In this document: positions 1 through 64,000 of the stretch, in pieces
Position numbering within the stretch: position 1 is the stretch's first letter
How the letters are laid out: each line of letters opens with the position of its first letter
Source of the DNA: an uncultured Armatimonadota bacterium
GTDB taxonomy: Bacteria > Armatimonadota > Fimbriimonadia > Fimbriimonadales > Fimbriimonadaceae
Length of the DNA: 64,000 nt
Assembly (NCBI GenBank): GCA_903833215.1
Contig: CAILEM010000025.1
Coordinates: 1-64,000, forward strand
Direction of reading: 5' to 3'
The notes under the pieces: model-generated
Databases searched by the model: none
What the model saw: only the letters and a program-made list of their open reading frames with translations
What the model was told of the DNA's origin: nothing
Position numbers and translations under genes: made by a program

Positions 1-2
1 CC

Positions 3-215
3 ACCACTATAACCAAACTCTCGACGAATACCGTTGCACCATTCCGATGGCACAGCAGACAAAAATCGGCCGAGGATCGCATCCATGCTTTCCATGAGCT
101 AAGGACGAAGGAAACACTCGAAAAATACTTGATGGCATTGGCCACGGAGACGTCGACAAAGGGGTTCGCGGAGGTTGGGGATTTGTCACCCACGCTTTCA
201 TTTTTGGGTTTTTGA
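3..215 (+). CDS. 3' end of an unidentified phage gene (partial)
   Basis: An open frame enters from the left window edge and ends in TGA at 213-215, giving the last 70 residues of a protein. The sequence is hydrophilic with a helical charged stretch (AEDRIHAFHELRTKETLEKY). It lies just upstream of the portal gene, where a terminase large subunit usually sits, but I see no terminase motif in this fragment. A competing frame, open from the edge to a TGA at 98-100, cannot be excluded. Its last bases contain a GCCACGGAGACGTCGAC string that recurs at 4774-4790. Confidence 0.35.
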   Translation, partial: TTITKLSTNTVAPFRWHSRQKSAEDRIHAFHELRTKETLEKYLMALATETSTKGFAEVGDLSPTLSFLGF

Positions 216-216
216 T

Positions 217-1620
217 ATGTCAAACAAAAGTAAAAATCGCCAGCGGACCACGACTGAACGGCCGCCTCGTCGGGAGTCGACGCCTTTGGTTACCGACATG
301 GTCGGGGCGAATATTGGGTCTTCGGTGCAGTATGGGTTTCTGCAGGCGGACCGGGCTCTGCCTCAGACCATTGATGATGCTGAGCGTGATTTTGGGGAAG
401 ACATTTATGACCGAATGGCCAACGACGCTGTGCTCGGTGGTGCAGAGGCTTACCTTAAAGTGCTCGTGCTTAGCGTCGATCTCAATGTCACTCCTTCGAT
501 CGAAGAGCCTCGGCCCCATGAACCCAGCGAACTCCATGCTGAATTCGCCAAAGCGATGGCTGCACGTGATTTCTGCCATGCGTGTCTGGATCGACTCGCT
601 CACACCGATCGGCCGATTCGTAAGATCCTCTGGGACATGCTGGACGCTCTGCGCAAGGGGCATCGCCTCGCCGAGATTGCAGCCGAGGTAGCACCAAGCG
701 GCCTGCTCAAAGGCAAGCTCGTTCCACAGGCGATACGACCTAAGCCGAGGAAGAACTACGCCTTTGTCGTGGACGAATACAACACCTTTCGCGGTGTCAT
801 CGCGGTCGTCCCAGGTGTCTCGATTGCGTTGCGAAACGGCATCGTTTACGGTCTCGACGAAATCCCAAATGCGATCGCACCGAGCAAACTCATGGTGCTC
901 ACCTTCGGTGGCCAAGATGGCGACCCTCGAGGGCGTTCCTGGTTCCGGCGCGCCTACGATCCATGGTATCGAAAGCAGATCGTCAAGCCGGAATCGGTCA
1001 AAACAGCGGTTCAATTTGGCGGGGGAATGATTACCGCTATCGCCCCTGAAGACATCAACCAAGTCAACGTCCAAGATCCCATCACGGGGAAAACCGTTCA
1101 CATCCAAAGCGCGATTCAGTCGATCCTTCAGCAGTTATCCAACGGTGGAACGGCGACGTTTCCGGGTGGTACCAAGCTCGAAGTCCATCGACCCGACTCC
1201 AATGGTTCGTATTTCGAGGACTTCTTCGATCGATGCGACCGGGAGATGGTGACCACGTTCCTACTCTCGGGTCGTGCGATGCTGGAAGCGCGTCACGGCT
1301 CGAAGGCAGACTCTGGCGCCTCGCAGGATGTGGTCGACGACCTTGTGCAGTTTGTTCGGCACGAGCTTTGCGAGATGATCACGCTCCGGCTGTTCCGTCC
1401 GTTCGTTGAGATGAACTTCGGGGTGGACTTTGCTGAGAGGTTTACACCGAAGGCGACGATGCTGAAGATGTCTCGACCCGATTTCGCCGCGAATGCGACG
1501 GCGGTTGCGGCCCTGAAAACGGCGGGTTATCTCGATCCTTCGCAGTTACCGGATATTGACCGCGAGATTTTGGGTTTGCCTGAGCGGCCGTTAACGGGTG
1601 ATGGAGATCCCGATTTGTAA
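217..1620 (+). CDS. Phage portal protein, DUF935/Mu gp29-like
   Basis: A 467-aa protein that fits the portal family used by Mu-like heads and many siphophages: the ring at one capsid vertex through which DNA is packaged and the tail attached. It has the expected length, a basic N-terminus and a central GRSWFRRAYDPWYRKQ segment resembling the conserved R-S-x-x-R-x-x-Y-x-P-W stretch of DUF935 portals. I chose the ATG at 217. A TTG at 175 would add 14 residues, but its GGAGG lies directly against the start. It is followed by protease, decoration and capsid genes, the standard head order. The family is assigned from motif and position, without alignment. Confidence 0.8.
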   Translation: MSNKSKNRQRTTTERPPRRESTPLVTDMVGANIGSSVQYGFLQADRALPQTIDDAERDFGEDIYDRMANDAVLGGAEAYLKVLVLSVDLNVTPSIEEPRPHEPSELHAEFAKAMAARDFCHACLDRLAHTDRPIRKILWDMLDALRKGHRLAEIAAEVAPSGLLKGKLVPQAIRPKPRKNYAFVVDEYNTFRGVIAVVPGVSIALRNGIVYGLDEIPNAIAPSKLMVLTFGGQDGDPRGRSWFRRAYDPWYRKQIVKPESVKTAVQFGGGMITAIAPEDINQVNVQDPITGKTVHIQSAIQSILQQLSNGGTATFPGGTKLEVHRPDSNGSYFEDFFDRCDREMVTTFLLSGRAMLEARHGSKADSGASQDVVDDLVQFVRHELCEMITLRLFRPFVEMNFGVDFAERFTPKATMLKMSRPDFAANATAVAALKTAGYLDPSQLPDIDREILGLPERPLTGDGDPDL

Positions 1621-1655
1621 CCCCAAACGCAGCATTGGTTGGTGCATCCAGGTTC

Positions 1656-1690
1656 CGGACGCCGGTACGATCACCGTCGACTACGGGTCC
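1656..1690 (+). repeat. Dispersed repeat R4, copy 1
   Basis: This 35-bp string in the gap between portal and protease (core GGTACGATCACCGTCGACTA) recurs almost unchanged at 11957-11993, at 15184-15214 and inverted at 15081-15114. A diverged version lies at 4757-4796. All copies are in gaps or at 3' ends of prophage genes. Confidence 0.75.
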
Positions 1691-1756
1691 GGGTGATGCC
1701 CCGATTTTGTTTGCCAATCCCAATGGCGGAGGGGTGGGCAGACATTTACCCATTTT

Positions 1757-2731
1757 ATGAACATCCCTACTCATCACTTCGCCGCTGAATTCTCGGCGGT
1801 TTCGGAGTCGGTTGCCGACTCTGTTGTTTACGAAGGAAAGGTGTTTCAGGCCGGGGATTACCCGGACAAGGCGTTTGCCATCGACGAGATGGAACTTGCG
1901 CAGAAGGCGCGGGCGTTCCAGGGCGTCGACCTCGATTTGGAGCACTCAAGCTTCAAGGATGTGCTCGGCAATAGGCTGGGTCGCCTTGAGGCGATTTGGA
2001 ATCACGGTGCCGATGCCATCGGCCGACTGCGAATTCCGAAGTGGCTTCACGAGCTTGCTGGCGGCAAGCTGCAAACCTCCCTTTCCTTCGACCGAAACAA
2101 GAACATCGTGGGCTGTGCGCTCACGCTTAACCCGCGAATCACCGACGCTAAGGTGGTCGCGGCGTTCTCACTCCATTCACCTCTCAAGGAGAAACCAAGT
2201 ATGCCTACTTCATTGAAAGATCGACTACGCGTGCTTTTTGGGTCCGCACCCGAAGCACTTCGCGAGGCTGGTATCGATCCTCACGAACTCGACAGCGTCG
2301 AATTCGCGGACCGCAAGCCAGAAATCGACCCCTCGATTCAGTCCCAATTGGCCGAGTTCAAAGCGACGAACGACCGCCTGCTTGCGACCCAACTGAATAT
2401 TGCGGCAACGGTCTTCGCCGACGACATGGTGCGGAATGCCAAGGCAGTTCCGGCACAGCACCCTCATCTTGTGGCTCTCTACAAGGCAGCCGCTTTGGCG
2501 GACGGCGAAGGCATGGTTCGCTTTACCGACAACGGCAAGGTTCAGCAGGGTGTGAATCTCAAAGCACTTGAAGATCTGTTCAAGGACGCCCAGCCGCACA
2601 ACCTGTTCTCGACGCAAATCCCCAACGCAGACCCAACCGAAGATTCAAATGCACCGAATCCAGCAATGGTTGAGCGGTTGCGGGGAGCTACCAGCCTTGG
2701 ACTGCAAACGACCAAACGGGAGGGCAAGTAA
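1757..2731 (+). CDS. Prohead protease-scaffold precursor, Mu gpI-like
   Basis: A 324-aa protein between portal and decoration genes. The N-terminal ~145 residues resemble the Mu I/prohead protease type, including a D-L-D-L-E-H segment at about 55-60 and a Leu/Arg-rich core. The C-terminal ~175 residues are charged and helical, as in scaffolds. A strong internal start at codon 149 would produce that second half alone (see the next entry). In Mu and lambda the protease gene carries its scaffold in the same way. Proteolytic activity is inferred from position and general layout; I cannot assign the full catalytic set by eye. Confidence 0.72.
   Translation: MNIPTHHFAAEFSAVSESVADSVVYEGKVFQAGDYPDKAFAIDEMELAQKARAFQGVDLDLEHSSFKDVLGNRLGRLEAIWNHGADAIGRLRIPKWLHELAGGKLQTSLSFDRNKNIVGCALTLNPRITDAKVVAAFSLHSPLKEKPSMPTSLKDRLRVLFGSAPEALREAGIDPHELDSVEFADRKPEIDPSIQSQLAEFKATNDRLLATQLNIAATVFADDMVRNAKAVPAQHPHLVALYKAAALADGEGMVRFTDNGKVQQGVNLKALEDLFKDAQPHNLFSTQIPNADPTEDSNAPNPAMVERLRGATSLGLQTTKREGK
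2201..2731 (+). CDS. Nested scaffold protein, in-frame internal start
   Basis: An ATG at 2201 lies in the same frame as the protease gene and is preceded by AAGGAG at 2186-2191, a strong ribosome-binding site at good spacing and better than the one before 1757. The product would be 176 aa beginning MPTSLKDRLRVLFGS and is charged and mostly helical. This matches the known protease/scaffold nesting of Mu I/Z and lambda C/Nu3. The start and ribosome-binding site are seen directly; the scaffold role is inferred. Confidence 0.68.
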   Translation: MPTSLKDRLRVLFGSAPEALREAGIDPHELDSVEFADRKPEIDPSIQSQLAEFKATNDRLLATQLNIAATVFADDMVRNAKAVPAQHPHLVALYKAAALADGEGMVRFTDNGKVQQGVNLKALEDLFKDAQPHNLFSTQIPNADPTEDSNAPNPAMVERLRGATSLGLQTTKREGK

Positions 2732-3487
2732 ATGCCGATCGCACCTTACGATATCTTCACTCAGTCCGAACTGACCCCCACGATGTTTCCCGAGCGCATG
2801 CTGAAGGCATCCTTGCCGGTCGCGGCAAACCTTCACATGGCAAAGGGCACCGTGGTTGGGGTTGTGACTTCTGCGGCTCAGAATGACGTCCAGACCCTCT
2901 CGCAAGCCAGCGCAACAGGTGGCACCTTTACGATCACCTTTGGATTCGGCACGGTTTTCACCACGGCACCGATCCCTTACAACGCAAGCGCAGCCCAAGT
3001 TCAGAGTGCGTTACAAGCGCTTCCGAACATTGGTGCCGGCAGCGTTTCCTGCACAGGTGGTGCACTCGGTAGCGCCGGAGTTGTGTGTACCTTTGGCGGA
3101 AACCTTGCGAACCAGCCCCAACCTGTGTTTGCCATCAACAATGCGGGCTTGGTCGGCTCGGGAGCTGCAGTTACGGTAGCCCATACGACGACGGGTATCG
3201 CCAATGGCGCGCTTGAACCGTACGCATCTGGAAACTCGGATGGTTCGCAAACCCCGATCGGCATCCTTGTTGTCGAGGTTGCGACCGACACACAGGGCAA
3301 CGTTACCTACGGCCCGCTCCCGACTGGCAACGGTTTCGGTTCGATTCGCCATGTAGCTCCAATCGCGATCGCGGGCTACTTCAATACGGCCGATCTCACC
3401 GGTCTTGACACAAACGCGGCCACAAAACTGGGCCGCCTCATCCAAGGCACCACGTCGGTTGGCGTGTTGTGCGTTACAGGAGCCTAA
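2732..3487 (+). CDS. Head decoration-like protein with inserted domain
   Basis: A 251-aa protein starting immediately after the protease stop, with an AGGG-rich site upstream. The first ~45 residues and the last ~80 look like a lambda gpD/decoration fold (a late AGYF-type segment). Between them lies a Gly/Thr/Ala-rich beta domain at about 60-135, with a TTAPIPYNASAAQVQSAL segment of a kind common in phage surface proteins. The insertion would sit on the outside of the capsid. Position directly before the capsid gene supports a head-stabilising role. Confidence 0.65.
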   Translation: MPIAPYDIFTQSELTPTMFPERMLKASLPVAANLHMAKGTVVGVVTSAAQNDVQTLSQASATGGTFTITFGFGTVFTTAPIPYNASAAQVQSALQALPNIGAGSVSCTGGALGSAGVVCTFGGNLANQPQPVFAINNAGLVGSGAAVTVAHTTTGIANGALEPYASGNSDGSQTPIGILVVEVATDTQGNVTYGPLPTGNGFGSIRHVAPIAIAGYFNTADLTGLDTNAATKLGRLIQGTTSVGVLCVTGA

Positions 3488-3490
3488 AAT

Positions 3491-4531
3491 TTGAGCACTT
3501 ACGCTTACGCCCAAAATGTCGAACTCAGCATGATCCTGCAGGACAAGTTGCCTGTGCTGACGATGAAGGACCCTCTTTTCGAGCTTATGCCGATCAAGTC
3601 GAAAGACGTCGCTCGGCTCGTCTGGGATCAACGCGGAAACTACGTTGGCCTAACTGCTGCTCGTGGCTATGACGGCGGGTACGGACGGGTTAACCGCGAA
3701 TCGGTTAGCCGCTTTGGTGTCGACCCCGCTCCCTATGGCGACCAAAAGTTCATGACCGAGGATTGGTTGACCAACTCGCGTCAAGCAGGAACGTTTGGCT
3801 CTGCGATTGACCTCACCGAGGGGCAAGCAGGAGACCAAGACCACCTCATCACACGGATGATTCAGCGGATCAAGTCGGTTGGCTGGACGCTTTTTACCAC
3901 TGGTAACTACTCCGTCCTCGGGCCGTTGGGTCAGCTCATCATGACCGACTCATTCAACCTCACGCCGTTCAATGTGGCGATCCCGTGGGCGACAGTGAAC
4001 ACGGCGACTCCTTTGCTTGACCTTCGCAACGCCAAGCTCAAGCACCGTGGACATTCGGTGAGTTTTGGCCGCAACGCCAGGCTATTTTTGAACTCTCAAG
4101 ATGTGAACTCGCTCCTCTCCAACACGAATCCCAATGACCTTGGCGCGAAGCGAGTGATCACGGTGAATGCCGGTGCCCAGCCGATGACGGTTGCCGATGT
4201 CAACCGTTACCTCCTTGAAGCGGATCTTCCTCAGATCGTGGAGTACGACGATTCCTATCTTGACGAGAGCGGGGCGGTGCAAATGTTCATTCCGCAAGGC
4301 TACGGTGTGTTGGTCGGAGCTCGCGACTACGGCGACCCTGTTGCCGAGTTCATTTTCACCCGCCATGCCGACCTCATTCGGTCGGGGACTCGCCTTGGGA
4401 ACGGGGATTTCTCGAATATCTACTATGACTTCGAGCTCAAGAAGAACCCGGCCCGGGGTATTTCCACACTGGCTTTCAACGGGGCGCCCGCGTTCTATTT
4501 CCCCAGCGCGATCATTCCGTTCCGGTGCTAA
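3491..4531 (+). CDS. Major capsid protein
   Basis: A 346-aa protein of typical HK97-fold capsid length, three bases after the decoration gene, with a TTG start. It contains long conserved-looking blocks (LPVLTMKDPLFELMPIKSK, RMIQRIKSVGWTLFTTGNY) and a C-terminal DFELKKNPARGI region typical of capsid proteins paired with DUF935 portals. It would form the shell of the head. Identification rests on size, gene order and general resemblance to the gpE-like capsid families. Confidence 0.82.
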   Translation: MSTYAYAQNVELSMILQDKLPVLTMKDPLFELMPIKSKDVARLVWDQRGNYVGLTAARGYDGGYGRVNRESVSRFGVDPAPYGDQKFMTEDWLTNSRQAGTFGSAIDLTEGQAGDQDHLITRMIQRIKSVGWTLFTTGNYSVLGPLGQLIMTDSFNLTPFNVAIPWATVNTATPLLDLRNAKLKHRGHSVSFGRNARLFLNSQDVNSLLSNTNPNDLGAKRVITVNAGAQPMTVADVNRYLLEADLPQIVEYDDSYLDESGAVQMFIPQGYGVLVGARDYGDPVAEFIFTRHADLIRSGTRLGNGDFSNIYYDFELKKNPARGISTLAFNGAPAFYFPSAIIPFRC

Positions 4532-4533
4532 GC

Positions 4534-4749
4534 ATGCGCTACAACATCCTTCAACACGTCGGGGCTTTCTGCCCCGGCGACAAGGTCGCTTCGTGTAACT
4601 TTCCGGAGGGAACTGACTTCGATCGGCTGCTAAGACTCGGTGCCATTGAGCCAGTTGGCGAGGAAGTGCCTTCGCGGCGTGGGCGGGGACGACCGCCAAA
4701 AGGTGCGCCCCCACGCAGCGAGGAATCGGTGGAGTTCACTCCAGCGTGA
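4534..4749 (+). CDS. Small phage head protein with AT-hook-like tail
   Basis: A 71-aa protein starting two bases after the capsid stop. The N-terminal half (MRYNILQHVGAFCPGDKV) resembles short head-completion proteins found after capsid genes. The C-terminus carries RRGRGRPPKG, an AT-hook core (RGRP) that in other proteins inserts into the DNA minor groove. It overlaps the next 40-aa frame by a GTGA junction. Packaging or DNA contact is an inference from the motif. Confidence 0.6.
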   Translation: MRYNILQHVGAFCPGDKVASCNFPEGTDFDRLLRLGAIEPVGEEVPSRRGRGRPPKGAPPRSEESVEFTPA

Positions 4750-4868
4750 TTCCTCCTCTCACCGTTCCGGACGACGCCACGGAGACGTCGACTACGGGGG
4801 TGGAGGCGACTGGCAAGGCGTTCAGAGAACTGGCGGCGAAACACTTGAAGTACCAAGCCGGTTCGTAA
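4746..4868 (+). CDS. 40-aa phage protein of unknown function
   Basis: A GTG at 4746 overlaps the stop of the previous gene (GTGA) and opens a 40-codon frame ending in TAA at 4866-4868. The product begins MIPPLTVPDDATETSTTG and ends in a short amphipathic helix (GKAFRELAAKHLKYQ). Translational coupling supports it being real. Part of its DNA is a diverged copy of repeat R4, which weakens the case. Confidence 0.45.
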   Translation: MIPPLTVPDDATETSTTGVEATGKAFRELAAKHLKYQAGS

Positions 4869-5023
4869 ATAGCGTCGAGACAGAGGCGAGACACCAAAGG
4901 TCCGGTAACTGCCTAAGTTCACAGAGATTAAGGAGTCCCGACCGGGTCGGGACGCGATTTTTTGAACCGGATTTACCCTCACCCTTCCCTCTCCCACTCG
5001 ACGTGAGAGAGGGCATCAATGGC
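4869..5023 (+). repeat. Repeat R3, copy 1, with strong palindrome
   Basis: About 155 bp of non-coding sequence that reappears as its reverse complement at 11597-11752. At 4938-4956 it contains the palindrome GTCCCGACC-G-GGTCGGGAC followed by GCGATTTTTT, which would work as a rho-independent terminator for the head genes upstream. The rest of the gap, up to 5250, holds a second GAGAGAGGGCATCAA motif and no gene. Confidence 0.75.
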
Positions 5024-5264
5024 GGGCGGCTCCTGTGAAATCGAAAATCGAATTGGCTGGTCGGTCCGAAAATTCCGACTCTACACTCGAAATTCCAACC
5101 ATGTTCCTCTCCTGCGTCTGAGTGTACAGACTAGCCGTGAGAGAGGGCATCAACACCCTATTGCTCCTGTGACTTCGCTCGTTTGTCGTCTTGAACTTGC
5201 CTGTTTTGGTGGGTGGAGGAGACGGGCAAGGCTTTAGCAGATTCTCTCTTGGTAGGAGGTATTC

Positions 5265-5630
5265 ATGTCGTTTTCTTTCAACCCGTCCTTGCCGACGCTT
5301 CGTGACCAAATTCGGTTGCGGCTAGCGGACACGGATTCCGCGTCGGCGGTGTTCCAGGATTCCAGCATCGATGCGATGCTGGGGATGTACTCGTATGACG
5401 AGGCATGCGCCCAGCTTGCTGAAAGCGCAGGAGCAGAGTTCTCGCGGATGGCGAGCACGATTGAGAACGGCCCGCTCCGGTATCAGTATCAGGAGCGCGC
5501 GACTTTCTTTGCCGGGCTCGCCAAGTCGGTCCGGTCGCTGGCTCAGCCGCCGCCAGGAGCGCCACCGTTTACGGGGGCGACATCAGGGCCGATGGTTCAT
5601 CCGGATTTGTCGTCCTATCGGTCCGATTGA
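5265..5630 (+). CDS. Head-tail connector protein, gp6-like
   Basis: A 121-aa protein with a strong AGGAGGT site at 5252-5258. The opening TLRDQIRLRLADTDSASAVFQDSSIDAML is the usual pattern of gp6-like head-tail connectors (helix, 'D-x-D' turn, 'F-x-D-x-x-I-x-x-x-L' helix). It would form the adaptor ring below the portal. Gene position after the capsid genes agrees. Confidence 0.72.
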   Translation: MSFSFNPSLPTLRDQIRLRLADTDSASAVFQDSSIDAMLGMYSYDEACAQLAESAGAEFSRMASTIENGPLRYQYQERATFFAGLAKSVRSLAQPPPGAPPFTGATSGPMVHPDLSSYRSD

Positions 5631-5640
5631 TTTTCTTCCC

Positions 5641-5991
5641 ATGGTTCAAATTAAGCCTCACTCTGTTACGATTCGGGCGGTGTCCCAGACTCCGCTTTCG
5701 AACTCTGTTTTGGGGAACCCTTCACGGGGGACGGCGACATCGCCGATTCGTTGTTTGTGCATTCCACTGCGACCTCGTGAGGCGTTTGCCCGCTTTGGCG
5801 TCGTACTCCAGGATGCCTGGACGATCTACGTTGAGGTTGGCGATGCCGCTGCGTTTTCACCTCAGGCTGAAGTGTGCTTCGGAGCGATCGTTCTGTACGT
5901 TCAGGGGGACCCTGAGGTGCATCAGAACGGAGATATCGCCGACTGCGCGGTGATTTACGCCACCCGAATTCAATATCCGGAGGCGGCATGA
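5641..5991 (+). CDS. Putative head-closure or neck protein
   Basis: A 116-aa protein (MVQIKPHSVTIRAVSQTPLS) with alternating beta-type sequence, between a connector gene and a tail-completion candidate, overlapping the latter by four bases (ATGA). Position suggests a stopper or head-closure role. I recognise no diagnostic motif. No good ribosome-binding site is seen at 5641. Confidence 0.5.
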   Translation: MVQIKPHSVTIRAVSQTPLSNSVLGNPSRGTATSPIRCLCIPLRPREAFARFGVVLQDAWTIYVEVGDAAAFSPQAEVCFGAIVLYVQGDPEVHQNGDIADCAVIYATRIQYPEAA

Positions 5992-6428
5992 GCAACGCCC
6001 TGCAGACAGCAGCCCTTCTCGATTCGATCCGTGCCGCCGTTATTTCGGCATGGGGAACCATGCCTATTTCCTATGGTCGGCCCAGGGTTCCCATAGCGGC
6101 AGCACCCTACACGGTTATCACTTGGGAGTCCGTGGATGTGTCGTTTACGGGCACGTCGGCAACGTTGGCAAACCCCAACCAAACCAACCGCTTTACGATT
6201 ATCGGACGCTTCCCCTTTCCGACGGATCCATCGCAGGTCATTGACTTGCAGCGTGTCGAGAGGGCCAACACCCTCATCGCCCAGCTTCAAAACGGGGCGA
6301 CATTCGCCGGGATCGGTATGAACCCGCTTGTCACCAAAGTCGAGGCGTCCAATCTCGCGGACCCCAACGAAAAGGCTTACGAGTTCACCCTCACCTTCGT
6401 CGTCGTCACCCAAGCAACACACCACTAA
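5988..6428 (+). CDS. Putative tail-completion (tail terminator) protein
   Basis: A 146-aa protein translationally coupled to the previous gene. It starts with a helix (LDSIRAAVISAWG) and ends with beta strands (AYEFTLTFVVVTQA), the layout of tail terminator proteins in siphophages, and directly precedes the tail tube gene. Function is inferred from order and size. Confidence 0.55.
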   Translation: MSNALQTAALLDSIRAAVISAWGTMPISYGRPRVPIAAAPYTVITWESVDVSFTGTSATLANPNQTNRFTIIGRFPFPTDPSQVIDLQRVERANTLIAQLQNGATFAGIGMNPLVTKVEASNLADPNEKAYEFTLTFVVVTQATHH

Positions 6429-6461
6429 CGCGGCATTTTCGCCGAAAGGAAGGAAAACTCC

Positions 6462-7265
6462 ATGACACTCACGGGACTCAACATGGCCGCGTTTACGGTC
6501 ACTCCCAATGCAGGCGGATCTTCGACATCGGTCGCGATGCTCGGCCTCCTGAAGGCTTTTTCGATGACTGCCGACAACGAGCAAGTCGACAGCGGCGGCT
6601 TGGCAGATCGCTACGAAAGGATGATGAACGTGAAGCAAGGGCAAGTTGTCGACTTCACTACCTTCTTGAGCGGTTCGCCCCAACCGGTGCTGACGAACCT
6701 CGATATCGCACTCTGGGAATTCGGAAGCACGAATTTTCTTGGATCCATTCGATCGGGAAGGCTCGATATCAGCACGGAATCACGAGAAGCGAGTGGGATT
6801 GCCTCCGCGTATAAGGCGCCTAGCGCGACACGAACGAAAGTCAAACTGACAACCCAAAAGCTTGTTCTCACTAACGTCGCTTTTCTCGGGACTCTCCTCA
6901 CCGGATCGGCAGCATCCTTCGATGTCACCGCGTCGCTAACCTGGGGAGGCACTGCATTTGTGATGCCGATGACCATCAAGAGCGCGAAGCAACGGGTTGA
7001 GCGTGACGAAGTGCAACTGGAAGAGGTTGTGTGCACGGGAAAAGGCACCCCAACCGGTCCTTCCGACAATTCACTCCTCGGCAACATTCTGCTTGGCACC
7101 TCCCAGGTTGCTCTCGCGATCGATACTGGAGGCGGTCAGTACAACACCGGCTCCGGGATGTGGGCTTTGATTACCAAGCTGTCGACCCGGTTTGCCGATG
7201 CAGCTTGTATCGAGCAAGTTGGGCAGTTCATGTTCCAGGGTCCGGCCTCGTTTGCCACGGGGTAA
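6462..7265 (+). CDS. Major tail tube protein
   Basis: A 267-aa protein with a GGAAGGA ribosome-binding site. Its beta-rich sequence, length and position just before a frameshifting chaperone gene are typical of the tail tube subunit that stacks to form the DNA conduit. No sheath gene follows, so the tail is probably non-contractile. Confidence 0.68.
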   Translation: MTLTGLNMAAFTVTPNAGGSSTSVAMLGLLKAFSMTADNEQVDSGGLADRYERMMNVKQGQVVDFTTFLSGSPQPVLTNLDIALWEFGSTNFLGSIRSGRLDISTESREASGIASAYKAPSATRTKVKLTTQKLVLTNVAFLGTLLTGSAASFDVTASLTWGGTAFVMPMTIKSAKQRVERDEVQLEEVVCTGKGTPTGPSDNSLLGNILLGTSQVALAIDTGGGQYNTGSGMWALITKLSTRFADAACIEQVGQFMFQGPASFATG

Positions 7266-7268
7266 CCA

Positions 7269-7864
7269 ATGAACTTAGAAACCACGATCACAGAAGGTGA
7301 ATCGGCGTCCCCGCTGCTGTTCTATTCGATCGTCTCCCGGATTCGGCCGCTTGCCGATTCGTTTGAGATCGCCATCGCGACAGGAGATGTTTTGCGTTTC
7401 AGACATGTCCGGGGTCGCGATGCCTTGCGCCAAATTCGAGAAGCGGCACATCGGTTTGCCGAGGGCGTGACGACTGTGAATGCCCCCCTTGAGATGAAGG
7501 CATTTGTCTCGTCGGACCGTCAAACGATGATTTGGTGTCACATGCTTGGGGCATTGAATCTGGATGGCGGTACCGCTTGGAGCTTTTTACAAATTCAGTA
7601 CTACGGACCCGTTGTGTTTGACGACCTGCTGGAGCAGTTCAAAACGGAACTTCTCCACGTTGCGGAAGCGACCGAAATGCGCGACATCGACCTGGCAAAA
7701 AAAGGATCGGGGAGTCGGTTCTGTGGCGCAACCGACTCCATGTCGCCCGCGACGTGTGGGGTCGCCATCCCCGAGAGCTCGATGGCGAGCAGTGGGACGA
7801 CGCCATGATCGTCGACTACGTTGCGTTGGCTCTTATTGAGCAAGACGAAAACAGGGGGAGTTGA
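7269..7864 (+). CDS. Tail assembly chaperone, -1 frameshift product
   Basis: The zero-frame product is 179 aa (7269-7808). At 7697-7703 the run CTGGC-AAAAAAA-GG gives an A-AAA-AAA slippery heptamer in the right phase. A -1 slip after codon 145 continues for 53 codons to TGA at 7862-7864. The extension (RIGESVLWRNRLHVARDVWG, then RELDGEQWDDAMIVDYVALALIEQDE) looks like a genuine coding C-terminus, whereas the zero-frame tail is Ser/Thr-rich and low in complexity. This is the conserved lambda G/GT arrangement: both chaperones assist tape-measure and tube assembly and are absent from the finished virion. The fused product would be 198 aa. Confidence 0.8.
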
Positions 7865-7867
7865 GAG

Positions 7868-8398
7868 ATGGGAATCGTAGAAGACATTGTTGAAAGGTTG
7901 CGGTCCCCGGCGGTGGATCTGCGAAAAACCAACGTTTCGGAGAGATTTCGGGTACGCCCGACTGGCCCGACCAGGACCACCGTGAGAACCACCCAATCGA
8001 TTGTCGATCGATTTGTGGTCGGTTTATCTGTCGAGAAGGATGCCCGCGCGACACGGAGCGGCACGCCTCCGACGACGCCCGATTCATCCCCGCCTCGGGT
8101 TGGACTGTTGGATAGCTTCTCCGTCGCTGTGCGACCGCAGGTGTCCGCCCGCGAAGCGGATTCTCGGAAACCTGAACCCCAATCCCAGACCATGGATCAT
8201 CGGATCGAACTCCGCCAATACGCTATCGGCGGTGGCCAGGAGGGCAAGGTCGGAGTAACGCCAACCGAGTTGGCCGTCATTACCCGTCCCAACCACAGCC
8301 TGAAAGGCCGCCTGGTTGCCGCCATCGAAGACTATATCGCGGACGGCCTCAACCACCACACCGCCGCGCTCATCCGCCAAGGCATCTTGCCGCGCTAG
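7868..8398 (+). CDS. Phage protein of unknown function in the tape-measure position
   Basis: A 176-aa protein four bases after the frameshifted stop, with a GGGGGAG site. It occupies the slot of the tape-measure gene but is far shorter than usual, Arg/Pro/Thr-rich in the middle (SGTPPTTPDSSPP), and not a long coiled coil. The C-terminus (LKGRLVAAIEDYIADGLNHH) is helical. It may be a miniature tape measure, a small tail protein left after loss of that gene, or a fragment. No motif is recognised. Confidence 0.5.
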   Translation: MGIVEDIVERLRSPAVDLRKTNVSERFRVRPTGPTRTTVRTTQSIVDRFVVGLSVEKDARATRSGTPPTTPDSSPPRVGLLDSFSVAVRPQVSAREADSRKPEPQSQTMDHRIELRQYAIGGGQEGKVGVTPTELAVITRPNHSLKGRLVAAIEDYIADGLNHHTAALIRQGILPR

Positions 8399-8410
8399 CA
8401 GTCCCCACAA

Positions 8411-8455
8411 GCGCCAAAGGTGCGCCCCAACAATAGCCTAGGGCATCGCCCTAGG
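8411..8455 (-). repeat. REP unit left of the RAYT gene
   Basis: The unit consists of GCGCC-AAA-GGTGC, a spacer (GCCCCAACAATAG) and the palindrome CCTAGGGC-AT-CGCCCTAGG. It equals the reverse complement of the unit at 9113-9158 with about one mismatch, so the transposase gene lies between inverted REP units. Confidence 0.85.
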
Positions 8456-8500
8456 AATTCAGTTCGGTGTAGAATTCCACGAAAAATATCGGGGTGCATC

Positions 8501-8953
8501 TTGCCACAATCCCTCAGCCTCATCCTTGTTCACATAGTTTTCAGCACCAAAGATCGCGTTCCTCTCCTCTCTCCAGAAGTGGCTCCGCGGCTACATAGAT
8601 ATCTCGCGACGGTTTCCCGGGGAATGAGCTGCGACTGTTATGCGGCGGGAGGAGTTGCAGACCATGTTCATCTGGCTGTGACCCTTGGCCGCACAGTGTC
8701 CATGGCCAAATTCATAGAGGAGGTTAAGACGTCCTCGTCAATGTGGCTAAAGGCTGATTCACCCCGTCTCAAGGACTTCGCCTGGCAGCGTGGGTATGGA
8801 GCGTTTTCTGTCGCGTATGACAATCGAGGGGCCCTCATTGAGTACATCAACAATCAAGAGGTTCATCACCAGAAATTGACGTTCAAGGAAGAGTACATGC
8901 AGTTTCTCCGCGAGAACGGAATAGAGCCAGATCCGCGCTATATGTGGGATTGA
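8501..8953 (+). mobile_element. REP-associated tyrosine transposase (RAYT), IS200-like Y1 family
   Basis: A 150-aa Y1 transposase starting at a TTG (product MPQSLSLILVHIVFSTKDR, the family's usual opening) with GGGGTG upstream. The HUH metal-binding motif is seen as DHVHL and the nucleophile Tyr in EYINNQEVHH. Length is normal for the family and no frame damage is seen. RAYTs are single-copy enzymes thought to spread REP palindromes, and REP units lie on both sides here. It sits between tail genes of the prophage, so it either inserted there or was carried in by recombination. Confidence 0.88.
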
Positions 8954-8963
8954 CCAATGACAT

Positions 8964-9160
8964 CAGGGCGATGCCCTAGCCTAATGTTGTTGCACACCTC
9001 GTCCTAGGGCGGTGCCATAGGCTAGTGTTGGGACGCACCGTTGGTGCTACAGATCGGGGGCACACCTCGTCCTAGGGCGGTGCCCTAGGCTAGCGTTGGG
9101 ACTCACCTTTGGTCCTAGGGCGATGCCCTAGGCTATTGTTGGGGCGCACCTTTGGTGCTT
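8964..9160 (+). repeat. Tandem REP cluster right of the RAYT gene
   Basis: Four tandem units begin at about 8964, 9003, 9070 and 9113. Each has a CCTAGGGCG-rTG-CCCTAGG palindrome, a short spacer and a CACC-nTT-GGTG hairpin, with scattered point changes. The last unit is the inverted partner of 8411-8455. This fills most of the 222-bp gap before the next tail gene. Confidence 0.85.
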
Positions 9161-9176
9161 TTAGGAACCTTTTTCT

Positions 9177-11546
9177 ATGCCATATCCTCTATCGATCATT
9201 CTCGACCCTTCCCAGGAACGGCTTAGCCGGGATGGGTTGTCTTGTTTGGTTTCGGGGCGGGACTGGGATCCGGCGAATTGGACGGATATTTGGGTCGACC
9301 CGGTGACGAACACCTGTATGCTCCGGCCCGCCCCGAAATACCCGGACTGGGCCACTTCGAATACCGGCATCTTTGCCAAATGGGGACTTTCCGATTTCAC
9401 TCTCACCCCGTCAACCGGTTGGCTGTCGCACAATGTCGATCAAGGTGGGGCATTTATGTATTACAACGCCCTCAATTCCGGTGGACTCTCAGGAGTCGGC
9501 CCAACCCTTGGCGTCAACCAACCGATCGTCATCGACCTCTTTAGTCAGGGAGCAACCAATGCGCCTTACGGCATTCTCGACATCGGGTGGTCCAATACCG
9601 GGGACTCGACGGCGGGGATTGCCGTTCGCTTCTATGCGGATGGGAGCGCCGACGTGTACAAAGGCGGATATCTTTCGGGCCACTATGCGGGGGGCGGAAG
9701 CAGCCCAAACTACTTCGATTCCGCCCTCGCAACCGGCAAAACACTCGGGGGTGGATCGACACCGATGGCCCCACGCGGCTACCAAACGATCATGCTTATC
9801 CCATGCCGAGATCGAGAGCTCCTCGTCATCTCGAGTATGGGCGGCTCGTTCTGCCACATCTTCCAAGACCTCGCCGAGGGTACGCCCGGACTCACGATAA
9901 CACCGGGCGAAAAGTTCTGGTTCAGGGTTCAACCCCAAGCTTCTGCCAACCTTCGATTTGCCAAACTGCAATACGCGGCGAGCGGCTACGTTTGTGGAGT
10001 TCAAAGTAATTGGCGACTCGACCCGCCCTCCGGCGATCCTGCTTTCGAGGTTTTCCAATCGCTATCGCAGGCGGGAGCTTCGTTGGCCACGGCGAGCGCG
10101 ATCACTCCTTCCGGCAACCCATTCGATGTGGCCAATCCGATCCAAATCAAAGTCATCCTTACGCGTGGAAGCGCACCGGATTGGACTCCCTTCGTCTATG
10201 GTGCCCGGGCCTACTTTAACCCCCAGACCGCAAATTCTACGGGGTCGGCATTGGAGTTGCTGCCTTACGTCACCGGATTCCATCTCGATGTATCGGACAC
10301 GATCGGTGGTACCCGGGCCTCGATCAGCTTAAAGCAACCTGCCGCGATTGAAGCCGCCGGTGGTGTTGCGATCACCACCCAATGCCATCGTCCCATCCAG
10401 GTTTCCGATGAAGTGGGCATGATGGTGAACGGCGTTGCTGAGCCACCCCATTGGACCGATGCCTATGGCTTCACCTCAGACGGAAGCGATCAGAACCAAT
10501 CCATAGAGATTGAGCTTCGCGACCTCTGGAAGTTGGCCGAAGAGTACGTTTTCAGCGACCCTATCCCCCTCGATGGGTTAAGCCTCAGCGATGCCTACAT
10601 CTTGGTAGCGACCATGATCGGATTTCCCCTCGATCGCGTGTACGTTTCGCCGAGCGCGACCGACTTCAACCTGCCCTGGACGGCCGCTTCGGGCGGAGAC
10701 TGGGCATTCCTTTGCGATATCGGAGACAAGGGCTCCGAAATCCTGGATCGTCTCCACCAGACCTATGCTGCCACGTGGTTTCACGGTTTCCGTCCCAATC
10801 GAGCAACGCCATCATCACCACCTATCCTCAGCCTGATCGATCCTTCGGACACGACCCCGAACTACGCATTGCCGACCACCGCATCGGTGACCCTCTATCC
10901 ATCGGTGACGATGGCGGGTGCGTCGTGGAACACGGTTTATCGGTCTTACCGAACCCAGGTCTTGGAACCTGAGGCGAACGACATCTCGGTGATTGGCAGA
11001 GATCCTCGCGGCGGCAAGCCAATCGTGGCCCATCGGGCGGATACTGCTTCGCAGGCGGTGGGGACATCGCCTTCGGCTCGCCCGGCGAACTGGTTGGGCA
11101 CGATCCGCAAATACGGATGGATCGACCCCGCGATCACCACCATGACGGCCGCTCAATACGCGATCAGTCTGCTTCGGTCACGATTGATGATTGCGCGCGA
11201 GATCATCGAATTCGAGTGCGAATATCTGCCCGGAGTCTGGCGTGGTGACCTCGTTACCCTTATTCGCCCGGCAGCGGATCCGGTAACCGTGCGCATCAAG
11301 ACTTTCAGCGGCTCTTTTGAGAACGTCGGGACGTTCGGTGACTCGGATTCTGCCGATGCCGTGTGGCGTCCCTGCCGATACGTGGGTGAAGTTGGGACCA
11401 TTGTCTGCCCTCTCGACGTCCACGGCACCAGCGTTCAGGCCATCGGCCGGAACTGGAATACGTTGAAAGCGCTATCCAAACAACGCATCGTCGACGGAGG
11501 CGAAATCATCGCCCGGCGGCCGGTTTTGAATCAGCAGGAGGGGTAA
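9177..11546 (+). CDS. Large tail protein, baseplate hub-like
   Basis: A 789-aa protein after the chaperone region, with an AGGAAC site. The N-terminal ~300 residues are rich in Gly/Ser and aromatics and look like a concanavalin-like or carbohydrate-binding beta domain (DIGWSNTGDSTAGIAVRFYAD). The C-terminal half (VTGFHLDVSDTIGGTRASISL, then a late RGDLVTLIRP segment) resembles hub proteins of phage tails. No protease or lysozyme motif is seen. It probably forms the tail tip; the assignment comes from size and position. Confidence 0.55.
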   Translation: MPYPLSIILDPSQERLSRDGLSCLVSGRDWDPANWTDIWVDPVTNTCMLRPAPKYPDWATSNTGIFAKWGLSDFTLTPSTGWLSHNVDQGGAFMYYNALNSGGLSGVGPTLGVNQPIVIDLFSQGATNAPYGILDIGWSNTGDSTAGIAVRFYADGSADVYKGGYLSGHYAGGGSSPNYFDSALATGKTLGGGSTPMAPRGYQTIMLIPCRDRELLVISSMGGSFCHIFQDLAEGTPGLTITPGEKFWFRVQPQASANLRFAKLQYAASGYVCGVQSNWRLDPPSGDPAFEVFQSLSQAGASLATASAITPSGNPFDVANPIQIKVILTRGSAPDWTPFVYGARAYFNPQTANSTGSALELLPYVTGFHLDVSDTIGGTRASISLKQPAAIEAAGGVAITTQCHRPIQVSDEVGMMVNGVAEPPHWTDAYGFTSDGSDQNQSIEIELRDLWKLAEEYVFSDPIPLDGLSLSDAYILVATMIGFPLDRVYVSPSATDFNLPWTAASGGDWAFLCDIGDKGSEILDRLHQTYAATWFHGFRPNRATPSSPPILSLIDPSDTTPNYALPTTASVTLYPSVTMAGASWNTVYRSYRTQVLEPEANDISVIGRDPRGGKPIVAHRADTASQAVGTSPSARPANWLGTIRKYGWIDPAITTMTAAQYAISLLRSRLMIAREIIEFECEYLPGVWRGDLVTLIRPAADPVTVRIKTFSGSFENVGTFGDSDSADAVWRPCRYVGEVGTIVCPLDVHGTSVQAIGRNWNTLKALSKQRIVDGGEIIARRPVLNQQEG

Positions 11547-11596
11547 AAGCAACCCAGGGGTACAAGAAAAGTCCTGACCGCACAGGCGCATTACGG

Positions 11597-11752
11597 CATA
11601 GATGCCCTCGCTCGCGTCCAAGCGGGAGAGGGTCGGGCGAGGGGAAATCCGGTTCAAAAAAGCGTCCCGACCAGGTCGGGACTCCGCAAATCTGGGATCT
11701 CTCGTCGTTACCGGAGCATGGTGTCTCGACTCCGTCTCGACGCGTTTTGTGG
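11597..11752 (-). repeat. Repeat R3, copy 2 (inverted)
   Basis: Reverse complement of 4869-5023, with conserved blocks GTCTCGACTCCG, TTACCGGA, GTCCCGACC-A-GGTCGGGAC, AAATCCGGTTC and GATGCCCTCGCTC. The whole gap 11547-12069 (about 520 bp) has no gene: after this copy, 11774-11850 repeats part of 5004-5060 directly, and 11957-11993 is repeat R4. The poly-A on the left of the palindrome means the terminator-like face points to the minus strand. Confidence 0.75.
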
Positions 11753-11956
11753 ACCGGATTTCCCCCGCCAGAGCCTCCCTGGCTTTGACGCCGGAGAGGC
11801 CATCGGTGGCGTCCGGCTCCCGTGGATTCGAGAGTTTTCGGCTTCCGAATTTGGTGACAGCGGTCGACGCTTCGTCATTCGATAGACCATCTGGTCGCAT
11901 CGAGTATTTGCTTCCCCTTTGGGTGCATTCGCGTCCTTCGCGCGAGACATTCGTTC

Positions 11957-11993
11957 GTTCTGGACGTCGGTACGATCACCGCCGACTACGGCG
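11957..11993 (+). repeat. Dispersed repeat R4, copy 2
   Basis: Contains TCTGGACGTCGGTACGATCA and continues CCGCCGACTACGG, matching the copies at 1656 and 15184. It lies about 75 bp before the next tail gene. Confidence 0.75.
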
Positions 11994-12069
11994 CGGGCGA
12001 AATTTCTCCGGCCGATTGTTTCTGACCGGGTGAATCTCCACAAGACGCGTGAGTGGAACTAAAAATATC

Positions 12070-15036
12070 ATGCCTACTTGGAAAACAGGACGGAATCGCA
12101 CGATTATGGTGCGCGGGTCAATGGTTGGGAACTATGCGGACTGCGTGGAGATCGTTGGGTTCGGCGACCCGTCGCAGAGCCATAACATCGGGAGCGCGGG
12201 GACGATGACCATGGCGTGGGGCACGTTAGGATGCTCGGTGAGTTGGCAGCAAGCACCTCCGGGTCCGCCCGCTTACAACCTTGGAGTACAGGTCACCGCC
12301 AACGATGGGCAGGGGCATTCGGGCTCCGATATCGCCACTACCGGGTCGGTGACGTACGGACCTCCGGGACCGCGCATTGACTGGGAGTCCCTAGGTATCA
12401 CTGGTTCATACGAGTTCTCGGTGTTCGTCGAGGAGTGGGCGCAAACCTATATCCCGGCGAGTACCTCACCCGTGAATGGCACTGACTTCCCCACTTATGG
12501 TGGTGCCGCCGAAGGTGATGGACTTCCTGCGATCGGCGTTCAGTACTACGAAGTCGCCCCGGTGGGCGCGGTCCTCAATGTCAGCATCACGTACGGGGGC
12601 GCCTCCGTGAGCCTATCGAACGCACTCACCGCGCCGATGAGCATCGGTTACGTCCAGGTTGGGACGCTTATCCAAACCGTGTTTGGGGCGTCTTACGTTT
12701 ATTCGCCAGTCACCAGCGTCGCCTTCGACACAAGCGTCTCGCTCCCCTCCCAAACCTGGAGCGATTCCGACGGCAACGGCACGTCGACCGCGACCTACTC
12801 TGGCCAGGTGATGAGCCTCACAAGCATCAATGTGCCGGGCATGACGGCAGGTGCCCATGGCTCCTGCTCGGGGGCCACTCAGCCCATCACATCGTTCAGC
12901 CTCAACGGTCGGCTACGGTGCTTTGGGCAACCGTTCCCCGGCGGGGGCCATGCCCTCACCATTCAGGAGAAACTCACGGGGACGGCCAATCTCACCCTCA
13001 ATCCGAACGGCTCGACCGCGTGGCAACAGAATTTCTACAATCTCGCCGCCTCGCTGCAAAGTGTCGGCTATGGCCCGTTGGTACTCGACGAGCGGTCGCC
13101 GGTTGCCTGTTGGCTCACTGGTCTCTCGCCAGACGACTCGCGAGATTGGCGCTGCATGCTGTCGGGTTTTAGCTGGCCCGCGCTTTCTCTATCCCACAGT
13201 TCCTCTCAAGTGATCGATGCGTGCACGGCAACGACTCAGTGGTCGGCCGGCCCGCACACGACTCTTTCGATCGTTGGCGGCCACCTCCAGGCGGTAGCTT
13301 CTGGAGGTTCGGGTTCGCTTACCCTCGCTGTCCCCCATGCCCTACGAATTTGGGAAGCTTTCCGGTACCTTCAGATCTCCGGCTCCTTCGATCCCGGCGG
13401 ATCGACACCGATAGCCATCACTCTGACGGTGTCGATGGCGGGCAAAAGCTGGAGTCTGCCGATGCTGCAGACGCCTTCCCGCCCGTTGGTGGACTGCTGC
13501 TGCGCGACAACCGACACCGAGACCGTCGACACCACCCAAAGCCGCTTCCCGATTGCCTATCCCGGTGGCTTCCCAACCAACACCGACCCGATCAATGCCT
13601 ATAAGCTCGGATGGGGCATCAATTTTTGCGACACCCTCACTCTCTCCGGCATCCCTGATGGAACTACCCTAACCCTCACCGGTATCTCCTTGGTGGAGTC
13701 ATCCGATCCCCAAGCCCAGTCGGCGGTAACGCTTCTCGAACCGTTCCAAGCTTTTCAACCTGGCTGGACGAGTCCGACCGATAACACGTCCGTTCAAGAC
13801 TATGTGCTCGTGGAAACCGACTATCGGGTGCTCGATGTGCCTGCCCTGGCCCTGGTTACCCCCTTCTCCGGTGCACCAAGCTACGTCTGGTATTCGATCT
13901 CGCAACTGCGCACCATCCTCGCTGCCAATCCTGGGATCACCGCAACCCTGCTCACCCCGCCGACCGATGGTTATCACGGCAGTGGACAGTTCGGATTTCT
14001 GCTCGGCGGCGAAGGCGCGACCTACGATTGGACGGCTCAGGTTTGGAAGGACTGGATCGACGTCCCCCTGCCGCAGTCGGCGATTCCCGCTCAAGACCTT
14101 TGGGACGAAGTCACGGTTTATCCTCAAGCGGGAAATGTTTGGCCGCAGGGTGCGCCCTATAGCGGATCGACTCCCCTGCAGGTCAGCAAGTCGTTGCGAT
14201 TTCAGGGTTGGGGGCTCGCCTTCATTCCTTCGGGGGCACCCCTTTCTGGTGCTCAAGTCACGGTGTATCCCACCGCGAGTCCGGGTAGCAACGAAGGATC
14301 TGGCACTACCAACAGCCTCGGCTACTACGCGACGGGAACACCTTGGGCACGTGGCAATATCGACACGACCCTCGACCTGAACGTCAGTCCCATTCCTCAC
14401 CTTAGCGCCCATGCCGTGTATCAGAATCGCCAACGCGCCCGCACAAGCTTTCGCCATGCCCCCGTTATCACCAAGGAATTGGGATACGACGTTAGCCTCG
14501 GGCTGCGGCATGCGCGAACCTATTTCGAGTCGGGAGGCGGACACATTGGGCTGCGCTGCGCGGGAAACGTCTTGCCCCAGACGTGGACCGACGTCGACAC
14601 TGGCCTTGCGGGAATCTGGGCCCGCCCCCGGTATGCCGACGTCGGGTCCAGTTGGCCGATTGGCATTTTCTATGGAGATGGCACCACTGCCACTTGGGCA
14701 AGGAGTTACGATGAAGGACACACTTGGGTCGATTCAACCGCTATGGGGACGGCAATGGTAGGCGACTTCGAAGAAGGCGCAAACGGGCTGCGATGGTTCT
14801 ACAAGGTCGATTCACCCGATGGCGGAACGACCCACAACATCTACAACCGGCTCCTCGATGCCCGGCTCAATGTGTTGCGCGATTGGACGATCACGAACGT
14901 CACCGGCATCGACAACGCCCCCATCGCCTGCCGCGAAAGCCCCGCCGCCGACGGATCGTGGCGCATCGGCCTCTTCTACTCGTCCGGCGGCGCCGGGGTT
15001 GTCAAGTTCTCCAACGACGGTCTCAACTTCGCTTGA
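12070..15036 (+). CDS. Giant tail or fibre protein with sialidase-like Asp-box end
   Basis: A 988-aa protein; the ATG at 12070 is preferred over a GTG at 12049 because GTGGAAC precedes it. The first ~700 residues are Ser/Thr/Gly-rich beta sequence with little charge. Around 720-760 a segment (SGAQVTVYPTASPG, NSLGYYATG) resembles a carboxypeptidase-regulatory-like beta-sandwich. The last ~200 residues contain SYDEGHTW, an exact Asp-box (S-x-D-x-G-x-T-W), plus a weaker FSNDGLNF, as in sialidase/BNR propellers. It probably binds surface glycans. The catalytic residues of a sialidase are not identifiable. Confidence 0.6.
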   Translation: MPTWKTGRNRTIMVRGSMVGNYADCVEIVGFGDPSQSHNIGSAGTMTMAWGTLGCSVSWQQAPPGPPAYNLGVQVTANDGQGHSGSDIATTGSVTYGPPGPRIDWESLGITGSYEFSVFVEEWAQTYIPASTSPVNGTDFPTYGGAAEGDGLPAIGVQYYEVAPVGAVLNVSITYGGASVSLSNALTAPMSIGYVQVGTLIQTVFGASYVYSPVTSVAFDTSVSLPSQTWSDSDGNGTSTATYSGQVMSLTSINVPGMTAGAHGSCSGATQPITSFSLNGRLRCFGQPFPGGGHALTIQEKLTGTANLTLNPNGSTAWQQNFYNLAASLQSVGYGPLVLDERSPVACWLTGLSPDDSRDWRCMLSGFSWPALSLSHSSSQVIDACTATTQWSAGPHTTLSIVGGHLQAVASGGSGSLTLAVPHALRIWEAFRYLQISGSFDPGGSTPIAITLTVSMAGKSWSLPMLQTPSRPLVDCCCATTDTETVDTTQSRFPIAYPGGFPTNTDPINAYKLGWGINFCDTLTLSGIPDGTTLTLTGISLVESSDPQAQSAVTLLEPFQAFQPGWTSPTDNTSVQDYVLVETDYRVLDVPALALVTPFSGAPSYVWYSISQLRTILAANPGITATLLTPPTDGYHGSGQFGFLLGGEGATYDWTAQVWKDWIDVPLPQSAIPAQDLWDEVTVYPQAGNVWPQGAPYSGSTPLQVSKSLRFQGWGLAFIPSGAPLSGAQVTVYPTASPGSNEGSGTTNSLGYYATGTPWARGNIDTTLDLNVSPIPHLSAHAVYQNRQRARTSFRHAPVITKELGYDVSLGLRHARTYFESGGGHIGLRCAGNVLPQTWTDVDTGLAGIWARPRYADVGSSWPIGIFYGDGTTATWARSYDEGHTWVDSTAMGTAMVGDFEEGANGLRWFYKVDSPDGGTTHNIYNRLLDARLNVLRDWTITNVTGIDNAPIACRESPAADGSWRIGLFYSSGGAGVVKFSNDGLNFA

Positions 15037-15080
15037 GTTGGCACAGACCTCGATGTGTGCATTTCGTCATCTCTACCCAG

Positions 15081-15214
15081 CCCCGTAGTCGACGGTGATT
15101 GTACCGACGTCCGGAAAACAACCCGATGAATCCAGCAACGGCGTGCTTCCAACCGAATCGGCACCTGAAATCCTTCTGCTGCTGCGTCGGTACGATCACC
15201 GCCGACTACGGGGG
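15081..15214. repeat. Inverted pair of R4 repeats
   Basis: An inverted copy at 15081-15114 (CCCCGTAGTCGACGGTGATT onward) and a direct copy at 15184-15214 face each other across about 70 bp, so the transcript could form a long stem. The surrounding gap, 15037-15711 (675 bp), contains no convincing gene. Confidence 0.75.
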
Positions 15215-15296
15215 CCGTTGTGACTAAAGGGTTTGGTTGTCGCCACGATGGTGCCTCGGACACACAAAGGTGGATTTCGCACCCCGATTCCAATCT

Positions 15297-15363
15297 CCCG
15301 CAAGGGGTCCGGAAAGGGAAAGTCCAACTCGTCTCCCTCCTTCGCAAAGCTACGGCGGAGGAA
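15297..15363 (-). repeat. Repeat R7, copy 1 (shared with 36.5 kb)
   Basis: About 65 bp (GGGGTCCGGAAAGGGAAAGT onward) match the reverse complement of 36547-36610 almost base for base. One copy is inside the prophage and the other in host sequence, so this is a genome-wide repeat rather than a phage feature. Confidence 0.75.
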
Positions 15364-15534
15364 GACAGCAGCCAGTGGTGCGAGCGCCCGAACCAGATTT
15401 TGAACAGAACCCAACGCTGGAACAATCGAGAGCCGCTCGGAGGATGAACGAAGGAATGAAATATCCCTCGTCCAAACAGCACAGAACTCAGAGAAGCGTT
15501 GTGATCGCCTCTCGCAATCATCACCCCGACATCC

Positions 15535-15645
15535 GGTGACGCAATGCCTTCGGCAAAAGAGCGACGCACCTTCGAAAGATCCAGGCTAGAGCCGCTGACG
15601 GCTCAAGCCTTCGCTTTCTGGAGAAGATCACCCTTGGCGAACCGG
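15535..15645 (+). repeat. Repeat R1, diverged copy
   Basis: The segment CCAGGCTAGAGCCGCTGACG and its continuation match 20925-20985 and 22627-22690. The hairpin GAGCCG-CTGA-CGGCTC corresponds to GAGCTG-TCGC-CAGCTC in the other copies, so both stem strands changed together. Just downstream, 15658-15678 forms a separate perfect hairpin CCGACCGCG-TCG-CGCGGTCGG. Confidence 0.7.
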
Positions 15646-15711
15646 AATTGACACCCTCCGACCGCGTCGCGCGGTCGGCACCACCCCCTCATTTTCACAT
15701 TGGAGGTTCAC

Positions 15712-16485
15712 ATGATCGTTTATCTTTTGGCTGCCCTATTGGGCGGCTTTCAACAAGTCAACCCGCCCGGCACGTTGGTGATGCCTTCGCAGGCGGCGTT
15801 TTACTCGGCCACCGGCGGTACCGCGGTGGTTGAGATTCGTAACTATCAAGGTCTGCCAATCCCGTTTGTGGATGCGGCAGGCACCAAGTGGCCGTCGGCT
15901 ACGGTGACGCTTCCCGCTGGTTCGGCGGTGGGTTTGGGATGGCTTCTCGGCCAGACCAAGCCAGATGGGTTGAACTCGCTGAACCCACCTGGTCCAAACC
16001 AATCGACCTTGGTGGTACGTATGAATTGCACCGCGACCGAGTCACCGGTCGGGACGTACGACGGTTTGGCTGGAACCGGTTCTGGCATCGCATTGGGCTA
16101 TACCGCTCCCAATTCGACGACCCCTATGGTTCTTGCCGCAGGGGTGACATACACAATCGCTCCTGGCGGGGGCATGACGATCAACGCGAGCTCGGGCACT
16201 TACAATTCACTTAGCACGACGACTGCTGCCCAACCCATCACGCCGACCTCAGTTTTGATTGCAACCCAAGGTGGCAACCCACTTGGTCCATCGCGGATTG
16301 GCGTCATCTTTTCGAACACGGGGAGTAATGATGTGTTTATCGGCACATCGTCGGGGAACGCGGTCTGGATCGTCCCCGCCGGATCCGGCGGCGTGTACGT
16401 CATGATTGGCTCCTCGGTGACCACCCTCTACGCCTGGACCTTGACTGGAACAGGCTCACTTTCTGCCACGGAGTACGGACGATGA
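15712..16485 (+). CDS. Exported or surface protein of unknown function, prophage end
   Basis: A 257-aa protein with GGAGG six bases before the ATG at 15712. The N-terminus (MIVYLLAALLGGFQ) is a short hydrophobic signal-like helix, followed by Gly/Thr/Ser-rich beta sequence. No family is recognised. It overlaps the next gene by an ATGA junction. A signal peptide is unusual for a virion protein, which suggests a secreted or cell-surface accessory. Confidence 0.55.
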   Translation: MIVYLLAALLGGFQQVNPPGTLVMPSQAAFYSATGGTAVVEIRNYQGLPIPFVDAAGTKWPSATVTLPAGSAVGLGWLLGQTKPDGLNSLNPPGPNQSTLVVRMNCTATESPVGTYDGLAGTGSGIALGYTAPNSTTPMVLAAGVTYTIAPGGGMTINASSGTYNSLSTTTAAQPITPTSVLIATQGGNPLGPSRIGVIFSNTGSNDVFIGTSSGNAVWIVPAGSGGVYVMIGSSVTTLYAWTLTGTGSLSATEYGR

Positions 16486-18494
16486 GGCCCCTTATCAGTC
16501 TGGTGTTCGCATTTGCGGTGGTGTGTCTAGGCTTTGGACAGGGGGATTTCCCGGTGCCGCCAAGTCCGCCAGGATTGACCAAGGCGAACCTCAGATCAAC
16601 CGCTCCTGAGTCACTTCATGAGACGTTAGGGGCACGCATTAGGCGGCATGCCTTGTGGGCACACACTCGGAGTCCCTTCGCAAAACCGTTCGTCTGCATG
16701 TGTAAGCCATGGCAATGGGGCGAAGCTGTTCTTGCCGGTCACCGCCGAGTCAACGGCGGAAATGTGTACGTATGTGCATCTGCAGGTACGACAGCTACTT
16801 CTGGGGGAGGCCCTACTGGACAGGCAGCAGGTGGGGTTATCAGCGACAATGGAGTGTATTGGGAATATGTCGGCGCAAATACCGTGACTGCTGACCCAAA
16901 CAGCAGCCTCATATCTTGGTCTCCAAGCCTCGTTTTAACGGCAGGTCAAATTATTGTTATTGGAGGACTGGTCCCTGGGAAGCTACAGTATGGCGTCGTA
17001 AACGGCGGTACGACGGCAAGTACAGGCACCGGCCCAACGGCCACGACCAATAACATTACAGACGGTACAGCGACGCTCACCTATATGGGTGTTTACCAAC
17101 CAAGTCCGTACGGCCAAACAGGTCCAGTCGCCACAGTTTCGACAAGTCAGCCCAGTGGGTACCTTTGGTATTCCGCTTCTGCTCCAGCTTGCGCAACCTC
17201 ACCTACTGGCGTTCTCGGCATCATCGCCAAGGGATCTGGCTACTCCGTGAACGATACAATCACTCTGACAGGCGGGACTCACTCTGTATCGAGTGTTCTA
17301 ACGGTTACGAGCGTTCAGGCGGGAGGGGTTACAGGTGTTTCTCTAACCACACCAGGTACGTATACACTTTATCCGCAAGCCATAGTCGGCCAGGGTGCAA
17401 CTTCCGGAGCCGGCAGTGGGGCAACTTTCACTTTGACGTGGCCTGAACCAGGTTGGCTACACATCAACAATGGATATCTTGCCGGTGCATCCGGCGGAGC
17501 AAACAACTTCGCACTTGTTGCAGTGATGTCCACCGGAGCTGGGCAGCCGATCACTTCTAGACATATTTCGGTTCAATTTGCAACCGACGAAAGCGCCCCG
17601 GTCTTTAGTTGGAGTTCCTCGTCTCCTGCGCCGGCAAATATGCAAATCCTTTACGATGAGGGGAATGGCTGGATCCCCTATAATCAGGACATCCTTCCGC
17701 GTGTTGCAGGGTCTCAGAACTACCTGACGCTCAATTTCCCAGGCGGCCGCATGTTTCGTAGGTTTCGCATAGAGACAGCAAATGCAAGCACGAGCGCAAC
17801 GATCCCGTATATTGGGATCACTGCGGGATCAGTTCCGATTGCTTGGATCGACCAGGACACCATCCCAGTAGCGGTTATTTCAGACTCAATTTGGGATGGA
17901 AACCCTGTGAGTCCATTCTCATGTGGGTTTAGTTTCGAGAGCTATCTTGGTTACGCACTTGACTGGAACATTTGGGATTTCAGCAAGGGCGGGACCGGTT
18001 ATGTAAACGCGGGTTCCTACAATACGTTTGGCGCGAGAGTAACCGCAGTCCTAGCCGCCAATCCAAAAATAGTTTTAATCTATGGTTCAACCAATGACAT
18101 AGGTCAATCGAGCACTTCCACCATCGCAAACGCTCAGTCATTATTTTCGGCACTTCGGTCTGGTGGATTTATAGGTCCAATAATTGTTTGGGGAGTTGAG
18201 AGCGTCTCCGCCAATGCCTTAACTCAGGAGGGATATGTCCAAACAGCAACTGCTTGGAGCGATCCACTGGGGCTCACCTTTTTTGTACCCATCTCTGGTA
18301 CAGCGATTCCACCAATAATTGGAGCGTATAACAACAATCCTACTCCCGGCGGACTAACACTTCCATTAGTGAATAATTTCTCGAAGTACATCAACGGGTC
18401 CGACAGTGTGCACCCTTTGGAATTGGGAGTTCAGATTGAAGCGCAGTATGCAGTCAACTTCATGAAGCAATTCGTGTTTCCACTCATTCAGTAA
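16482..18494 (+). CDS. Exported protein with C-terminal SGNH/GDSL hydrolase domain
   Basis: A 670-aa protein coupled to the previous gene. It starts with a signal peptide (MRPLISLVFAFAVVCLGFGQ). The middle is Gly/Ser/Thr-rich beta sequence. The last ~210 residues form an SGNH hydrolase: block I AVISDSIWDGN with the nucleophile Ser near residue 467, the block II Gly in KGGTGY, block III GSTNDIG and block V DSVHP carrying the Asp/His pair. This predicts esterase or deacetylase action on glycans. The gene is visibly richer in A/T than its neighbours, which suggests separate ancestry. A terminator follows. Confidence 0.72.
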   Translation: MRPLISLVFAFAVVCLGFGQGDFPVPPSPPGLTKANLRSTAPESLHETLGARIRRHALWAHTRSPFAKPFVCMCKPWQWGEAVLAGHRRVNGGNVYVCASAGTTATSGGGPTGQAAGGVISDNGVYWEYVGANTVTADPNSSLISWSPSLVLTAGQIIVIGGLVPGKLQYGVVNGGTTASTGTGPTATTNNITDGTATLTYMGVYQPSPYGQTGPVATVSTSQPSGYLWYSASAPACATSPTGVLGIIAKGSGYSVNDTITLTGGTHSVSSVLTVTSVQAGGVTGVSLTTPGTYTLYPQAIVGQGATSGAGSGATFTLTWPEPGWLHINNGYLAGASGGANNFALVAVMSTGAGQPITSRHISVQFATDESAPVFSWSSSSPAPANMQILYDEGNGWIPYNQDILPRVAGSQNYLTLNFPGGRMFRRFRIETANASTSATIPYIGITAGSVPIAWIDQDTIPVAVISDSIWDGNPVSPFSCGFSFESYLGYALDWNIWDFSKGGTGYVNAGSYNTFGARVTAVLAANPKIVLIYGSTNDIGQSSTSTIANAQSLFSALRSGGFIGPIIVWGVESVSANALTQEGYVQTATAWSDPLGLTFFVPISGTAIPPIIGAYNNNPTPGGLTLPLVNNFSKYINGSDSVHPLELGVQIEAQYAVNFMKQFVFPLIQ

Positions 18495-18516
18495 ATCACT
18501 GGTTCTGAGCCTCAAC

Positions 18517-18554
18517 ACCCCTGGGCATTTTCCTTATGCTCGGGGGTTCTTTTT
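18517..18554 (+). terminator. Rho-independent terminator
   Basis: An 11-bp stem ACCCCTGGGCA / TGCTCGGGGGT (two G-T pairs) with a 9-base loop is followed by TCTTTTTG. It closes the prophage-side transcript before the acyltransferase gene. Confidence 0.8.
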
Positions 18555-18587
18555 GCGTTTGGTAGCTCGTTCCGGTACCATAGGCGC

Positions 18588-20615
18588 GTGAAACTCCCTC
18601 GATTACCTCACCAAGGTGCCCGTTCCCGCGAACTCGACTTTATTCGAGGGATTGCGATTCTCCTTGTGATGGGAGTCCACTTCGACAGCATTCCTAACAC
18701 GAATTGGTTCTATCACGCATTCGAGTTTCCTGGCAAAAGCTTTGGAGGATCAGGCGTCGATCTGTTCTTCGTGCTTTCCGGGTTCCTCGTAGGTGGCCTG
18801 CTCCTTAAGGAATACAAGAACACAGGGACGCTTCGGGTCTCGGCATTTATCTTTCGCCGAGGATTCAAGATCTGGCCCGCTTACTACTTCTTTCTGTTGC
18901 TCCAAGTCCTTAGCCACTCGCATCCCCTCAAAAGCTTCCTCTGGCAAAACGTCTTCCACGTCCAAAACTACGTCGGAAGCTCAATCACTCACACCTGGAC
19001 GCTATCCCTGGAAGAGCACTTCTACCTCCTACTCGCTCTTTCGATGGGTTGGATGACCTCTCGAAAATGGCCCATCGAGAAGATTCTCAAAGTGTTCATC
19101 GGAACCATGGTGTTGGTCTTTTTCGTTCGCTGTGGAACCGTCGCCCTCGGTTTTCACGGGGCGAACGAGATGACCCACACTCGTATTGATTCCCTCTTGA
19201 TGGGTGTCGTCCTCGCCTCACTTTTCCATTTCTATCCAGAGAAATTTGAAGCGCTTTCCAAGAAGCCCCTCCCACTTATTGGGATAACGGCGGCGGTGGT
19301 TGCGTTTATGGTTTTTGTCCAGGATCAAGCGATTCGCTTTTCGATTGGATTCACGATTATCTACTTCGGGGCGGCGGCGCTCACTTTGCTGGTGTTCTCA
19401 CACTCCGGAAAGATCAAGGAAAACGCGATCTACAAGTTCATCGCCATGATCGGCGTGTACTCCTACGCCATCTATCTTTATCACAACAGCGTTCGTGGGC
19501 CAGCGATGAAGATCGCGATGCATGCACCGGAAGTGCTTCGATGGCCAGCGCTGATGATCCTTCAGTACGGCCTTGCCATTCTGCTTGGCATGTTCACGAC
19601 CCAGCTGATTGAGTGGCCGTTCCTGAGGATTCGAAACAAAGTCATCCCCCAACAAGTGCAGGATATCGGAACACCGGACGAGGAAGAAAAAGAGACCGAA
19701 ACGGTGAAGAAAGCAAAGCGTTGGCCGCTTTACTTGGCCATTTCGTTCTGCGTGCTCATCGCGGTTGGTGAGGTAGCCGCCAGAAAAATCGGGCTCGGGA
19801 ATCCACCTTTGTATATCCATGATTCAGAGTCGATGTATGCGCTTAAGCCAAGCCAACACCTTAAACGGTTCGGCCGCAATATCCATATCAATCAGTGGGG
19901 AATGCGAAGCGAGGATTTGGCGGATGTCCCGGCGGTTGGCAAGGCTCGTGTGCTTTTCGTCGGTGATTCGGTGACATGGGGAGGGGCTCAAACGGATCAG
20001 AAACAAACCTTTCCTTACTTAGTCGCTGACAAGGTCGCAAATCTCGAAACACTCAACCCTTCTTGCGGGGGATGGGCGCCTGCTAACGAACTGGGTTGGC
20101 TCACTGAACACGGCATCTACTCTAGCAATGTCGTTGTCCTCGTTTACAACGATGGCGACCTATTCCAGTCCAAGGCACCGGACATCGCTGGAAAACACTC
20201 GGGGTACCCGGACCACAAACCCACGCTTGCCATCCAAGAAGGCGTGATGCGCTATCTGCTCAAAGTTAATCAAAATGATCCCGGGACAGGACAGGATGCC
20301 CCGAGTATGGCGGTGGCTGCCGAGATCCGCAAGACAATCCAGGCTGAAATCGACATGGTGAAGAAGGCAGGTGCCAAGGTCATCGTGTACGAATCCAAGT
20401 TGGACCCGATCGCGAAGCTTCCTGACCACACAATTGAGGCGCGGGCGGAATTGAAGAAGATGGTCGAGGGCGAAGGCATACCCTACCTAACCGCAGATCT
20501 TGATCATGCGGACTACTACAACGCCTATCACCCAAATCCGAAAGGAAATGAGGCAATCGCCTCGCTCATCGCCCCGGTGGTGAAGAAATTGCTGACCTCT
20601 GGCAAGGCTCATTGA
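18588..20615 (+). CDS. Acyltransferase-3 / SGNH fusion, OafA-like O-acetyltransferase
   Basis: A 675-aa membrane protein with a GTG start. Residues 1 to about 365 form an acyltransferase-3 domain: N-terminal RELDFIRGIAILLVMGVH (the conserved R-x(10)-H pattern), then about ten hydrophobic helices. After a charged linker and one more helix (WPLYLAISFCVLIAVGEVAA), the C-terminus is a periplasmic SGNH domain with FVGDSVTWGG near 456-465 and YHPNPKGN near 647. Such fusions move acyl groups across the membrane and onto surface polysaccharide. It is probably a host gene. Both active-site blocks look complete. Confidence 0.85.
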   Translation: MKLPRLPHQGARSRELDFIRGIAILLVMGVHFDSIPNTNWFYHAFEFPGKSFGGSGVDLFFVLSGFLVGGLLLKEYKNTGTLRVSAFIFRRGFKIWPAYYFFLLLQVLSHSHPLKSFLWQNVFHVQNYVGSSITHTWTLSLEEHFYLLLALSMGWMTSRKWPIEKILKVFIGTMVLVFFVRCGTVALGFHGANEMTHTRIDSLLMGVVLASLFHFYPEKFEALSKKPLPLIGITAAVVAFMVFVQDQAIRFSIGFTIIYFGAAALTLLVFSHSGKIKENAIYKFIAMIGVYSYAIYLYHNSVRGPAMKIAMHAPEVLRWPALMILQYGLAILLGMFTTQLIEWPFLRIRNKVIPQQVQDIGTPDEEEKETETVKKAKRWPLYLAISFCVLIAVGEVAARKIGLGNPPLYIHDSESMYALKPSQHLKRFGRNIHINQWGMRSEDLADVPAVGKARVLFVGDSVTWGGAQTDQKQTFPYLVADKVANLETLNPSCGGWAPANELGWLTEHGIYSSNVVVLVYNDGDLFQSKAPDIAGKHSGYPDHKPTLAIQEGVMRYLLKVNQNDPGTGQDAPSMAVAAEIRKTIQAEIDMVKKAGAKVIVYESKLDPIAKLPDHTIEARAELKKMVEGEGIPYLTADLDHADYYNAYHPNPKGNEAIASLIAPVVKKLLTSGKAH

Positions 20616-20686
20616 TTTCTTCGACCTGTGTTCGCAGGGATTATCGTTGTGATCACGAGCCCCAACATACCCACGACAAAGCAACC

Positions 20687-20757
20687 CTTTCCGGTATAGC
20701 AAGGCCATTCCTCTCCAATCACGAAGGGATGGCCTCCCGAGAGGCCTTCCCTGGTAC
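20687..20757 (+). repeat. Repeat R2, copy 1
   Basis: TTTCCGGTATAGCAAGGCCA, then the hairpin GGCCTC-CCGA-GAGGCC and CTTCCCTGGTA. Related copies lie at 21962-22055 and 22396-22490. Copy 3 has GGCCCC-GCGA-GGGGCC, a paired change that keeps the stem; copy 2 keeps only the outer GGCC pairs. Confidence 0.8.
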
Positions 20758-20769
20758 CCCGGCCGCCTG

Positions 20770-20985
20770 CCGTTTCCTATGCTGAAAGCGTTGCGTCTGG
20801 GGCTCTCCGGCGAGTTACTGCTTTCGAGAGCTTCGGTGTAACGGCCTCGGCGATCATCATGCGATTGGCCGGTGACGCTATACCTTTGGCATAGACGGCA
20901 CCTCTCGCCACAAAATCCAGGCTAGAGCTGTCGCCAGCTCAAGCCTTCGCTTTTTGCAGATCATCGCCTTTGGCGAATGGGGCGG
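20770..20985 (+). repeat. Repeat R1, copy 2 (long form)
   Basis: About 215 bp that match 22490-22690 at high identity, including GCGTTGCGTCTGGGGCTC, TTCGAGAGCTTCGGTGTAAC, GCCGGTGACGCTATACCTTT and the hairpin GAGCTG-TCGC-CAGCTC. Together with the R2 copy before it, this forms a composite repeat that recurs at 22396-22690 around the lipoprotein gene. The whole gap 20616-21227 holds only these repeats and a short unassigned stretch. Confidence 0.8.
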
Positions 20986-21227
20986 GTGGATGATATCGAC
21001 CGTCCGAATGTTTCTTTGTTTCACGTCCGGTTTTGAGAATAACTCGCCATACGAAAGCGTATTTGGGGCTAATCTTTGGGGGGCTGACGATCCCAATCAA
21101 TGCTGAAACATCTTTGAAGGTGGCTAAGCCAAAATCGGATTCTGGAAGTCATTCGCCTGTAGAGGAATTCAGTTGTATGGTTAGTCGGCAGGCGAACACA
21201 TTACTCCGAGCCAGCGTAAATAGCAAA

Positions 21228-21947
21228 ATGGGACATTTCCGCCCTGTAGGACACGGCCTTGCGCTTCTTGCTTGTGCATTGTGCTGCTCTTGTGGGGGTG
21301 GCGGCACCGCCTCGCCATCGATGCTGCAGATCATGCCACTGGGAGATTCCATCACCGCTGGAACCGGAATGGTTCCTGGTGGTTATCGTGAGATGTTCGA
21401 CCAAGACCTCTACCCCAAGTACCGATTTCGCTTTGTCGGCACGCTGAGCTATGAATCTGATGGGATGAGATCACCCTGGCACGAGGGGCATTCCGGATGG
21501 TCCACGCTGGATTTCGTTGGGGGGACCGTCGTCGCGGGACGTCCGAAATTCCCAGCGTCAGCCTTTGTCGCTAAGGCTAAACCTGACGTTATTGTCTTCC
21601 ACCTTGGGACCAATGATGGCGTCGAAGAACCTGAGATGGAGAAGCGATACAACGATTGCTTGACCGCGATTTATTCGGTCGCTCCAAAGGTCAAGATCGT
21701 GTGGGCGCTATGCCTTTGGAAGAAGGGCGGCAATCAGGTGAGATTGATTACAGCCACTCACGACGCAGCCAACGCTGTCGCCAAAGTTTGGCAGGCAAAA
21801 GGCAAGCAGATCGTTGTCGTAGACCCAAGCGTAGGCTTCGATCCCGTGACGATGACAGAAGATGGCACCCATCCCACGTCCCAGGGATATCGACTTCTGA
21901 CCGATGCGATCGAGAAAGGATTCGAGCAGATCATGACCAACCCCTGA
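21228..21947 (+). CDS. SGNH/GDSL hydrolase lipoprotein
   Basis: A 239-aa protein. I placed the start at the ATG at 21228 because it gives a lipoprotein signal (GLALLACALCCSC with a lipobox-like Cys). The SGNH blocks are clear: IMPLGDSITAGTG (Ser near residue 40), the Gly of GHSGWST, HLGTNDG and EDGTHPTSQGY. It should be an anchored esterase acting on acetylated sugars or lipids outside the cell. It lies between two copies of a composite repeat. This is the third SGNH domain within 4 kb, but the sequence differs enough that a recent duplication is not evident. Confidence 0.8.
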   Translation: MGHFRPVGHGLALLACALCCSCGGGGTASPSMLQIMPLGDSITAGTGMVPGGYREMFDQDLYPKYRFRFVGTLSYESDGMRSPWHEGHSGWSTLDFVGGTVVAGRPKFPASAFVAKAKPDVIVFHLGTNDGVEEPEMEKRYNDCLTAIYSVAPKVKIVWALCLWKKGGNQVRLITATHDAANAVAKVWQAKGKQIVVVDPSVGFDPVTMTEDGTHPTSQGYRLLTDAIEKGFEQIMTNP

Positions 21948-21961
21948 TTCGCGGGTAACGG

Positions 21962-22055
21962 TTTCCGGTATGGCAACGCCGTTCATCTCCAAGAAGCGAA
22001 GGGATGGCCCCGCGAGAGGCCTTCCCTGGTAAATGGGTCCAAGTTGAAATTTCTA
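21962..22055 (+). repeat. Repeat R2, copy 2
   Basis: About 94 bp close to 22396-22490, from TTTCCGGTATGGCAACGCC through CTTCCCTGGTAAATGGGTCC to GAAATTTCTAC. It ends at the stop codon of the minus-strand gene at 22057. Confidence 0.8.
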
Positions 22056-22056
22056 C

Positions 22057-22293
22057 TTACCATTCAGCGCGAAGCTCGGCGATGTAGGCGTCAACTTCCG
22101 CAGCACTTTTAAATCGATTAGGTGATTGCCTTATTTGATCAATAATGCCCATATAATCTGGCAAGGCATCGGACTTTTCGACGACAAACTCGTCGACCAA
22201 CTCAGGGTGGGCACTGAGGCGCTGCGTCAGGCCCGTGAGCTTGGCTTTGAGCTCGGGACTCGTGCTGTCGGGGATGATGGTCTCAAGTCGCAT
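22057..22293 (-). CDS. Small antitoxin-like protein, orphan
   Basis: A 78-aa protein with a good AAGGA site upstream of its ATG. The sequence is helical and charged and ends AAEVDAYIAELRAEW, a pattern common in small proteins encoded before PIN-domain toxins. No toxin gene follows, only a repeat. It may be an orphan antitoxin or an unrelated small protein; no domain can be named safely. Confidence 0.5.
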   Translation of the reverse strand: MRLETIIPDSTSPELKAKLTGLTQRLSAHPELVDEFVVEKSDALPDYMGIIDQIRQSPNRFKSAAEVDAYIAELRAEW

Positions 22294-22395
22294 TGTCGTC
22301 CTTATTCTGACGCCTCACGTCTGTGTATCGTTTCTGACCGCCCAAGACTAACACGAAGTTGAGGCACCACGTCACCCTCGAGCCACACGTCAACA

Positions 22396-22695
22396 CTTTC
22401 CGGTATGGCAAAGCCATTCTTCTCCAAGAAGCGAAGGGATGGCCCCGCGAGGGGCCTTCCCTGGTAAATGGGTCCACGTCGAAATTTCTACGCCATAGGC
22501 GTTGCGTCTGGGGCTCACTGCCGAGTGACTGCTTTCGAGAGCTTCGGTGTAACGGCCCCAGCGATCATCATGCGATTGGCCGGTGACGCTATACCTTTGG
22601 CATAGACGGCGCCCTTCGTTCCATGATCCAGGCTAGAGCTGTCGCCAGCTCAAGCCTTCGCTTTTTGCAGATCATCGCCTTTGGCGAATGCGAGG
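22396..22695 (+). repeat. Composite repeat R2+R1, second copy
   Basis: R2 (22396-22490) runs directly into R1 (22490-22695), in the same order and orientation as 20687-20985. The two composites are direct repeats about 1.7 kb apart, enclosing the SGNH lipoprotein and the antitoxin-like gene. The rest of the gap 22294-22395 holds nothing recognisable. Confidence 0.8.
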
Positions 22696-22725
22696 GGTGG
22701 GTTAATATCGACCCTGCGCTGGTGT

Positions 22726-23112
22726 CTAGGGCCAACTTGCATTCTGGATCACAACGCGATAGCCGTCGTGGTCGGCGAACGTCTTTCCCCGCACATCCCA
22801 GTACGGGTTGAAGATGGGAGTCAGCGTAAATCCGGCGAGCAGCATGCGGTCGCATACTTCCCTCCACTCGTCTGCATCTGGAAAATAAAGGACGATTAAA
22901 TCCTCTTCGGTCGGCGTGGGCATCACGGGATGATGCCGGCAGTGCGTGAACTCAAAGTGATACGCGCCGCCCGGCAAGCCAAGCATGACCCCATCAAACC
23001 CCTCATGGTCCTCGAAGCTACCCAAGACCTCAAACCCCAGCCCCTTTTGGTACATATCAGCCGTCCGGGCAAGGTTCGATACGGGTCGGGCAATGCGTAG
23101 TTGTGGTTGCAT
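22726..23112 (-). CDS. VOC-family (glyoxalase/bleomycin-resistance fold) protein
   Basis: A 128-aa single VOC unit: an N-terminal IARPVSNLARTADMYQKGLGF strand-helix, the central GGAYHFEFTHC, and the C-terminal NPYWDVRGKTFADHDGYRVV. Candidate metal ligands include the His of YHFEF and the acidic residues near DHDGY. Such proteins are metal-dependent lyases, dioxygenases or binding proteins; the substrate cannot be told. It is 30 bp downstream of the Fic gene on the same strand and may share its transcript. Confidence 0.8.
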   Translation of the reverse strand: MQPQLRIARPVSNLARTADMYQKGLGFEVLGSFEDHEGFDGVMLGLPGGAYHFEFTHCRHHPVMPTPTEEDLIVLYFPDADEWREVCDRMLLAGFTLTPIFNPYWDVRGKTFADHDGYRVVIQNASWP

Positions 23113-23142
23113 GAGTTGTTTCTGATGGGATCGAGTGCCAGG

Positions 23143-24690
23143 TCACTCCTCTTCGAATGCATTGCGAACCCCTTGAATGAGTCGCTGTCCGACCTCGGCA
23201 TCTGCCAGGAACGGAAACTCAGCTAGGAGCTTGTTCGATAACGTCCAGCCATTCTCAGAGACTGAGCGCACAATCCGATCAAGATCTTCGGTCGGTCCTT
23301 CGATGATGTCGTTGACGAAAAGCCTCGCGTTTCGGTGGGCACGCATTTGGCGGGCTTCGATTCGAAGATCGACTTCCACCGTTCTCTTTATGACACCGGA
23401 GAGATACTCCACGTGGTCGGTGAGGTCCGGATATCGCCAACAGGGCTCGGCATCCTTGTAAGCGTCGAAATGGAAAGTCGATGTGAAACCGTCCTCATAG
23501 CGAAGCCCTTCGCCGATTCGGTAGGCAGAAGAGTATCTCCTCATCAGTGGCTTAGACAATATGTCTAGAACCCTGTCATAGTCGCGAATCGCACCAGAAA
23601 TGACAACTGAGATTGGCAAGACAAACGGCTCAGGGAGAGATCCGTCGCGTCTCAAAACATCATTGACAAGAAATCTCGACACACGTCCGTTGCCATCTGA
23701 CAAAGGATGAATGTATACGAAGCCAAACGAGAGCACGGACGCCCGCATGATGGAGCTAGAACCACGAGTCGAAACCTCAACTTTCGCAAGGCCCGCCAGC
23801 ATGTCTCGAACGATGTCCCAGTGGGGGGCAACATAGTGAACCAACTCCATCGACCCCCTGGTTTCACCCACAAAAATCGGTGACTGCCGGATGCCGTGTC
23901 TTGTGGCGACGTCGCCAAGAATGGCTCGCTGCAGGTTGACGAGCGTCGACTCCTCGAAGAGGTTGTCGTGTTTCCCCACCTCGGTTTCAAGTACGGTGGC
24001 GAACCTTCGAATCCTGTCGGTTTGACTAGACTCGCCTTCAATTCCAAAGCTTGAGCGGCTCTCTCTAATCGTGAGCCAAACCGCACTTCTTGCCAGAAGT
24101 TCCTTACCGAACTCATCCTCCAGACCCATCCACGCACTTGCGACATCGAATCCAAGTGCATCTTTCACGGTATCCGTGAGCAGGACGATCGGACAAAAGC
24201 TCGGATCGCCGGGGAGGTTATCGCGAACTCTCCACCTTGAATTGTTCACACCTTGGGTCGCTGTGAGATAAAGACTGGAATCAAGGGCATCGATATAGCC
24301 TCCACTCCTAACTCCACCGAAGTCGAGTTCGCGTCCCGTGAGCCATTCAAAGAAAAAGCCTGCTCGACGGGCATAGCGTCCCGTAGGCTCATCGTTTGCC
24401 CACTTCGAGAGTTCGTCATACCCGGCAACTGCGAACAGCCTGGCGAGAAACTCAAGACTGACCCGCTCATGCCTCATTGAGAACTCAAGATGACCTCTTA
24501 ACGTGGGCTCCGGTCTATATCGTTCTTCGTAGCTACATACGCAGCTATTCCCCTGTCTCGTTTCAGAGCGAGTGCGAGCAATACGACTCTGGTATCGAGG
24601 TGCCTGCACTGGGTCCACGCCATATCTCTGGGCTAGCCATGCAACGCCGACCGCACTCTCGCCACCCCATTTTGATAACCTCTCCTCCAT
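23143..24690 (-). CDS. Fic-family AMP-transferase with intact inhibitory motif
   Basis: A 515-aa cytosolic protein. The catalytic loop HPLSDGNGRVSR (328-339) matches H-x-F-x-D/E-G-N-G-R-x-x-R except Leu for Phe. An upstream helix contains SFGIEG (214-219), the S/T-x-x-x-E-G inhibitory motif whose Glu blocks ATP gamma-phosphate binding, so the enzyme is predicted to be autoinhibited. The flap region is seen as SPIFVGETRG. The C-terminus (about 440-515) looks like a winged helix (WTLSNKLLAEFPFLADAEVGQRLIQG), suggesting DNA binding and possible autoregulation. The target is unknown. Confidence 0.85.
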   Translation of the reverse strand: MEERLSKWGGESAVGVAWLAQRYGVDPVQAPRYQSRIARTRSETRQGNSCVCSYEERYRPEPTLRGHLEFSMRHERVSLEFLARLFAVAGYDELSKWANDEPTGRYARRAGFFFEWLTGRELDFGGVRSGGYIDALDSSLYLTATQGVNNSRWRVRDNLPGDPSFCPIVLLTDTVKDALGFDVASAWMGLEDEFGKELLARSAVWLTIRESRSSFGIEGESSQTDRIRRFATVLETEVGKHDNLFEESTLVNLQRAILGDVATRHGIRQSPIFVGETRGSMELVHYVAPHWDIVRDMLAGLAKVEVSTRGSSSIMRASVLSFGFVYIHPLSDGNGRVSRFLVNDVLRRDGSLPEPFVLPISVVISGAIRDYDRVLDILSKPLMRRYSSAYRIGEGLRYEDGFTSTFHFDAYKDAEPCWRYPDLTDHVEYLSGVIKRTVEVDLRIEARQMRAHRNARLFVNDIIEGPTEDLDRIVRSVSENGWTLSNKLLAEFPFLADAEVGQRLIQGVRNAFEEE

Positions 24691-24735
24691 TTCGATAACT
24701 TTCCTTGAGAATTACTCCATATCGATTATTATCGA
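24661..24735 (-). promoter_or_regulatory. Candidate operator region of the Fic gene
   Basis: Upstream of and around the start lie TCGAT-TATT-ATCGA (perfect inverted repeat, 24722-24735) and two further TCGATAA/TTGATAA-like elements (24669-24678 and 24690-24699), one touching the start codon. A site overlapping the start fits autoregulation by the protein's own C-terminal winged helix. The repeats are seen; regulation is inferred. Confidence 0.45.
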
Positions 24736-24819
24736 CTGAGATTCACCCATTATAGATACAATTTTCCTGAAACGATTACAATCACGTCATTCGACTCCAA
24801 AACGGTAACCGGGATTGGC

Positions 24820-25030
24820 GGTTGAAACAGGTTCTCCCACGGATGCGGCGACGGTTGTTGCGGAGAGTCGTGCCTCGCTTTCGTGCTTTTGGGATGACAA
24901 TCCAAATCTGGGAAAGCATGGCACGCCATGCCCCTACAGCGGACTGTCGGAGGGCAGCACTTGACGCAGATCAAATTTGTCATGCCTTCCCGGCACCCCC
25001 ATCGCTCGAAGTTTTGCATTCCTTCAAATC
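24820..25030. repeat. Intergenic stretch with perfect hairpin
   Basis: The 411-bp gap 24691-25101 contains no believable gene. At 24916-24931 it carries the perfect inverted repeat GCATGGC-AC-GCCATGC followed by CCCTACAGC, typical of a dispersed REP-like element. The first part of the gap is AT-rich, probably the Fic promoter. Confidence 0.4.
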
Positions 25031-25101
25031 GTTCTGATTCTCCTCGAAAGGCGGAACATGCCCAGTCTTGAAGCGGACCTACTGGCAGTTGGAAACATGA
25101 C

Positions 25102-26142
25102 ATGGAGTCAGGTGAAGTGAATCCTCAATTACTCTCGGCGACGATCAATACTCTCTTTGGCGGCGGTAAGGGCCTGTTGGCAATGGATGAAAGCACGCCA
25201 ACATGCGACAAACGCTTTGCCGCAGTTGGGATCCCGCAGACCGCCGAGGCACGCCGCGCCTACCGAGAACTGATCATCACAACACCCGGCCTCGGAAGGT
25301 ACATCGGCGGCGCAATCCTCTTCGATGAAACCATTCGGCAGACGACCAAGGAGGGTGTCCCCTTCCCCAAGTTCCTTGCCGATGCTGGCATCGTTCCCGG
25401 AATCAAAGTTGATGAAGGCACAAACGACCTCGCTGGGCATCCAGGAGAGCGAATCACGGCGGGCCTAGATGGCCTACGTGAGCGGCTATTGGAATACTCC
25501 AACCTGGGTGCCCGATTCGCCAAATGGCGTTCTGTGATTACGATCGGCGACGGAATACCCACCCGCGGGTGCCTTGATGCGAACGCCCAAGACCTAGCCC
25601 GATACGCCGCTCTGTGCCAAGAAGTAGGACTGGTGCCGATTGTGGAACCTGAAATTCTGATGGATGGCGACCACACCATCGAGCTTTGTGCGGAAGTCAC
25701 CGGCGAGATGCTGTTTACCGTGTTCAGCGAGATTTACCAGGAAGGGGTGGATTTGGAAGGCATGATTCTGAAGCCAAATATGGTGCTTCCCGGCCTTTCG
25801 TGTCCCATCCGAAATTCGATAGACGAAGTCGCCGATATAACCGCAGAAACGCTTCTACGTGTGGTTCCAGCTGCAGTACCCGCCATCGCATTCCTCTCTG
25901 GGGGCCAATCCGGAGAACTCGCCTGCTCCCACCTGAACGCTATGAACCTCAAATTCCGGGAGAGGTTGCCGTGGGTGCTGTCTTTTTCTTTTGCGCGCGC
26001 GATTCAGCATCCGGCATTGGAGATTTGGGCAGGCGAAGACACCCAAGTATCTGCTGCCCAAAACGCCCTGTTCCACAGGGCCCACTGTAGCCAAGCCGCC
26101 CGTTGTGGCGACTACACCACCGATATGGAGACAACAAAATGA
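25102..26142 (+). CDS. Class I fructose-bisphosphate aldolase
   Basis: A 346-aa protein with the aldolase type I signature. GKGLLAMDESTPTCDKRF is near the N-terminus, RFAKWRSV carries a substrate-binding Lys, and VDLEGMILKPNMVLPG contains the Schiff-base Lys. FLSGGQSGELA and LSFSFARAIQ complete the phosphate-binding site. It cleaves fructose-1,6-bisphosphate to dihydroxyacetone phosphate and glyceraldehyde-3-phosphate in the cytosol. The stop overlaps the start of a phosphatase gene (ATGA), which implies coordinated expression. Confidence 0.92.
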   Translation: MESGEVNPQLLSATINTLFGGGKGLLAMDESTPTCDKRFAAVGIPQTAEARRAYRELIITTPGLGRYIGGAILFDETIRQTTKEGVPFPKFLADAGIVPGIKVDEGTNDLAGHPGERITAGLDGLRERLLEYSNLGARFAKWRSVITIGDGIPTRGCLDANAQDLARYAALCQEVGLVPIVEPEILMDGDHTIELCAEVTGEMLFTVFSEIYQEGVDLEGMILKPNMVLPGLSCPIRNSIDEVADITAETLLRVVPAAVPAIAFLSGGQSGELACSHLNAMNLKFRERLPWVLSFSFARAIQHPALEIWAGEDTQVSAAQNALFHRAHCSQAARCGDYTTDMETTK

Positions 26143-26858
26143 ACTCGACACCACTCCGCCTTTTTATCATTCGCCATGGCGAGACGAAATGGTCACAAAC
26201 CGGTCGGCACACGGGAGGCTCCGATATTCCACTTACGAAGCGCGGTGAACAGGAAGCACGCGAGATAGGCGTGCGCCTGCGTACGGTTGAGTTCAGCAAG
26301 ATCTTCACAAGTCCGCTGCAAAGAGCGAAGCGAACTTGCGAACTGGCAGAACCTGACAAAGCCGTGACGACCGACTCCGACCTTTCGGAGTGGAATTACG
26401 GCGACTATGAAGGGAAAAAGTCATCCGATATCAGGAAAGATTGCCCAAACTGGGACCTCTTTCGTGATGGCTGCCCGGCGGGAGAATCGCCACGACAGGT
26501 GGCGGCACGGGCAGATCGAATCATCGTGCGGCTAAGGCTGCGAGTCGGCAATTACGCTCTCTTCACTCACGGCCAATTCGGTGCCGTCCTCGCGATGCGG
26601 TGGATCGGACTCCCCATCGCCGATGCCGAGCACTTCCCTCTCGGAACCGGATCGGTGAGCATCTTGGCATACGCCTCTCGCCACTCCGACGTACCCGTGG
26701 TCACCCGTTGGAACGAGCCCAGTCGCCGATCGTACGACATCGGGGTTTATCCCCGTGAGGAGATCGATAACGCATGTGAGCCACAAGCGATCGAACGGTG
26801 GGAAACCGATAAGAGTGAAATCACAGGCGTGGGCACCGCAGCCACGCCAATGTATTAA
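26139..26858 (+). CDS. Histidine phosphatase (phosphoglycerate-mutase superfamily)
   Basis: A 239-aa cytosolic protein with the catalytic FIIRHGETKWS (phospho-acceptor His), an Arg in FTSPLQRAKRT, Glu in LSEWNYGDYEG and the second His in LFTHGQFGAV. It is coupled to the aldolase gene by a 4-bp overlap. A sugar-phosphate phosphatase role, for example on fructose or sedoheptulose bisphosphate, is a reasonable inference from context, but members of this family act on many substrates. The last ~30 residues are not part of the usual fold. Confidence 0.82.
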   Translation: MNSTPLRLFIIRHGETKWSQTGRHTGGSDIPLTKRGEQEAREIGVRLRTVEFSKIFTSPLQRAKRTCELAEPDKAVTTDSDLSEWNYGDYEGKKSSDIRKDCPNWDLFRDGCPAGESPRQVAARADRIIVRLRLRVGNYALFTHGQFGAVLAMRWIGLPIADAEHFPLGTGSVSILAYASRHSDVPVVTRWNEPSRRSYDIGVYPREEIDNACEPQAIERWETDKSEITGVGTAATPMY

Positions 26859-26880
26859 GGTCGGTGTTATGTCCCCAAAG

Positions 26881-26910
26881 CCTAGGGTTGCGATTTATCG
26901 CTACCCTGGG
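26881..26910. repeat. REP-like hairpin
   Basis: A near-perfect stem CCTAGGGT-T-GCGA ... TCGC-T-ACCCTGGG with TTTA loop, in the gap between convergent genes. There is no T-run, so a REP-type element is more likely than a simple terminator. The rest of 26859-26999 shows nothing. Confidence 0.55.
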
Positions 26911-26999
26911 TAGGAGAATCATTAATCGTATCCTTCCCTAAAAGGGATGCGTCACCGTCCGTTGAGATTTTCGTGGCAAGCGGATGTCACCTTGGAACC

Positions 27000-28550
27000 C
27001 TAGCGTGCCTTCTCCTTCGAAATGATCTTTAGAATCGAATCGGCGGTGACCTCGGCGAGATCGAAATCTTTGGCCTTGATCGCGGCATCAAGTTTCAGCA
27101 TCAGCGGCTCCATGATCGCCTGCTTTCCGGTTCGTTGAATCCATCCAGGCAACTCGGCCTGGATTTTGTGGATCTTGCTCGGCAGTCGCTCCATATAGCT
27201 AGTGGTAAGTGTCTTTGCTTCGCTCAAGGGTGCACCGATCAAGAACTTACGGTAGGCGACAAGCGCCTCTTCGCCTTCGGTGACGAGTCGGAAATTCATA
27301 GTCTTCATCGCTTCGCCACCGATTCCCCATGCGAAGATGTTGACCACGGTCGCCCCATGATTGAACATCTTCGCCAAATAGGTTTCCATGCTCATCCCCG
27401 TCTGCCCAGGCTTGCTTTCTGGTTGCATATTCGTCCCTTCCGACGATGCCCAGCCGAGCTGTTTGTGCTGGGCAAGTTGCACGTAGATATCGTCAAAGAG
27501 ACCTGGCTGCGGGTAGGTGGAATAGCCGGGTCGGTGGCTTTTCCCGAAGGCGACGGAAGGAGGAGCGAAGTGGTTTTGCTGCGAATAAGACATCTCCTTC
27601 TCGTGCTTCATGTAGGTGATGTGATCATCGTTACCTCCCGTGAAGGCTCGCATAGATAGAAAGGCGGTGTGAGAATAAATCTTTTCGGCAGGAACGCCAG
27701 CCGCAGCGATGCCTTGCGTCCATAGGCCGATAAATTCATTCACGACGGATTCCCGCTCCAGATCTAGGTTCTTAGGTGGGTGAATGCGAGTGAATCCGCG
27801 ATTGAGCATGGCCCGGTATCCAAGGTATTGGCCGGCGTCGAAATCTTGCCCGATCATCGTCTCCCAGCCAGCAATCACTCCTGCAAACAACTCCGGCCTC
27901 TTCCGCATCTTTAGCAGTGTCATGCCGTCTCGAATGGCTCTTCCCAACAATGCCGAGCGCTTTCGAACTTCGCTCTGGATCGCCTTGCTGTTGAAGCACA
28001 TCTGAGGGGGAGCTTCGGTTGGGGTCTTGCTCCAATCTAGGCGTCGACCTTTGCTAGGCGTCCCATCCCAATCCAGCGACTCAACATTTTTGGAGTCGCT
28101 CCACAGGTCTTTGCGGCGACCCCAGAAAATGGAATCGTCGATGTGAAAACCGACTGCGACATTCGTTTGAAGAGCAAGTTCGAAAGCCCGTTTGACAAAC
28201 AAGACACTTTCCTCATCGGTCTGATCAAAGCAAAGGGGCCCCAAGATCACTGCGAGTTTCGTTTGTGCGTTGCCAACTGTACCGATCCGCGTCTTGATAT
28301 CCTCCACATATTTGCGGAGTGCAGCCGCGCCAGGGGTGAGTTGATCTGGGCTCCCACTGCTTAGGAGCTGAGCTTCTTTGGGATTTCGACTGTAGTAGGT
28401 GAATATTTGAAAAGCCAGATACCTCGATTCATTGTTCGCGACATTGCGAGTTGGGGAGGCAAGTCCCAATGAGGAAAAACCAACAAGGACGAGGAGTGCT
28501 ATCCACTTGATTACACTTGGCATCATCGTAATCTCTGACTGATCTTTCAT
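27000..28550 (-). CDS. Exported protein of unknown function, possible TIM-barrel hydrolase
   Basis: A protein of about 516 aa. I place the start at 28550 or 28526, just before a signal peptide (PSVIKWIALLVLVGFSSLGLAS); the open frame extends further upstream to 28661. The sequence has a mixed alpha/beta look with segments such as VAVGFHIDDSIFW, LFAGVIAGWETMIG and ATVVNIFAWGIGGEA, reminiscent of glycoside-hydrolase barrels. I cannot name a family or catalytic pair. The C-terminal ~80 residues are helical. It is divergently oriented from the Spy-like gene. Confidence 0.6.
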   Translation of the reverse strand: MKDQSEITMMPSVIKWIALLVLVGFSSLGLASPTRNVANNESRYLAFQIFTYYSRNPKEAQLLSSGSPDQLTPGAAALRKYVEDIKTRIGTVGNAQTKLAVILGPLCFDQTDEESVLFVKRAFELALQTNVAVGFHIDDSIFWGRRKDLWSDSKNVESLDWDGTPSKGRRLDWSKTPTEAPPQMCFNSKAIQSEVRKRSALLGRAIRDGMTLLKMRKRPELFAGVIAGWETMIGQDFDAGQYLGYRAMLNRGFTRIHPPKNLDLERESVVNEFIGLWTQGIAAAGVPAEKIYSHTAFLSMRAFTGGNDDHITYMKHEKEMSYSQQNHFAPPSVAFGKSHRPGYSTYPQPGLFDDIYVQLAQHKQLGWASSEGTNMQPESKPGQTGMSMETYLAKMFNHGATVVNIFAWGIGGEAMKTMNFRLVTEGEEALVAYRKFLIGAPLSEAKTLTTSYMERLPSKIHKIQAELPGWIQRTGKQAIMEPLMLKLDAAIKAKDFDLAEVTADSILKIISKEKAR

Positions 28551-28653
28551 CGTAATCGTCTTCTTTCCCGACTGACCGCAACCACAATGAACAGTTGGTG
28601 TAAGGAACGGAGCGTCGATCTCTGTTAGACAGAGACGAACAGGATCAAGCTCT

Positions 28654-28698
28654 GGGAACATTCCGGTAAGTGAGATTGCTCAAATACGCGATGTTCCC
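28654..28698. promoter_or_regulatory. Inverted repeat in a divergent promoter region
   Basis: GGGAACAT (28654-28661) and ATGTTCCC (28691-28698) are perfect inverted arms 29 bp apart, between the divergent genes at 28550 and 28746. GGAAC is also the typical -35 of ECF promoters, so one arm could belong to a promoter of the sigma operon. Confidence 0.4.
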
Positions 28699-28745
28699 GT
28701 CTCGCAAAGGATTACGTCTTTATTCGCAGTTAAGGAGAAATCAAC

Positions 28746-29546
28746 GTGTTATCAAGAATCACCCTGATGTTTGCCGTTCTCACCGTCTTATGCGCTTCCG
28801 CATTCACCCTTGGAGGAGCTGCGTCGACGGGTCAAGGCGATAAAAGCGGTATCCCCCCTGAGCATCCTGTTCAACTTGCCCAGCGCTTCCACGAAGATTT
28901 GGGCCTTAGTCCAGAGCAGGTAGCGAAACTCATCCAGGTGAAAGAAGCACTGACCAAGGAATTCACACCACTTCGCGCGCAGGCTGAATCCCTTGAGCAC
29001 CGAATGCAGGAACTTAAGCTAAGCGAAAAGCCAGACGAGGTTGCCGCCAAGAAACTTCAGCACGAGAGTGAGGAACTTGGCGGAAAACTAAAACCATTGT
29101 TCGACCGTTATGCCAATTCAGTCGCCGAAATGCTGACGCCAGAGCAACGTGAGAAGCTGATGAGATTGTCCGAAGCCCACGGCAAGGGACACGACGAGTC
29201 AGGCTTCCCCTTGATGTTTGCCATGCAGTCGCGAGAAGAACTGGGACTATCCCCGCAACAGTTCACGAAACTGCAGTACCTCCAGGCTGATTTCATCCGA
29301 GCCTTCGCTCCCCTTCGCGAGCAGATGGAGTTGCTTCAAATTGAAATCCATGACAAGTTCGCCGCAACGGGTACTGAACCGACCCAAGAATTTCGAGAGC
29401 GCGGCGAGTCGATCGGTAGAAAAGTGAAAGAGCTTCAGACTCAGTACTCGGAACGTGCCGTCAAAGAGGTTCTACTGCCGAATCAACGGGCAAAACTCGG
29501 GGAGCTGTTGGGTGGCGAGCATCGCGCTGAACAAAACGGACGATAA
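28746..29546 (+). CDS. Spy/CpxP-like periplasmic protein with two LTxxQ-type repeats
   Basis: A 266-aa protein with a GTG start and signal peptide (ITLMFAVLTVLCASAFTLGGA). Two similar halves each begin LGLSPEQ/QQ and continue as long amphipathic helices; LTPEQREKL is a clear LTxxQ motif. This is the layout of Spy, CpxP and CnrX/ZraP-like proteins, which are chaperones or metal sensors in the periplasm. It overlaps the sigma factor gene by 35 bp, so it probably feeds a signal to the anti-sigma protein two genes on. Confidence 0.75.
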   Translation: MLSRITLMFAVLTVLCASAFTLGGAASTGQGDKSGIPPEHPVQLAQRFHEDLGLSPEQVAKLIQVKEALTKEFTPLRAQAESLEHRMQELKLSEKPDEVAAKKLQHESEELGGKLKPLFDRYANSVAEMLTPEQREKLMRLSEAHGKGHDESGFPLMFAMQSREELGLSPQQFTKLQYLQADFIRAFAPLREQMELLQIEIHDKFAATGTEPTQEFRERGESIGRKVKELQTQYSERAVKEVLLPNQRAKLGELLGGEHRAEQNGR

Positions 29547-30054
29547 GCCGGATTATCCGGAAGATCGAGAACTCGCCCGACGTTGCGCGTCGGGCGACGA
29601 ACGTGCGATGCGCGAAGTGTTTGCCGAGCACGAACCTCGACTAAGGAAGTTGCTGTATCGGAATCTGGGGAGCCGCGAAGATGCCGAGGAATTGGCGATC
29701 ACCACCTTTATTAGGTTCTGGAAGTCAGCCCACCGGTTTCGCGGGTCAAGTTCGCTGAAGGCGTACCTAACCCGGATTGCCCTGAACCTCGGTCGCGACG
29801 CCGGACGAAAGCGTTGCCCCGTCGAGGTGCCTCTAGGGGAATCAGTTGCCGAAGAGCATCCATGGGCCGACAAAATTCGTGAGGGAATGCTTCGTCTGGA
29901 GCGTGAGGATCGCGAATTGCTGAGCCTTTACTACCTTGAGGATTGGGACTACAACGAAATCTGCGACAGCCTCAGCATCAGCTACGACGTATTGAAGACC
30001 CGGCTTGTGAGAGCCAGAAAGAAGCTACGACAAATCGTGGAGGAGCAAAATTGA
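29512..30054 (+). CDS. ECF-type RNA polymerase sigma factor
   Basis: A 180-aa protein. The GTG at 29512 has GGGGAG seven bases upstream and gives the normal ECF length. Region 2 is seen as EDAEELAITTFIRFWKSAHRF and region 4 as LLSLYYLEDWDYNEICDSLSISYDVLKTRLVRARKKLRQ, a helix-turn-helix for -35 recognition. It is followed by a membrane protein starting inside its stop codon (TTGA), the usual sigma/anti-sigma arrangement. Confidence 0.88.
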   Translation: MASIALNKTDDKPDYPEDRELARRCASGDERAMREVFAEHEPRLRKLLYRNLGSREDAEELAITTFIRFWKSAHRFRGSSSLKAYLTRIALNLGRDAGRKRCPVEVPLGESVAEEHPWADKIREGMLRLEREDRELLSLYYLEDWDYNEICDSLSISYDVLKTRLVRARKKLRQIVEEQN

Positions 30055-30398
30055 CCGACGAACAGTTTGACGATCTCGCCCGAAAGGCCCTCGCCTTCGA
30101 CGCTGGCCCCACGAGTCAATCGTCATGGCACCGCGTCCAGCCAGTTCGGTGGGCATGGCTACCCACCCTTCGCGAAATCATGATCTGCGGATGCGTCGGT
30201 GCTGCCGCACTCACATTAGTGAGTGTGCGGATCAACCATGGCGCCCCTTCACCACCGAAACCCAACGCAGTGGTTCAGGCAGCCCTGCCAACGCAGCGCC
30301 GGTCACTCCTCGCCGAGGTGACCCGGATCGATGGCACTGATGAACGGTCCGCAGGATTCGTTCCTAAGCTCAGGCGGATCGCTACGAGCCCCAATTAA
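30051..30398 (+). CDS. Putative membrane anti-sigma factor
   Basis: A 115-aa protein starting at a TTG that overlaps the sigma stop. It has a short N-terminal cytoplasmic segment (TDEQFDDLARKALAFD), one membrane helix (IMICGCVGAAALTLVSV) and a ~50-residue outer tail. No HxxxCxxC zinc motif is visible, so it is not a classic ZAS protein. The role is inferred from size, topology and coupling; the architecture resembles CnrY-type short anti-sigmas. Confidence 0.65.
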   Translation: MTDEQFDDLARKALAFDAGPTSQSSWHRVQPVRWAWLPTLREIMICGCVGAAALTLVSVRINHGAPSPPKPNAVVQAALPTQRRSLLAEVTRIDGTDERSAGFVPKLRRIATSPN

Positions 30399-31288
30399 AT
30401 GGAGCTCGCAATGGCGTGGCCAACCTCGGCGAGAATCGCATCTCGGTGGGAATTGGATTCGGAGGCGTTCGTGAGATACGCCGTGACCAAGATTGGCTTG
30501 CGATTAGGTGGCCAGAGAACGGCGATGTCGTTCGTCGTTCTGTGACCGCTACCGGTCTTATCGCCAACCTTCCAGTCGCGAGGAAGGCCGGCGCGCAGTC
30601 GGGGGGCGCCGGTCTTGTTTTCGAGCAACCACTTTGTGAATTGGGCACGGCTTTTGGGCTTGAGCACGTTGCCGAACACAAACTTATGAAGGTCTTCCAG
30701 CATCGCGGTTGGAGTCGTCGTGTCTCGTGGATCACCGGGTTTGCCCTCGTTAAGGTCTGGTTCGATACGGTCGAGGCGCGAATCGACGTCGCCGATTGAT
30801 CGCCAAAAGCGAGTGATGGCAGACGGGCCACCGCAACTCGCAACGAGTAAGTTGGCCGCGGTGTTGTCGCTGACTGTCATTGCAGCTACGCAAAGCTCCG
30901 TGATGCTTAGCCCTTCCCCGCCGACGTGGAGCTTCGCGACAGGCGCATATTGCAGGAGATCCTTCTCGTGGATGATGATGCGCCGATCCTGCTGCTCGAA
31001 TCCCTGATCCACACGTTGAAGCACCAACGCGGTGGTGGACGCCTTGAACGTGCTGCACATCGGAAAGCGCTCGTCTCCCCGATGAGTAACGAGTTTGCCG
31101 GTTCCTGTGTACAACACGGCAACTCCTAGCCGGCCCCCGCTCCTTTGCTCGATGCCGGCGAGTCGGCTCTTCAGGTCTTGATTGATGGGTATGTGTGCCA
31201 ATGTGGGCGTCACAAGGCCCGCTACTGACATGGCAATGACTCCTCCAATCAAATCCCGACGACTGACCAAATAGGGGTGTTCTGTCAT
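30395..31288 (-). CDS. Class A beta-lactamase
   Basis: A 297-aa exported serine beta-lactamase. The signal region has a twin Arg (VSRRDLIGGVIAMSVAG), suggesting Tat export. Active-site motifs are complete: STFK (Ser79, Lys82), SDN, the omega-loop EPDLNE with the general-base Glu, and KTGSG. Cys precedes the nucleophile (MCSTFK) as in several broad-spectrum enzymes, but position 238 is Gly, so the disulfide of carbapenemases of that type is absent. It hydrolyses beta-lactams in the periplasm; the spectrum cannot be predicted. It converges with the anti-sigma gene with a 4-bp overlap. No mobile element is adjacent, so it is probably intrinsic. Confidence 0.9.
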   Translation of the reverse strand: MTEHPYLVSRRDLIGGVIAMSVAGLVTPTLAHIPINQDLKSRLAGIEQRSGGRLGVAVLYTGTGKLVTHRGDERFPMCSTFKASTTALVLQRVDQGFEQQDRRIIIHEKDLLQYAPVAKLHVGGEGLSITELCVAAMTVSDNTAANLLVASCGGPSAITRFWRSIGDVDSRLDRIEPDLNEGKPGDPRDTTTPTAMLEDLHKFVFGNVLKPKSRAQFTKWLLENKTGAPRLRAGLPRDWKVGDKTGSGHRTTNDIAVLWPPNRKPILVTAYLTNASESNSHRDAILAEVGHAIASSI

Positions 31289-31409
31289 GCTTTAGGCTAC
31301 GATTTTACTTGCGTGATGAGACACGAGTAGGCCTACATCTCGATCACAAGCACCAGGTTCTTCCCAAAACCTGGCAGACCGGATTTCGATCTGTATACTT
31401 GACCTATTC

Positions 31410-33167
31410 ATGGTTATCTTGAGACGCTATTCGCTGGTCAGTGCGACTCTTTTGATGACGAGTGCCATACAAATGGGTCACTCGCAATCCAGTCCGGGAC
31501 ACCGACTAGAAGCCTTCTCGTACAAAGACGTCGTCTTGTTAGGAGGACCAATGGCGGTTCAAGAGAAGGGGGCACAGGAATACTTCCTAAAACTGAACGA
31601 GGACAGCTTGCTTCAGGGTTTTCGGTTACGCGCCGGACTTCCTGCCCCCGGAAAGCCCATGGGTGGCTGGTATGACCCAGATGGATTCGCGGGTGCCCAC
31701 CCATTTGGCCAATACGTCTCTGCGCTCGCCCGCATGTACGCCGGGACCGGTGACCTTCGATTCAAAGAAAAAGTGACTCGACTCGTACACGAATTCCACA
31801 AGACGCTTCGCAGTGATGGGTACTTCTATTCGTCCGCAAAAGTGGCCAAAGAGTGGCCGTGCTATCTGTACGACAAGAACTGCATCGGTATGCGCGATGC
31901 CTTCACGCTCACGGGAAACAAAGAAGCTCTGGCCGTCCTGAGCAAAATGACGGATTGGGCAGTACCGAATATGCCGCGCCGAAGCGATGAGTGGTACACC
32001 CTTCCCGAGAATCTCTACAAGTGCTTCGAGCTTACGAAAGAAACGCGCTATCTGAAAATGGCAGCGGAATTCGACTACAGCACGGGCTACTACGACGACT
32101 TCGCAAGTGGCAAAAACGCCTTTACGGAGAGTCGCCATGCCTACAGCCACATCAACTGCCTAAGTTCAGCGGGCAAGGCATTCGAGTTTGGGAAAGGTGC
32201 CAAATATCTCACCGCGCTAGAAAATGCATGGACGTTTCTGACTGAAACACAGATGTACGCTTCGGGTGGATGGGGACCGGACGAGCACTTCGTCCCGTCG
32301 GGGTCAGGAAAGCTGTCTGCTTCTCTGGACTTTACAGAAAAGACCTTTGAAACGCCGTGTGGAGCTTATGCAAACGTAAACATGGATCGCTATCTTCTTC
32401 GCTTTACCGGTGACCCGAAATACGGCGACAATATGGAGCGAGTCTTACTCAACGGGATGCTCGCGTCACTCCCGCCGCAGGCTGATGGCCACTCCTTCTA
32501 TTACTCAAACTACAAACCAGGTGGCAAGAAGCAGTATTTCCCCGACGTCTGGCCCTGCTGTTCAGGAACGTACGCGGAAATTACGGCGGACTACCCCACC
32601 GACATTTACTTCCACGACAAGAACGGCCTCTATGTGAATCTATTCGCTCCTTCTAAGGTTCGATGGGAACACAAGGATGGACCGATTTCAGTACGACAAG
32701 CCACCCGATATCCGTTATCCCCAACGACCCAGTTAGCCGTAAAAGTCCGACGACCCCAGAGGTTTTCAATCAATGTCCGAATTCCTGATTGGGCCAAATC
32801 CTCACCCCGCGTCAACCTGAACGGTCACTCCATCTCGATCACTAAGTCGCAAGGCAACTACGTAAGACTTGAGCGAGTCTGGCATCCAAATGATGTTGTC
32901 GATGTTACGTTTCCTATGCAACTCAGGTTAGAAGCAATCGACAAACAAAACCCTGACCGGGTTGCGCTCATGATCGGTCCTCTTCTGTATGTCGCAATCA
33001 GCAATCAAGATCTGTCGTTGGCTGGCGATCCGAGTCATCTTGCGGACTGGATTCGTCGAGATCCAACCTCGGCAGCAGATTTCCGTACCAAGAGCGGCCA
33101 AGTCTTCCGCCCCCTGTACATGGTGGGAGACGAGCGGTACACGACCTATTGGCATTTGAAGTCGTAG
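31410..33167 (+). CDS. GH127-like (DUF1680) beta-L-arabinofuranosidase
   Basis: A 585-aa exported protein (signal near MVILRRYSLVSATLLMTSAI). An alpha/alpha-barrel occupies about 60-420 with the family's GGWYDPDG, HINCLSSAGKA and SGGWGPDEHF stretches. The metal/nucleophile set is present: Glu and Cys of FETPCGA (near 312-317) and the Cys pair in WPCCSGT (near 380-386). The remainder is beta-sandwich. Known GH127 enzymes release L-arabinofuranose using the Zn-bound Cys nucleophile. It is followed 200 bp later by another large sugar-active candidate. Confidence 0.82.
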   Translation: MVILRRYSLVSATLLMTSAIQMGHSQSSPGHRLEAFSYKDVVLLGGPMAVQEKGAQEYFLKLNEDSLLQGFRLRAGLPAPGKPMGGWYDPDGFAGAHPFGQYVSALARMYAGTGDLRFKEKVTRLVHEFHKTLRSDGYFYSSAKVAKEWPCYLYDKNCIGMRDAFTLTGNKEALAVLSKMTDWAVPNMPRRSDEWYTLPENLYKCFELTKETRYLKMAAEFDYSTGYYDDFASGKNAFTESRHAYSHINCLSSAGKAFEFGKGAKYLTALENAWTFLTETQMYASGGWGPDEHFVPSGSGKLSASLDFTEKTFETPCGAYANVNMDRYLLRFTGDPKYGDNMERVLLNGMLASLPPQADGHSFYYSNYKPGGKKQYFPDVWPCCSGTYAEITADYPTDIYFHDKNGLYVNLFAPSKVRWEHKDGPISVRQATRYPLSPTTQLAVKVRRPQRFSINVRIPDWAKSSPRVNLNGHSISITKSQGNYVRLERVWHPNDVVDVTFPMQLRLEAIDKQNPDRVALMIGPLLYVAISNQDLSLAGDPSHLADWIRRDPTSAADFRTKSGQVFRPLYMVGDERYTTYWHLKS

Positions 33168-33176
33168 GTCTCACCT

Positions 33177-33309
33177 GCGATGATGCCTCCACCCGGAGTG
33201 AAACGGAGCGTGGAGGCTACCCATAGAGTGCTTGGCGTTTGCCCGAAGTAGGTGGTTCCTTAGCCTCCAAGCTCCACTTCGCTGCGGCGGGAGGCATCGT
33301 CGCGGGTGG
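33177..33309. repeat. Inverted-repeat element between two hydrolase genes
   Basis: The left arm at about 33177-33217 (GATGATGCCTCCACCCGGAG onward) and the right arm at 33268-33309 are imperfect reverse complements of about 41 bp, separated by 50 bp. There is no gene inside. It could be a small non-autonomous element, or a long hairpin acting on the 3' end of the GH127 transcript. Confidence 0.65.
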
Positions 33310-33366
33310 TTTTCGTTACATGGTCTACGTGAGGTTTTAGGCTCCTGACCTATACTCCAAACCATC

Positions 33367-36300
33367 ATGTGGTTGGCCATGCTTTTGTCTGCGGTCGCTT
33401 CTTCGCCGGTGGGAGTACCTGAGGACTTGCCTCGGGGAATTGGGAACTGGGATGCGACGACGCTGGGGAACCACCGCATCGTTATCCAAGTTTCCGACAC
33501 CCTCTCCGTCGATGGAAAGGCAGTGGTAAGGGTTCACATCCCTTGGCGGCGGCGAGATAAGCACCCCGAGTTGGTCGACACCGTGGTCACCGATGCATTC
33601 GGACATCGGGTGATGAACGTATTCCGCAAGGACATCCAGCGCGAATTCGGCGACTTCGCCTTTGAGCCCAAATCGGGCAACGGCACCTACTTCCTCTATC
33701 ACTTACCTCACGTGACTGAAGGCACCTACTACCCGAAGGTCCACTACACAGCCCCCAGCAACACCACCGATCCGGGCTGGCAGAAGACGGTGCAATCCCT
33801 AGCCTGGACGGACATTCCTCAAGCCAAAGCCGAACGCTTTGAGTCGCTGAGTGCCCTAGATGCCTACACGCCGATGGAGATCATCGCGACCCACGCCGAG
33901 GTCAAAAACCTTCTGATCCAGAATCCGACCGACGATTATTTCGTCTTCCCAGAAGATCGGCACCTCAGTATCCGGATGTGGGAGGATCTTCCATTTCGCT
34001 GGGCAACCCGTGGGGCGAACACGGCCTTCGAAGGGACGGCGAAGAAAGGCGAATATTACGCTTTCCAACTCGGAGTGTGGGCGGCACGCAACGACCTAAA
34101 ATTTATCGATGTTCGATTCTCCGACCTAACCGCTTCCAACGGCGCAACCTCAATTTCGTCCAGGTCAATCACTTGCTACAACACGTTTGGCGTGGACTAC
34201 ACTGGCCGTCCGTTTAGTGTCATTCAGAGTGTCTCCAAAGGCCGTATTCAGCCGCTTTGGTGTGGCATCGACGTACCGAGCAATCTCAAGCCGGGGACGT
34301 ACTCAGGCACCGCAGTGGTGTCGGCCAAGGGCCAGAAAGACACCACCATCCCGATCTCTCTCACCGTTAGCAGTGAGGTCGCCAAGGATCACGGCGACGA
34401 TCGCCCCGAGGACATGACGCGACTTCGATGGCTCAACTCAACCCTTGGGCAGCGTGCCGAGGTCGTCAAGCCGTTCAGTGAAGATGGCCCCCTCGCGAGC
34501 AAAACAGTCCTTGCCGACAACGGCTTTTTCGCCCAGGTCGGTCGGTCTATCAGCAGCCGGATGGATCGGCTCTCGGGGAGCAAGACCAACTTGTTCGCTC
34601 AACCTATGCGACTTACAGTGGAAGGCACCCAAGGCTCTATTAGCGAGCAAGTCACGCAGAAGCCCCGAAAACGCAAAACGGAAGTCGGGACGGTGGAATG
34701 GCGACAACGCTCCCAGATGGGGCCACTCTCGAAGCAACTGACGGGCACGCTTCAGTTCGATGGAACCGCCGACTTTCATGTCGAGCTCACCTGCCAAGAA
34801 GACTGCGAACTGCACGATATCCGCCTCGAAATCCCCCTGCGAAAAGAGGTTGCCCGCTATTTGATGGGTTTGGGTCTCAGCGGTGGAGTTGCGCCCGAAA
34901 GCCTTGACTGGAAGTGGGATGTCGCGAACAACCAAGAAGGCGCCTGGGTCGGATCGGTCAATAACGGCCTGCAATTTGCCTTACGCGATGAGCGTTACGT
35001 CCGCCCACTCAACACCAATTTCTATCACGAGAAGCCGCTCATCATGCCGACGTCGTGGGATAACCACGGGCAAGGTGGCATTCGAATCCGAACCGAAGGC
35101 GAGACCTATCAGATCACCTGCTACTCCGGCCCACGCACGATGAAGAAGGGCGAGAGCCTTCAATTCAACGTGCACATGATCCTGACCCCGTTCAAGTTGA
35201 TCGACCCCGCCCGCCAGTTCAGTGAGCGGTATTACCATTCTTTCAAGCCCCTCGCCGAGATCCAGAAGGACGGGGCCAACGTCGTGAACGTCCACCACGC
35301 GACGGAAATCAACCCATGGATCAATTACCCCTTCCTAGGATTCACTTCCGATTCGGCGGAAAAGGGCCCCTCTGCCAAGATGAAGGCGTACATCGCTGAT
35401 GCCCACAAGCGCGGAATGAAGGTCAAGATCTACGACACAATCCGAGAGTTGACCAACCGGACACCGGAGCTATTTGTGCTCAAGAGTTTAGGGGGTGAAG
35501 TCTTCTCAACCGGCAAAGGCGGTGGTGGCTCATGGCTTTGTGAACACCTGGACGACGACTACATTTCGGCGTGGCACGCCACCGAGGTCGGGGATGCCGC
35601 CATCGTCAACAGTGGTATGAGCCGGTGGCACAACTACTACGTTGAGGGTCTGGATTGGCTCGCACGCAATGTCGGAATCGACGGCCTTTATCTGGATGAT
35701 GTCGCGTTCGATCGGACGACGATGATCCGTGTCCGAAGGGTCCTAGAGCATCGAATCGCCGAGCGGCCGCGCCCAGCGGGAGCCCCCGTCAGTGGCCCGA
35801 TAATCGATCTGCACTCCGCCAACCAGCACAACAAGACAGATGGGTGGAACAACAGCGCCGTGCTTTACATGGATCTGATGCCGTTCCTCGATCGACTCTG
35901 GTTCGGAGAGTACTTCGACTACTCCAAGGGCCCCGACTACTGGCTGACGGAAATATCAGGCATCCCATTTGGCCTGATGGGTGAGATGCTTCAAGACGGC
36001 GGTAACCCATGGCGAGGCATGTTGTTCGGCATGACGGCTCGGCGTCCTTGGAGCGGCGATCCGCGCGCTTTATGGAAGGCTTGGGACGAATTCGGCATCA
36101 AGGAAGCCGACATGATCGGCTGGTGGACCGACGATTGTCCGGTCAAGACGACCGACAAGGACATCCTTGCGACTGTCTACAGTCGCCGAGGCAACTGCGC
36201 GGTTTTGATCTCGATTGCGTCGTGGGCCCACGACGCTGTGAATGTCGGCCTCAAGATCAATTGGAAAGCCTTGGGAATTGACCCCAAGAAAGCCACCCTC

Positions 36301-36408
36301 GTAGCGACGCCAATCGAAGGTTTTCAGTCTGCGCGCACGTTCAAACTCGGCGAGTCCATCCCCGTGGAGCCTGGAAAGGGGTGGTTGCTGACTTTGAGCG
36401 AATCCTGA
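33367..36408 (+). CDS. Large exported glycoside-hydrolase-like protein (DUF6067/GH123-like)
   Basis: A 1013-aa protein with a short hydrophobic N-terminus (MWLAMLLSAVASS). The first ~600 residues are beta-rich, including a GH123-like sandwich (EYYAFQLGVWAARNDLK ... GRIQPLWCGIDVPSNLKPGTY). From about 640 a TIM-barrel-like domain follows, with ANVVNVHHATEINPWINYPF, GMKVKIYDTIREL and GIDGLYLDDVAFDRTTM, where the D-D pair is a candidate catalytic site. It probably acts on an extracellular polysaccharide; the exact family call is from memory of such motifs. Confidence 0.68.
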   Translation: MWLAMLLSAVASSPVGVPEDLPRGIGNWDATTLGNHRIVIQVSDTLSVDGKAVVRVHIPWRRRDKHPELVDTVVTDAFGHRVMNVFRKDIQREFGDFAFEPKSGNGTYFLYHLPHVTEGTYYPKVHYTAPSNTTDPGWQKTVQSLAWTDIPQAKAERFESLSALDAYTPMEIIATHAEVKNLLIQNPTDDYFVFPEDRHLSIRMWEDLPFRWATRGANTAFEGTAKKGEYYAFQLGVWAARNDLKFIDVRFSDLTASNGATSISSRSITCYNTFGVDYTGRPFSVIQSVSKGRIQPLWCGIDVPSNLKPGTYSGTAVVSAKGQKDTTIPISLTVSSEVAKDHGDDRPEDMTRLRWLNSTLGQRAEVVKPFSEDGPLASKTVLADNGFFAQVGRSISSRMDRLSGSKTNLFAQPMRLTVEGTQGSISEQVTQKPRKRKTEVGTVEWRQRSQMGPLSKQLTGTLQFDGTADFHVELTCQEDCELHDIRLEIPLRKEVARYLMGLGLSGGVAPESLDWKWDVANNQEGAWVGSVNNGLQFALRDERYVRPLNTNFYHEKPLIMPTSWDNHGQGGIRIRTEGETYQITCYSGPRTMKKGESLQFNVHMILTPFKLIDPARQFSERYYHSFKPLAEIQKDGANVVNVHHATEINPWINYPFLGFTSDSAEKGPSAKMKAYIADAHKRGMKVKIYDTIRELTNRTPELFVLKSLGGEVFSTGKGGGGSWLCEHLDDDYISAWHATEVGDAAIVNSGMSRWHNYYVEGLDWLARNVGIDGLYLDDVAFDRTTMIRVRRVLEHRIAERPRPAGAPVSGPIIDLHSANQHNKTDGWNNSAVLYMDLMPFLDRLWFGEYFDYSKGPDYWLTEISGIPFGLMGEMLQDGGNPWRGMLFGMTARRPWSGDPRALWKAWDEFGIKEADMIGWWTDDCPVKTTDKDILATVYSRRGNCAVLISIASWAHDAVNVGLKINWKALGIDPKKATLVATPIEGFQSARTFKLGESIPVEPGKGWLLTLSES

Positions 36409-36546
36409 GTCCGCGAATGATCGCGTCGCCCGCCTCGTTCGACCTCCGAGCGGTTCGTGCCCGTTTGTTCGTTTTGTTCTGATTACGATTTGGTATAGAG
36501 CTCACACCGCTTGGTGCTGTCTGCCTCCTTCGCGCGAGGCTACAGC

Positions 36547-36610
36547 GTCCGAGCCTCCGCCGTAGCTCTGCGAAGGAGGAAGACGAGTTGGACTTTCCCT
36601 TTCCGGACCC
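36547..36610 (+). repeat. Repeat R7, copy 2
   Basis: Reverse-complement partner of 15297-15363 (GAGTTGGACTTTCCCTTTCC within it). It is part of a 475-bp gap (36409-36883) that has no gene and holds several repeats. Confidence 0.75.
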
Positions 36611-36661
36611 TGCGGGCGGGTGGTGTAGGGGTGATCACTCCGCCGGCTGAACCCGTCCGAG

Positions 36662-36705
36662 AGCACCAACGGTGCGCTCCATAATAGCGAAGGGCAACGC
36701 CCTGG
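36662..36705 (-). repeat. Distant REP unit of the RAYT family
   Basis: GCACC-AAC-GGTGC, a spacer and GAAGGGC-AA-CGCCCTGG follow the same plan and much of the sequence of the unit at 8411-8455, 28 kb away in host sequence. It supports the view that the RAYT in the prophage belongs to this genome's REP family. Confidence 0.7.
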
Positions 36706-36730
36706 AAAAACGGTTGACCGCCACGACCAG

Positions 36731-36777
36731 AGCGCTGTAAGCGCGATCCATCTCGTTGGTGGGCATCGCCCATCAAC
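36731..36777 (+). repeat. Repeat R6, copy 1
   Basis: AGCGCTGTAAGCGCGATCCA with TCTCGTTGGTGGGCATCGCC and a following CATCAAC recurs at 47141-47187 (AGCGCTGTAAGCGCGCCCCA and so on). GCGCT-GTA-AGCGC and GGGC-AT-CGCCC are its small hairpins. Confidence 0.7.
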
Positions 36778-36883
36778 CTTCTACTTAAGCCAAAAGTCAA
36801 TAAACGTCCTCGCGTCCGTTGCTCGCAAATCGCATAATGCAACCGCAAATTGAACCTCCAAACCCTAGAGACAGTCATAACCG

Positions 36884-38584
36884 ATGCTTCGCCAGCCATT
36901 AACTACTCTGGCGAAACGATCCACCATGACCCACTCAGACTCCCGGCGGCGATATGCGGAGATAGGCAAGGTCCTTGCCCACCATGGGTTTGAATTCCTC
37001 TGGTCAAAGTGGGGGATTGAGAAAGTCCTTGGCCGAATCGAGAAGGCGATTGGCGAAAAGCCCAAGCCGGCGGAAACCCAACCGGAAAGGCTGCGCATTA
37101 CCCTCGAAGAGCTTGGGACAACCTTCATCAAGCTGGGGCAAATGCTCAGTACCCGGCCAGATATGCTTCCGCCTGAGTACATCGCAGAGCTGAGCAAGCT
37201 ACAAGATAACGCTCCCCGAGTTCCTTATGAGCTTATTGTTGAAGCCATTCAAAGCCAGTTTGGAGCCAGTCCACAGTCTGTCTTCCAGGTATTTGAGGTT
37301 GAAGCTCGCGCGGCAGGATCCATCGCCCAAGTTCACAATGCAGTTCTCCCTGATGGCACTCCTGTCGTCGTAAAGATTCGGCGCCCTGGCATCGAGCTGC
37401 AGGTTGAAGAAGACTTGGCAATCCTTGGCCGCATCGGCAGATTCATCAGCAATGATACGGACTTCGGGAAGCACGTCGACCTCGATGGATTGGTCGACGA
37501 ATTCGCCTTCACGTTGAGAAACGAACTCGACTTTATCCGAGAAGGGCAAAACGCAGAGCGCATCGCTGGTGCCTTCGCTGGTGATCCTTCTCTCCGGGTC
37601 CCGAAGATCTATTGGGAATTCAGCACGACTTCTATCCTCACCATGGAGGACATCCGTGGAATCAAAATTGATGATCTGGAGGCTTTAGACTCGGCGGGCA
37701 TCAATCGAAAACGGCTCGCAAAGAATTGCGCTCATATCGCGTTGGTACAGGTGCTCGACCAGGGATTCTTTCACGCTGATCCCCACCCCGGGAATTTCTT
37801 TGTTCAACCGGATGGCACCATCGCGCTGCTGGACTACGGCATGGTGGGTCGGCTCGGGGAGCATCTGCGAAACTCCCTGTTACGACTGTCGATGGCGATA
37901 TCGCGTCGGGATGCTGACCGGCTGATTGACGAACTCCTTGCGATGGGTGCGGCAAAAGGGGGAGTGGATCGCCAGCGCCTCAGCCGCGATCTGGACCGCC
38001 TTCTCTCTCAGTACGAAGGCGCATCTCTTGGGTCGTTTTCTGCGGGACAGGTCTTGCGAGAAATCACGGCGGTCGCACAGCGAAATGGACTCACCTTTCC
38101 GAGCGAATTGATGGTGGTGGTCCGAGTACTCACCATGGACGAGGGGCTAGGTGCCAATCTAGACCCGGATTTCAATTTCATCGAGTTCGGTAAACCCTAC
38201 TTCGAGAGGTTTTGGCTCAAGAGTCACTCACTCAAGGCTACTGCAAAGCGGATGAAAGAGGGAGCAATTGACCTTGCCGACCTCAGTGTCGACCTGCCGG
38301 ATCGCCTTGTCCGGTTGCTTGGCACAGTGGAGCGTGGTGAGTTGAAGGTCACTACCCAAGTCGAGATGAATGAAGCACTGAGCAACAAGCTTCAGCAAGC
38401 AGCAAACCGTATCGCTGTAAGCGTGCTCACGGCTGGACTCGTCATTGGCCTAAGCGTCATCGCGCTGGTATACCGCCCAACGAATTCGGAGGGCCCGACA
38501 TACTTCATCCTAAAGGGACTCCTTGCCGTCGTGGTTGCTTCTACGGTTTGGCTTTTGATTGCGATATGGCGATCCACCCGATAA
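36884..38584 (+). CDS. UbiB/AarF/ABC1-family atypical kinase
   Basis: A 566-aa protein (an ATG at 36926 is an alternative start). The family's KxGQ motif is seen as FIKLGQMLSTRPDMLP, followed by AAGSIAQVHNA in place of the P-loop, the catalytic Lys in VVVKIRRPGI, QVLDQGFFHADPHPGNF and the metal-binding LLDYGMVG. Two C-terminal membrane helices (about 500-560) anchor it. These proteins support ubiquinone biosynthesis or, more generally, lipid handling through ATPase activity. No quinone genes are adjacent. Confidence 0.88.
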   Translation: MLRQPLTTLAKRSTMTHSDSRRRYAEIGKVLAHHGFEFLWSKWGIEKVLGRIEKAIGEKPKPAETQPERLRITLEELGTTFIKLGQMLSTRPDMLPPEYIAELSKLQDNAPRVPYELIVEAIQSQFGASPQSVFQVFEVEARAAGSIAQVHNAVLPDGTPVVVKIRRPGIELQVEEDLAILGRIGRFISNDTDFGKHVDLDGLVDEFAFTLRNELDFIREGQNAERIAGAFAGDPSLRVPKIYWEFSTTSILTMEDIRGIKIDDLEALDSAGINRKRLAKNCAHIALVQVLDQGFFHADPHPGNFFVQPDGTIALLDYGMVGRLGEHLRNSLLRLSMAISRRDADRLIDELLAMGAAKGGVDRQRLSRDLDRLLSQYEGASLGSFSAGQVLREITAVAQRNGLTFPSELMVVVRVLTMDEGLGANLDPDFNFIEFGKPYFERFWLKSHSLKATAKRMKEGAIDLADLSVDLPDRLVRLLGTVERGELKVTTQVEMNEALSNKLQQAANRIAVSVLTAGLVIGLSVIALVYRPTNSEGPTYFILKGLLAVVVASTVWLLIAIWRSTR

Positions 38585-38589
38585 CAGTT

Positions 38590-39123
38590 CTACTTCGTCG
38601 CATCTCGCCGCTTCCATAGTTCGTGCAGCAGGACTGCCTGGCCGCCGTGGTACGACTCGTGTTGAATGACGTGCCCCAAAACCCAACGTAATGAGATTTC
38701 GTCGCTGTGCCCCGGCTTCAACGTTTCTGCAGCGGGCCACCGTTTGATCGCTTCAAGCGTTCGAGCTCGAATGCGATTTTGGAGTTCGTAATACCAAATG
38801 ATCGGCTGATGGTGCGGCTCTGGCCACCGGCCTTCGTCAACGTCAGTCTCATCCCAAAGGATCAATTTCCGCTCTTCTGGATCGATTGGGATATCAAGAA
38901 CAAACTTCTCGAACCAATACACCTCAGCCATGATGATGTGCAGAAGGATCGCCCCGATACTGTAAGAGCCCGGCGACGGTTGCCATACGACCGCCTCGAC
39001 GGGGAGGTCTATCCCAAGCTCCAATCGCCACTCATTAGTGCCGTCTTGCAGAATCGCGCAAAGCAGGCCATAGGGGTCCTGAAAATCATGCAGCGGAGCA
39101 ACATCTCGAATCATGAGACCCAA
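38590..39123 (-). CDS. DinB-family putative metal-dependent protein
   Basis: A 177-aa four-helix-bundle protein. The three metal-binding His of the DinB fold are visible: ILLHIIMAEVYW in helix 2, and HVIQHESYHGGQ in the C-terminal helix. Members include thiol transferases (bacillithiol, mycothiol) and uncharacterised damage-inducible proteins. It converges with the kinase gene, five bases apart. No substrate is inferable. Confidence 0.82.
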   Translation of the reverse strand: MGLMIRDVAPLHDFQDPYGLLCAILQDGTNEWRLELGIDLPVEAVVWQPSPGSYSIGAILLHIIMAEVYWFEKFVLDIPIDPEERKLILWDETDVDEGRWPEPHHQPIIWYYELQNRIRARTLEAIKRWPAAETLKPGHSDEISLRWVLGHVIQHESYHGGQAVLLHELWKRRDATK

Positions 39124-39133
39124 TATAGTCGAC

Positions 39134-40195
39134 TCACTCAGGCTGTGTCAAAAATTGATTCACACTCCAGTTACACCCTAGCCATTTCTTAAGATCTGTC
39201 CATTCGTCCGATTTTCCATGACCGGGTTCGCCGCCAAAGTATTTGTCAACCGACTCGACAAGAAAAGGCTCAGCGGCTGGGTCACTTGAACTTGAATTTC
39301 CGCTCAGGACAGGGTTCACACGAAAGTATCGATCACGACCGAGAATCTGATTGGCTTGAAAGTCGGCAACGTCCAGGAAAGCGTCAACAAACAAATTGGA
39401 ATACTGGGCCCACTGTATATAGCCCCAACTCGAAGAGCGCTGGTGAAGATATTGGGCTGGAGCTGCTCCTGTGCCAATCGAAAGGGCAACTATATGTTGA
39501 GGAGGCTTCACGCACCCGAGGCTTGGGTGGAGTGCCTGAGCGATCGCACACATCACAGGATTGTTTGCTAGCAGTGCCCCGTCAGTGAAACCCTGATAGA
39601 TTGGAAACTCCGTAGGGGCTGCGCTTGATCTCATGACGACGTCAACAGCTTTCTGAGCCAAATCAGGATTCGGCCCGCCGTCGCCATCATCTTTGAAATT
39701 GTGGAATATTTTCGCTTTCCATCGCCTCGGCCCAGACTCGCTCCTGCAAATTGGATTGTGACTATCCAGTTGAAACGACGTGATCAGGATCTTCCGTTGA
39801 ATGTCACCGAGCTTTACGTTCGTTACAGGTTTACCAGTGCCGTTCTCCAAGCCATTCACAATACCTTTGAGCCGCCTTTCCGTTGGAATTGCAGCTGCGT
39901 AGATGCCGTCACCTGTTGCGAGGCGGTCCCAAATGGATCTTCCACAAATCGTCTCTGCCTGATCCTGGTAGAGCGTCACTAACTTTTCGCCATTGATCCC
40001 AAGGCCAATTGCGACGGTATTGATTGCTCCAGCCGATGTACCCGCCACCAAGTCGGCAGCTCCAAGAAACTCAGGAAAGTCTGACTCGATATGCTGGAGG
40101 ACACGCGCAGAAACGATTCCCCTTAGACCCCCGCCATCTAGGGCCAGAATCCGATATGGCTCTTTAGGCGCTGTAGTTTCTCTTGATTCACTCAC
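39134..40195 (-). CDS. Patatin-like phospholipase
   Basis: A 353-aa protein. I chose the GTG at 40195, which overlaps the previous stop (GTGA) and has GGAGG eight bases upstream; an ATG at 40210 is possible. Motifs are ILALDGGGLRGIVS (oxyanion hole), AGTSAGAINT (nucleophile Ser) and TDGALLANNP (Asp of the dyad). It should be a cytosolic or membrane-associated acyl hydrolase. The shape is similar to CapV phospholipases of anti-phage CBASS, but no cyclase gene is near, so a general lipid role is more likely. Confidence 0.85.
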   Translation of the reverse strand: MSESRETTAPKEPYRILALDGGGLRGIVSARVLQHIESDFPEFLGAADLVAGTSAGAINTVAIGLGINGEKLVTLYQDQAETICGRSIWDRLATGDGIYAAAIPTERRLKGIVNGLENGTGKPVTNVKLGDIQRKILITSFQLDSHNPICRSESGPRRWKAKIFHNFKDDGDGGPNPDLAQKAVDVVMRSSAAPTEFPIYQGFTDGALLANNPVMCAIAQALHPSLGCVKPPQHIVALSIGTGAAPAQYLHQRSSSWGYIQWAQYSNLFVDAFLDVADFQANQILGRDRYFRVNPVLSGNSSSSDPAAEPFLVESVDKYFGGEPGHGKSDEWTDLKKWLGCNWSVNQFLTQPE

Positions 40196-40689
40196 TTGTT
40201 CAGCCTCCATGAGATCGTAGCAACGATGCACACAAGGCAAGAGATCCCAAAGGCGACAAATTTCGGAATCGTCATCAGGTTGTGCGGATTCAAGAACCAA
40301 TGATTCGGATCGTTGACGAGCGACGAAAGTAGTAACAGATTCTCAATCTCGTCAAACACCATCGCAGCCACAGCAGCAATCGGTGCCACAAAAATCCATT
40401 TACGTATACTCTCGGGAACATGATCCGATGCTGCGAGCGATATCCCCCACAGGATCAACAAGGGGCCATAGGCAAAGGGGAATGCAAAATCCAGTCCAAG
40501 CGCAACTCCGGCTCCGACCGGTCTTGAGCACGAAAGGTGCTCAAGGTACCACTGGCTCGGGATTCCAAACGCCATGCATAGAAACACCAGCGCACCAAAA
40601 AGCCACCACGGTAAGGTTATCGGCTGTGCCTTTCTCCCCTCACGCACGGGATGGTGTGCAGTAGAAACTGGAGACTCACTATTTGTCAT
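40192..40689 (-). CDS. Membrane protein of unknown function, coupled to patatin
   Basis: A 165-aa protein with about four hydrophobic helices (WWLFGALVFLCMAFGI, ALGLDFAFPFAYGPLLILWGI, WIFVAPIAAVAAMVFD, IPKFVAFGISCLVCIVAT). The third is followed by acidic DEIEN. No family is recognised. The 4-bp overlap with the patatin gene suggests the two act together, perhaps as anchor or regulator of the lipase. Confidence 0.65.
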   Translation of the reverse strand: MTNSESPVSTAHHPVREGRKAQPITLPWWLFGALVFLCMAFGIPSQWYLEHLSCSRPVGAGVALGLDFAFPFAYGPLLILWGISLAASDHVPESIRKWIFVAPIAAVAAMVFDEIENLLLLSSLVNDPNHWFLNPHNLMTIPKFVAFGISCLVCIVATISWRLNK

Positions 40690-40810
40690 TTGCTATCACC
40701 GACCAAGGCAATGGGCGCTCATCACCACATTGGGAATCCAAAAGCGCTTTATGGGGTTGGCAAAGGTCGGACCAATTCAAGTGCCCCTCCAACAATTTCC
40801 CTATTTCAGT

Positions 40811-40870
40811 GCCCGCCCGATGGAATCTCTCCGGGCGGGCTGACGGAAGGTTTGCCTTTAGGCAGGCAAA
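40811..40870 (-). terminator. Hairpins downstream of the 40890 gene
   Basis: GCCCGCCCG (40811-40819) pairs with CGGGCGGGC (40832-40840), and TTTGCC pairs with GGCAAA at 40851-40870. They lie just past the stop of the minus-strand gene. No strong T-run follows, so termination is likely but not certain. Confidence 0.5.
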
Positions 40871-40889
40871 CTCATACAAAACGGCAGAA

Positions 40890-41513
40890 TTACTTACCGC
40901 CGAAGAAGTGGCCAATTGAAGCCAAATCTAGTGAGAGAGCGACAGCGAAGTGCGATTTACCGATACCTTCCCCGGTCTTCACCACTCCCCCCGCTGCGAT
41001 GGTCATCTGAGGATTGAGGAAATACGTGAGGCCCGTAAAGTACTCCGTATTTGTATCTGTATCGTTTCCAGGCGTCTGGGTATTACCAAGAGTGCCTACA
41101 GTTGCTCCGAATGTCCAGCCAAACCGACCAATACTTCCGAGCCCCCCAGTAGGGTACTTGACCGCCCATTCATGGGCGACGCCCCAGTTCTCTTTGAGAA
41201 ACCCGATATCACAGGACACCGAGATGGGCTTTTCATTGGTATCGTCACGATCTGTGAGTAAAAGCCGATCTCGCGAAATCAATCCCCCAATCAGGGCGGC
41301 AGGTTTGGTACCGTGTCCACCACTAACGATGCCTCCGTAGACCTGAACCCAGTTTCCACCGTATGGTGTGGTACTTTTTTGGTTAGACTTGATTCGTTGG
41401 AACGTAATATCGTCCACAGCGAGAGTCTTCGTATCGTCCTGGGTAGTGGCAAAAGCCGAAGTGAAAATCGAGAATGACACGGAGCAAAGCACTAAAAATC
41501 GAGTAATCTTCAT
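40890..41513 (-). CDS. Exported protein, possible outer-membrane beta-barrel
   Basis: A 207-aa protein starting MKITRFLVLCSVSFSIFTSAFA (signal peptide); GGAGA precedes the ATG at 41513. The mature part has alternating hydrophobic/polar strands rich in Gly and aromatics (GGNWVQVYGGIVSGG, FGWTFGATVGTLG, YFTGLTYFLNPQMTIAAGGV), ending FGGK. That fits a small beta-barrel or beta-sandwich. The family is unknown. Confidence 0.6.
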   Translation of the reverse strand: MKITRFLVLCSVSFSIFTSAFATTQDDTKTLAVDDITFQRIKSNQKSTTPYGGNWVQVYGGIVSGGHGTKPAALIGGLISRDRLLLTDRDDTNEKPISVSCDIGFLKENWGVAHEWAVKYPTGGLGSIGRFGWTFGATVGTLGNTQTPGNDTDTNTEYFTGLTYFLNPQMTIAAGGVVKTGEGIGKSHFAVALSLDLASIGHFFGGK

Positions 41514-41791
41514 CGTCTCTCCAAACAAACGTCAGTAATGTTTCCTGTCGTACACCAAGGGAATCAGGAAATAGAACCCTTAATGTAGATTGACAATCAT
41601 ATCCTTTTAGCTTCAAGTGCTACATGATACTTTTTGCCACATAAGTCGCAATTATAACACTTGTATTCGCGATAGTTTAATGTAATCGGTGGTCGTGCTT
41701 GCTAGTGAGATTCCGGCAGGTAAGGTCGCAGACACCTCTTCAACATCTCAGGGGGGGCTAAACAACAGATCTGCCCCTTCATAATCGAGTC

Positions 41792-42670
41792 ATGCGTATA
41801 CTCGTTACGGCTTGCAACGGAAACATCGGTAAGGGGCTCATTCCCGGACTTCAGGCACTTGGTCATGACTTGGTTTTGACTGACCTCAATCGTCCCAGCG
41901 AAGATCTCGGGCTTCCGTTCCATCAGCTTGACGTCCAGCAAGGCTTTGGGCTTGAAAAGGCAGTTGAAGGCTGCGATTTGGTCATCCACCTCCCTGCCTG
42001 GCACGGAATTCACTGGCAGCAGAAAACAGAGGTTGACTTTTGGCGACTCAACGTCGATGGTCTCTTCTGGTCTTTGCAGGCAGCCAAAGCAGCCAATGTT
42101 AAGCGGTTTGTGTTCCTAAGTTCGCAGGCGTGGCACGGTCACTATGACAAGTACGGCTTCACCAAGCGAATTGGCGAAGAGCTTTGCGAATATCAGCGAC
42201 AGTCCAGTGGAATGCGCTACATGGCGATTCGCCCCGCCGACCTTACGCCCTGGGGATCGGATTGGGTGAACCGATACGGCGCTCGCCTCCTTTATGGAGG
42301 TGTGGACCGAGATGACGTTCTCGACACCGTGCTCCTGTCGGTTCAACGCCTTGAGAGGCATTGGGTAGGCGAGGCCGAAGGCATTACCGTCGATGCATTG
42401 CGGTCGAACGCCTTTACAGAAGAACAGCTTGCAAACTGGGAATCGGACCCGATCGGCACATGCGAGAGCATCTTCCCGAACTCAAGCGACCTCATCGAGA
42501 AATACGGCATTCGAATGGACCATAAGCCCCACGTCGTCAACTCATTCCTTGGGTGGGAAGAAATTGGCTACTCGCCCAAGCGAAACTTCGGCACCTTCCT
42601 CCAGGCTTTACGCGAGGCCGATGCAACCGAAGGTGAAGAAGCCGTCAGGGCCCGCCGGTGTCCGTACTAG
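41792..42670 (+). CDS. NAD(P)-dependent epimerase/dehydratase (extended SDR)
   Basis: A 292-aa protein. The nucleotide-binding motif is ILVTACNGNIGKGL (a G-x-x-G-x-x-G variant). VIHLPAW is the usual strand after helix 3, FLSSQAWHG supplies the Ser, and YDKYGFTKR is the Y-x-x-x-K active site. Such enzymes epimerise, dehydrate or reduce sugar nucleotides and related substrates. The gene stands alone. Confidence 0.85.
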   Translation: MRILVTACNGNIGKGLIPGLQALGHDLVLTDLNRPSEDLGLPFHQLDVQQGFGLEKAVEGCDLVIHLPAWHGIHWQQKTEVDFWRLNVDGLFWSLQAAKAANVKRFVFLSSQAWHGHYDKYGFTKRIGEELCEYQRQSSGMRYMAIRPADLTPWGSDWVNRYGARLLYGGVDRDDVLDTVLLSVQRLERHWVGEAEGITVDALRSNAFTEEQLANWESDPIGTCESIFPNSSDLIEKYGIRMDHKPHVVNSFLGWEEIGYSPKRNFGTFLQALREADATEGEEAVRARRCPY

Positions 42671-42698
42671 AAGACCCCAGAAGGAAAAAATAGAGACG

Positions 42699-42887
42699 GT
42701 GGAAAAGGTTGTTTCCAAGTTCAAAACCATGGAAGAGGCCGATCGCGCCAACCGTCTCTATTACCAGTCACTTACCCCAAAGGAACGGATTGACATCCTC
42801 ATCCAAATGATTGACGATCACTATGGCACTGAACACCGACTGGAAAGAGTTCCTGGATCTGCTCGAATTGTCAAGCGTGAAGCTTAG
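42699..42887 (+). CDS. Small antitoxin-like protein preceding a decayed toxin gene
   Basis: A 62-aa protein from the GTG at 42699; an ATG at 42621 or 42732 could also be used. The core EEADRANRLYYQSLTPKERIDILIQMIDDHYG ... RLERVPGSARIV is the common small protein encoded just before Mnt/DUF6036-type nucleotidyltransferases in putative toxin-antitoxin pairs. The following partner gene is only a stub. Confidence 0.6.
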   Translation: MEKVVSKFKTMEEADRANRLYYQSLTPKERIDILIQMIDDHYGTEHRLERVPGSARIVKREA

Positions 42888-42900
42888 TGGCCCTTCGTGA
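42823..42900 (+). pseudogene. Stub of a nucleotidyltransferase-type toxin gene
   Basis: An ATG at 42823, inside the preceding gene, opens MALNTDWKEFLDLLELSSVKLSGPS and stops at 42900. The first ~15 residues are the usual opening of DUF6036-like nucleotidyltransferases (x-x-D-x-K-E-F-L-x-L-L), but no GGYA or D-x-D motif follows. I read it as a truncated or frameshifted remnant. Confidence 0.4.
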
Positions 42901-43021
42901 CTTTGTTTGCCACCCTCTCGTGCCCGTCGAAGGGCAGCCTCTGTGCTCATATTCCCTGATTTCAAGAGGTTCTCTGTTCACCCAGTAGACACATTGACTA
43001 CTACCGGGTGCCGGTATATTT

Positions 43022-43453
43022 CTATCTCAGAAGCAGAAGGTCAAGACTTTCGAATTGAGCGAATCCAGAGTCAATGGTCACCAATTGGTGACCACCTGCG
43101 ATCGCAAATGCTGCTAGATACGCGTCCATCCAAAGCTTTGGCGAGCTTGTATCTACCGAGATTAATCCCCTCCAATGAATCTCAAGTTCATCCGGCTCCC
43201 CCGCAAAAGTAATTTGGGGGCTGCCGATGAGAGCAGCATACAGCTCCGTCGCCTGTTTATTTGTCAATGGTGGAATTCCGTAGACATTCAGTACGGCTCG
43301 AGTCGTTATCAGCCTCAGAAACGATAACTGCGTATTTCGGCAAAACGCCACATCCTTGACCGACTGCTGCCGAAGCCAAGCCGATGCCAAGGCATGATGT
43401 TCGTGTGAAGAAATCGCAACCGCCAGCCACACGTTGCTATCGACTAGCTTCAT
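43022..43453 (-). CDS. PIN-domain toxin (VapC family)
   Basis: A 143-aa protein from the ATG at 43453 (MKLVDSNVWLAVAIS). The PIN acidic residues are seen in LVDSNVW, in the central ELY helix region, WMDAYLAAFA and LVTIDSGF. It is predicted to be a magnesium-dependent RNase that cuts specific RNA when released from its antitoxin. It overlaps the antitoxin gene by 17 bp. Confidence 0.85.
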   Translation of the reverse strand: MKLVDSNVWLAVAISSHEHHALASAWLRQQSVKDVAFCRNTQLSFLRLITTRAVLNVYGIPPLTNKQATELYAALIGSPQITFAGEPDELEIHWRGLISVDTSSPKLWMDAYLAAFAIAGGHQLVTIDSGFAQFESLDLLLLR

Positions 43454-43730
43454 GATTCCATGCGACCTCTTGATCAAGAAGAATGCTCGCAATCTTATCT
43501 GGAGTAAGTTGCTCGGGGTGTTTGGCGGCATGTCGACATGCGATCATTGGAAGGCCTGTTATGGGGTCGGTCACAAACGGAGAGGATGCCATTGGCACTA
43601 TCCCCGCCGTGCTATCCAATCCACGTCGAAGCAAATCTGCTACGACATCCTTCAACTTCCTACCCTCCTGCGCAGCCAGGATCTTCACATCTCGAACCAA
43701 TTCATCAGGTAAATCGAGAGCTGTTTTCAT
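43437..43730 (-). CDS. VapB-type antitoxin
   Basis: A 97-aa protein. The N-terminus (MKTALDLPDELVRDVKILAA, then EGRKLKDVVADLLRRGL) is a ribbon-helix-helix DNA-binding domain; the C-terminal tail (LTPDKIASILLDQEVAWNHE) should wrap the toxin. It lies upstream of and overlaps the PIN gene. Confidence 0.82.
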   Translation of the reverse strand: MKTALDLPDELVRDVKILAAQEGRKLKDVVADLLRRGLDSTAGIVPMASSPFVTDPITGLPMIACRHAAKHPEQLTPDKIASILLDQEVAWNHEASR

Positions 43731-43863
43731 TTTTCCACCTTACCATTTTTCTAGTTTTCTAGGTTTCCAGTAATTGATGCTTGGTTAAGTGAATTTCTCG
43801 CCGCTAGGTTTAACGTCCTCTCCTCTTGAACAGGACGTGCAGGCGAACTGCTCACTTGCGAAG

Positions 43864-43890
43864 GCATCATATGATGCATACTGATATGCA
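43864..43890 (+). promoter_or_regulatory. Operator palindromes at the second vapB start
   Basis: GCATCATATGATGC (43864-43877) is a perfect palindrome and TGCATA-CTGA-TATGCA (43875-43890) a second inverted repeat ending at the A of the vapB ATG. A pair of sites touching the start codon is what autorepression by a VapBC complex would use. No Shine-Dalgarno is visible, so translation may be leaderless. Confidence 0.6.
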
Positions 43891-44081
43891 TGAGAACCAC
43901 ACTCAATATCGACGAACGCCTCGTTGAGCGCGCAGGTGAACTGACCGGCATAAAGGAAAAGACTGCGCTAGTCCGGGCGGGTCTCACGGCCCTAATCGAG
44001 AGGGAAAGCGCAAAGCGGCTTGCCGCTCTGGGGGGCACAATGCCTGACATCCAGCCGGTCCCACGGCGTCGATCTCAGTAA
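43890..44081 (+). CDS. VapB-type antitoxin, second pair
   Basis: A 63-aa protein, MRTTLNIDERLVERAGELTG, with the ribbon-helix-helix pattern and a following helix (KTALVRAGLTALIERESAKRLA) of the short VapB family. It is located 9 bp before a PIN gene on the same strand. Confidence 0.85.
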   Translation: MRTTLNIDERLVERAGELTGIKEKTALVRAGLTALIERESAKRLAALGGTMPDIQPVPRRRSQ

Positions 44082-44090
44082 AACCAAGAG

Positions 44091-44459
44091 ATGATCTTAG
44101 TAGATACATCGATTTGGATCGACCATTTTCGAGCCCCAAACGAAGAACTCAAAACCCTTCTTCTGGACTCCCAAGTATTGATGCATCCATTGGTAGTCGG
44201 AGAACTTGCCTGTGGAAATCTCAGAGATCGCCACATGACGCTTGGTCTTCTCGATTCCATTGCGAAGTGCTCCATCGCAAGCGACATTGAAGCCTATCAT
44301 TTGATCGAATCTGAAAAGCTGTATGGTGCTGGAATTGGGTACATGGATGTCCATTTGCTTTGCGCATGCCTTTTGTCCAGCTGCCAAATCTGGACCAAAG
44401 ACAAATCCCTTCGTGCGGTTGCGGATCGATTGGGACTCAACCACCAATCACAAGCCTGA
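44091..44459 (+). CDS. PIN-domain toxin (VapC), second pair
   Basis: A 122-aa protein with the four PIN acidic positions: MILVDTSIWIDHF, VVGELACGN, GYMDVHLLCA and IWTKDKSLR. Complete length and motifs indicate a working RNase toxin. It is unrelated in detail to the PIN protein at 43022. Confidence 0.88.
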   Translation: MILVDTSIWIDHFRAPNEELKTLLLDSQVLMHPLVVGELACGNLRDRHMTLGLLDSIAKCSIASDIEAYHLIESEKLYGAGIGYMDVHLLCACLLSSCQIWTKDKSLRAVADRLGLNHQSQA

Positions 44460-44625
44460 TTCTAAAATGCCCCACAGCAGATGATTGCCGACGAGCGACC
44501 GACAAACCACGTAAACAATGTTGAACAAAGAAATCCGCTGTTATGTGGTTGGAAGCGTTCGACGCTCGAATCGAGTTAACGATTGAACGTCGTAGCTCCT
44601 CTCACCGGCACGGTGAGAATCGCAC

Positions 44626-45642
44626 ATGCAAGTTGGAATAGATAGTTTTGCCGCCACCGACGATCGGTCCGCTGATCCGCTTCATCAATCTGTCCGACTC
44701 CGTGAGCTGGTTGAGCAGATCGAGTTTGCCGATCAGGTCGGAGTAGACGCCTTCGGAATCGGGGAGCATCACCGAAAGCAATTTCTCGACTCCGCCCCTA
44801 CTGTCATCCTCGGTGCGGTGTCCGCACGGACGAAGAATATTCGCCTCTCCAGCGCGGTCACGGTGCTCAGCGCGGATGACCCGGTCCGCGTCTTTCAGAA
44901 CTTCGCAACGCTCGATCTTCTCTCCCAAGGCCGAGCCGAGATCATCGTCGGGCGTGGTTCGTTTATCGAGGCGTTCCCTTTGTTTGGTCACAAACTCGAA
45001 GACTACGATTCCCTGTTTGCCGAAAAGCTTGATCTACTCCTCAAGATCCGAGATAACGAAACCGTGCACTGGTCGGGACAGCACCGAGCTGCACTCACTG
45101 GCCAAGGCATCTACCCGCGACCGATTCAAAGTCCTTTGCCTATTTGGCTTGGAGTCGGCGGCACACCACAATCGTTTGTCCGTGCTGGCATGTTGGGTCT
45201 TCCCCTCATGGTTGCGATCATTGGTGGAGAACCACGGCGATTCCGCCCGCTGGTCGATCTCTATCGCCAAGCGGGCGAAGAAGCTGGATTTGCGCCCGAG
45301 CAATTGAAGGTAGGCATTCACGCTCTCGGCTACGTTGCTTCAACAACAGAGCAGGCTGCCGACGACTTCTTCCCCGGCTACGCCAAGGCATTCACGGAAG
45401 TCGGCAAGGAGCGCGGTTGGCCACCGGTAACTCGTGCCCAATTCGATGCCCTTCGTGGTCCGCATGGCGCGCTGATGGTCGGGAATCCCGATGAAGTCGC
45501 CGAGAAAATCCACCGTTTCAGCGAATCACTGGGTGGAATCACTCGCATCAGCTTCCAAATGAGCGTGGCGGGGCTTCCTCATGAGATGCTGATGAACTCG
45601 ATCGAACTAATCGGAAGCAAAGTCACCCCTGCCGTTCGATGA
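44626..45642 (+). CDS. Luciferase-like (LLM class) flavin-dependent oxidoreductase
   Basis: A 338-aa TIM-barrel protein: GVDAFGIGEHHRKQF, RLSSAVTVLSADDPVRVFQNFATLDLLSQGRAEIIVGRGSF and PLPIWLGVGGTPQSFVRA are the standard blocks. It uses reduced FMN or F420-type cofactors to oxidise an unknown substrate. No flavin reductase is adjacent. It converges with the peptidase gene. Confidence 0.88.
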   Translation: MQVGIDSFAATDDRSADPLHQSVRLRELVEQIEFADQVGVDAFGIGEHHRKQFLDSAPTVILGAVSARTKNIRLSSAVTVLSADDPVRVFQNFATLDLLSQGRAEIIVGRGSFIEAFPLFGHKLEDYDSLFAEKLDLLLKIRDNETVHWSGQHRAALTGQGIYPRPIQSPLPIWLGVGGTPQSFVRAGMLGLPLMVAIIGGEPRRFRPLVDLYRQAGEEAGFAPEQLKVGIHALGYVASTTEQAADDFFPGYAKAFTEVGKERGWPPVTRAQFDALRGPHGALMVGNPDEVAEKIHRFSESLGGITRISFQMSVAGLPHEMLMNSIELIGSKVTPAVR

Positions 45643-45652
45643 TGCGATGACT

Positions 45653-46999
45653 TTACTGCTCGGCGGTGAGGGCCTCTCGAAGGTCATCGTCGTCGATCAT
45701 CTTTTCGATCTCGCCGGGAGTCAAGCGCGTCAGAGGTGGCACGTCGGCATCAGCGATGGCCCACATTGTGTGGGCGCCAACCGCCGCAGCCCGGCACAGG
45801 GCTGGCTGAGACACCTTTTCAAACGTATCTCCGACGCTGTGGTAGTAATGGGCGCCTTGACCCTCGATTTTCGCCATTAATGAGATCACTGGAACGCCAG
45901 CCAACATGAACGGTTGGTGGTCACTGTGCAGGCCTGCCTTGTGGTCGTAGTCTTGCTTCATCCCGATACCGGCTAGCTGATTGGCAAGTCCTTCGAAAAC
46001 TGAATGCTTCGAGCGGCGTCCAGGTACCCAGAAGCCGTACGGGTCACCCGTCATATCGAAGTTGAGCAAACCGCGCATCCGGTCGAGTTCGTCGGCGTGA
46101 TCCCGAACGTAGGCATGGGAGCCACACAGACCCACCTCTTCCGCTGCCCACATCGCAAACCGAAGGGTGCGCTTGGGTCGTCTGCCGAGTGCAGCCAGTG
46201 CGTGCGCCATCTCAAGCACAATCGCCGAGCCGAGTCCGTTATCAGTTGCCCCTTGCGAAATATCCCATGAGTCCAAATGCCCCCCAGCCATGACAACTTC
46301 ATCAGGAAGTTCCGAGCCGACGATATCACCAATCACGTTCCTGCCGACACCAATAGAGTTGGTATTTCGCATGGAGATTCGCACCTTTGGAATCCCGCCA
46401 GCGTTAATCAGCCGCTTCAGGCGTTCCCCATCTTCTTGGGAGATTCCCATGCTGGGAATCGGCGCCTCGCCGTAATAGCAGACGCCCGTTCGAGGCAGCC
46501 CACCCGACGCGGAGCTATAGATCATCAACCCAGACGCCCCTGCTTCGAGGGCAAATTTCAACTTTTCCGTTCGATGGAGAGCACGCTTGCCGGGCGCAAC
46601 CCCTTCATCGCAGAGAACGACTTTGCCCTGAACGGCATGACCCAATCGCTCGAAATCACATGCTTCCGCGTGTCCGGCATCAATGACCTCCGCCGACAAG
46701 TCCACCTCGGAAGGAGCATTGCCATGAGCCATCGCCGTCAATGCCCACGAAGCGGGCTCGGTGACGAGAACCTCAAGAGAGCCTCTCTGCCAAACCGTGA
46801 CCTGTAGTTCCTCGTATCGGACGTTCTCAAGCCCAACCTCCGTAAAGCAGCGACGTCCCCAATCTTCCGCCCGATCCCCCGACTCCGCGCCACTCGTGCG
46901 GCCACCCACGTTGTCGCACAACCACTGAAGCTCCTTATACGCTTTCGGTCGGTTGAAGCATTCAGCAAGAATTCGGTCAGAGATTTCCTGGGGGACCAT
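45653..46999 (-). CDS. M28-family metallopeptidase with PA domain
   Basis: A 448-aa protein. A PA-type insert (about 110-220, VQGKVVLCDEGVAPG, AGASGLMIYSS) is followed by the M28 catalytic domain. The zinc ligands and general base are visible: GGHLDSWD, GATDNGLGSA, WAAEEVGLCGS, LLNFDMTGDP and HYYHSVGDT. There is no signal peptide, so it is probably a cytosolic aminopeptidase or carboxypeptidase-like enzyme. Confidence 0.88.
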   Translation of the reverse strand: MVPQEISDRILAECFNRPKAYKELQWLCDNVGGRTSGAESGDRAEDWGRRCFTEVGLENVRYEELQVTVWQRGSLEVLVTEPASWALTAMAHGNAPSEVDLSAEVIDAGHAEACDFERLGHAVQGKVVLCDEGVAPGKRALHRTEKLKFALEAGASGLMIYSSASGGLPRTGVCYYGEAPIPSMGISQEDGERLKRLINAGGIPKVRISMRNTNSIGVGRNVIGDIVGSELPDEVVMAGGHLDSWDISQGATDNGLGSAIVLEMAHALAALGRRPKRTLRFAMWAAEEVGLCGSHAYVRDHADELDRMRGLLNFDMTGDPYGFWVPGRRSKHSVFEGLANQLAGIGMKQDYDHKAGLHSDHQPFMLAGVPVISLMAKIEGQGAHYYHSVGDTFEKVSQPALCRAAAVGAHTMWAIADADVPPLTRLTPGEIEKMIDDDDLREALTAEQ

Positions 47000-47059
47000 C
47001 ACAATGAGGAAAGCTTACACCGTCAACGGATCGCCCGTAGTCGTCACAACAAAACATCG

Positions 47060-47190
47060 ATCCGTCGGGTAGCCCTGAAAGGGCGCCCCTATACCAGCCC
47101 AGGCTAAAAGCCTGGTGGAACGCGCCGCCCAACCCGTAGCGCTGTAAGCGCGCCCCATCTCGTCAGTGGGCATCGCCCATTGACTTTGAT
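47060..47190. repeat. REP-rich gap with R6 copy 2
   Basis: Consecutive small palindromes: CCCTGAAAGGGCG, CCAGGCTAAAAGCCTGG, AGCGCTGTAAGCGCG and GTGGGCATCGCCCAT. The part 47141-47187 matches 36731-36777. An open frame across this gap on the minus strand is a by-product of the repeats, not a gene. Confidence 0.75.
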
Positions 47191-47257
47191 AAGCGTCCGC
47201 AGTCCTCACGAGATCACTAACGGGCTCGCCGTAATGGCGAAGGGGCGGCATGACGGC

Positions 47258-47629
47258 CTAGGCCGTTGGCTCGTCAGGCAGCATGGCTAACATCTCCAAG
47301 ACTGCAGCCAATAACTCGGGACACCGATTTCGGGCAAGATCCCAGACAATCTCCTCATCTACGCCAAAGTAGTGGTGTACAAGCAGGTGCCTCAGCCCAA
47401 CAATCCGATTCCACTCAATATCTGTTCGGAGTGAGCGCGTCTCCGGCGGTAGGCACCGGACTGCCTCCCCAATGTTCTGGATATTTCGGATTACTGCATC
47501 AAAGAGAACTTCATCGCTCGAAAACTCTTCATAACTTCGCCCTTCGGTGTACCGAGCGACCTTCTCGCATGCGTCGCGAATATCGAACAAAAACAGGCGA
47601 TCTCTACGCAACCCTGACGGCCTCGCCAA
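47258..47629 (-). CDS. hepT: HepT-family RNase toxin
   Basis: A 123-aa helical HEPN protein (DUF86). It contains RHLLVHHY, an exact R-x4-H-x-Y motif: the Arg and His form the RNase site and the Tyr is the residue AMPylated by MntA in the studied system. The N-terminal DRLFLFDIRDACEKVARYTEG is also typical. It overlaps the upstream nucleotidyltransferase gene by 26 bp. Confidence 0.88.
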   Translation of the reverse strand: MARPSGLRRDRLFLFDIRDACEKVARYTEGRSYEEFSSDEVLFDAVIRNIQNIGEAVRCLPPETRSLRTDIEWNRIVGLRHLLVHHYFGVDEEIVWDLARNRCPELLAAVLEMLAMLPDEPTA

Positions 47630-47927
47630 GAATCTGATCTCTGATCATAGGTCTGAGAGCGCGCTTCGTAACCAAATCTATCGGCGACTGAAACTCCGCT
47701 TCAAGGAGTTCACGGAGGCCCATATACCGGTCAAAAGTTGCTGGTCCTTCAAATTCCACGAGAAAATCTAGATCGCTATCCTCTCCGGAAGATCCCCGAG
47801 ACGCCGACCCGAACAGCGAAAGGGACTTGACGCCAAGCGCCCTCAAGCGATCATTCACAATGACCAATCTGGCTCTAACTCGCTCCTCATTCACATGGAC
47901 ATTATTACATGGCAACAACGCAGTCAC
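47604..47927 (-). CDS. mntA: MntA-family nucleotidyltransferase antitoxin
   Basis: A protein of about 107 aa; a GTG at 47894 could be the true start. The minimal nucleotidyltransferase motif LFGSASRGSSGEDSDLDFLVEF (G-S then D-x-D) is intact, with the third Asp in SPIDLVTKRAL. It should neutralise HepT by adding AMP to its active-site Tyr. It is upstream of and overlaps hepT, the conserved order. Confidence 0.88.
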   Translation of the reverse strand: MTALLPCNNVHVNEERVRARLVIVNDRLRALGVKSLSLFGSASRGSSGEDSDLDFLVEFEGPATFDRYMGLRELLEAEFQSPIDLVTKRALRPMIRDQILGEAVRVA

Positions 47928-47949
47928 CCAATATCAAGCAGTACACGTG

Positions 47950-49206
47950 CTACTGCAGTGAACCCAACGCTTTCGCTGCCATGTCGCGGGTGTCTTCATC
48001 GCAATCAAATAAACATTCCTTCAGCAGCGCATCGCTCGCTGCATTGATCTCAATGAGATCCCTCACCGCGCTGTTGCGACACAGTGAGCAGGGCGTCATC
48101 TCAGCGATCCACTCGAAGATCGGCGCAAATCCCGGCTCGGTCGGGAGCCTTAGCAGATCCATGCCAACGAAATGAAGATGATCCGCATCTTCCAGGGAAC
48201 GAACGACATTCAAGAGAAACGGAACATCTTCGACGAGACCATTGTTGCCAAAGAGCGCGATCCCATCCACTGTCCACCCAGCAGCAATCAACTCGAAGCC
48301 AAGCAAACGAACACGCGGATCGATAACCCTCTCAAGCACAATCACAAACGGATTGCGCTCCGCCTTCCACTCTAGGGCGCGTACGACTAACTTGTCGATG
48401 TCAACAAGATCCACTATTCGAGAGAGCCCTCTTGCCAAGACTCCGAGCCAATCGGGCTCGTGCGCCTCCTCAAAGCTGCGCCATGCCTTCGCGAGTTCTT
48501 CCTGGGTTGCCCAATGCACCCACATGACAGCCGACGGCCGCGCACTCGCCCCCTGATGCCATTGGTCATAGAACTCTTCAAATGGGATTGAAGCATCACG
48601 TTTTGGCCTTGCGGCTCTCGTTTCTGGGTCCTCTGCCGCGACTAGCCGCGATAACTCAGCAATATCGGGCCGATTCGGTGCCTTCTCAGCAAACCAATCG
48701 GCCACAACCTGTTCCCCTAGAGACTCACGAAAATCTGTGATCCACAATTTGAATTGCCATACTTCTTTGGCAGAAAATTGGTCAACCGATCTTGAGACAA
48801 TCCAGTCCAACCCGTCGAGGCCATCGAGATCCAGTATGTGATCGGCAAATCGAAAGTCATTAGCAGGGTCAAAGTGCGAGTATATTGCCTTCTTTGCAGG
48901 CCCCACACCACGCTTTGCCAACTCAAACGCGGCGGATTCACGATGATGTCGATGCCTCCGCGCCCCTTTGGTGCGAGGTAACTGGTGAATCAGGGCATCA
49001 AATAGCTCATCAGGACATGAGGACAACCTGATTAATTCGGCTACATACCAGCCCCTCGACGTCTCACATTGCCAATCGTGGCCGGGCCAGCGGAAGACCA
49101 ATCTGCGCAAGACTCGGAAGGATGGATGCACCTCACCATCGCGAAGCTCTTGAATGGCCCGTCCCTGCCCTTTCGATGCCGCGACTTGGAATTCCGCAAT
49201 CGTCAT
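47950..49206 (-). CDS. Uncharacterised helical-repeat protein
   Basis: A 418-aa soluble protein with no signal peptide. It looks like irregular HEAT-type helical repeats (VAAEDPETRAARP; a late CDEDTRDMAAKALGSLQ). Trp-rich segments (WPGHDWQCETSRGWY, WVHWATQEELAKAWRSFEEAHEPDW) are notable. No family is recognised. A small gene 25 bp upstream probably shares its transcript. Confidence 0.55.
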   Translation of the reverse strand: MTIAEFQVAASKGQGRAIQELRDGEVHPSFRVLRRLVFRWPGHDWQCETSRGWYVAELIRLSSCPDELFDALIHQLPRTKGARRHRHHRESAAFELAKRGVGPAKKAIYSHFDPANDFRFADHILDLDGLDGLDWIVSRSVDQFSAKEVWQFKLWITDFRESLGEQVVADWFAEKAPNRPDIAELSRLVAAEDPETRAARPKRDASIPFEEFYDQWHQGASARPSAVMWVHWATQEELAKAWRSFEEAHEPDWLGVLARGLSRIVDLVDIDKLVVRALEWKAERNPFVIVLERVIDPRVRLLGFELIAAGWTVDGIALFGNNGLVEDVPFLLNVVRSLEDADHLHFVGMDLLRLPTEPGFAPIFEWIAEMTPCSLCRNSAVRDLIEINAASDALLKECLFDCDEDTRDMAAKALGSLQ

Positions 49207-49231
49207 TTTTCGAATTGGCCGGAGCTCTCGA

Positions 49232-49564
49232 CTAATCCTGAGGCAGATTCGGAAGTTCCGCGAGCCATTTGAGGTAAGTTCCGCGCTCGACTTTCACACT
49301 ATCTTTCATCACGGAAAAGACCTCACGTGCCACGAGGTGTGACAGAAACAGCTTCGCATCCGACTCGGAGATACCTTCATCGACCAATCGATCGAGCGTT
49401 GCTTTCGTCTCTGGATCTTCGGCAAGCCGGTTCTCGACCGTTGCCAAAAAGCCGCGTCGAGAAGCCAACTGCTCTTCGGAGAGTGCGCTATCCGGCGGAA
49501 AAATGCTCCGAGGCTCCGACGAAAGGACCTTGGATCGGGATCGATGCTTCCAACTACTTGCCAC
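49232..49564 (-). CDS. Small helical protein of unknown function
   Basis: At most 110 aa; the start is uncertain and could be nearer to SALSEEQLASRRGF. The region LAEDPETKATLDRLVDEGISESDAKLFLSHLVAREVF is strongly helical and resembles the DUF1841-type or similar small accessory proteins. It is located just upstream of the helical-repeat gene on the same strand. Confidence 0.5.
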   Translation of the reverse strand: MASSWKHRSRSKVLSSEPRSIFPPDSALSEEQLASRRGFLATVENRLAEDPETKATLDRLVDEGISESDAKLFLSHLVAREVFSVMKDSVKVERGTYLKWLAELPNLPQD

Positions 49565-49797
49565 GTACCCATGGTATCACCCGCGCACATGTTCTTGCCT
49601 CCTAGGAGCGGGAGGCCGGTTGAAAACTGAGTTCTCCGAAAGTCGCGAGGAGGTCAACAGATGTGGTTATTTCTTCGTCCTCGCTCTTGAGGACGTATTT
49701 CCACTGACGCCTCAATCGAAGTTCAGCCGATATCGATACTGTATGCTCCCATTGGTGCGCCTTTGCGTTAAGGACGCACGGTAGGAGGTCTGTAGAC

Positions 49798-51090
49798 ATG
49801 GCAAGTTTGCCGAGTCAAATGTTCTCGGTCGTGTTTCTCTCAGTTCTGTGGGGTTGCACAGACAGCTCAACCACCGCAGCGAATGGTGCAAAAGCGGAGG
49901 CGACTCCGACGTCCGTCGCGACGAATTCTGGTTCTGCAACCGCCGAAGGAAAATGGCCATGGCCCTGTTGGAGAGGCATGGAAGGCACTGGCATCTCCGC
50001 GATGTCAGGCTTCAACAAGAACTGGACCGCCAAAGCCCCCAAATTGCTTTGGCAAGCACCTCTAACCGATATGGGCTGGAGCGGCCCTGCCTCCGATGGC
50101 AAGGTTCTCTACATCGTCGATCACTCCGGATCAGAAGATATCGTCTGTGCATGGAATTTGGCATCCGGCAAAGAGGTTTGGAAGACGAAATACCCCGACG
50201 CTGATAACGACAACAATGGCTTTACTCGGTCAACGCCTCTGATCGACGGCAGCAACCTGTACATCGTCAGCCGACTCGGCAAGGTGCTCTGCCTAGATAC
50301 AGCAAAGGGAGCGATCAAGTGGCAGCACGATTTGGTTGGTGAGTTCAGCGGCCATACCCCTCAGTGGGGCTACGCCATTTCCCCGATGATCGATGGCAAG
50401 AATTTGATTATCGTTCCTGGTGCAGCTGACGCCGCCATCGTCGCACTCGACAAGTCAACGGGTGCCACTCTAAGCAAGGGTGGGACTGGAGATCCCGGAT
50501 ACGCAACCCCCGTGATTGCGACGATCCAGGGCAAGCGACAGTACGTCGTGTTTCAGGCCAAGAAACTCGCCGGAATCTCCACCGATACTTTTGCCGAGCT
50601 GTGGTCTGTGCCTTGGGATACTGCGTACGGTGTTAACGCCGCGACCCCCGTCGTGATGGGGAACAGTATCTTCATTTCCTCCGGCTACGGCCATGGTTGC
50701 GCTATGGTCGACGTTGGCCCTAGCAGTGCTCAAATCCGATGGCAGAACCGTTTGATTCAGGCTCACTTCAGCTCGCCGATCGTCTACAAAGGCTATATCT
50801 ACGGCACCGGCGATCCTGGCAAACTGACTTGCCTTGACCCCAAGACAGGCACGGCCCTCTGGCAGCAACCAGGATTTGAAAAGGGCGGACTCTGCGCCGC
50901 CGACGGAGTCGCCTTCGTCAACAACGGCTCAAACGGGGACGTCATCCTCGTAAAACTCGAAACTACCGGCTACAAAGAACTGGGTCGCATCGCCCCAATT
51001 CGTGGCCAAGCATGGACGGCTCCGATACTCGTTGATGGCAAACTAGTTGTCCGCACAAAGGACGCTATCGCAGTCGTCGATCTGTCCTAG
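49798..51090 (+). CDS. PQQ-like beta-propeller lipoprotein
   Basis: A 430-aa protein with a strong AGGAGGT site. The signal ends in VVFLSVLWGC, a lipobox, followed by an Ala/Thr-rich linker (about 25-50). The propeller begins at WPWPCWRGMEGTG and repeats the pattern 'A-x-D-x-x-T-G-x-x-x-W' (CLDTAKGAIKW, CLDPKTGTALW). Members resemble BamB or PQQ-dehydrogenase propellers but need not bind PQQ. It is related to the two propellers of the operon 2 kb further on. A terminator follows. Confidence 0.85.
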   Translation: MASLPSQMFSVVFLSVLWGCTDSSTTAANGAKAEATPTSVATNSGSATAEGKWPWPCWRGMEGTGISAMSGFNKNWTAKAPKLLWQAPLTDMGWSGPASDGKVLYIVDHSGSEDIVCAWNLASGKEVWKTKYPDADNDNNGFTRSTPLIDGSNLYIVSRLGKVLCLDTAKGAIKWQHDLVGEFSGHTPQWGYAISPMIDGKNLIIVPGAADAAIVALDKSTGATLSKGGTGDPGYATPVIATIQGKRQYVVFQAKKLAGISTDTFAELWSVPWDTAYGVNAATPVVMGNSIFISSGYGHGCAMVDVGPSSAQIRWQNRLIQAHFSSPIVYKGYIYGTGDPGKLTCLDPKTGTALWQQPGFEKGGLCAADGVAFVNNGSNGDVILVKLETTGYKELGRIAPIRGQAWTAPILVDGKLVVRTKDAIAVVDLS

Positions 51091-52394
51091 CCTTGCTCTA
51101 ATGCCTGAGTCGATTTGGTGTATCCACATCGACTCAGGCGTTCCTTTTCAAGGATGTCCTTCAGGCACCTTTCCGCTGCTTTCGCTGATTGAGCGATCGA
51201 ATATTGTTCGGCGATTGCTAATGCCGCCGATTCCCCGCGCTCTCGCCATTCCAGCTTGTCCGCGACACACCTTCGGATGGTTTTCGAAAGGGAATCTGAG
51301 CCGGAATACAGAGCAACTCCTCCCGTGTTCTTGGCCAACTCAGGAAAAATCCCCGTAGCTGGCGCAATCACAGGTGTGCCGCAAGCCAGCGCCTCCAAGG
51401 CCACAATGGCCCTGGATTCATGCAACCGAGAAGGCAGAACGAGAAAGTCACAGCCTCCCAAGAAAGCTCTCTTTTCGTGCGGCGAGATCTCTCCACCGAA
51501 CTCGACGTTTACCTTTGCATCTCCTACCATTTGAACAAGTTCCTGATAGAACGCAGGTTCCAGCACCTTCCCTCTCACTGAGACCTTAAGCGGAACATCA
51601 TGCAGTTGAGCCAGGGCTGAGACAAGAACATCGAGCCCCTTCGCCCGCCGAATTGAAGACAGATGCCCAATATGAGTGACAGTAGTGGAGGGCTTTGCGT
51701 GTGCCGAAGCTGAAGCGACACCTGGAGGAACCAAGAAGAATTTAGCCAAGTCCTGGTTGAGCCGAATCGACATCTGCTCAGCATGGTCGGCACAGGGTGC
51801 GATGAACCCTTCGGCATCCTTGACTCTGTCTTGGAGCAATGCCATCGAGCGGCCATGCCAAGGTTCGGGGAGTTCGTCAAGAAATCCGTCTTCTCCTTGC
51901 ACCTGGCAAACGATTACAGCCCCGGTTGTGTTCTTCAATTGCTCGATCAAACCCGCCAACAAGCTGTTTGCCAAGATCACGACTTCCGGGTGGAATTCAG
52001 CCACGGAATTGGCAAGGGCCTGAATCTCCGCCGAGTGTGCCCCCTTGGCCCCTGACAGGAACGATGCCGTCATCTGCCCAAGGTCACTCGCTTGGGTTCT
52101 CACCGCAAACTGAGACGCCCAAGTAATCAATGCGGGTGAATCCAGCCATCGATGGAACGGTTTCAACAGGTGGGAAAGCCGGGGAGATTTCTCACGTAAA
52201 AAGGCGTTGATCCCACCGATCTGAAGCGGCTCCTGGCGAACTTCCAGATCCTCCTCCAACCGCAACGGTGTATAGATGGGGAAGATCGCAATGTCATGAC
52301 CGATGGCCCGCAACCCACGCGCCAAATCGCTATCGCGGGCACACGCTCCACAGTACATGGACCCGGCACCTGCGACGATCATCGCAATCCGCAT
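51087..52394 (-). CDS. GT4-family glycosyltransferase
   Basis: A 435-aa protein; the ATG at 52394 gives MRIAMIVAGAGSMYCGACARD, a recognisable GT4 opening. The C-terminal GT-B half has IGHLSSIRRAKGLDVLVSAL, FLVLPSRLHESRAIVALEALACGTPVIA and FPELAKNTGGVALY (E-x7-E nucleotide-sugar motif). It transfers a sugar from an activated donor to an unknown acceptor. It lies five bases after the pseudopilin gene in the same direction. Confidence 0.85.
   Translation of the reverse strand: MRIAMIVAGAGSMYCGACARDSDLARGLRAIGHDIAIFPIYTPLRLEEDLEVRQEPLQIGGINAFLREKSPRLSHLLKPFHRWLDSPALITWASQFAVRTQASDLGQMTASFLSGAKGAHSAEIQALANSVAEFHPEVVILANSLLAGLIEQLKNTTGAVIVCQVQGEDGFLDELPEPWHGRSMALLQDRVKDAEGFIAPCADHAEQMSIRLNQDLAKFFLVPPGVASASAHAKPSTTVTHIGHLSSIRRAKGLDVLVSALAQLHDVPLKVSVRGKVLEPAFYQELVQMVGDAKVNVEFGGEISPHEKRAFLGGCDFLVLPSRLHESRAIVALEALACGTPVIAPATGIFPELAKNTGGVALYSGSDSLSKTIRRCVADKLEWRERGESAALAIAEQYSIAQSAKAAERCLKDILEKERLSRCGYTKSTQALEQG
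51103..51148 (+). terminator. Terminator hidden in the 3' end of the convergent gene
   Basis: A perfect 12-bp stem GCCTGAGTCGAT ... ATCGACTCAGGC with a 13-base loop, followed by GTTCCTTTT. It lies inside the coding end of the minus-strand glycosyltransferase and serves the propeller gene that stops at 51090. Confidence 0.8.
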
Positions 52395-52399
52395 TGGGA

Positions 52400-53212
52400 C
52401 TACCTGAACGACCAAGATCCGTCGGCTAACTGAGTTGGAATGCCTTCAAGTTCTCGCTTGCCGCGATAAGGACCACTGTCGGTCACGTCCCACGCCAAAA
52501 TCGGCTTACCATCCAAGGAATTGCCACCAACCTGAACACCTGAAGCATTGACTTCTGGTTTCGTATGCAGCGGCTTACCATGTCCATCTGCCCAGACAAC
52601 GTTGATGAGATCGCGATGTCGAGGTTGAATCGGCATTTGGTAAGTAACAAAAGAGGCACTGCCTCCTCCAAGGGCGATAGTGGCGTCAAAAAACTCTGAA
52701 GTGTGAGTCGGGAACTCCACTTCACTGGCGTTATGGACGGGCCGTCCCGTTTGTCCGGTCCAGGGATTCACCAAGAAATTCGGATCGCCAACATCAATGA
52801 GCTTGAAGTTCGGTTGGTAGCTCATCGAAGTGACGTCAGGCGAAGAATGACAGGGGGCCGGATATCCAAGGTTCATGCTTCCCGCTTTGTAATCCAGGGG
52901 GGTTCCATCTTCCGGACAGATCACCATTTGGGCGCTTTTCTGGTACGGCTGAATCGACTGGAACGAGGAAAGGATGCACGGCTGATAGGTCGACTCAAAA
53001 CCCATGTAGAACGTTATGGGATAAGTATCGTCGCTGTCACCGAGATAAAGGGCTGCTGCCGTACCCATCTGCTTTACGTTCGAAAGGCAGACCGTCTGCT
53101 TCGCTGCACGCTTCGCCTGAGCAAAAACTGGGAAGAGGATCGCCGCCAAAATAGCGATGATCGCGATGACGACGAGGAGTTCGATCAGTGTGAAGGCGCG
53201 TTTTACTCGCAT
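52400..53212 (-). CDS. Type II pseudopilin-like protein (DUF1559 type)
   Basis: A 270-aa protein from the ATG at 53212. [20 protein letters not shown] is a prepilin signal with cleavage before Phe and Glu at position 5; then [27 protein letters not shown]. The C-terminal part includes [14 protein letters not shown], the 'F/W-x-D-G-H' signature of these proteins. They are exported surface subunits, abundant in Planctomycetes and Armatimonadota. It is divergent from the propeller operon with a 112-bp spacer. Confidence 0.85.
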
Positions 53213-53324
53213 GGGTCCCACATGCATTGTTCGCTTCTTGGCTCGCGAATGGGTGTGGTGATTTCCGCTGACCTCATTTCCACGACATCTGTAATGCCAA
53301 AAAGTCCCCCAAACTACAGTCATC

Positions 53325-54740
53325 GTGGGCACTCGCCTCTCGGTCCAGTTGGAATCCGGGATGCCAACGCTATTAGGCGTTATTGGCATGGTCGCTCTGT
53401 GCCTTTGGGGCCGTTCCTACTTCGCTCCTGTTGATGTTGCCCCTCGTGATTTGGGTGTCAACAGCAAGCACACCGCTCGCACCGCAGCAATAACGGGTTC
53501 TACTTCCGCCGCGTTAATCCCTTTACCTGGGGTGTCGGCGAACACGCCGGTGCCCCCAATGCCTGGTGATTGGAGTTGCTTCCGTGGACCGGACCGCAGC
53601 AACGTCGCTCCTCCCGGAGCCGTGGTGGCGAATACTGCTGACGGTATTCAACCCGCGTGGCAAGTTGGGGTTGGTGAGGGCTATGCTGCCCCTTGCATTA
53701 AGGATGGCCGAGTCTTCCTTCTCGACCACGATTCCTCGACCGAACAGGATGTTCTCCGGTGCTTTGCCCTTGCCGACGGCCACGAAGTTTGGCGAACAGG
53801 TTATTCAGCCAACATCAAACGTAACCACGGCGTCTCCCGCACGATTCCCGCCACCGACGGAAAATCCGTTGTCGCCCTCGGACCCAAGTGCGTTGTCCTT
53901 TGCGTCGACACCGAAACTGGAAAGCCCAAGTGGCAATTGGATCTGGTGGAGAAATTCGGGGTAACCGTCCCCGAGTGGTACGCCGGCGAATGTCTGCTCA
54001 TCGACGATGGCAAGGTCATCATCGCAACCGGAGGTAGCAGCCTCTTCATTGCACTCGATCTCGAAACCGGCAAGGTCGCTTGGCAGACACCAAACCCCAA
54101 GGGTTGGGCAATGACCCACTCTTCGATATGCCCGGTCACCATCGGGACAGAAAAAACCTATGTCTACTGCTTCAATTCCGGAGTCGCTGGGATTTCGGCG
54201 AAAGACGGACATTTCCTTTGGGACACTGATAAATGGACGGTCAACACTGCCACCGTTCCGACACCCGTGCCCGTCGGCGATGGCAGGATATTCCTCTCCG
54301 GCGGCTACAATGCCGGTTCGCTCTTTATCCGAGTCACCCAAAACGGTCCAACTTGGAGCGTTAAAGAGGAACAGCGGCTCGGCCCCGAGGTATTTGGCTC
54401 CGACCAACAAACACCGATTCTCTTCCAAAACCACCTTTACGGTGTGCGCCCAGGAGGCGAACTGGTTTGCCTAGACCTCAACGGAAAGCAGTGTTGGACT
54501 TCCGGCACCGGCGGTCGATTTGGTACAGGACCGTATCTCATTGCCGACGGCAAGATGGTGCTCCTCAATGATCAAGGGACGATGACTTTGGTGGCGATTA
54601 ACGATCAAAGCTACAAGCCGCTGGGCTCGAAGCCAGTCCTAAAAGGCCCAGAGGCGTGGGGTCCCATTTCGATTGCCGGAGATCGCGTCATCGTTCGCGA
54701 CGCCAATACGATGGCTTGCCTGAAGATGGTGAAAACGTGA
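53325..54740 (+). CDS. Membrane-anchored PQQ-like beta-propeller, operon gene 1
   Basis: A 471-aa protein with GTG start; ATG at 53361 is an alternative. The N-terminal helix ([15 protein letters not shown]) anchors or exports it, then a Ser/Thr/Pro-rich linker. The propeller starts at [13 protein letters not shown] and has repeats of the type [24 protein letters not shown] and [12 protein letters not shown]. It is the first gene of a coupled operon; its stop overlaps the next start (GTGA). PQQ-binding residues cannot be confirmed. Confidence 0.83.
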
Positions 54741-55684
54741 ATCAAGAAGACTCAAAGGGAATTTCGAGACTAGAGTTGCTTCGCGCTGGTGCGATCGGTA
54801 TCGGCGGGATTACGTTGCTTGGTTCGCTGGTCGGAGCGGGTTGTGCTTCGGAGAAGCTCGTAACCGCAGATGGCCCGCCCAAGACCGATCCCAAGCTGCT
54901 CAAGTATCACGAAGTCTCCAGTTTCAAAACTGGCTTTCACTGGCTCCGTGGAATCTGCACCGACGGCAAATCTATCTGGGTTGCAGGCGACATGGCGATT
55001 CAGGAGTTCGACATGGATGGCCAACATCTCAAAAAACATGAGGTCGGTGGTACCGCCAAATGTGTCGCCGTCGCCCCCGATGGACTCCTGTATTCAGCTA
55101 CCGACGACCAAATCATTTCCCCAAGGAATGGCGCCAGATGGGCGAGCCTCGGGCCGCGGGCGAGAATCGTCTCGATTGCTGCCAGCACGAACGAAGTGTT
55201 TGTCGGTGATGCTGGTAATCGGCGTGTTGTTCGGTACAACCGAGATGGCAAACAGACGGGGACCTTCGGCGAGAAAACTACGGATTACCCCGGTCTGATC
55301 GTCCCAAGCCCCTTCATGGGACTTACCATCCACAGCACAGGAGATCTGCTTGTCACGAACATCGGCAAGCATCGCGTTGAACGCCACTCTCCAGAGGGCC
55401 ACCTGATCGAAGCGGTCGGAGAATCCGGGATGGGAATGGAGTCGTTTTGCGGCTGCTGTAACCCCACCCACGTCAGTGTTCTTCCCAACGGAGATATGGT
55501 CACCAGTGAGAAGGGATTGCCGAGAGTGAAGGTCATTTCTCCGGACGGATCTCTGAAGTGTGTTGTCGCCGGGCCGGAGCTATTTCATGCCGAAACGCTG
55601 GGACTGGCAACAGCAGTTTGTGATAACCGAGTCCTGATCCTTGATCCATGGGAGGGTGCCGTTCGCATCTTTGCGCCGGTATAA
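54737..55684 (+). CDS. NHL-type beta-propeller lipoprotein, operon gene 2
   Basis: A 315-aa protein starting at the GTG that overlaps the previous stop. Its signal (GAIGIGGITLLGSLVGAGC) ends in a lipobox Cys. The propeller has NHL-like blades (VFVGDAGNRRVVRYNRDGKQTGTFG, LLVTNIGKHRVERHSPEGHLIEAVG). A special segment MESFCGCCNPTHVSVLPNGD contains a C-x-C-C cluster, which might hold a metal or disulfide. Sequence after it (VTSEKGLPRVKVISPDG) is strongly conserved in appearance. Confidence 0.8.
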   Translation: MNQEDSKGISRLELLRAGAIGIGGITLLGSLVGAGCASEKLVTADGPPKTDPKLLKYHEVSSFKTGFHWLRGICTDGKSIWVAGDMAIQEFDMDGQHLKKHEVGGTAKCVAVAPDGLLYSATDDQIISPRNGARWASLGPRARIVSIAASTNEVFVGDAGNRRVVRYNRDGKQTGTFGEKTTDYPGLIVPSPFMGLTIHSTGDLLVTNIGKHRVERHSPEGHLIEAVGESGMGMESFCGCCNPTHVSVLPNGDMVTSEKGLPRVKVISPDGSLKCVVAGPELFHAETLGLATAVCDNRVLILDPWEGAVRIFAPV

Positions 55685-55685
55685 A

Positions 55686-55913
55686 ATGCCAAAGAATTCC
55701 GACCCAAGTCGCCGCCAATTTCTAAGATCTGTGGTTCGATGGGCCGCAGCCCCTGCACTGGTCGGCACCGTGGGTGCGATGACTCACCGAAAGGGTGAGA
55801 CGTGTACCAACAACACAATTTGCCGAACATGTGGCGTTTCCGAAACTTGCGGTCTGCCCCAGGCTCTTTCCTTCCGCGATGCCACAGGCAAGGAGAATCG
55901 CCACGTCGGATAA
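55686..55913 (+). CDS. Tiny Tat-exported Cys-rich protein, operon gene 3
   Basis: A 75-aa protein that starts one base after the previous stop. Its N-terminus SRRQFLRSVVRWAAAPALVG is a Tat signal, so it should be exported folded, often meaning with a cofactor. The remainder has four Cys in CTNNTICRTCGVSETC (C-x5-C-x2-C-x6-C), a possible Fe-S or zinc site, and lacks any larger domain. No family is recognised. It overlaps the next gene by 35 bp. Confidence 0.65.
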   Translation: MPKNSDPSRRQFLRSVVRWAAAPALVGTVGAMTHRKGETCTNNTICRTCGVSETCGLPQALSFRDATGKENRHVG

Positions 55914-56463
55914 ACCCAAAACCTCCCGACGCGAAATGCTTCGCGACTCAGTCCGCCTGTGCGGTCTCGCTGGCGGAGCCTTTGCCTTGGGTGGCCTTGC
56001 CACTCGGAGCCAAGCAGCCGAGACGGTGTGGCAGATCGATCCCGAGAAGTGCACCGAATGTGGTCTCTGTGCTTCCGCATGCGTTCTCGATCCCACTGCG
56101 GTCAAGTGCGTACATGCCTATGCCCAATGTGGCTACTGCAAACTCTGCTTTGGACTCTTCCGAGATAAGCGGACCGGAAACACCACCTCTGCGGAAAATG
56201 TACGGTGCCCAACCGACGCAATCAGCCGGACCTTCATCGAAGATCCTTACTATCAAATCGCGGTAGATGAGAACCGGTGCATCGGTTGCGCTCTATGCGT
56301 CAAAGGTTGCCACCAGTTCGGTAATGGCTCGATGTACCTTCAGATTCGACATGACCGATGCGCGAATTGTAATCAGTGCGCCATCGCGAATGTCTGCCCA
56401 GCCGATGCAGTCGTCCGCGTACCCAGCGACAAGCCCTACATGCTGAAGAGGCCGAAATCGTGA
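55879..56463 (+). CDS. Tat-exported polyferredoxin, NapG/NrfC-like, operon gene 4
   Basis: A 194-aa protein from the ATG at 55879, with the Tat motif SRREMLRDSVRLCGLAGGAF. Cys clusters follow: CTECGLCASAC, CGYCKLCFG, CIGCALCVKGC and CANCNQCAIANVCP, enough for about four 4Fe-4S centres, as in NapG, NrfC or DmsB. It is expected to carry electrons on the outer face of the membrane next to the NapH-like protein encoded by the next, overlapping gene (GTGA). Confidence 0.82.
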   Translation: MPQARRIATSDKPKTSRREMLRDSVRLCGLAGGAFALGGLATRSQAAETVWQIDPEKCTECGLCASACVLDPTAVKCVHAYAQCGYCKLCFGLFRDKRTGNTTSAENVRCPTDAISRTFIEDPYYQIAVDENRCIGCALCVKGCHQFGNGSMYLQIRHDRCANCNQCAIANVCPADAVVRVPSDKPYMLKRPKS

Positions 56464-57791
56464 AGCTCAGGACGGCCATTGGCTTCGTGCTGGCCGCACC
56501 AATGCTTGCGTTCGGGCAGACCGCAGATCAGCATTCGCAGCCGCCTCCGCAGTTCACCGACTACCGAATTCCCCTCGAACGTGCCGCGCTGCCAAGAGAA
56601 AGCGCCTTTCAATACGTCGACCTTGCCCTCCTCGCTCTGATGCTGTTACTGACGGCTTGGATCGTGCTGACACGAAGGTCTCGAAAAGAACTCAGGATCG
56701 TTAGCATCTTTGCCGTCGCTTACTTCGGCTTCTACCGGCTCGGCTGTGTTTGCGCGATAGGGTCCATTCAGAACGTCACTTTCGGATTAACACATAGTTC
56801 TTATCGTCTGCCACTTACGGTAGCTGGTTTCTTTGTCCTCCCACTTCTTGCCGCACTGTTCTTTGGCCGTGTGTTTTGCGGTGGCGTGTGCCCAATGGGT
56901 GCCATGCAGGACCTCGTTCTCATCCGCTCAATGAAGGTGCCAGCCGGTCTCAAGGCAATTCTAGAAACCGTGCCCTATATTTATCTGGGTGCGGCCATCT
57001 TGTTCGCAACAACCGGAACCGCATTTGTCATCTGCGAATACGATCCGTTCGTTGGGATGTTTCGGCTTCACGGTCACTTCTGGATGATCGTTTTTGGTGG
57101 TGTGGTCGTCGCCCTTTCAATGGTTATCGGCCGACCCTATTGTCGATTTCTTTGCCCATATTCTGTTCTCCTAAAGTGGTGCTCTCACTTCGCGCGCCAT
57201 TCGGTTTCGGTCACACCGGATGGATGCATCCAGTGCCACCTCTGCGCCAACGCCTGTCCATTTGATTCGATTGAGGCACCTCAAGTCGTTCCCGCAAATC
57301 GCCAACAATCCCGAAGGCAAGTCGCCAATATGTTGGCCTTTGCACCTGTCCTGACGCTTGCTTTGGCAGCTATCGGATGGCGGATGTCGCCCGTCGTGGC
57401 GTCGTGGGACCTACGCGTCCACCGAGCTCGAGTCCTGCATCAGGCACAGCTGAACCCTTCCGCACCGAAGACTGCTCTCGCCGAGGCTTGGGATCGTCAC
57501 CGTCACACCGCGCAAGAGGCGTATCAAGAAGCTGCAGCAGTCGAAAAGGAGTTTGAGGTGGGTGTTCCACTCCTGGGAGCATGGATCGGTATCGTGATCT
57601 CATTGAAATCGCTGTCATATCTGCGGCGAAAAGTCTCTACTGACTACGTGGCGAACGCGGGTTCATGTGTCAGTTGCGCAAGGTGCTATTCGGTCTGCCC
57701 CGTGCCTTTCCGAACCTACGGATTACCAAGTCTTCCCATAATCCCATCAAGTCCAGTTGAAGATCGAGAGCCAGTGGGAGGTGCCGCGTGA
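56460..57791 (+). CDS. NapH/NosR-like membrane ferredoxin, operon gene 5
   Basis: A 443-aa protein. It has a signal or first helix (AIGFVLAAPMLAFGQ), about six membrane helices, and the family's two C-x3-C-P motifs, GRVFCGGVCPMGAMQDL and GRPYCRFLCPYSVLLKW. A 4Fe-4S pair follows as CIQCHLCANACP and, at the far end, CVSCARCYSVCP. It also has an early LGCVCAIGSIQN. A helical insert of ~90 residues (about 310-400) with two further membrane segments is unusual. The NapH family passes electrons from quinol to periplasmic partners, or the reverse. Confidence 0.82.
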   Translation: MKLRTAIGFVLAAPMLAFGQTADQHSQPPPQFTDYRIPLERAALPRESAFQYVDLALLALMLLLTAWIVLTRRSRKELRIVSIFAVAYFGFYRLGCVCAIGSIQNVTFGLTHSSYRLPLTVAGFFVLPLLAALFFGRVFCGGVCPMGAMQDLVLIRSMKVPAGLKAILETVPYIYLGAAILFATTGTAFVICEYDPFVGMFRLHGHFWMIVFGGVVVALSMVIGRPYCRFLCPYSVLLKWCSHFARHSVSVTPDGCIQCHLCANACPFDSIEAPQVVPANRQQSRRQVANMLAFAPVLTLALAAIGWRMSPVVASWDLRVHRARVLHQAQLNPSAPKTALAEAWDRHRHTAQEAYQEAAAVEKEFEVGVPLLGAWIGIVISLKSLSYLRRKVSTDYVANAGSCVSCARCYSVCPVPFRTYGLPSLPIIPSSPVEDREPVGGAA

Positions 57792-59680
57792 ACCATTGGG
57801 CCATCACTCTCCGTCGGTGTGCCTGGGTCGCGAGTGCGTTCTGCCTCATCGTATTCATCGCGCTAGGATGGAATGCCTTTGCCAGCCGTGCAGTGGACCC
57901 AAACCCACCTACCCGAGTGGACAATCTCGTCACACGGATCAACCTCGATCCGAATAATAAGCAACTTCTCGCGGATCTTCGCCGACAAGACGAGTACCTG
58001 CGCTCATCCTATTTTCGCAGCATTCGCTTTGCGCAAACTGGCTTCTGTCTCCTGATTGCCGGGCTGGTGGCAGTCCTGATTTTCTCCAAAGGTGCCGACA
58101 AACTGCGCGCCAAACCTGTGCTTCCCGACCCTGACGCACCCGAAAGATCCGTCAATGACGCTCTGTCGTCGCATCGAATGGTTGTGGCACTCGGTATCGG
58201 TCTCGGCGGTGTGCTTGCGCTTGTGGCCACCTTATCTCGCCACGACGCCATTGCCGCCTACGTGCGAGACGCTCCCCTGCCTCAAGTGACGCCGACAGCC
58301 CCAGGTGCTCCTGCGGGACTGCCACCTGCAGGAACTTCCCTCGCTGTCACTGCGCCTCCAGTAGGGTCAGCGGTAGTAGGGGCTGCGGCTCCCAACCCCG
58401 TTGCAAGCGTGCCGACAGCGTTAGGCGGAACCGCACTCGCGCCACTACCTCTCACAAGTTCGGCCCCAACTCCTCCCCTGACCAAACCTGCCACAGCACC
58501 CAAAGTCGCGAGCAAAATCGCACCACTTAGTACAACCGGGTGGCCATCTTTCCGAGGAGGATCATCGGTCCCAAAGGCAATAAATCTCCCTGCCGACTGG
58601 GATGTGCCGAGCGGCAAAGGCTTGCTTTGGAAGGCGGACCTAACACTTCCTGGCTGGAACTCGCCAATCATTTCCGGTGGAAAAGTTTTCCTTTCCGGTG
58701 CTGACGAAAAGCACCGTGAGATTTGGGCATACGACTTAGCGACTGGGCGCAACCTATGGCGCTTTGCAGTCCCGGTTCCCGCGGAGGCGAAACCAGTCAA
58801 ACCATCCCCCGATGCAGGCTACGCACCGTCGACGATGGCTACCGACGGACAACGCGTTTTCGCCGCCTTCGTCGATGGAAGCGTGGCGTGCGTCAGCGTA
58901 GACGGCAAGCCTATATGGGCGCGACAATTCGGACCGCTCGAAAACACCTACGGCTTTGCGTCTTCGCTGCTTTTCGCAGGAGGAAAGCTCATTGTCCAAA
59001 TGGATCAAGGTTCCGCGCCGGAGTCGGGCAAGTCACGACTCTATGGTCTTGATCCAACCACCGGTAAGACCGCATGGGAAACGAAACGTGCCACGTCAGC
59101 ATCTTGGAGTAGCCCGATTGGGATTCTGCTCGATGGTAAGCCTGCTGTGATCGTCGTCGCCAGCCCTGGTGTTTCCGCTTACGATGCCGCAACCGGCACC
59201 GAGATCTGGCACGCCGATGGCTTGAGCGGTGAGATCGCACCAAGCGCCATTCTCGGCAACGGCCACATCTTCATCGCCCAGCAAGGCTCGGTCATGATGT
59301 CAATATCGGCAACCGACGGTAAGGTCGCATGGACCTCATCCGACGCAGCGCTGCCAGACATTAGCAGTCCCGCGTTCGGCGCTGGCCTTGTTTTCCTGGC
59401 CTCTTCCGATGGCACGACCTCGGCCATCGACAGTGCTAATGGCAAAATCGTGTGGGAGAAAAGGCTAGAGAAACCGTCCCGCTCCTCGCCGCTCGTGCTC
59501 GGTGACCTCGTCTATCTCATGGGAACCGATGGTGTGATGAGGGTCTTTCGCGCCTCCAAGAGCTTTACGCAGGTATCAAAACACCGTTTAGGGGAACCTT
59601 CCCAGGCGACTCCCGCGTTCGATGCAGGTCGAATGGTCGTGCGCGGTGACCATCACCTTTTCTGCATAGGTGCCAAATGA
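57788..59680 (+). CDS. Multi-helix PQQ-like beta-propeller, operon gene 6
   Basis: A 630-aa protein coupled by GTGA. Three membrane helices occupy about 10-30, 83-102 and 131-150, followed by a long Pro/Ala/Thr linker (about 160-245) and a propeller starting at GWPSFRGGSSVP. Blades are visible as AYDLATGRNLWR, GLDPTTGKTAWE, AYDAATGTEIWH and AIDSANGKIVWE. The linker would hold the propeller away from the membrane. It follows the NapH-like gene and precedes the NADH-module genes. Confidence 0.8.
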   Translation: MNHWAITLRRCAWVASAFCLIVFIALGWNAFASRAVDPNPPTRVDNLVTRINLDPNNKQLLADLRRQDEYLRSSYFRSIRFAQTGFCLLIAGLVAVLIFSKGADKLRAKPVLPDPDAPERSVNDALSSHRMVVALGIGLGGVLALVATLSRHDAIAAYVRDAPLPQVTPTAPGAPAGLPPAGTSLAVTAPPVGSAVVGAAAPNPVASVPTALGGTALAPLPLTSSAPTPPLTKPATAPKVASKIAPLSTTGWPSFRGGSSVPKAINLPADWDVPSGKGLLWKADLTLPGWNSPIISGGKVFLSGADEKHREIWAYDLATGRNLWRFAVPVPAEAKPVKPSPDAGYAPSTMATDGQRVFAAFVDGSVACVSVDGKPIWARQFGPLENTYGFASSLLFAGGKLIVQMDQGSAPESGKSRLYGLDPTTGKTAWETKRATSASWSSPIGILLDGKPAVIVVASPGVSAYDAATGTEIWHADGLSGEIAPSAILGNGHIFIAQQGSVMMSISATDGKVAWTSSDAALPDISSPAFGAGLVFLASSDGTTSAIDSANGKIVWEKRLEKPSRSSPLVLGDLVYLMGTDGVMRVFRASKSFTQVSKHRLGEPSQATPAFDAGRMVVRGDHHLFCIGAK

Positions 59681-61995
59681 GTTTGGCCGTGATTTCTCCG
59701 TACTCCGAGGCGGTGGATCGCCTGATCGAGGAACACGGCAGTCGACCCGACCTCCTCATCCCACTGCTTCAAGGAGTCCAGGAAAAGTTCCGATATCTTC
59801 CTATGGAAGCACTTCGGTTGATCGCAGACCGAACCGGGATTCCTGCCACTGAAATCGAGGGCGTCGCCAGCTTCTACTCGTATTTCCGCCGATCCCCAGT
59901 TGGTGAGCACCTCGTTCGGGTCTGCCATGGAACCGCGTGCCACGTTCGTGGCGCGGACCTGATCGAAGATTCCCTCCGCCGCCATCTGTCGATGTCCCCA
60001 ACCGAGGAAACCGATCGGACAGGCAAATTCACCCTTGAACGCGTTGCATGCGTTGGGTGTTGCTCTCTGGCACCGGTAGTGGTCGTCGATCAGGCAACCT
60101 TTGGTGGGCTTACCGCAGAAACTGCTCCCAGGTCCCTTGTCCCGCCCACGGTGAGCCAATTTGCAGTTGGGGCTCCCTCAGGGCACCTCTCACGAGGACC
60201 CATTAAGCTCCGAATCGCGACCGATTCGTGCTGCGCCGCGTGTGGTTCGCTCCGTGTCCGCCAAGAGCTCGAAGTCGCCGCCAAACATTACGGATTGCAA
60301 GGCTCGGTTGAGACTGTTTCGTGCACCGGCATTTGCCATCAGATGCCGATGTGTGAAGTCCTTGACCCTGTGCTGGGAAACGTTCGGTACTCGAAGATTG
60401 CCCCAGGTGAAGCGGATGCAATCGTGCGGCGTCACCTAAAGTCCGGGATTGCCGGTCAACTCAAAGCTGGAATTGCCAGCTTGCTTGACTGGATATCGTC
60501 ACCGAATGATTCAGAGCCATTGGAGTCGAAGTGCGATCCAAGGGACCCCATGCTCTGCGAGTTCATCCATCCTCAACTTCGTATCGCGATGGAAGGAAAT
60601 GGGGTCACGTCTCCCCATGATCTCGCCGCTTACCGCGAATCCGGCGGTTTTGAGGGGTTGAAGGCTGTCCGAGAAGCGGAAGATCCAGACTCAGTCATCG
60701 AAGCGGTCATCAAGTCTGGACTCAGAGGACGTGGTGGTGCCGGGTTCCCAACAGGCCGCAAATGGCGCACCGTTCGCAACGCCTCCGGTACGCCCAAGGT
60801 GCTCATCTGCAACGGAGACGAAGGAGACCCAGGTGCATTTATGGACCGGATGCTCCTTGAATCATTCCCATTCCGAGTGCTTGAAGGAATGCTTATCGCA
60901 GCGTATGCGATGGGGATCGAGGACGGGATTCTGTATATTCGGGCTGAGTACCCCCACGCCGTCGCCAGCATCCAGAAGGCGATTGAGATTCTTACGGCCG
61001 AAGGTCTTTTGGGTTCGGTGAAGCTGCGGGTCGTGCGTGGTGCCGGTGCCTTCGTTTGCGGTGAAGAAACCGCATTGATCAGCAGCCTGGAGGGTCATCG
61101 CGGCACCCCCAGAGTACGCCCTCCTTTCCCCGCCGAATCGGGCTTATTCGGAAAGCCAACGTGTGTAAACAACGTCGAGACCTATGCTCTCATTCCTTGG
61201 ATTCTACGGAATGGAGCCGAGGCTTTCTCAGCAATTGGGAACGGCAAAAGCACGGGAACGAAGGTTTTTGCCCTCGCCGGCGCCGTCCGGCGTGGTGGAC
61301 TCATCGAAGTGCCTATGGGCACGACGATTCGCCAGATCGTCGAGGAAATCGGAGGCGGCGTCGCCGAGGGGAGGACCTTCAAAGCCGTACTCATGGGTGG
61401 CCCGTCAGGTGGATGCGTACCCGCTTCCCTCGCGGATACTCCAGTCGATTACGAAGCGCTTCAATCAGTCGGCGTGATCATGGGTTCGGGGGGAATGGTC
61501 GTCCTCGATGATCGTTCCTGCATGGTGGATGTTGCCCGGTTCTTTATGACTTTCATCCAGAACGAGTCGTGCGGCAAGTGCACCATGTGCCGCGTCGGAA
61601 CTCGACGGATGATGGAAATTCTGGACCGTATCTGCGAGGGTCAGGGCCAGCCCGAGGACCTGGATCAACTCGAAACACTGGCTGGCGCCGTTTCCCAAGG
61701 AAGCCTCTGCGGTCTTGGCCAGACGGGTCCCAACCCGGTGTTATCGACACTTCGACACTATCGTTCGGAGTACGAAGCCCACCTTCAAGGCCGGTGTCCT
61801 GCTGGTCGCTGCACAAAGCTCATCCACTATCGAGTAAACGATAAATGTATTGGTTGCACGCGTTGCGCACAGGTCTGTCCGGTCGAGGCAATCCAGATGC
61901 AGCCGCACCAACGGCATATCATTGACGACATCAAATGTGTTCGCTGCGACGTATGTCGACTTGCATGTCCCGAGGAGGCAATCGTCATTGAGTGA
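59677..61995 (+). CDS. NuoE-NuoF fusion with extra Fe-S domains, operon gene 7
   Basis: A 772-aa cytosolic protein. Residues 1-155 are NuoE-like with 2Fe-2S Cys 83, 88, 125 and 129. Residues 175-255 form a second thioredoxin-like 2Fe-2S domain (Cys 185/189, 216, 220), as at the N-terminus of HydB/NfnB-type subunits. Residues 300-700 are NuoF: GRGGAGFPTGRKW (FMN, from 360), CNGDEGDPGAF (NADH, from 378) and ESCGKCTMC (4Fe-4S, from 631). The C-terminus has two 4Fe-4S motifs (Cys 724-734 and 754-764). It oxidises or reduces NAD(H). The NuoE+HydB-like order in one chain is uncommon. Confidence 0.88.
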   Translation: MSLAVISPYSEAVDRLIEEHGSRPDLLIPLLQGVQEKFRYLPMEALRLIADRTGIPATEIEGVASFYSYFRRSPVGEHLVRVCHGTACHVRGADLIEDSLRRHLSMSPTEETDRTGKFTLERVACVGCCSLAPVVVVDQATFGGLTAETAPRSLVPPTVSQFAVGAPSGHLSRGPIKLRIATDSCCAACGSLRVRQELEVAAKHYGLQGSVETVSCTGICHQMPMCEVLDPVLGNVRYSKIAPGEADAIVRRHLKSGIAGQLKAGIASLLDWISSPNDSEPLESKCDPRDPMLCEFIHPQLRIAMEGNGVTSPHDLAAYRESGGFEGLKAVREAEDPDSVIEAVIKSGLRGRGGAGFPTGRKWRTVRNASGTPKVLICNGDEGDPGAFMDRMLLESFPFRVLEGMLIAAYAMGIEDGILYIRAEYPHAVASIQKAIEILTAEGLLGSVKLRVVRGAGAFVCGEETALISSLEGHRGTPRVRPPFPAESGLFGKPTCVNNVETYALIPWILRNGAEAFSAIGNGKSTGTKVFALAGAVRRGGLIEVPMGTTIRQIVEEIGGGVAEGRTFKAVLMGGPSGGCVPASLADTPVDYEALQSVGVIMGSGGMVVLDDRSCMVDVARFFMTFIQNESCGKCTMCRVGTRRMMEILDRICEGQGQPEDLDQLETLAGAVSQGSLCGLGQTGPNPVLSTLRHYRSEYEAHLQGRCPAGRCTKLIHYRVNDKCIGCTRCAQVCPVEAIQMQPHQRHIIDDIKCVRCDVCRLACPEEAIVIE

Positions 61996-63562
61996 GAATC
62001 AGATCGAACTAACTATCAACGGAATCGCACTTTCGGTTCCTCAAGGATCGACATTGCTCGAAGCCGCACGCCAAGCTGGAGCCGACGTCCCCACCCTCTG
62101 TTGGCTCCCGCGCGGCGGAACCTGGGCAAGCTGTCTGGTGTGTTCCGTCGAAGTCCAAGGGATGCGTCGTCTTGTTCCTTCTTGTGCAACCCTGGCCCAA
62201 GCCGGTCAGGTGGTTTTCACGGATTCCGATGCCGTTGTCAGGCACAGGAAGATGGCGCTGGAGCTCCTGTTGAGCGATCACGTTGGCGACTGCATTGCTC
62301 CCTGTCAATCTGGATGCCCCGCGCACCTGGATGTCCCGGCGATGAATCAGGCGATCCTAGACGATGATCTTGCCCTCGCCGGACGCATCGTCAAAGACAC
62401 CATTCCCCTTCCCGCCACACTCGGCCGCATTTGCCCGACCCCATGTGAAGGTCGTTGTCGCCGGAAGACCGAAGACGGTGCGGTATCCGTATGCCTCCTC
62501 AAGCGTCATGTCGGAGACCACGAGGCACACCTCCTCGATCCGTACGTCCCGCCCATCCCCCCTCCAACAGGCAAGCGGGTGGCCATCATTGGTGCCGGTC
62601 CCGCCGGTCTATCTGCCGCTTACTTCTTGTTACGCCACGGCCACGCTGCAGAGCTCTTTGACGATCACGAGGAACCTGGTGGAGCTCTTCGCTACGAGGT
62701 TCCTGCCGACCGCCTACCGCGAGAGATTCTCGACGCCGAAATCGATGTCATTCGAAAAATGGGTGCCGTGTTTCACCTAAACACTCACGCTGATTTGGCG
62801 CAACTAATACCCAGCTACAACGCCGTCGTACTTGCCGCCGGAACCCTCAGCGAACCTGACACACCGTCTGGAATCGAACGTGCCAACCGTGGCGTCAAAG
62901 TTCAGAAAGGTACGGGCCAAACTTCGCTGGTGGGTGTTTTTGCTGCCGGAGGTGCCGTCGCACCTGGAAAGATTAGCGTTCGCTCCATTGGTGATGGGCA
63001 CGCTGTTGCCGATAGCGTTCACCATTTCTTGACCGGCGAAAAGGTCACGTCATCTATCCCATTCAACCTTGAAGTGGACCGCTCGAACGTCACCTTCGTC
63101 CAGACCCGTCTCCAACTTGCCGACCATCGACCAAGAACCGTTCCTGCCGGAGATGGCCTGTCACTCGACGAAGCCAAAGCAGAGGCCGCACGATGCATGC
63201 AATGCGGATGTGCGAAGGTGGACTCGTGCGTGCTGCGATCCCTCGCGACACGCTACAGCCTTGATGCTGCAAAGTTCAAAGGTTCGTCTCGCCCCATTCG
63301 CATCGACGATAGTCACGATGAAATCCTATTTGAAGAGAGCAAGTGCACGTCATGCGGCATCTGTGTTCGCGTTGCCGCTGAGCATGGCGAAAACCTCGGA
63401 CTTGCCTTCCATGGACGTGGTTTCGACACCAGAATCAGCGGACCGTTTGGCGAGCCGCTCGCAATGGCACTTAAGAAAGCGGCGAGGGCATGTGCCGAGC
63501 AATGTCCAACCGGTGCCCTGTACCTAAGACCGGGCCTCCATGCTGAGGAGCATAAAGATTGA
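61988..63562 (+). CDS. NuoG/GltD hybrid flavoprotein lacking the NAD(P) domain, operon gene 8
   Basis: A 524-aa protein from the TTG at 61988. Residues 1-75 are a NuoG-type 2Fe-2S domain (Cys 38, 49, 52, 66). Residues 100-165 have the GltD-type Cys set (CIAPCQSGC, CPTPCEGRC). The FAD site is GAGPAG at 202-207. From VLAAGT (291-296) to GVFAAGG (326-332) there are only about 30 residues, where GltD relatives carry the whole pyridine-nucleotide domain, so that domain is absent. The end (CTSCGICVRV, GRGFDTRISGPFGEPL, CAEQCPTGAL) is NuoG-like. Electrons presumably come from the NuoEF-like protein of the overlapping gene upstream. Confidence 0.82.
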   Translation: MSENQIELTINGIALSVPQGSTLLEAARQAGADVPTLCWLPRGGTWASCLVCSVEVQGMRRLVPSCATLAQAGQVVFTDSDAVVRHRKMALELLLSDHVGDCIAPCQSGCPAHLDVPAMNQAILDDDLALAGRIVKDTIPLPATLGRICPTPCEGRCRRKTEDGAVSVCLLKRHVGDHEAHLLDPYVPPIPPPTGKRVAIIGAGPAGLSAAYFLLRHGHAAELFDDHEEPGGALRYEVPADRLPREILDAEIDVIRKMGAVFHLNTHADLAQLIPSYNAVVLAAGTLSEPDTPSGIERANRGVKVQKGTGQTSLVGVFAAGGAVAPGKISVRSIGDGHAVADSVHHFLTGEKVTSSIPFNLEVDRSNVTFVQTRLQLADHRPRTVPAGDGLSLDEAKAEAARCMQCGCAKVDSCVLRSLATRYSLDAAKFKGSSRPIRIDDSHDEILFEESKCTSCGICVRVAAEHGENLGLAFHGRGFDTRISGPFGEPLAMALKKAARACAEQCPTGALYLRPGLHAEEHKD

Positions 63563-64000
63563 ACCTCCGCATAGAACAGCTTTCCAAATCATTTGGCAAC
63601 CGTGTCGTCCTTGATGGGCTCAATCTGACGGTCGAACGAGGCGAAGCAATCGCCATCGTCGGACCGTCTGGCTCCGGCAAGTCCACTCTGCTCAATATCC
63701 TTGGATCGTTGGAGAAACCTGATTCCGGCAAGGTTGTCCTCGGTGAGGTCGTGGTTAACGAACTAACCAAGCATCTGCTTGAGGCCTTTCGATCACGTTC
63801 GGTAGGCTTCGTATTTCAGGAACACTTGCTGCTGCCCTACTTAAGCGCACTCGACAACGTGCTACTTCCCTGCCTTGGCCACCCGGAAACCACCCCCATT
63901 GAGTCGGCCCGCTCGCTATTGGATCGGGTTGGACTCACGGAAAGGGCCAACGATTTTCCGTCCACGCTTTCCGGTGGAGAGCGCCAGAGGGTCGCCCTAG
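63559..64000 (+). CDS. ABC transporter ATPase, LolD/MacB type (partial), operon gene 9
   Basis: A TTG start overlaps the previous stop (TTGA) and the frame runs off the window; 147 codons are visible. Walker A is IVGPSGSGKSTLL, the Q-loop VGFVFQEHLLLPYLSALDNV is typical of LolD/MacB/FtsE-like ATPases, and the signature LSGGERQRVAL is the last thing seen. Family members work with MacB-type permeases in lipoprotein release or export. The permease is expected just outside the window. Confidence 0.88.
   Translation, partial: MNLRIEQLSKSFGNRVVLDGLNLTVERGEAIAIVGPSGSGKSTLLNILGSLEKPDSGKVVLGEVVVNELTKHLLEAFRSRSVGFVFQEHLLLPYLSALDNVLLPCLGHPETTPIESARSLLDRVGLTERANDFPSTLSGGERQRVAL

Follow-up and report, generated by a model that had tools for sequence, protein, structure and literature searches.

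Inverted composite repeats flank a subclass-1.2 TnpA-Y1 transposase in an Armatimonadota prophage and in relatives from at least nine phyla

A 64,000-nucleotide stretch of DNA from an uncultured Armatimonadota bacterium, referred to here at its full length as the window, contains a small transposase gene enclosed by inverted repeats within a prophage. With good confidence this locus can be read as a REPtron of a REP class that is not described in the literature searched, made up of a TnpA-Y1 enzyme of subclass 1.2 and its inverted cognate repeats, which colonised a resident prophage. TnpA-Y1 proteins of subclass 1.2, as defined by Quentin et al. (2018, PMC6006769), carry the motifs DH[IV]H, WQ and YxxxQxxHH, as opposed to YxxxNP in the REP-associated class 2; that study reported them mainly from Cyanobacteria and Bacteroidetes and described them as lacking REPs and terminal structures.

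Anatomy of the element and its prophage setting

The Y1 transposase open reading frame (tnpA) spans 8501–8953 on the forward strand, has a TTG start, is intact and encodes a subclass-1.2 protein of 150 residues that matches Pfam Y1_Tnp (PF01797, E 3e-23). The codons of the His-Val-His HUH motif (residues 55–57), placed from the translation and the relatives' alignment, lie at 8663–8671 (forward strand), and those from Y115 to Q119, which read YINNQ and are followed by EVHH, at 8843–8857 (forward strand); the latter is a class-1 Y motif, not YxxxNP, and H55, H57, Y115 and Q119 are all intact.

The gene is bracketed by two inverted arms of 56 nt each, at 8401–8456 (forward strand) and 9113–9168 (reverse strand), which are 93% complementary and hold complete 48-nt units at 8409–8456 and 9113–9160. 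Compared as reverse complements, these two units are 98% identical and differ at a single base, and to the right of the gene lie four units that are inverted relative to the single unit on the left. The preliminary description had reported about one mismatch between the left and rightmost units, four units on the right and a compact, REPtron-like arrangement with inverted REPs, all of which is borne out.

The left unit, which is bipartite and in canonical orientation (forward strand), consists of the hairpin GCGCC-AAA-GGTGC, the linker GCCCCAACAATAG and the hairpin CCTAGGGC-ATC-GCCCTAGG, and ends about 44–45 nt from the tnpA start codon. The right-hand units all lie on the reverse strand: unit 1 (8965–8999) is degenerate and 86% complementary to the left unit, unit 2 (9002–9049) is complete and begins about 48–49 nt past the tnpA stop codon, unit 3 (9071–9112) has an intact large hairpin and a degenerate small hairpin that runs into unit 4, and unit 4 is the complete unit of the right arm. 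The 22-nt REP core has four matches in the window and none in 100 shuffles.

The element lies among structural genes in a Mu-portal prophage. Their cluster includes a Mu-type portal and a capsid gene, and within it the element starts 3 bp past an upstream prophage gene (7868–8398, forward strand) and stops 8 bp short of a downstream structural gene (9177–11546, forward strand). The location is as unusual as had been remarked. In the earlier wording 'prophage tail operon', the prophage holds, and 'tail' is a guess from gene order, plausible as such, because the two genes flanking the element match no tail profile.

The window contains further repeats. One of 35–42 nt recurs in direct and inverted orientation between prophage structural genes (1652–1694, 11957–11997, 15075–15116 and 15177–15211), and a 57-nt inverted pair, 96% complementary, has one member in the prophage region (15305–15361) and one between host genes (36554–36610), making it another repeat common to host and prophage. 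Beside the prophage, direct repeats at 20682–22700, up to 216 nt long (89%), surround a GDSL/SGNH-type hydrolase gene and form a second repeat family, and a gene at 30395–31288 resembles, by eye, a class A serine beta-lactamase (STFK, SDN and KTG motifs).

A composite repeat family at the transposase gene

The flanks of 80 loci encoding relatives were analysed, the loci being picked by similarity to the query; the relatives belong to Verrucomicrobiota, Acidobacteriota, Planctomycetota, Lentisphaerota, Chloroflexota, Pseudomonadota, Thermodesulfobacteriota, Ignavibacteriota and Bacteroidota. A composite unit is present within 700 bp of the gene at 78 of the 80 loci, which is read as a correction of the description of subclass 1.2 as lacking REPs: in contrast to the published account, composite REPs flank the gene here, in at least nine phyla including Bacteroidota. 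Up to 700 bp from the gene the unit density is 1.54 per kb, which falls to 0.115 per kb at distances above 1.5 kb; shuffled flanks give 0.024 per kb. The nearest upstream unit is in plus orientation in 58 of 76 cases and the nearest downstream unit in minus orientation in 48 of 57, and the units are inverted about the gene at 41 of the 55 loci with units on both sides. The median spacing between unit and gene is 54 and 47 nt, close to the 45 and 49 nt of the window.

Read on the canonical strand, the common plan starts with hairpin 3 (AG-RGCC-AAM-GGCYC), followed by 3–5 nt, CATACCAG and hairpin 2 (CCTGGGGC-AAC-GCCCCAGG), and continues after about 22 nt with hairpin 1 (AGGGCT-GAA-AGCCCG) and CCAT near the gene. 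This gene-proximal third hairpin, which is common in the relatives, is not evident in the window units. Each of the three hairpins usually has AG in front of it, and for the large one this sequence is [ATG]TAG or CCAG; the foot is AATAG in the window and CCAG in most relatives, with GTAG only in some genus-mates. A strict descriptor search was positive upstream of the gene in 10 of 28 genus-mates and missed many, because their stems and linkers differ.

The hairpins are supported by covariation, as 11 of 13 stem pairs have changed on both sides among 55 units, a result that 0 of 500 shuffles reaches. Because these first 55 units had been selected for pairing, the test was repeated on units chosen by the linker motif alone, in which 82% of hairpin-2 cells pair, compared with at most 45% when slid. 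A covariance model (R1), trained only on other phyla, with training units chosen for perfect stems and none of them from the window's genome, finds the unit at 9113–9160 with 43.2 bits (E 2.6e-10), the left unit with 41.2 bits (E 9e-10) and right unit 2 with 35.8 bits (E 2.7e-8).

A link between the enzyme and a genomic repeat family, as well as the count of copies that would bear on it, had been proposed in the preliminary description, and the genome-wide count upholds it. The window's genome has at least 45 BLAST matches and at least 88 R1 matches, these and the other repeat counts being lower bounds from draft genomes and MAGs. The units are thus not restricted to this locus, since they occur genome-wide and include two solo units in the host part of the window, both on the forward strand between host genes: one of subfamily B (36661–36705, foot ATAGCGA, R1 37.1 bits) and one of subfamily C (47070–47116, foot TATACCAG, R1 35.0 bits).

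These subfamilies follow the gene copies, as three copies in the genome are each flanked by a distinct one: A, with foot ACAATAG and stem CCTAGGGC, at the window copy; B, with its ATAGCGA foot and stem AGGGC, at C50; and C, with foot TATACCAG and stem CCAGGCT or CCAGGGT, at C122. In RAYT/REP systems each enzyme is known to have its own repeat subfamily, with a foot that is conserved and a stem that is hypervariable, and the constant foot, hypervariable stem and enzyme-specific subfamilies found here match that pattern.

Relation to Acido-Lenti-1 and co-occurrence with the gene

The repeat is similar to the Rfam family RF01687, 'Acido-Lenti-1 RNA', in its two-hairpin core and linker, although RF01687 is catalogued as RNA and models the opposite strand. 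Both arms of the Terriglobus albidus element score above gathering and the units flanking relatives reach 38–42 bits against a gathering threshold of 37, whereas the window units, which are the best RF01687 matches in their region, fall below it at 30.4 bits (9113–9160, E 1e-4) and 27.8 bits (8409–8456).

In the relevant passage of Weinberg et al. (2010), Acido-Lenti-1 is rated as probably RNA and not cis-regulatory. A 2026 paper describes its function as little known, and PMC13298647 (2026), on Tannerella forsythia, reports copies near KLIKK protease genes, suggested to be possible protease regulators; the literature passages found to mention Acido-Lenti-1 contain no link to a transposase. 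The T. forsythia copies near KLIKK proteases may themselves be REP-type mobile repeats.

The presence of the repeat tracks that of the gene. Of 117 genomes from one verrucomicrobial family, 53 have the gene and 64 do not; RF01687 is present in 46 of the former and 10 of the latter (p 2e-15), and R1 matches in 49 and 15 respectively (p 7e-15); all 53 gene-positive genomes have an RF01687 or R1 match, and the gene-negative ones have at most 9. Among 41 relatives of the window's genome, R1 matches occur in 11 of 16 gene-positive and 2 of 25 gene-negative genomes (p 8e-5). The association is weaker in Bacteroidota (RF01687 in 31 of 94 gene-positive versus 11 of 104 gene-negative genomes, p 2e-4), because the repeats there have other stems, and a Persicobacter plasmid copy from this phylum keeps the inverted plan. 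RF01687 is found in 0 of 14 control genomes. Since some gene-negative genomes hold repeats (the 15 with R1 and 10 with RF01687 among the 64 above, and the genus-mate G005), repeats can persist without the enzyme; G005, with 12 units and no subclass-1.2 gene, was apparently orphaned after enzyme loss.

That the repeat acts as RNA, either as the Acido-Lenti-1 non-coding RNA or as leader or terminator hairpins of mRNAs, so that its link with the gene is regulatory, is unlikely. Besides the published rating, this reading can draw on the entry of the family as an sRNA in Rfam and on the mispairs of the canonical strand, where G-T outnumbers A-C by 18 to 5 in a small sample of related units, as G-U-type pairs would in RNA. 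Regulatory hairpins are, in addition, known on IS200 mRNAs. However, Rfam models the reverse complement of the strand that tolerates wobble pairs, and the G-T excess suggests that the folded strand is the one whose hairpin has the AG foot on its 5' side. The RNA reading also sits poorly with the arrangement of the units, which flank the gene in inverted orientation and form palindromic pairs without a gene, with their tandem arrays and their numbers of tens to hundreds in a genome, and with a copy number that follows the transposase gene. Because the repeat flanks the enzyme gene and co-occurs with it in other phyla, sequence comparison suggests that Acido-Lenti-1 is more probably the DNA target of subclass-1.2 TnpA than an RNA.

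The enzyme lies on the IS200 side

The window enzyme has the motifs YINNQEVHH, DHVH and WQ of subclass 1.2; the combination of DH[IV]H, WQ and YxxxQxxHH is present in 98 of 101 homologues (the window enzyme included) and YxxxNP in none of the 101. The tail past the Y motif is conserved in the relatives' alignment (for example TFKEEY..FL...GI..D..Y.WD), fitting the C-terminal tail of about 30 residues of subclass 1.2, with which the enzyme also shares its HUH, W and Y motifs, its length of about 150 residues, its low copy number and its divergent paralogues. The protein scores 62.5 bits against NCBIfam transpos_IS200 (NF033573, cut-off 55) and 23.3 bits against REP_Tyr_transpos (NF047646, cut-off 80); all 38 aligned relatives match the former, and only 4 of the 38 match the latter at E 1e-3. 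Its predicted HUH fold (pLDDT 88) is most similar to the IS608 and ISDra2 TnpA structures (Z 13.7), with the E. coli RAYT 4er8 more distant (Z 10.0). H55, H57, Y115 and Q119 are invariant in the 38 relatives, from which the window TnpA is judged to be probably active. In the tree, the window copy groups with two further copies from the same genome (support 96/92).

An ordinary IS200/IS605 insertion sequence of subclass 1.1, whose end hairpins are merely REP-like, is distinctly unlikely to account for the locus. The transpos_IS200 cut-off is exceeded and the predicted fold is closest to IS608 and ISDra2, with which the HUH-Y1 fold, the catalytic residues and hairpin ends with a guide 5' of the hairpin are shared, and empty sites indicate that gene and arms can be gained or lost together. 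Nevertheless, the other tnpA copies in the genome are only 48–57% identical to the window copy, so that the paralogues are old and divergent, unlike those of an active insertion sequence, and no tnpB was seen. IS200 ends are not inverted copies of each other, as the ends are here, and the repeats far outnumber the genes (at least 88 versus 4 here, and at least 145 in two Acidobacteria).

The preliminary description had called the gene a RAYT, which would make it a class-2 enzyme; motif, profile and tree instead place it as a subclass-1.2, IS200-side TnpA. The class-2 TnpA-REP/RAYT REPtrons and REPINs of E. coli, Pseudomonas and Stenotrophomonas are alike in having one gene between inverted arrays of hairpin repeats that are dispersed intergenically, a 5' foot ending in AG and gene-less inverted pairs, and low copy number and divergent paralogues are common to both. 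A standard class-2 RAYT with GTAG-type REPs is very improbable all the same, given that the Y motif is YxxxQxxHH instead of YxxxNP, that the two profile scores fall on the IS200 side, that the repeat is a two- or three-hairpin unit whose foot is CCAG or [ATG]TAG (AATAG in the window) and not GT[AG]G, and that the true class-2 genes of the same genome branch far from the window enzyme. Three class-2-like RAYT genes of this genome (G000 C99:31642, C59:8205 and C109:51253) lack such a unit in their flanks. Quentin's class 3 was also considered and rejected, as its motifs (NHVH / W[TA] / YxxxxQ) do not fit.

Gene-less pairs, empty sites and entry into the prophage

Granulicella mallensis and Terriglobus albidus, with at least 145 and at least 150 units respectively, contain many gene-less inverted pairs of 190–280 bp, the equivalents of REPINs, in which the arms match those of the gene-bearing copy and a short hinge replaces the gene. 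At least one gene-less inverted pair (L156) is present in the window's genome.

Sites without the element are found in both settings. The flanks of the gene-bearing element of G. mallensis are 93% and 97% identical in a sister genome, G374, which is without the element, and the corresponding site measures 31–218 bp in other species. At this site G374 has an interrupted class-2 RAYT with different hairpins (G374:C1:554200-555200, L260; MPEHIHLL, YIHMNP), so that the same intergenic site has been used by two kinds of REPtron. An empty site in related prophages, which had been suggested as a check, is likewise found: in prophages of three genus-mates, homologues of the two genes flanking the element adjoin one another at about 25, 110 and 400 bp, with no transposase between them and no R1 match, the downstream gene being 57–65% identical. 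The insertion boundaries are imprecise, because the related prophages are too diverged and the Granulicella sister site is filled by another element.

The empty site in related prophages fits a host element arriving in a resident prophage, and colonisation of the resident prophage by such an element is the simplest reading. The suggestion that the prophage is a possible vehicle is, by comparison, unsupported: IMG/VR (2.9 million contigs) holds no close relative of tnpA, 50,697 phage records gave a single tnpA match at 29% identity, and the viral searches turned up nothing close to the flanking phage genes or to the window-type repeat, so that the vehicle was rejected as a candidate. That the element is phage-borne cargo carried between hosts is extremely improbable, since its place in a virion-gene operon and one IMG/VR contig with solo units are set against these viral searches, the related prophages without the element and a tree in which the closest kin are two copies elsewhere in the same genome. 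The contig in question (IMGVR_UViG_3300047171_000146, L238/L239; 21 kb) carries three solo three-hairpin units between phage genes and no transposase.

A proposed mechanism

In the mechanism proposed for the REPtron, the cognate repeat would be the composite unit of two or three hairpins, each with a 5' AG foot, with Acido-Lenti-1 as its putative core. When the DNA becomes single-stranded, for instance on the lagging strand at the replication fork, the strand with the AG foot 5' of the hairpins would fold and a TnpA dimer would bind the hairpins, with the foot ([A/G/T]TAG or CCAG) acting as the guide. A guide role has been proposed for the GTAG foot of the TnpA-REP systems of E. coli and Marinomonas, where its AG can select CT (PMC8266576). 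From the AG that precedes the hairpins here, cleavage at CT-type sites is predicted, and Y115 would nick at such a site nearby, after which the ends would be rejoined. In this manner TnpA would excise or copy single units and inverted pairs and, less often, the gene together with its arms, all of which may still be mobile at the present day. Tens of copies would thereby have spread into the intergenic DNA of this genome, and one gene-bearing unit would have entered the prophage.

Implications

A repeat class can now be assigned to a transposase subclass that was reported without any, and a candidate function is available for an Rfam 'RNA' family that is still annotated as a possible regulator. 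The wider proposition, to which we would give an even chance, is that Acido-Lenti-1 acts not as RNA but as single-stranded DNA, forming the ends of a widespread mobile system. This system would consist of subclass-1.2 TnpA and composite three-hairpin ends in inverted orientation, would move both gene-bearing elements and gene-less, REPIN-like pairs, and would represent a living intermediate between IS200 transposons and domesticated REPs. As an IS200-side enzyme is here combined with a REPtron-like DNA layout, it may illustrate how transposons gave rise to REP systems.
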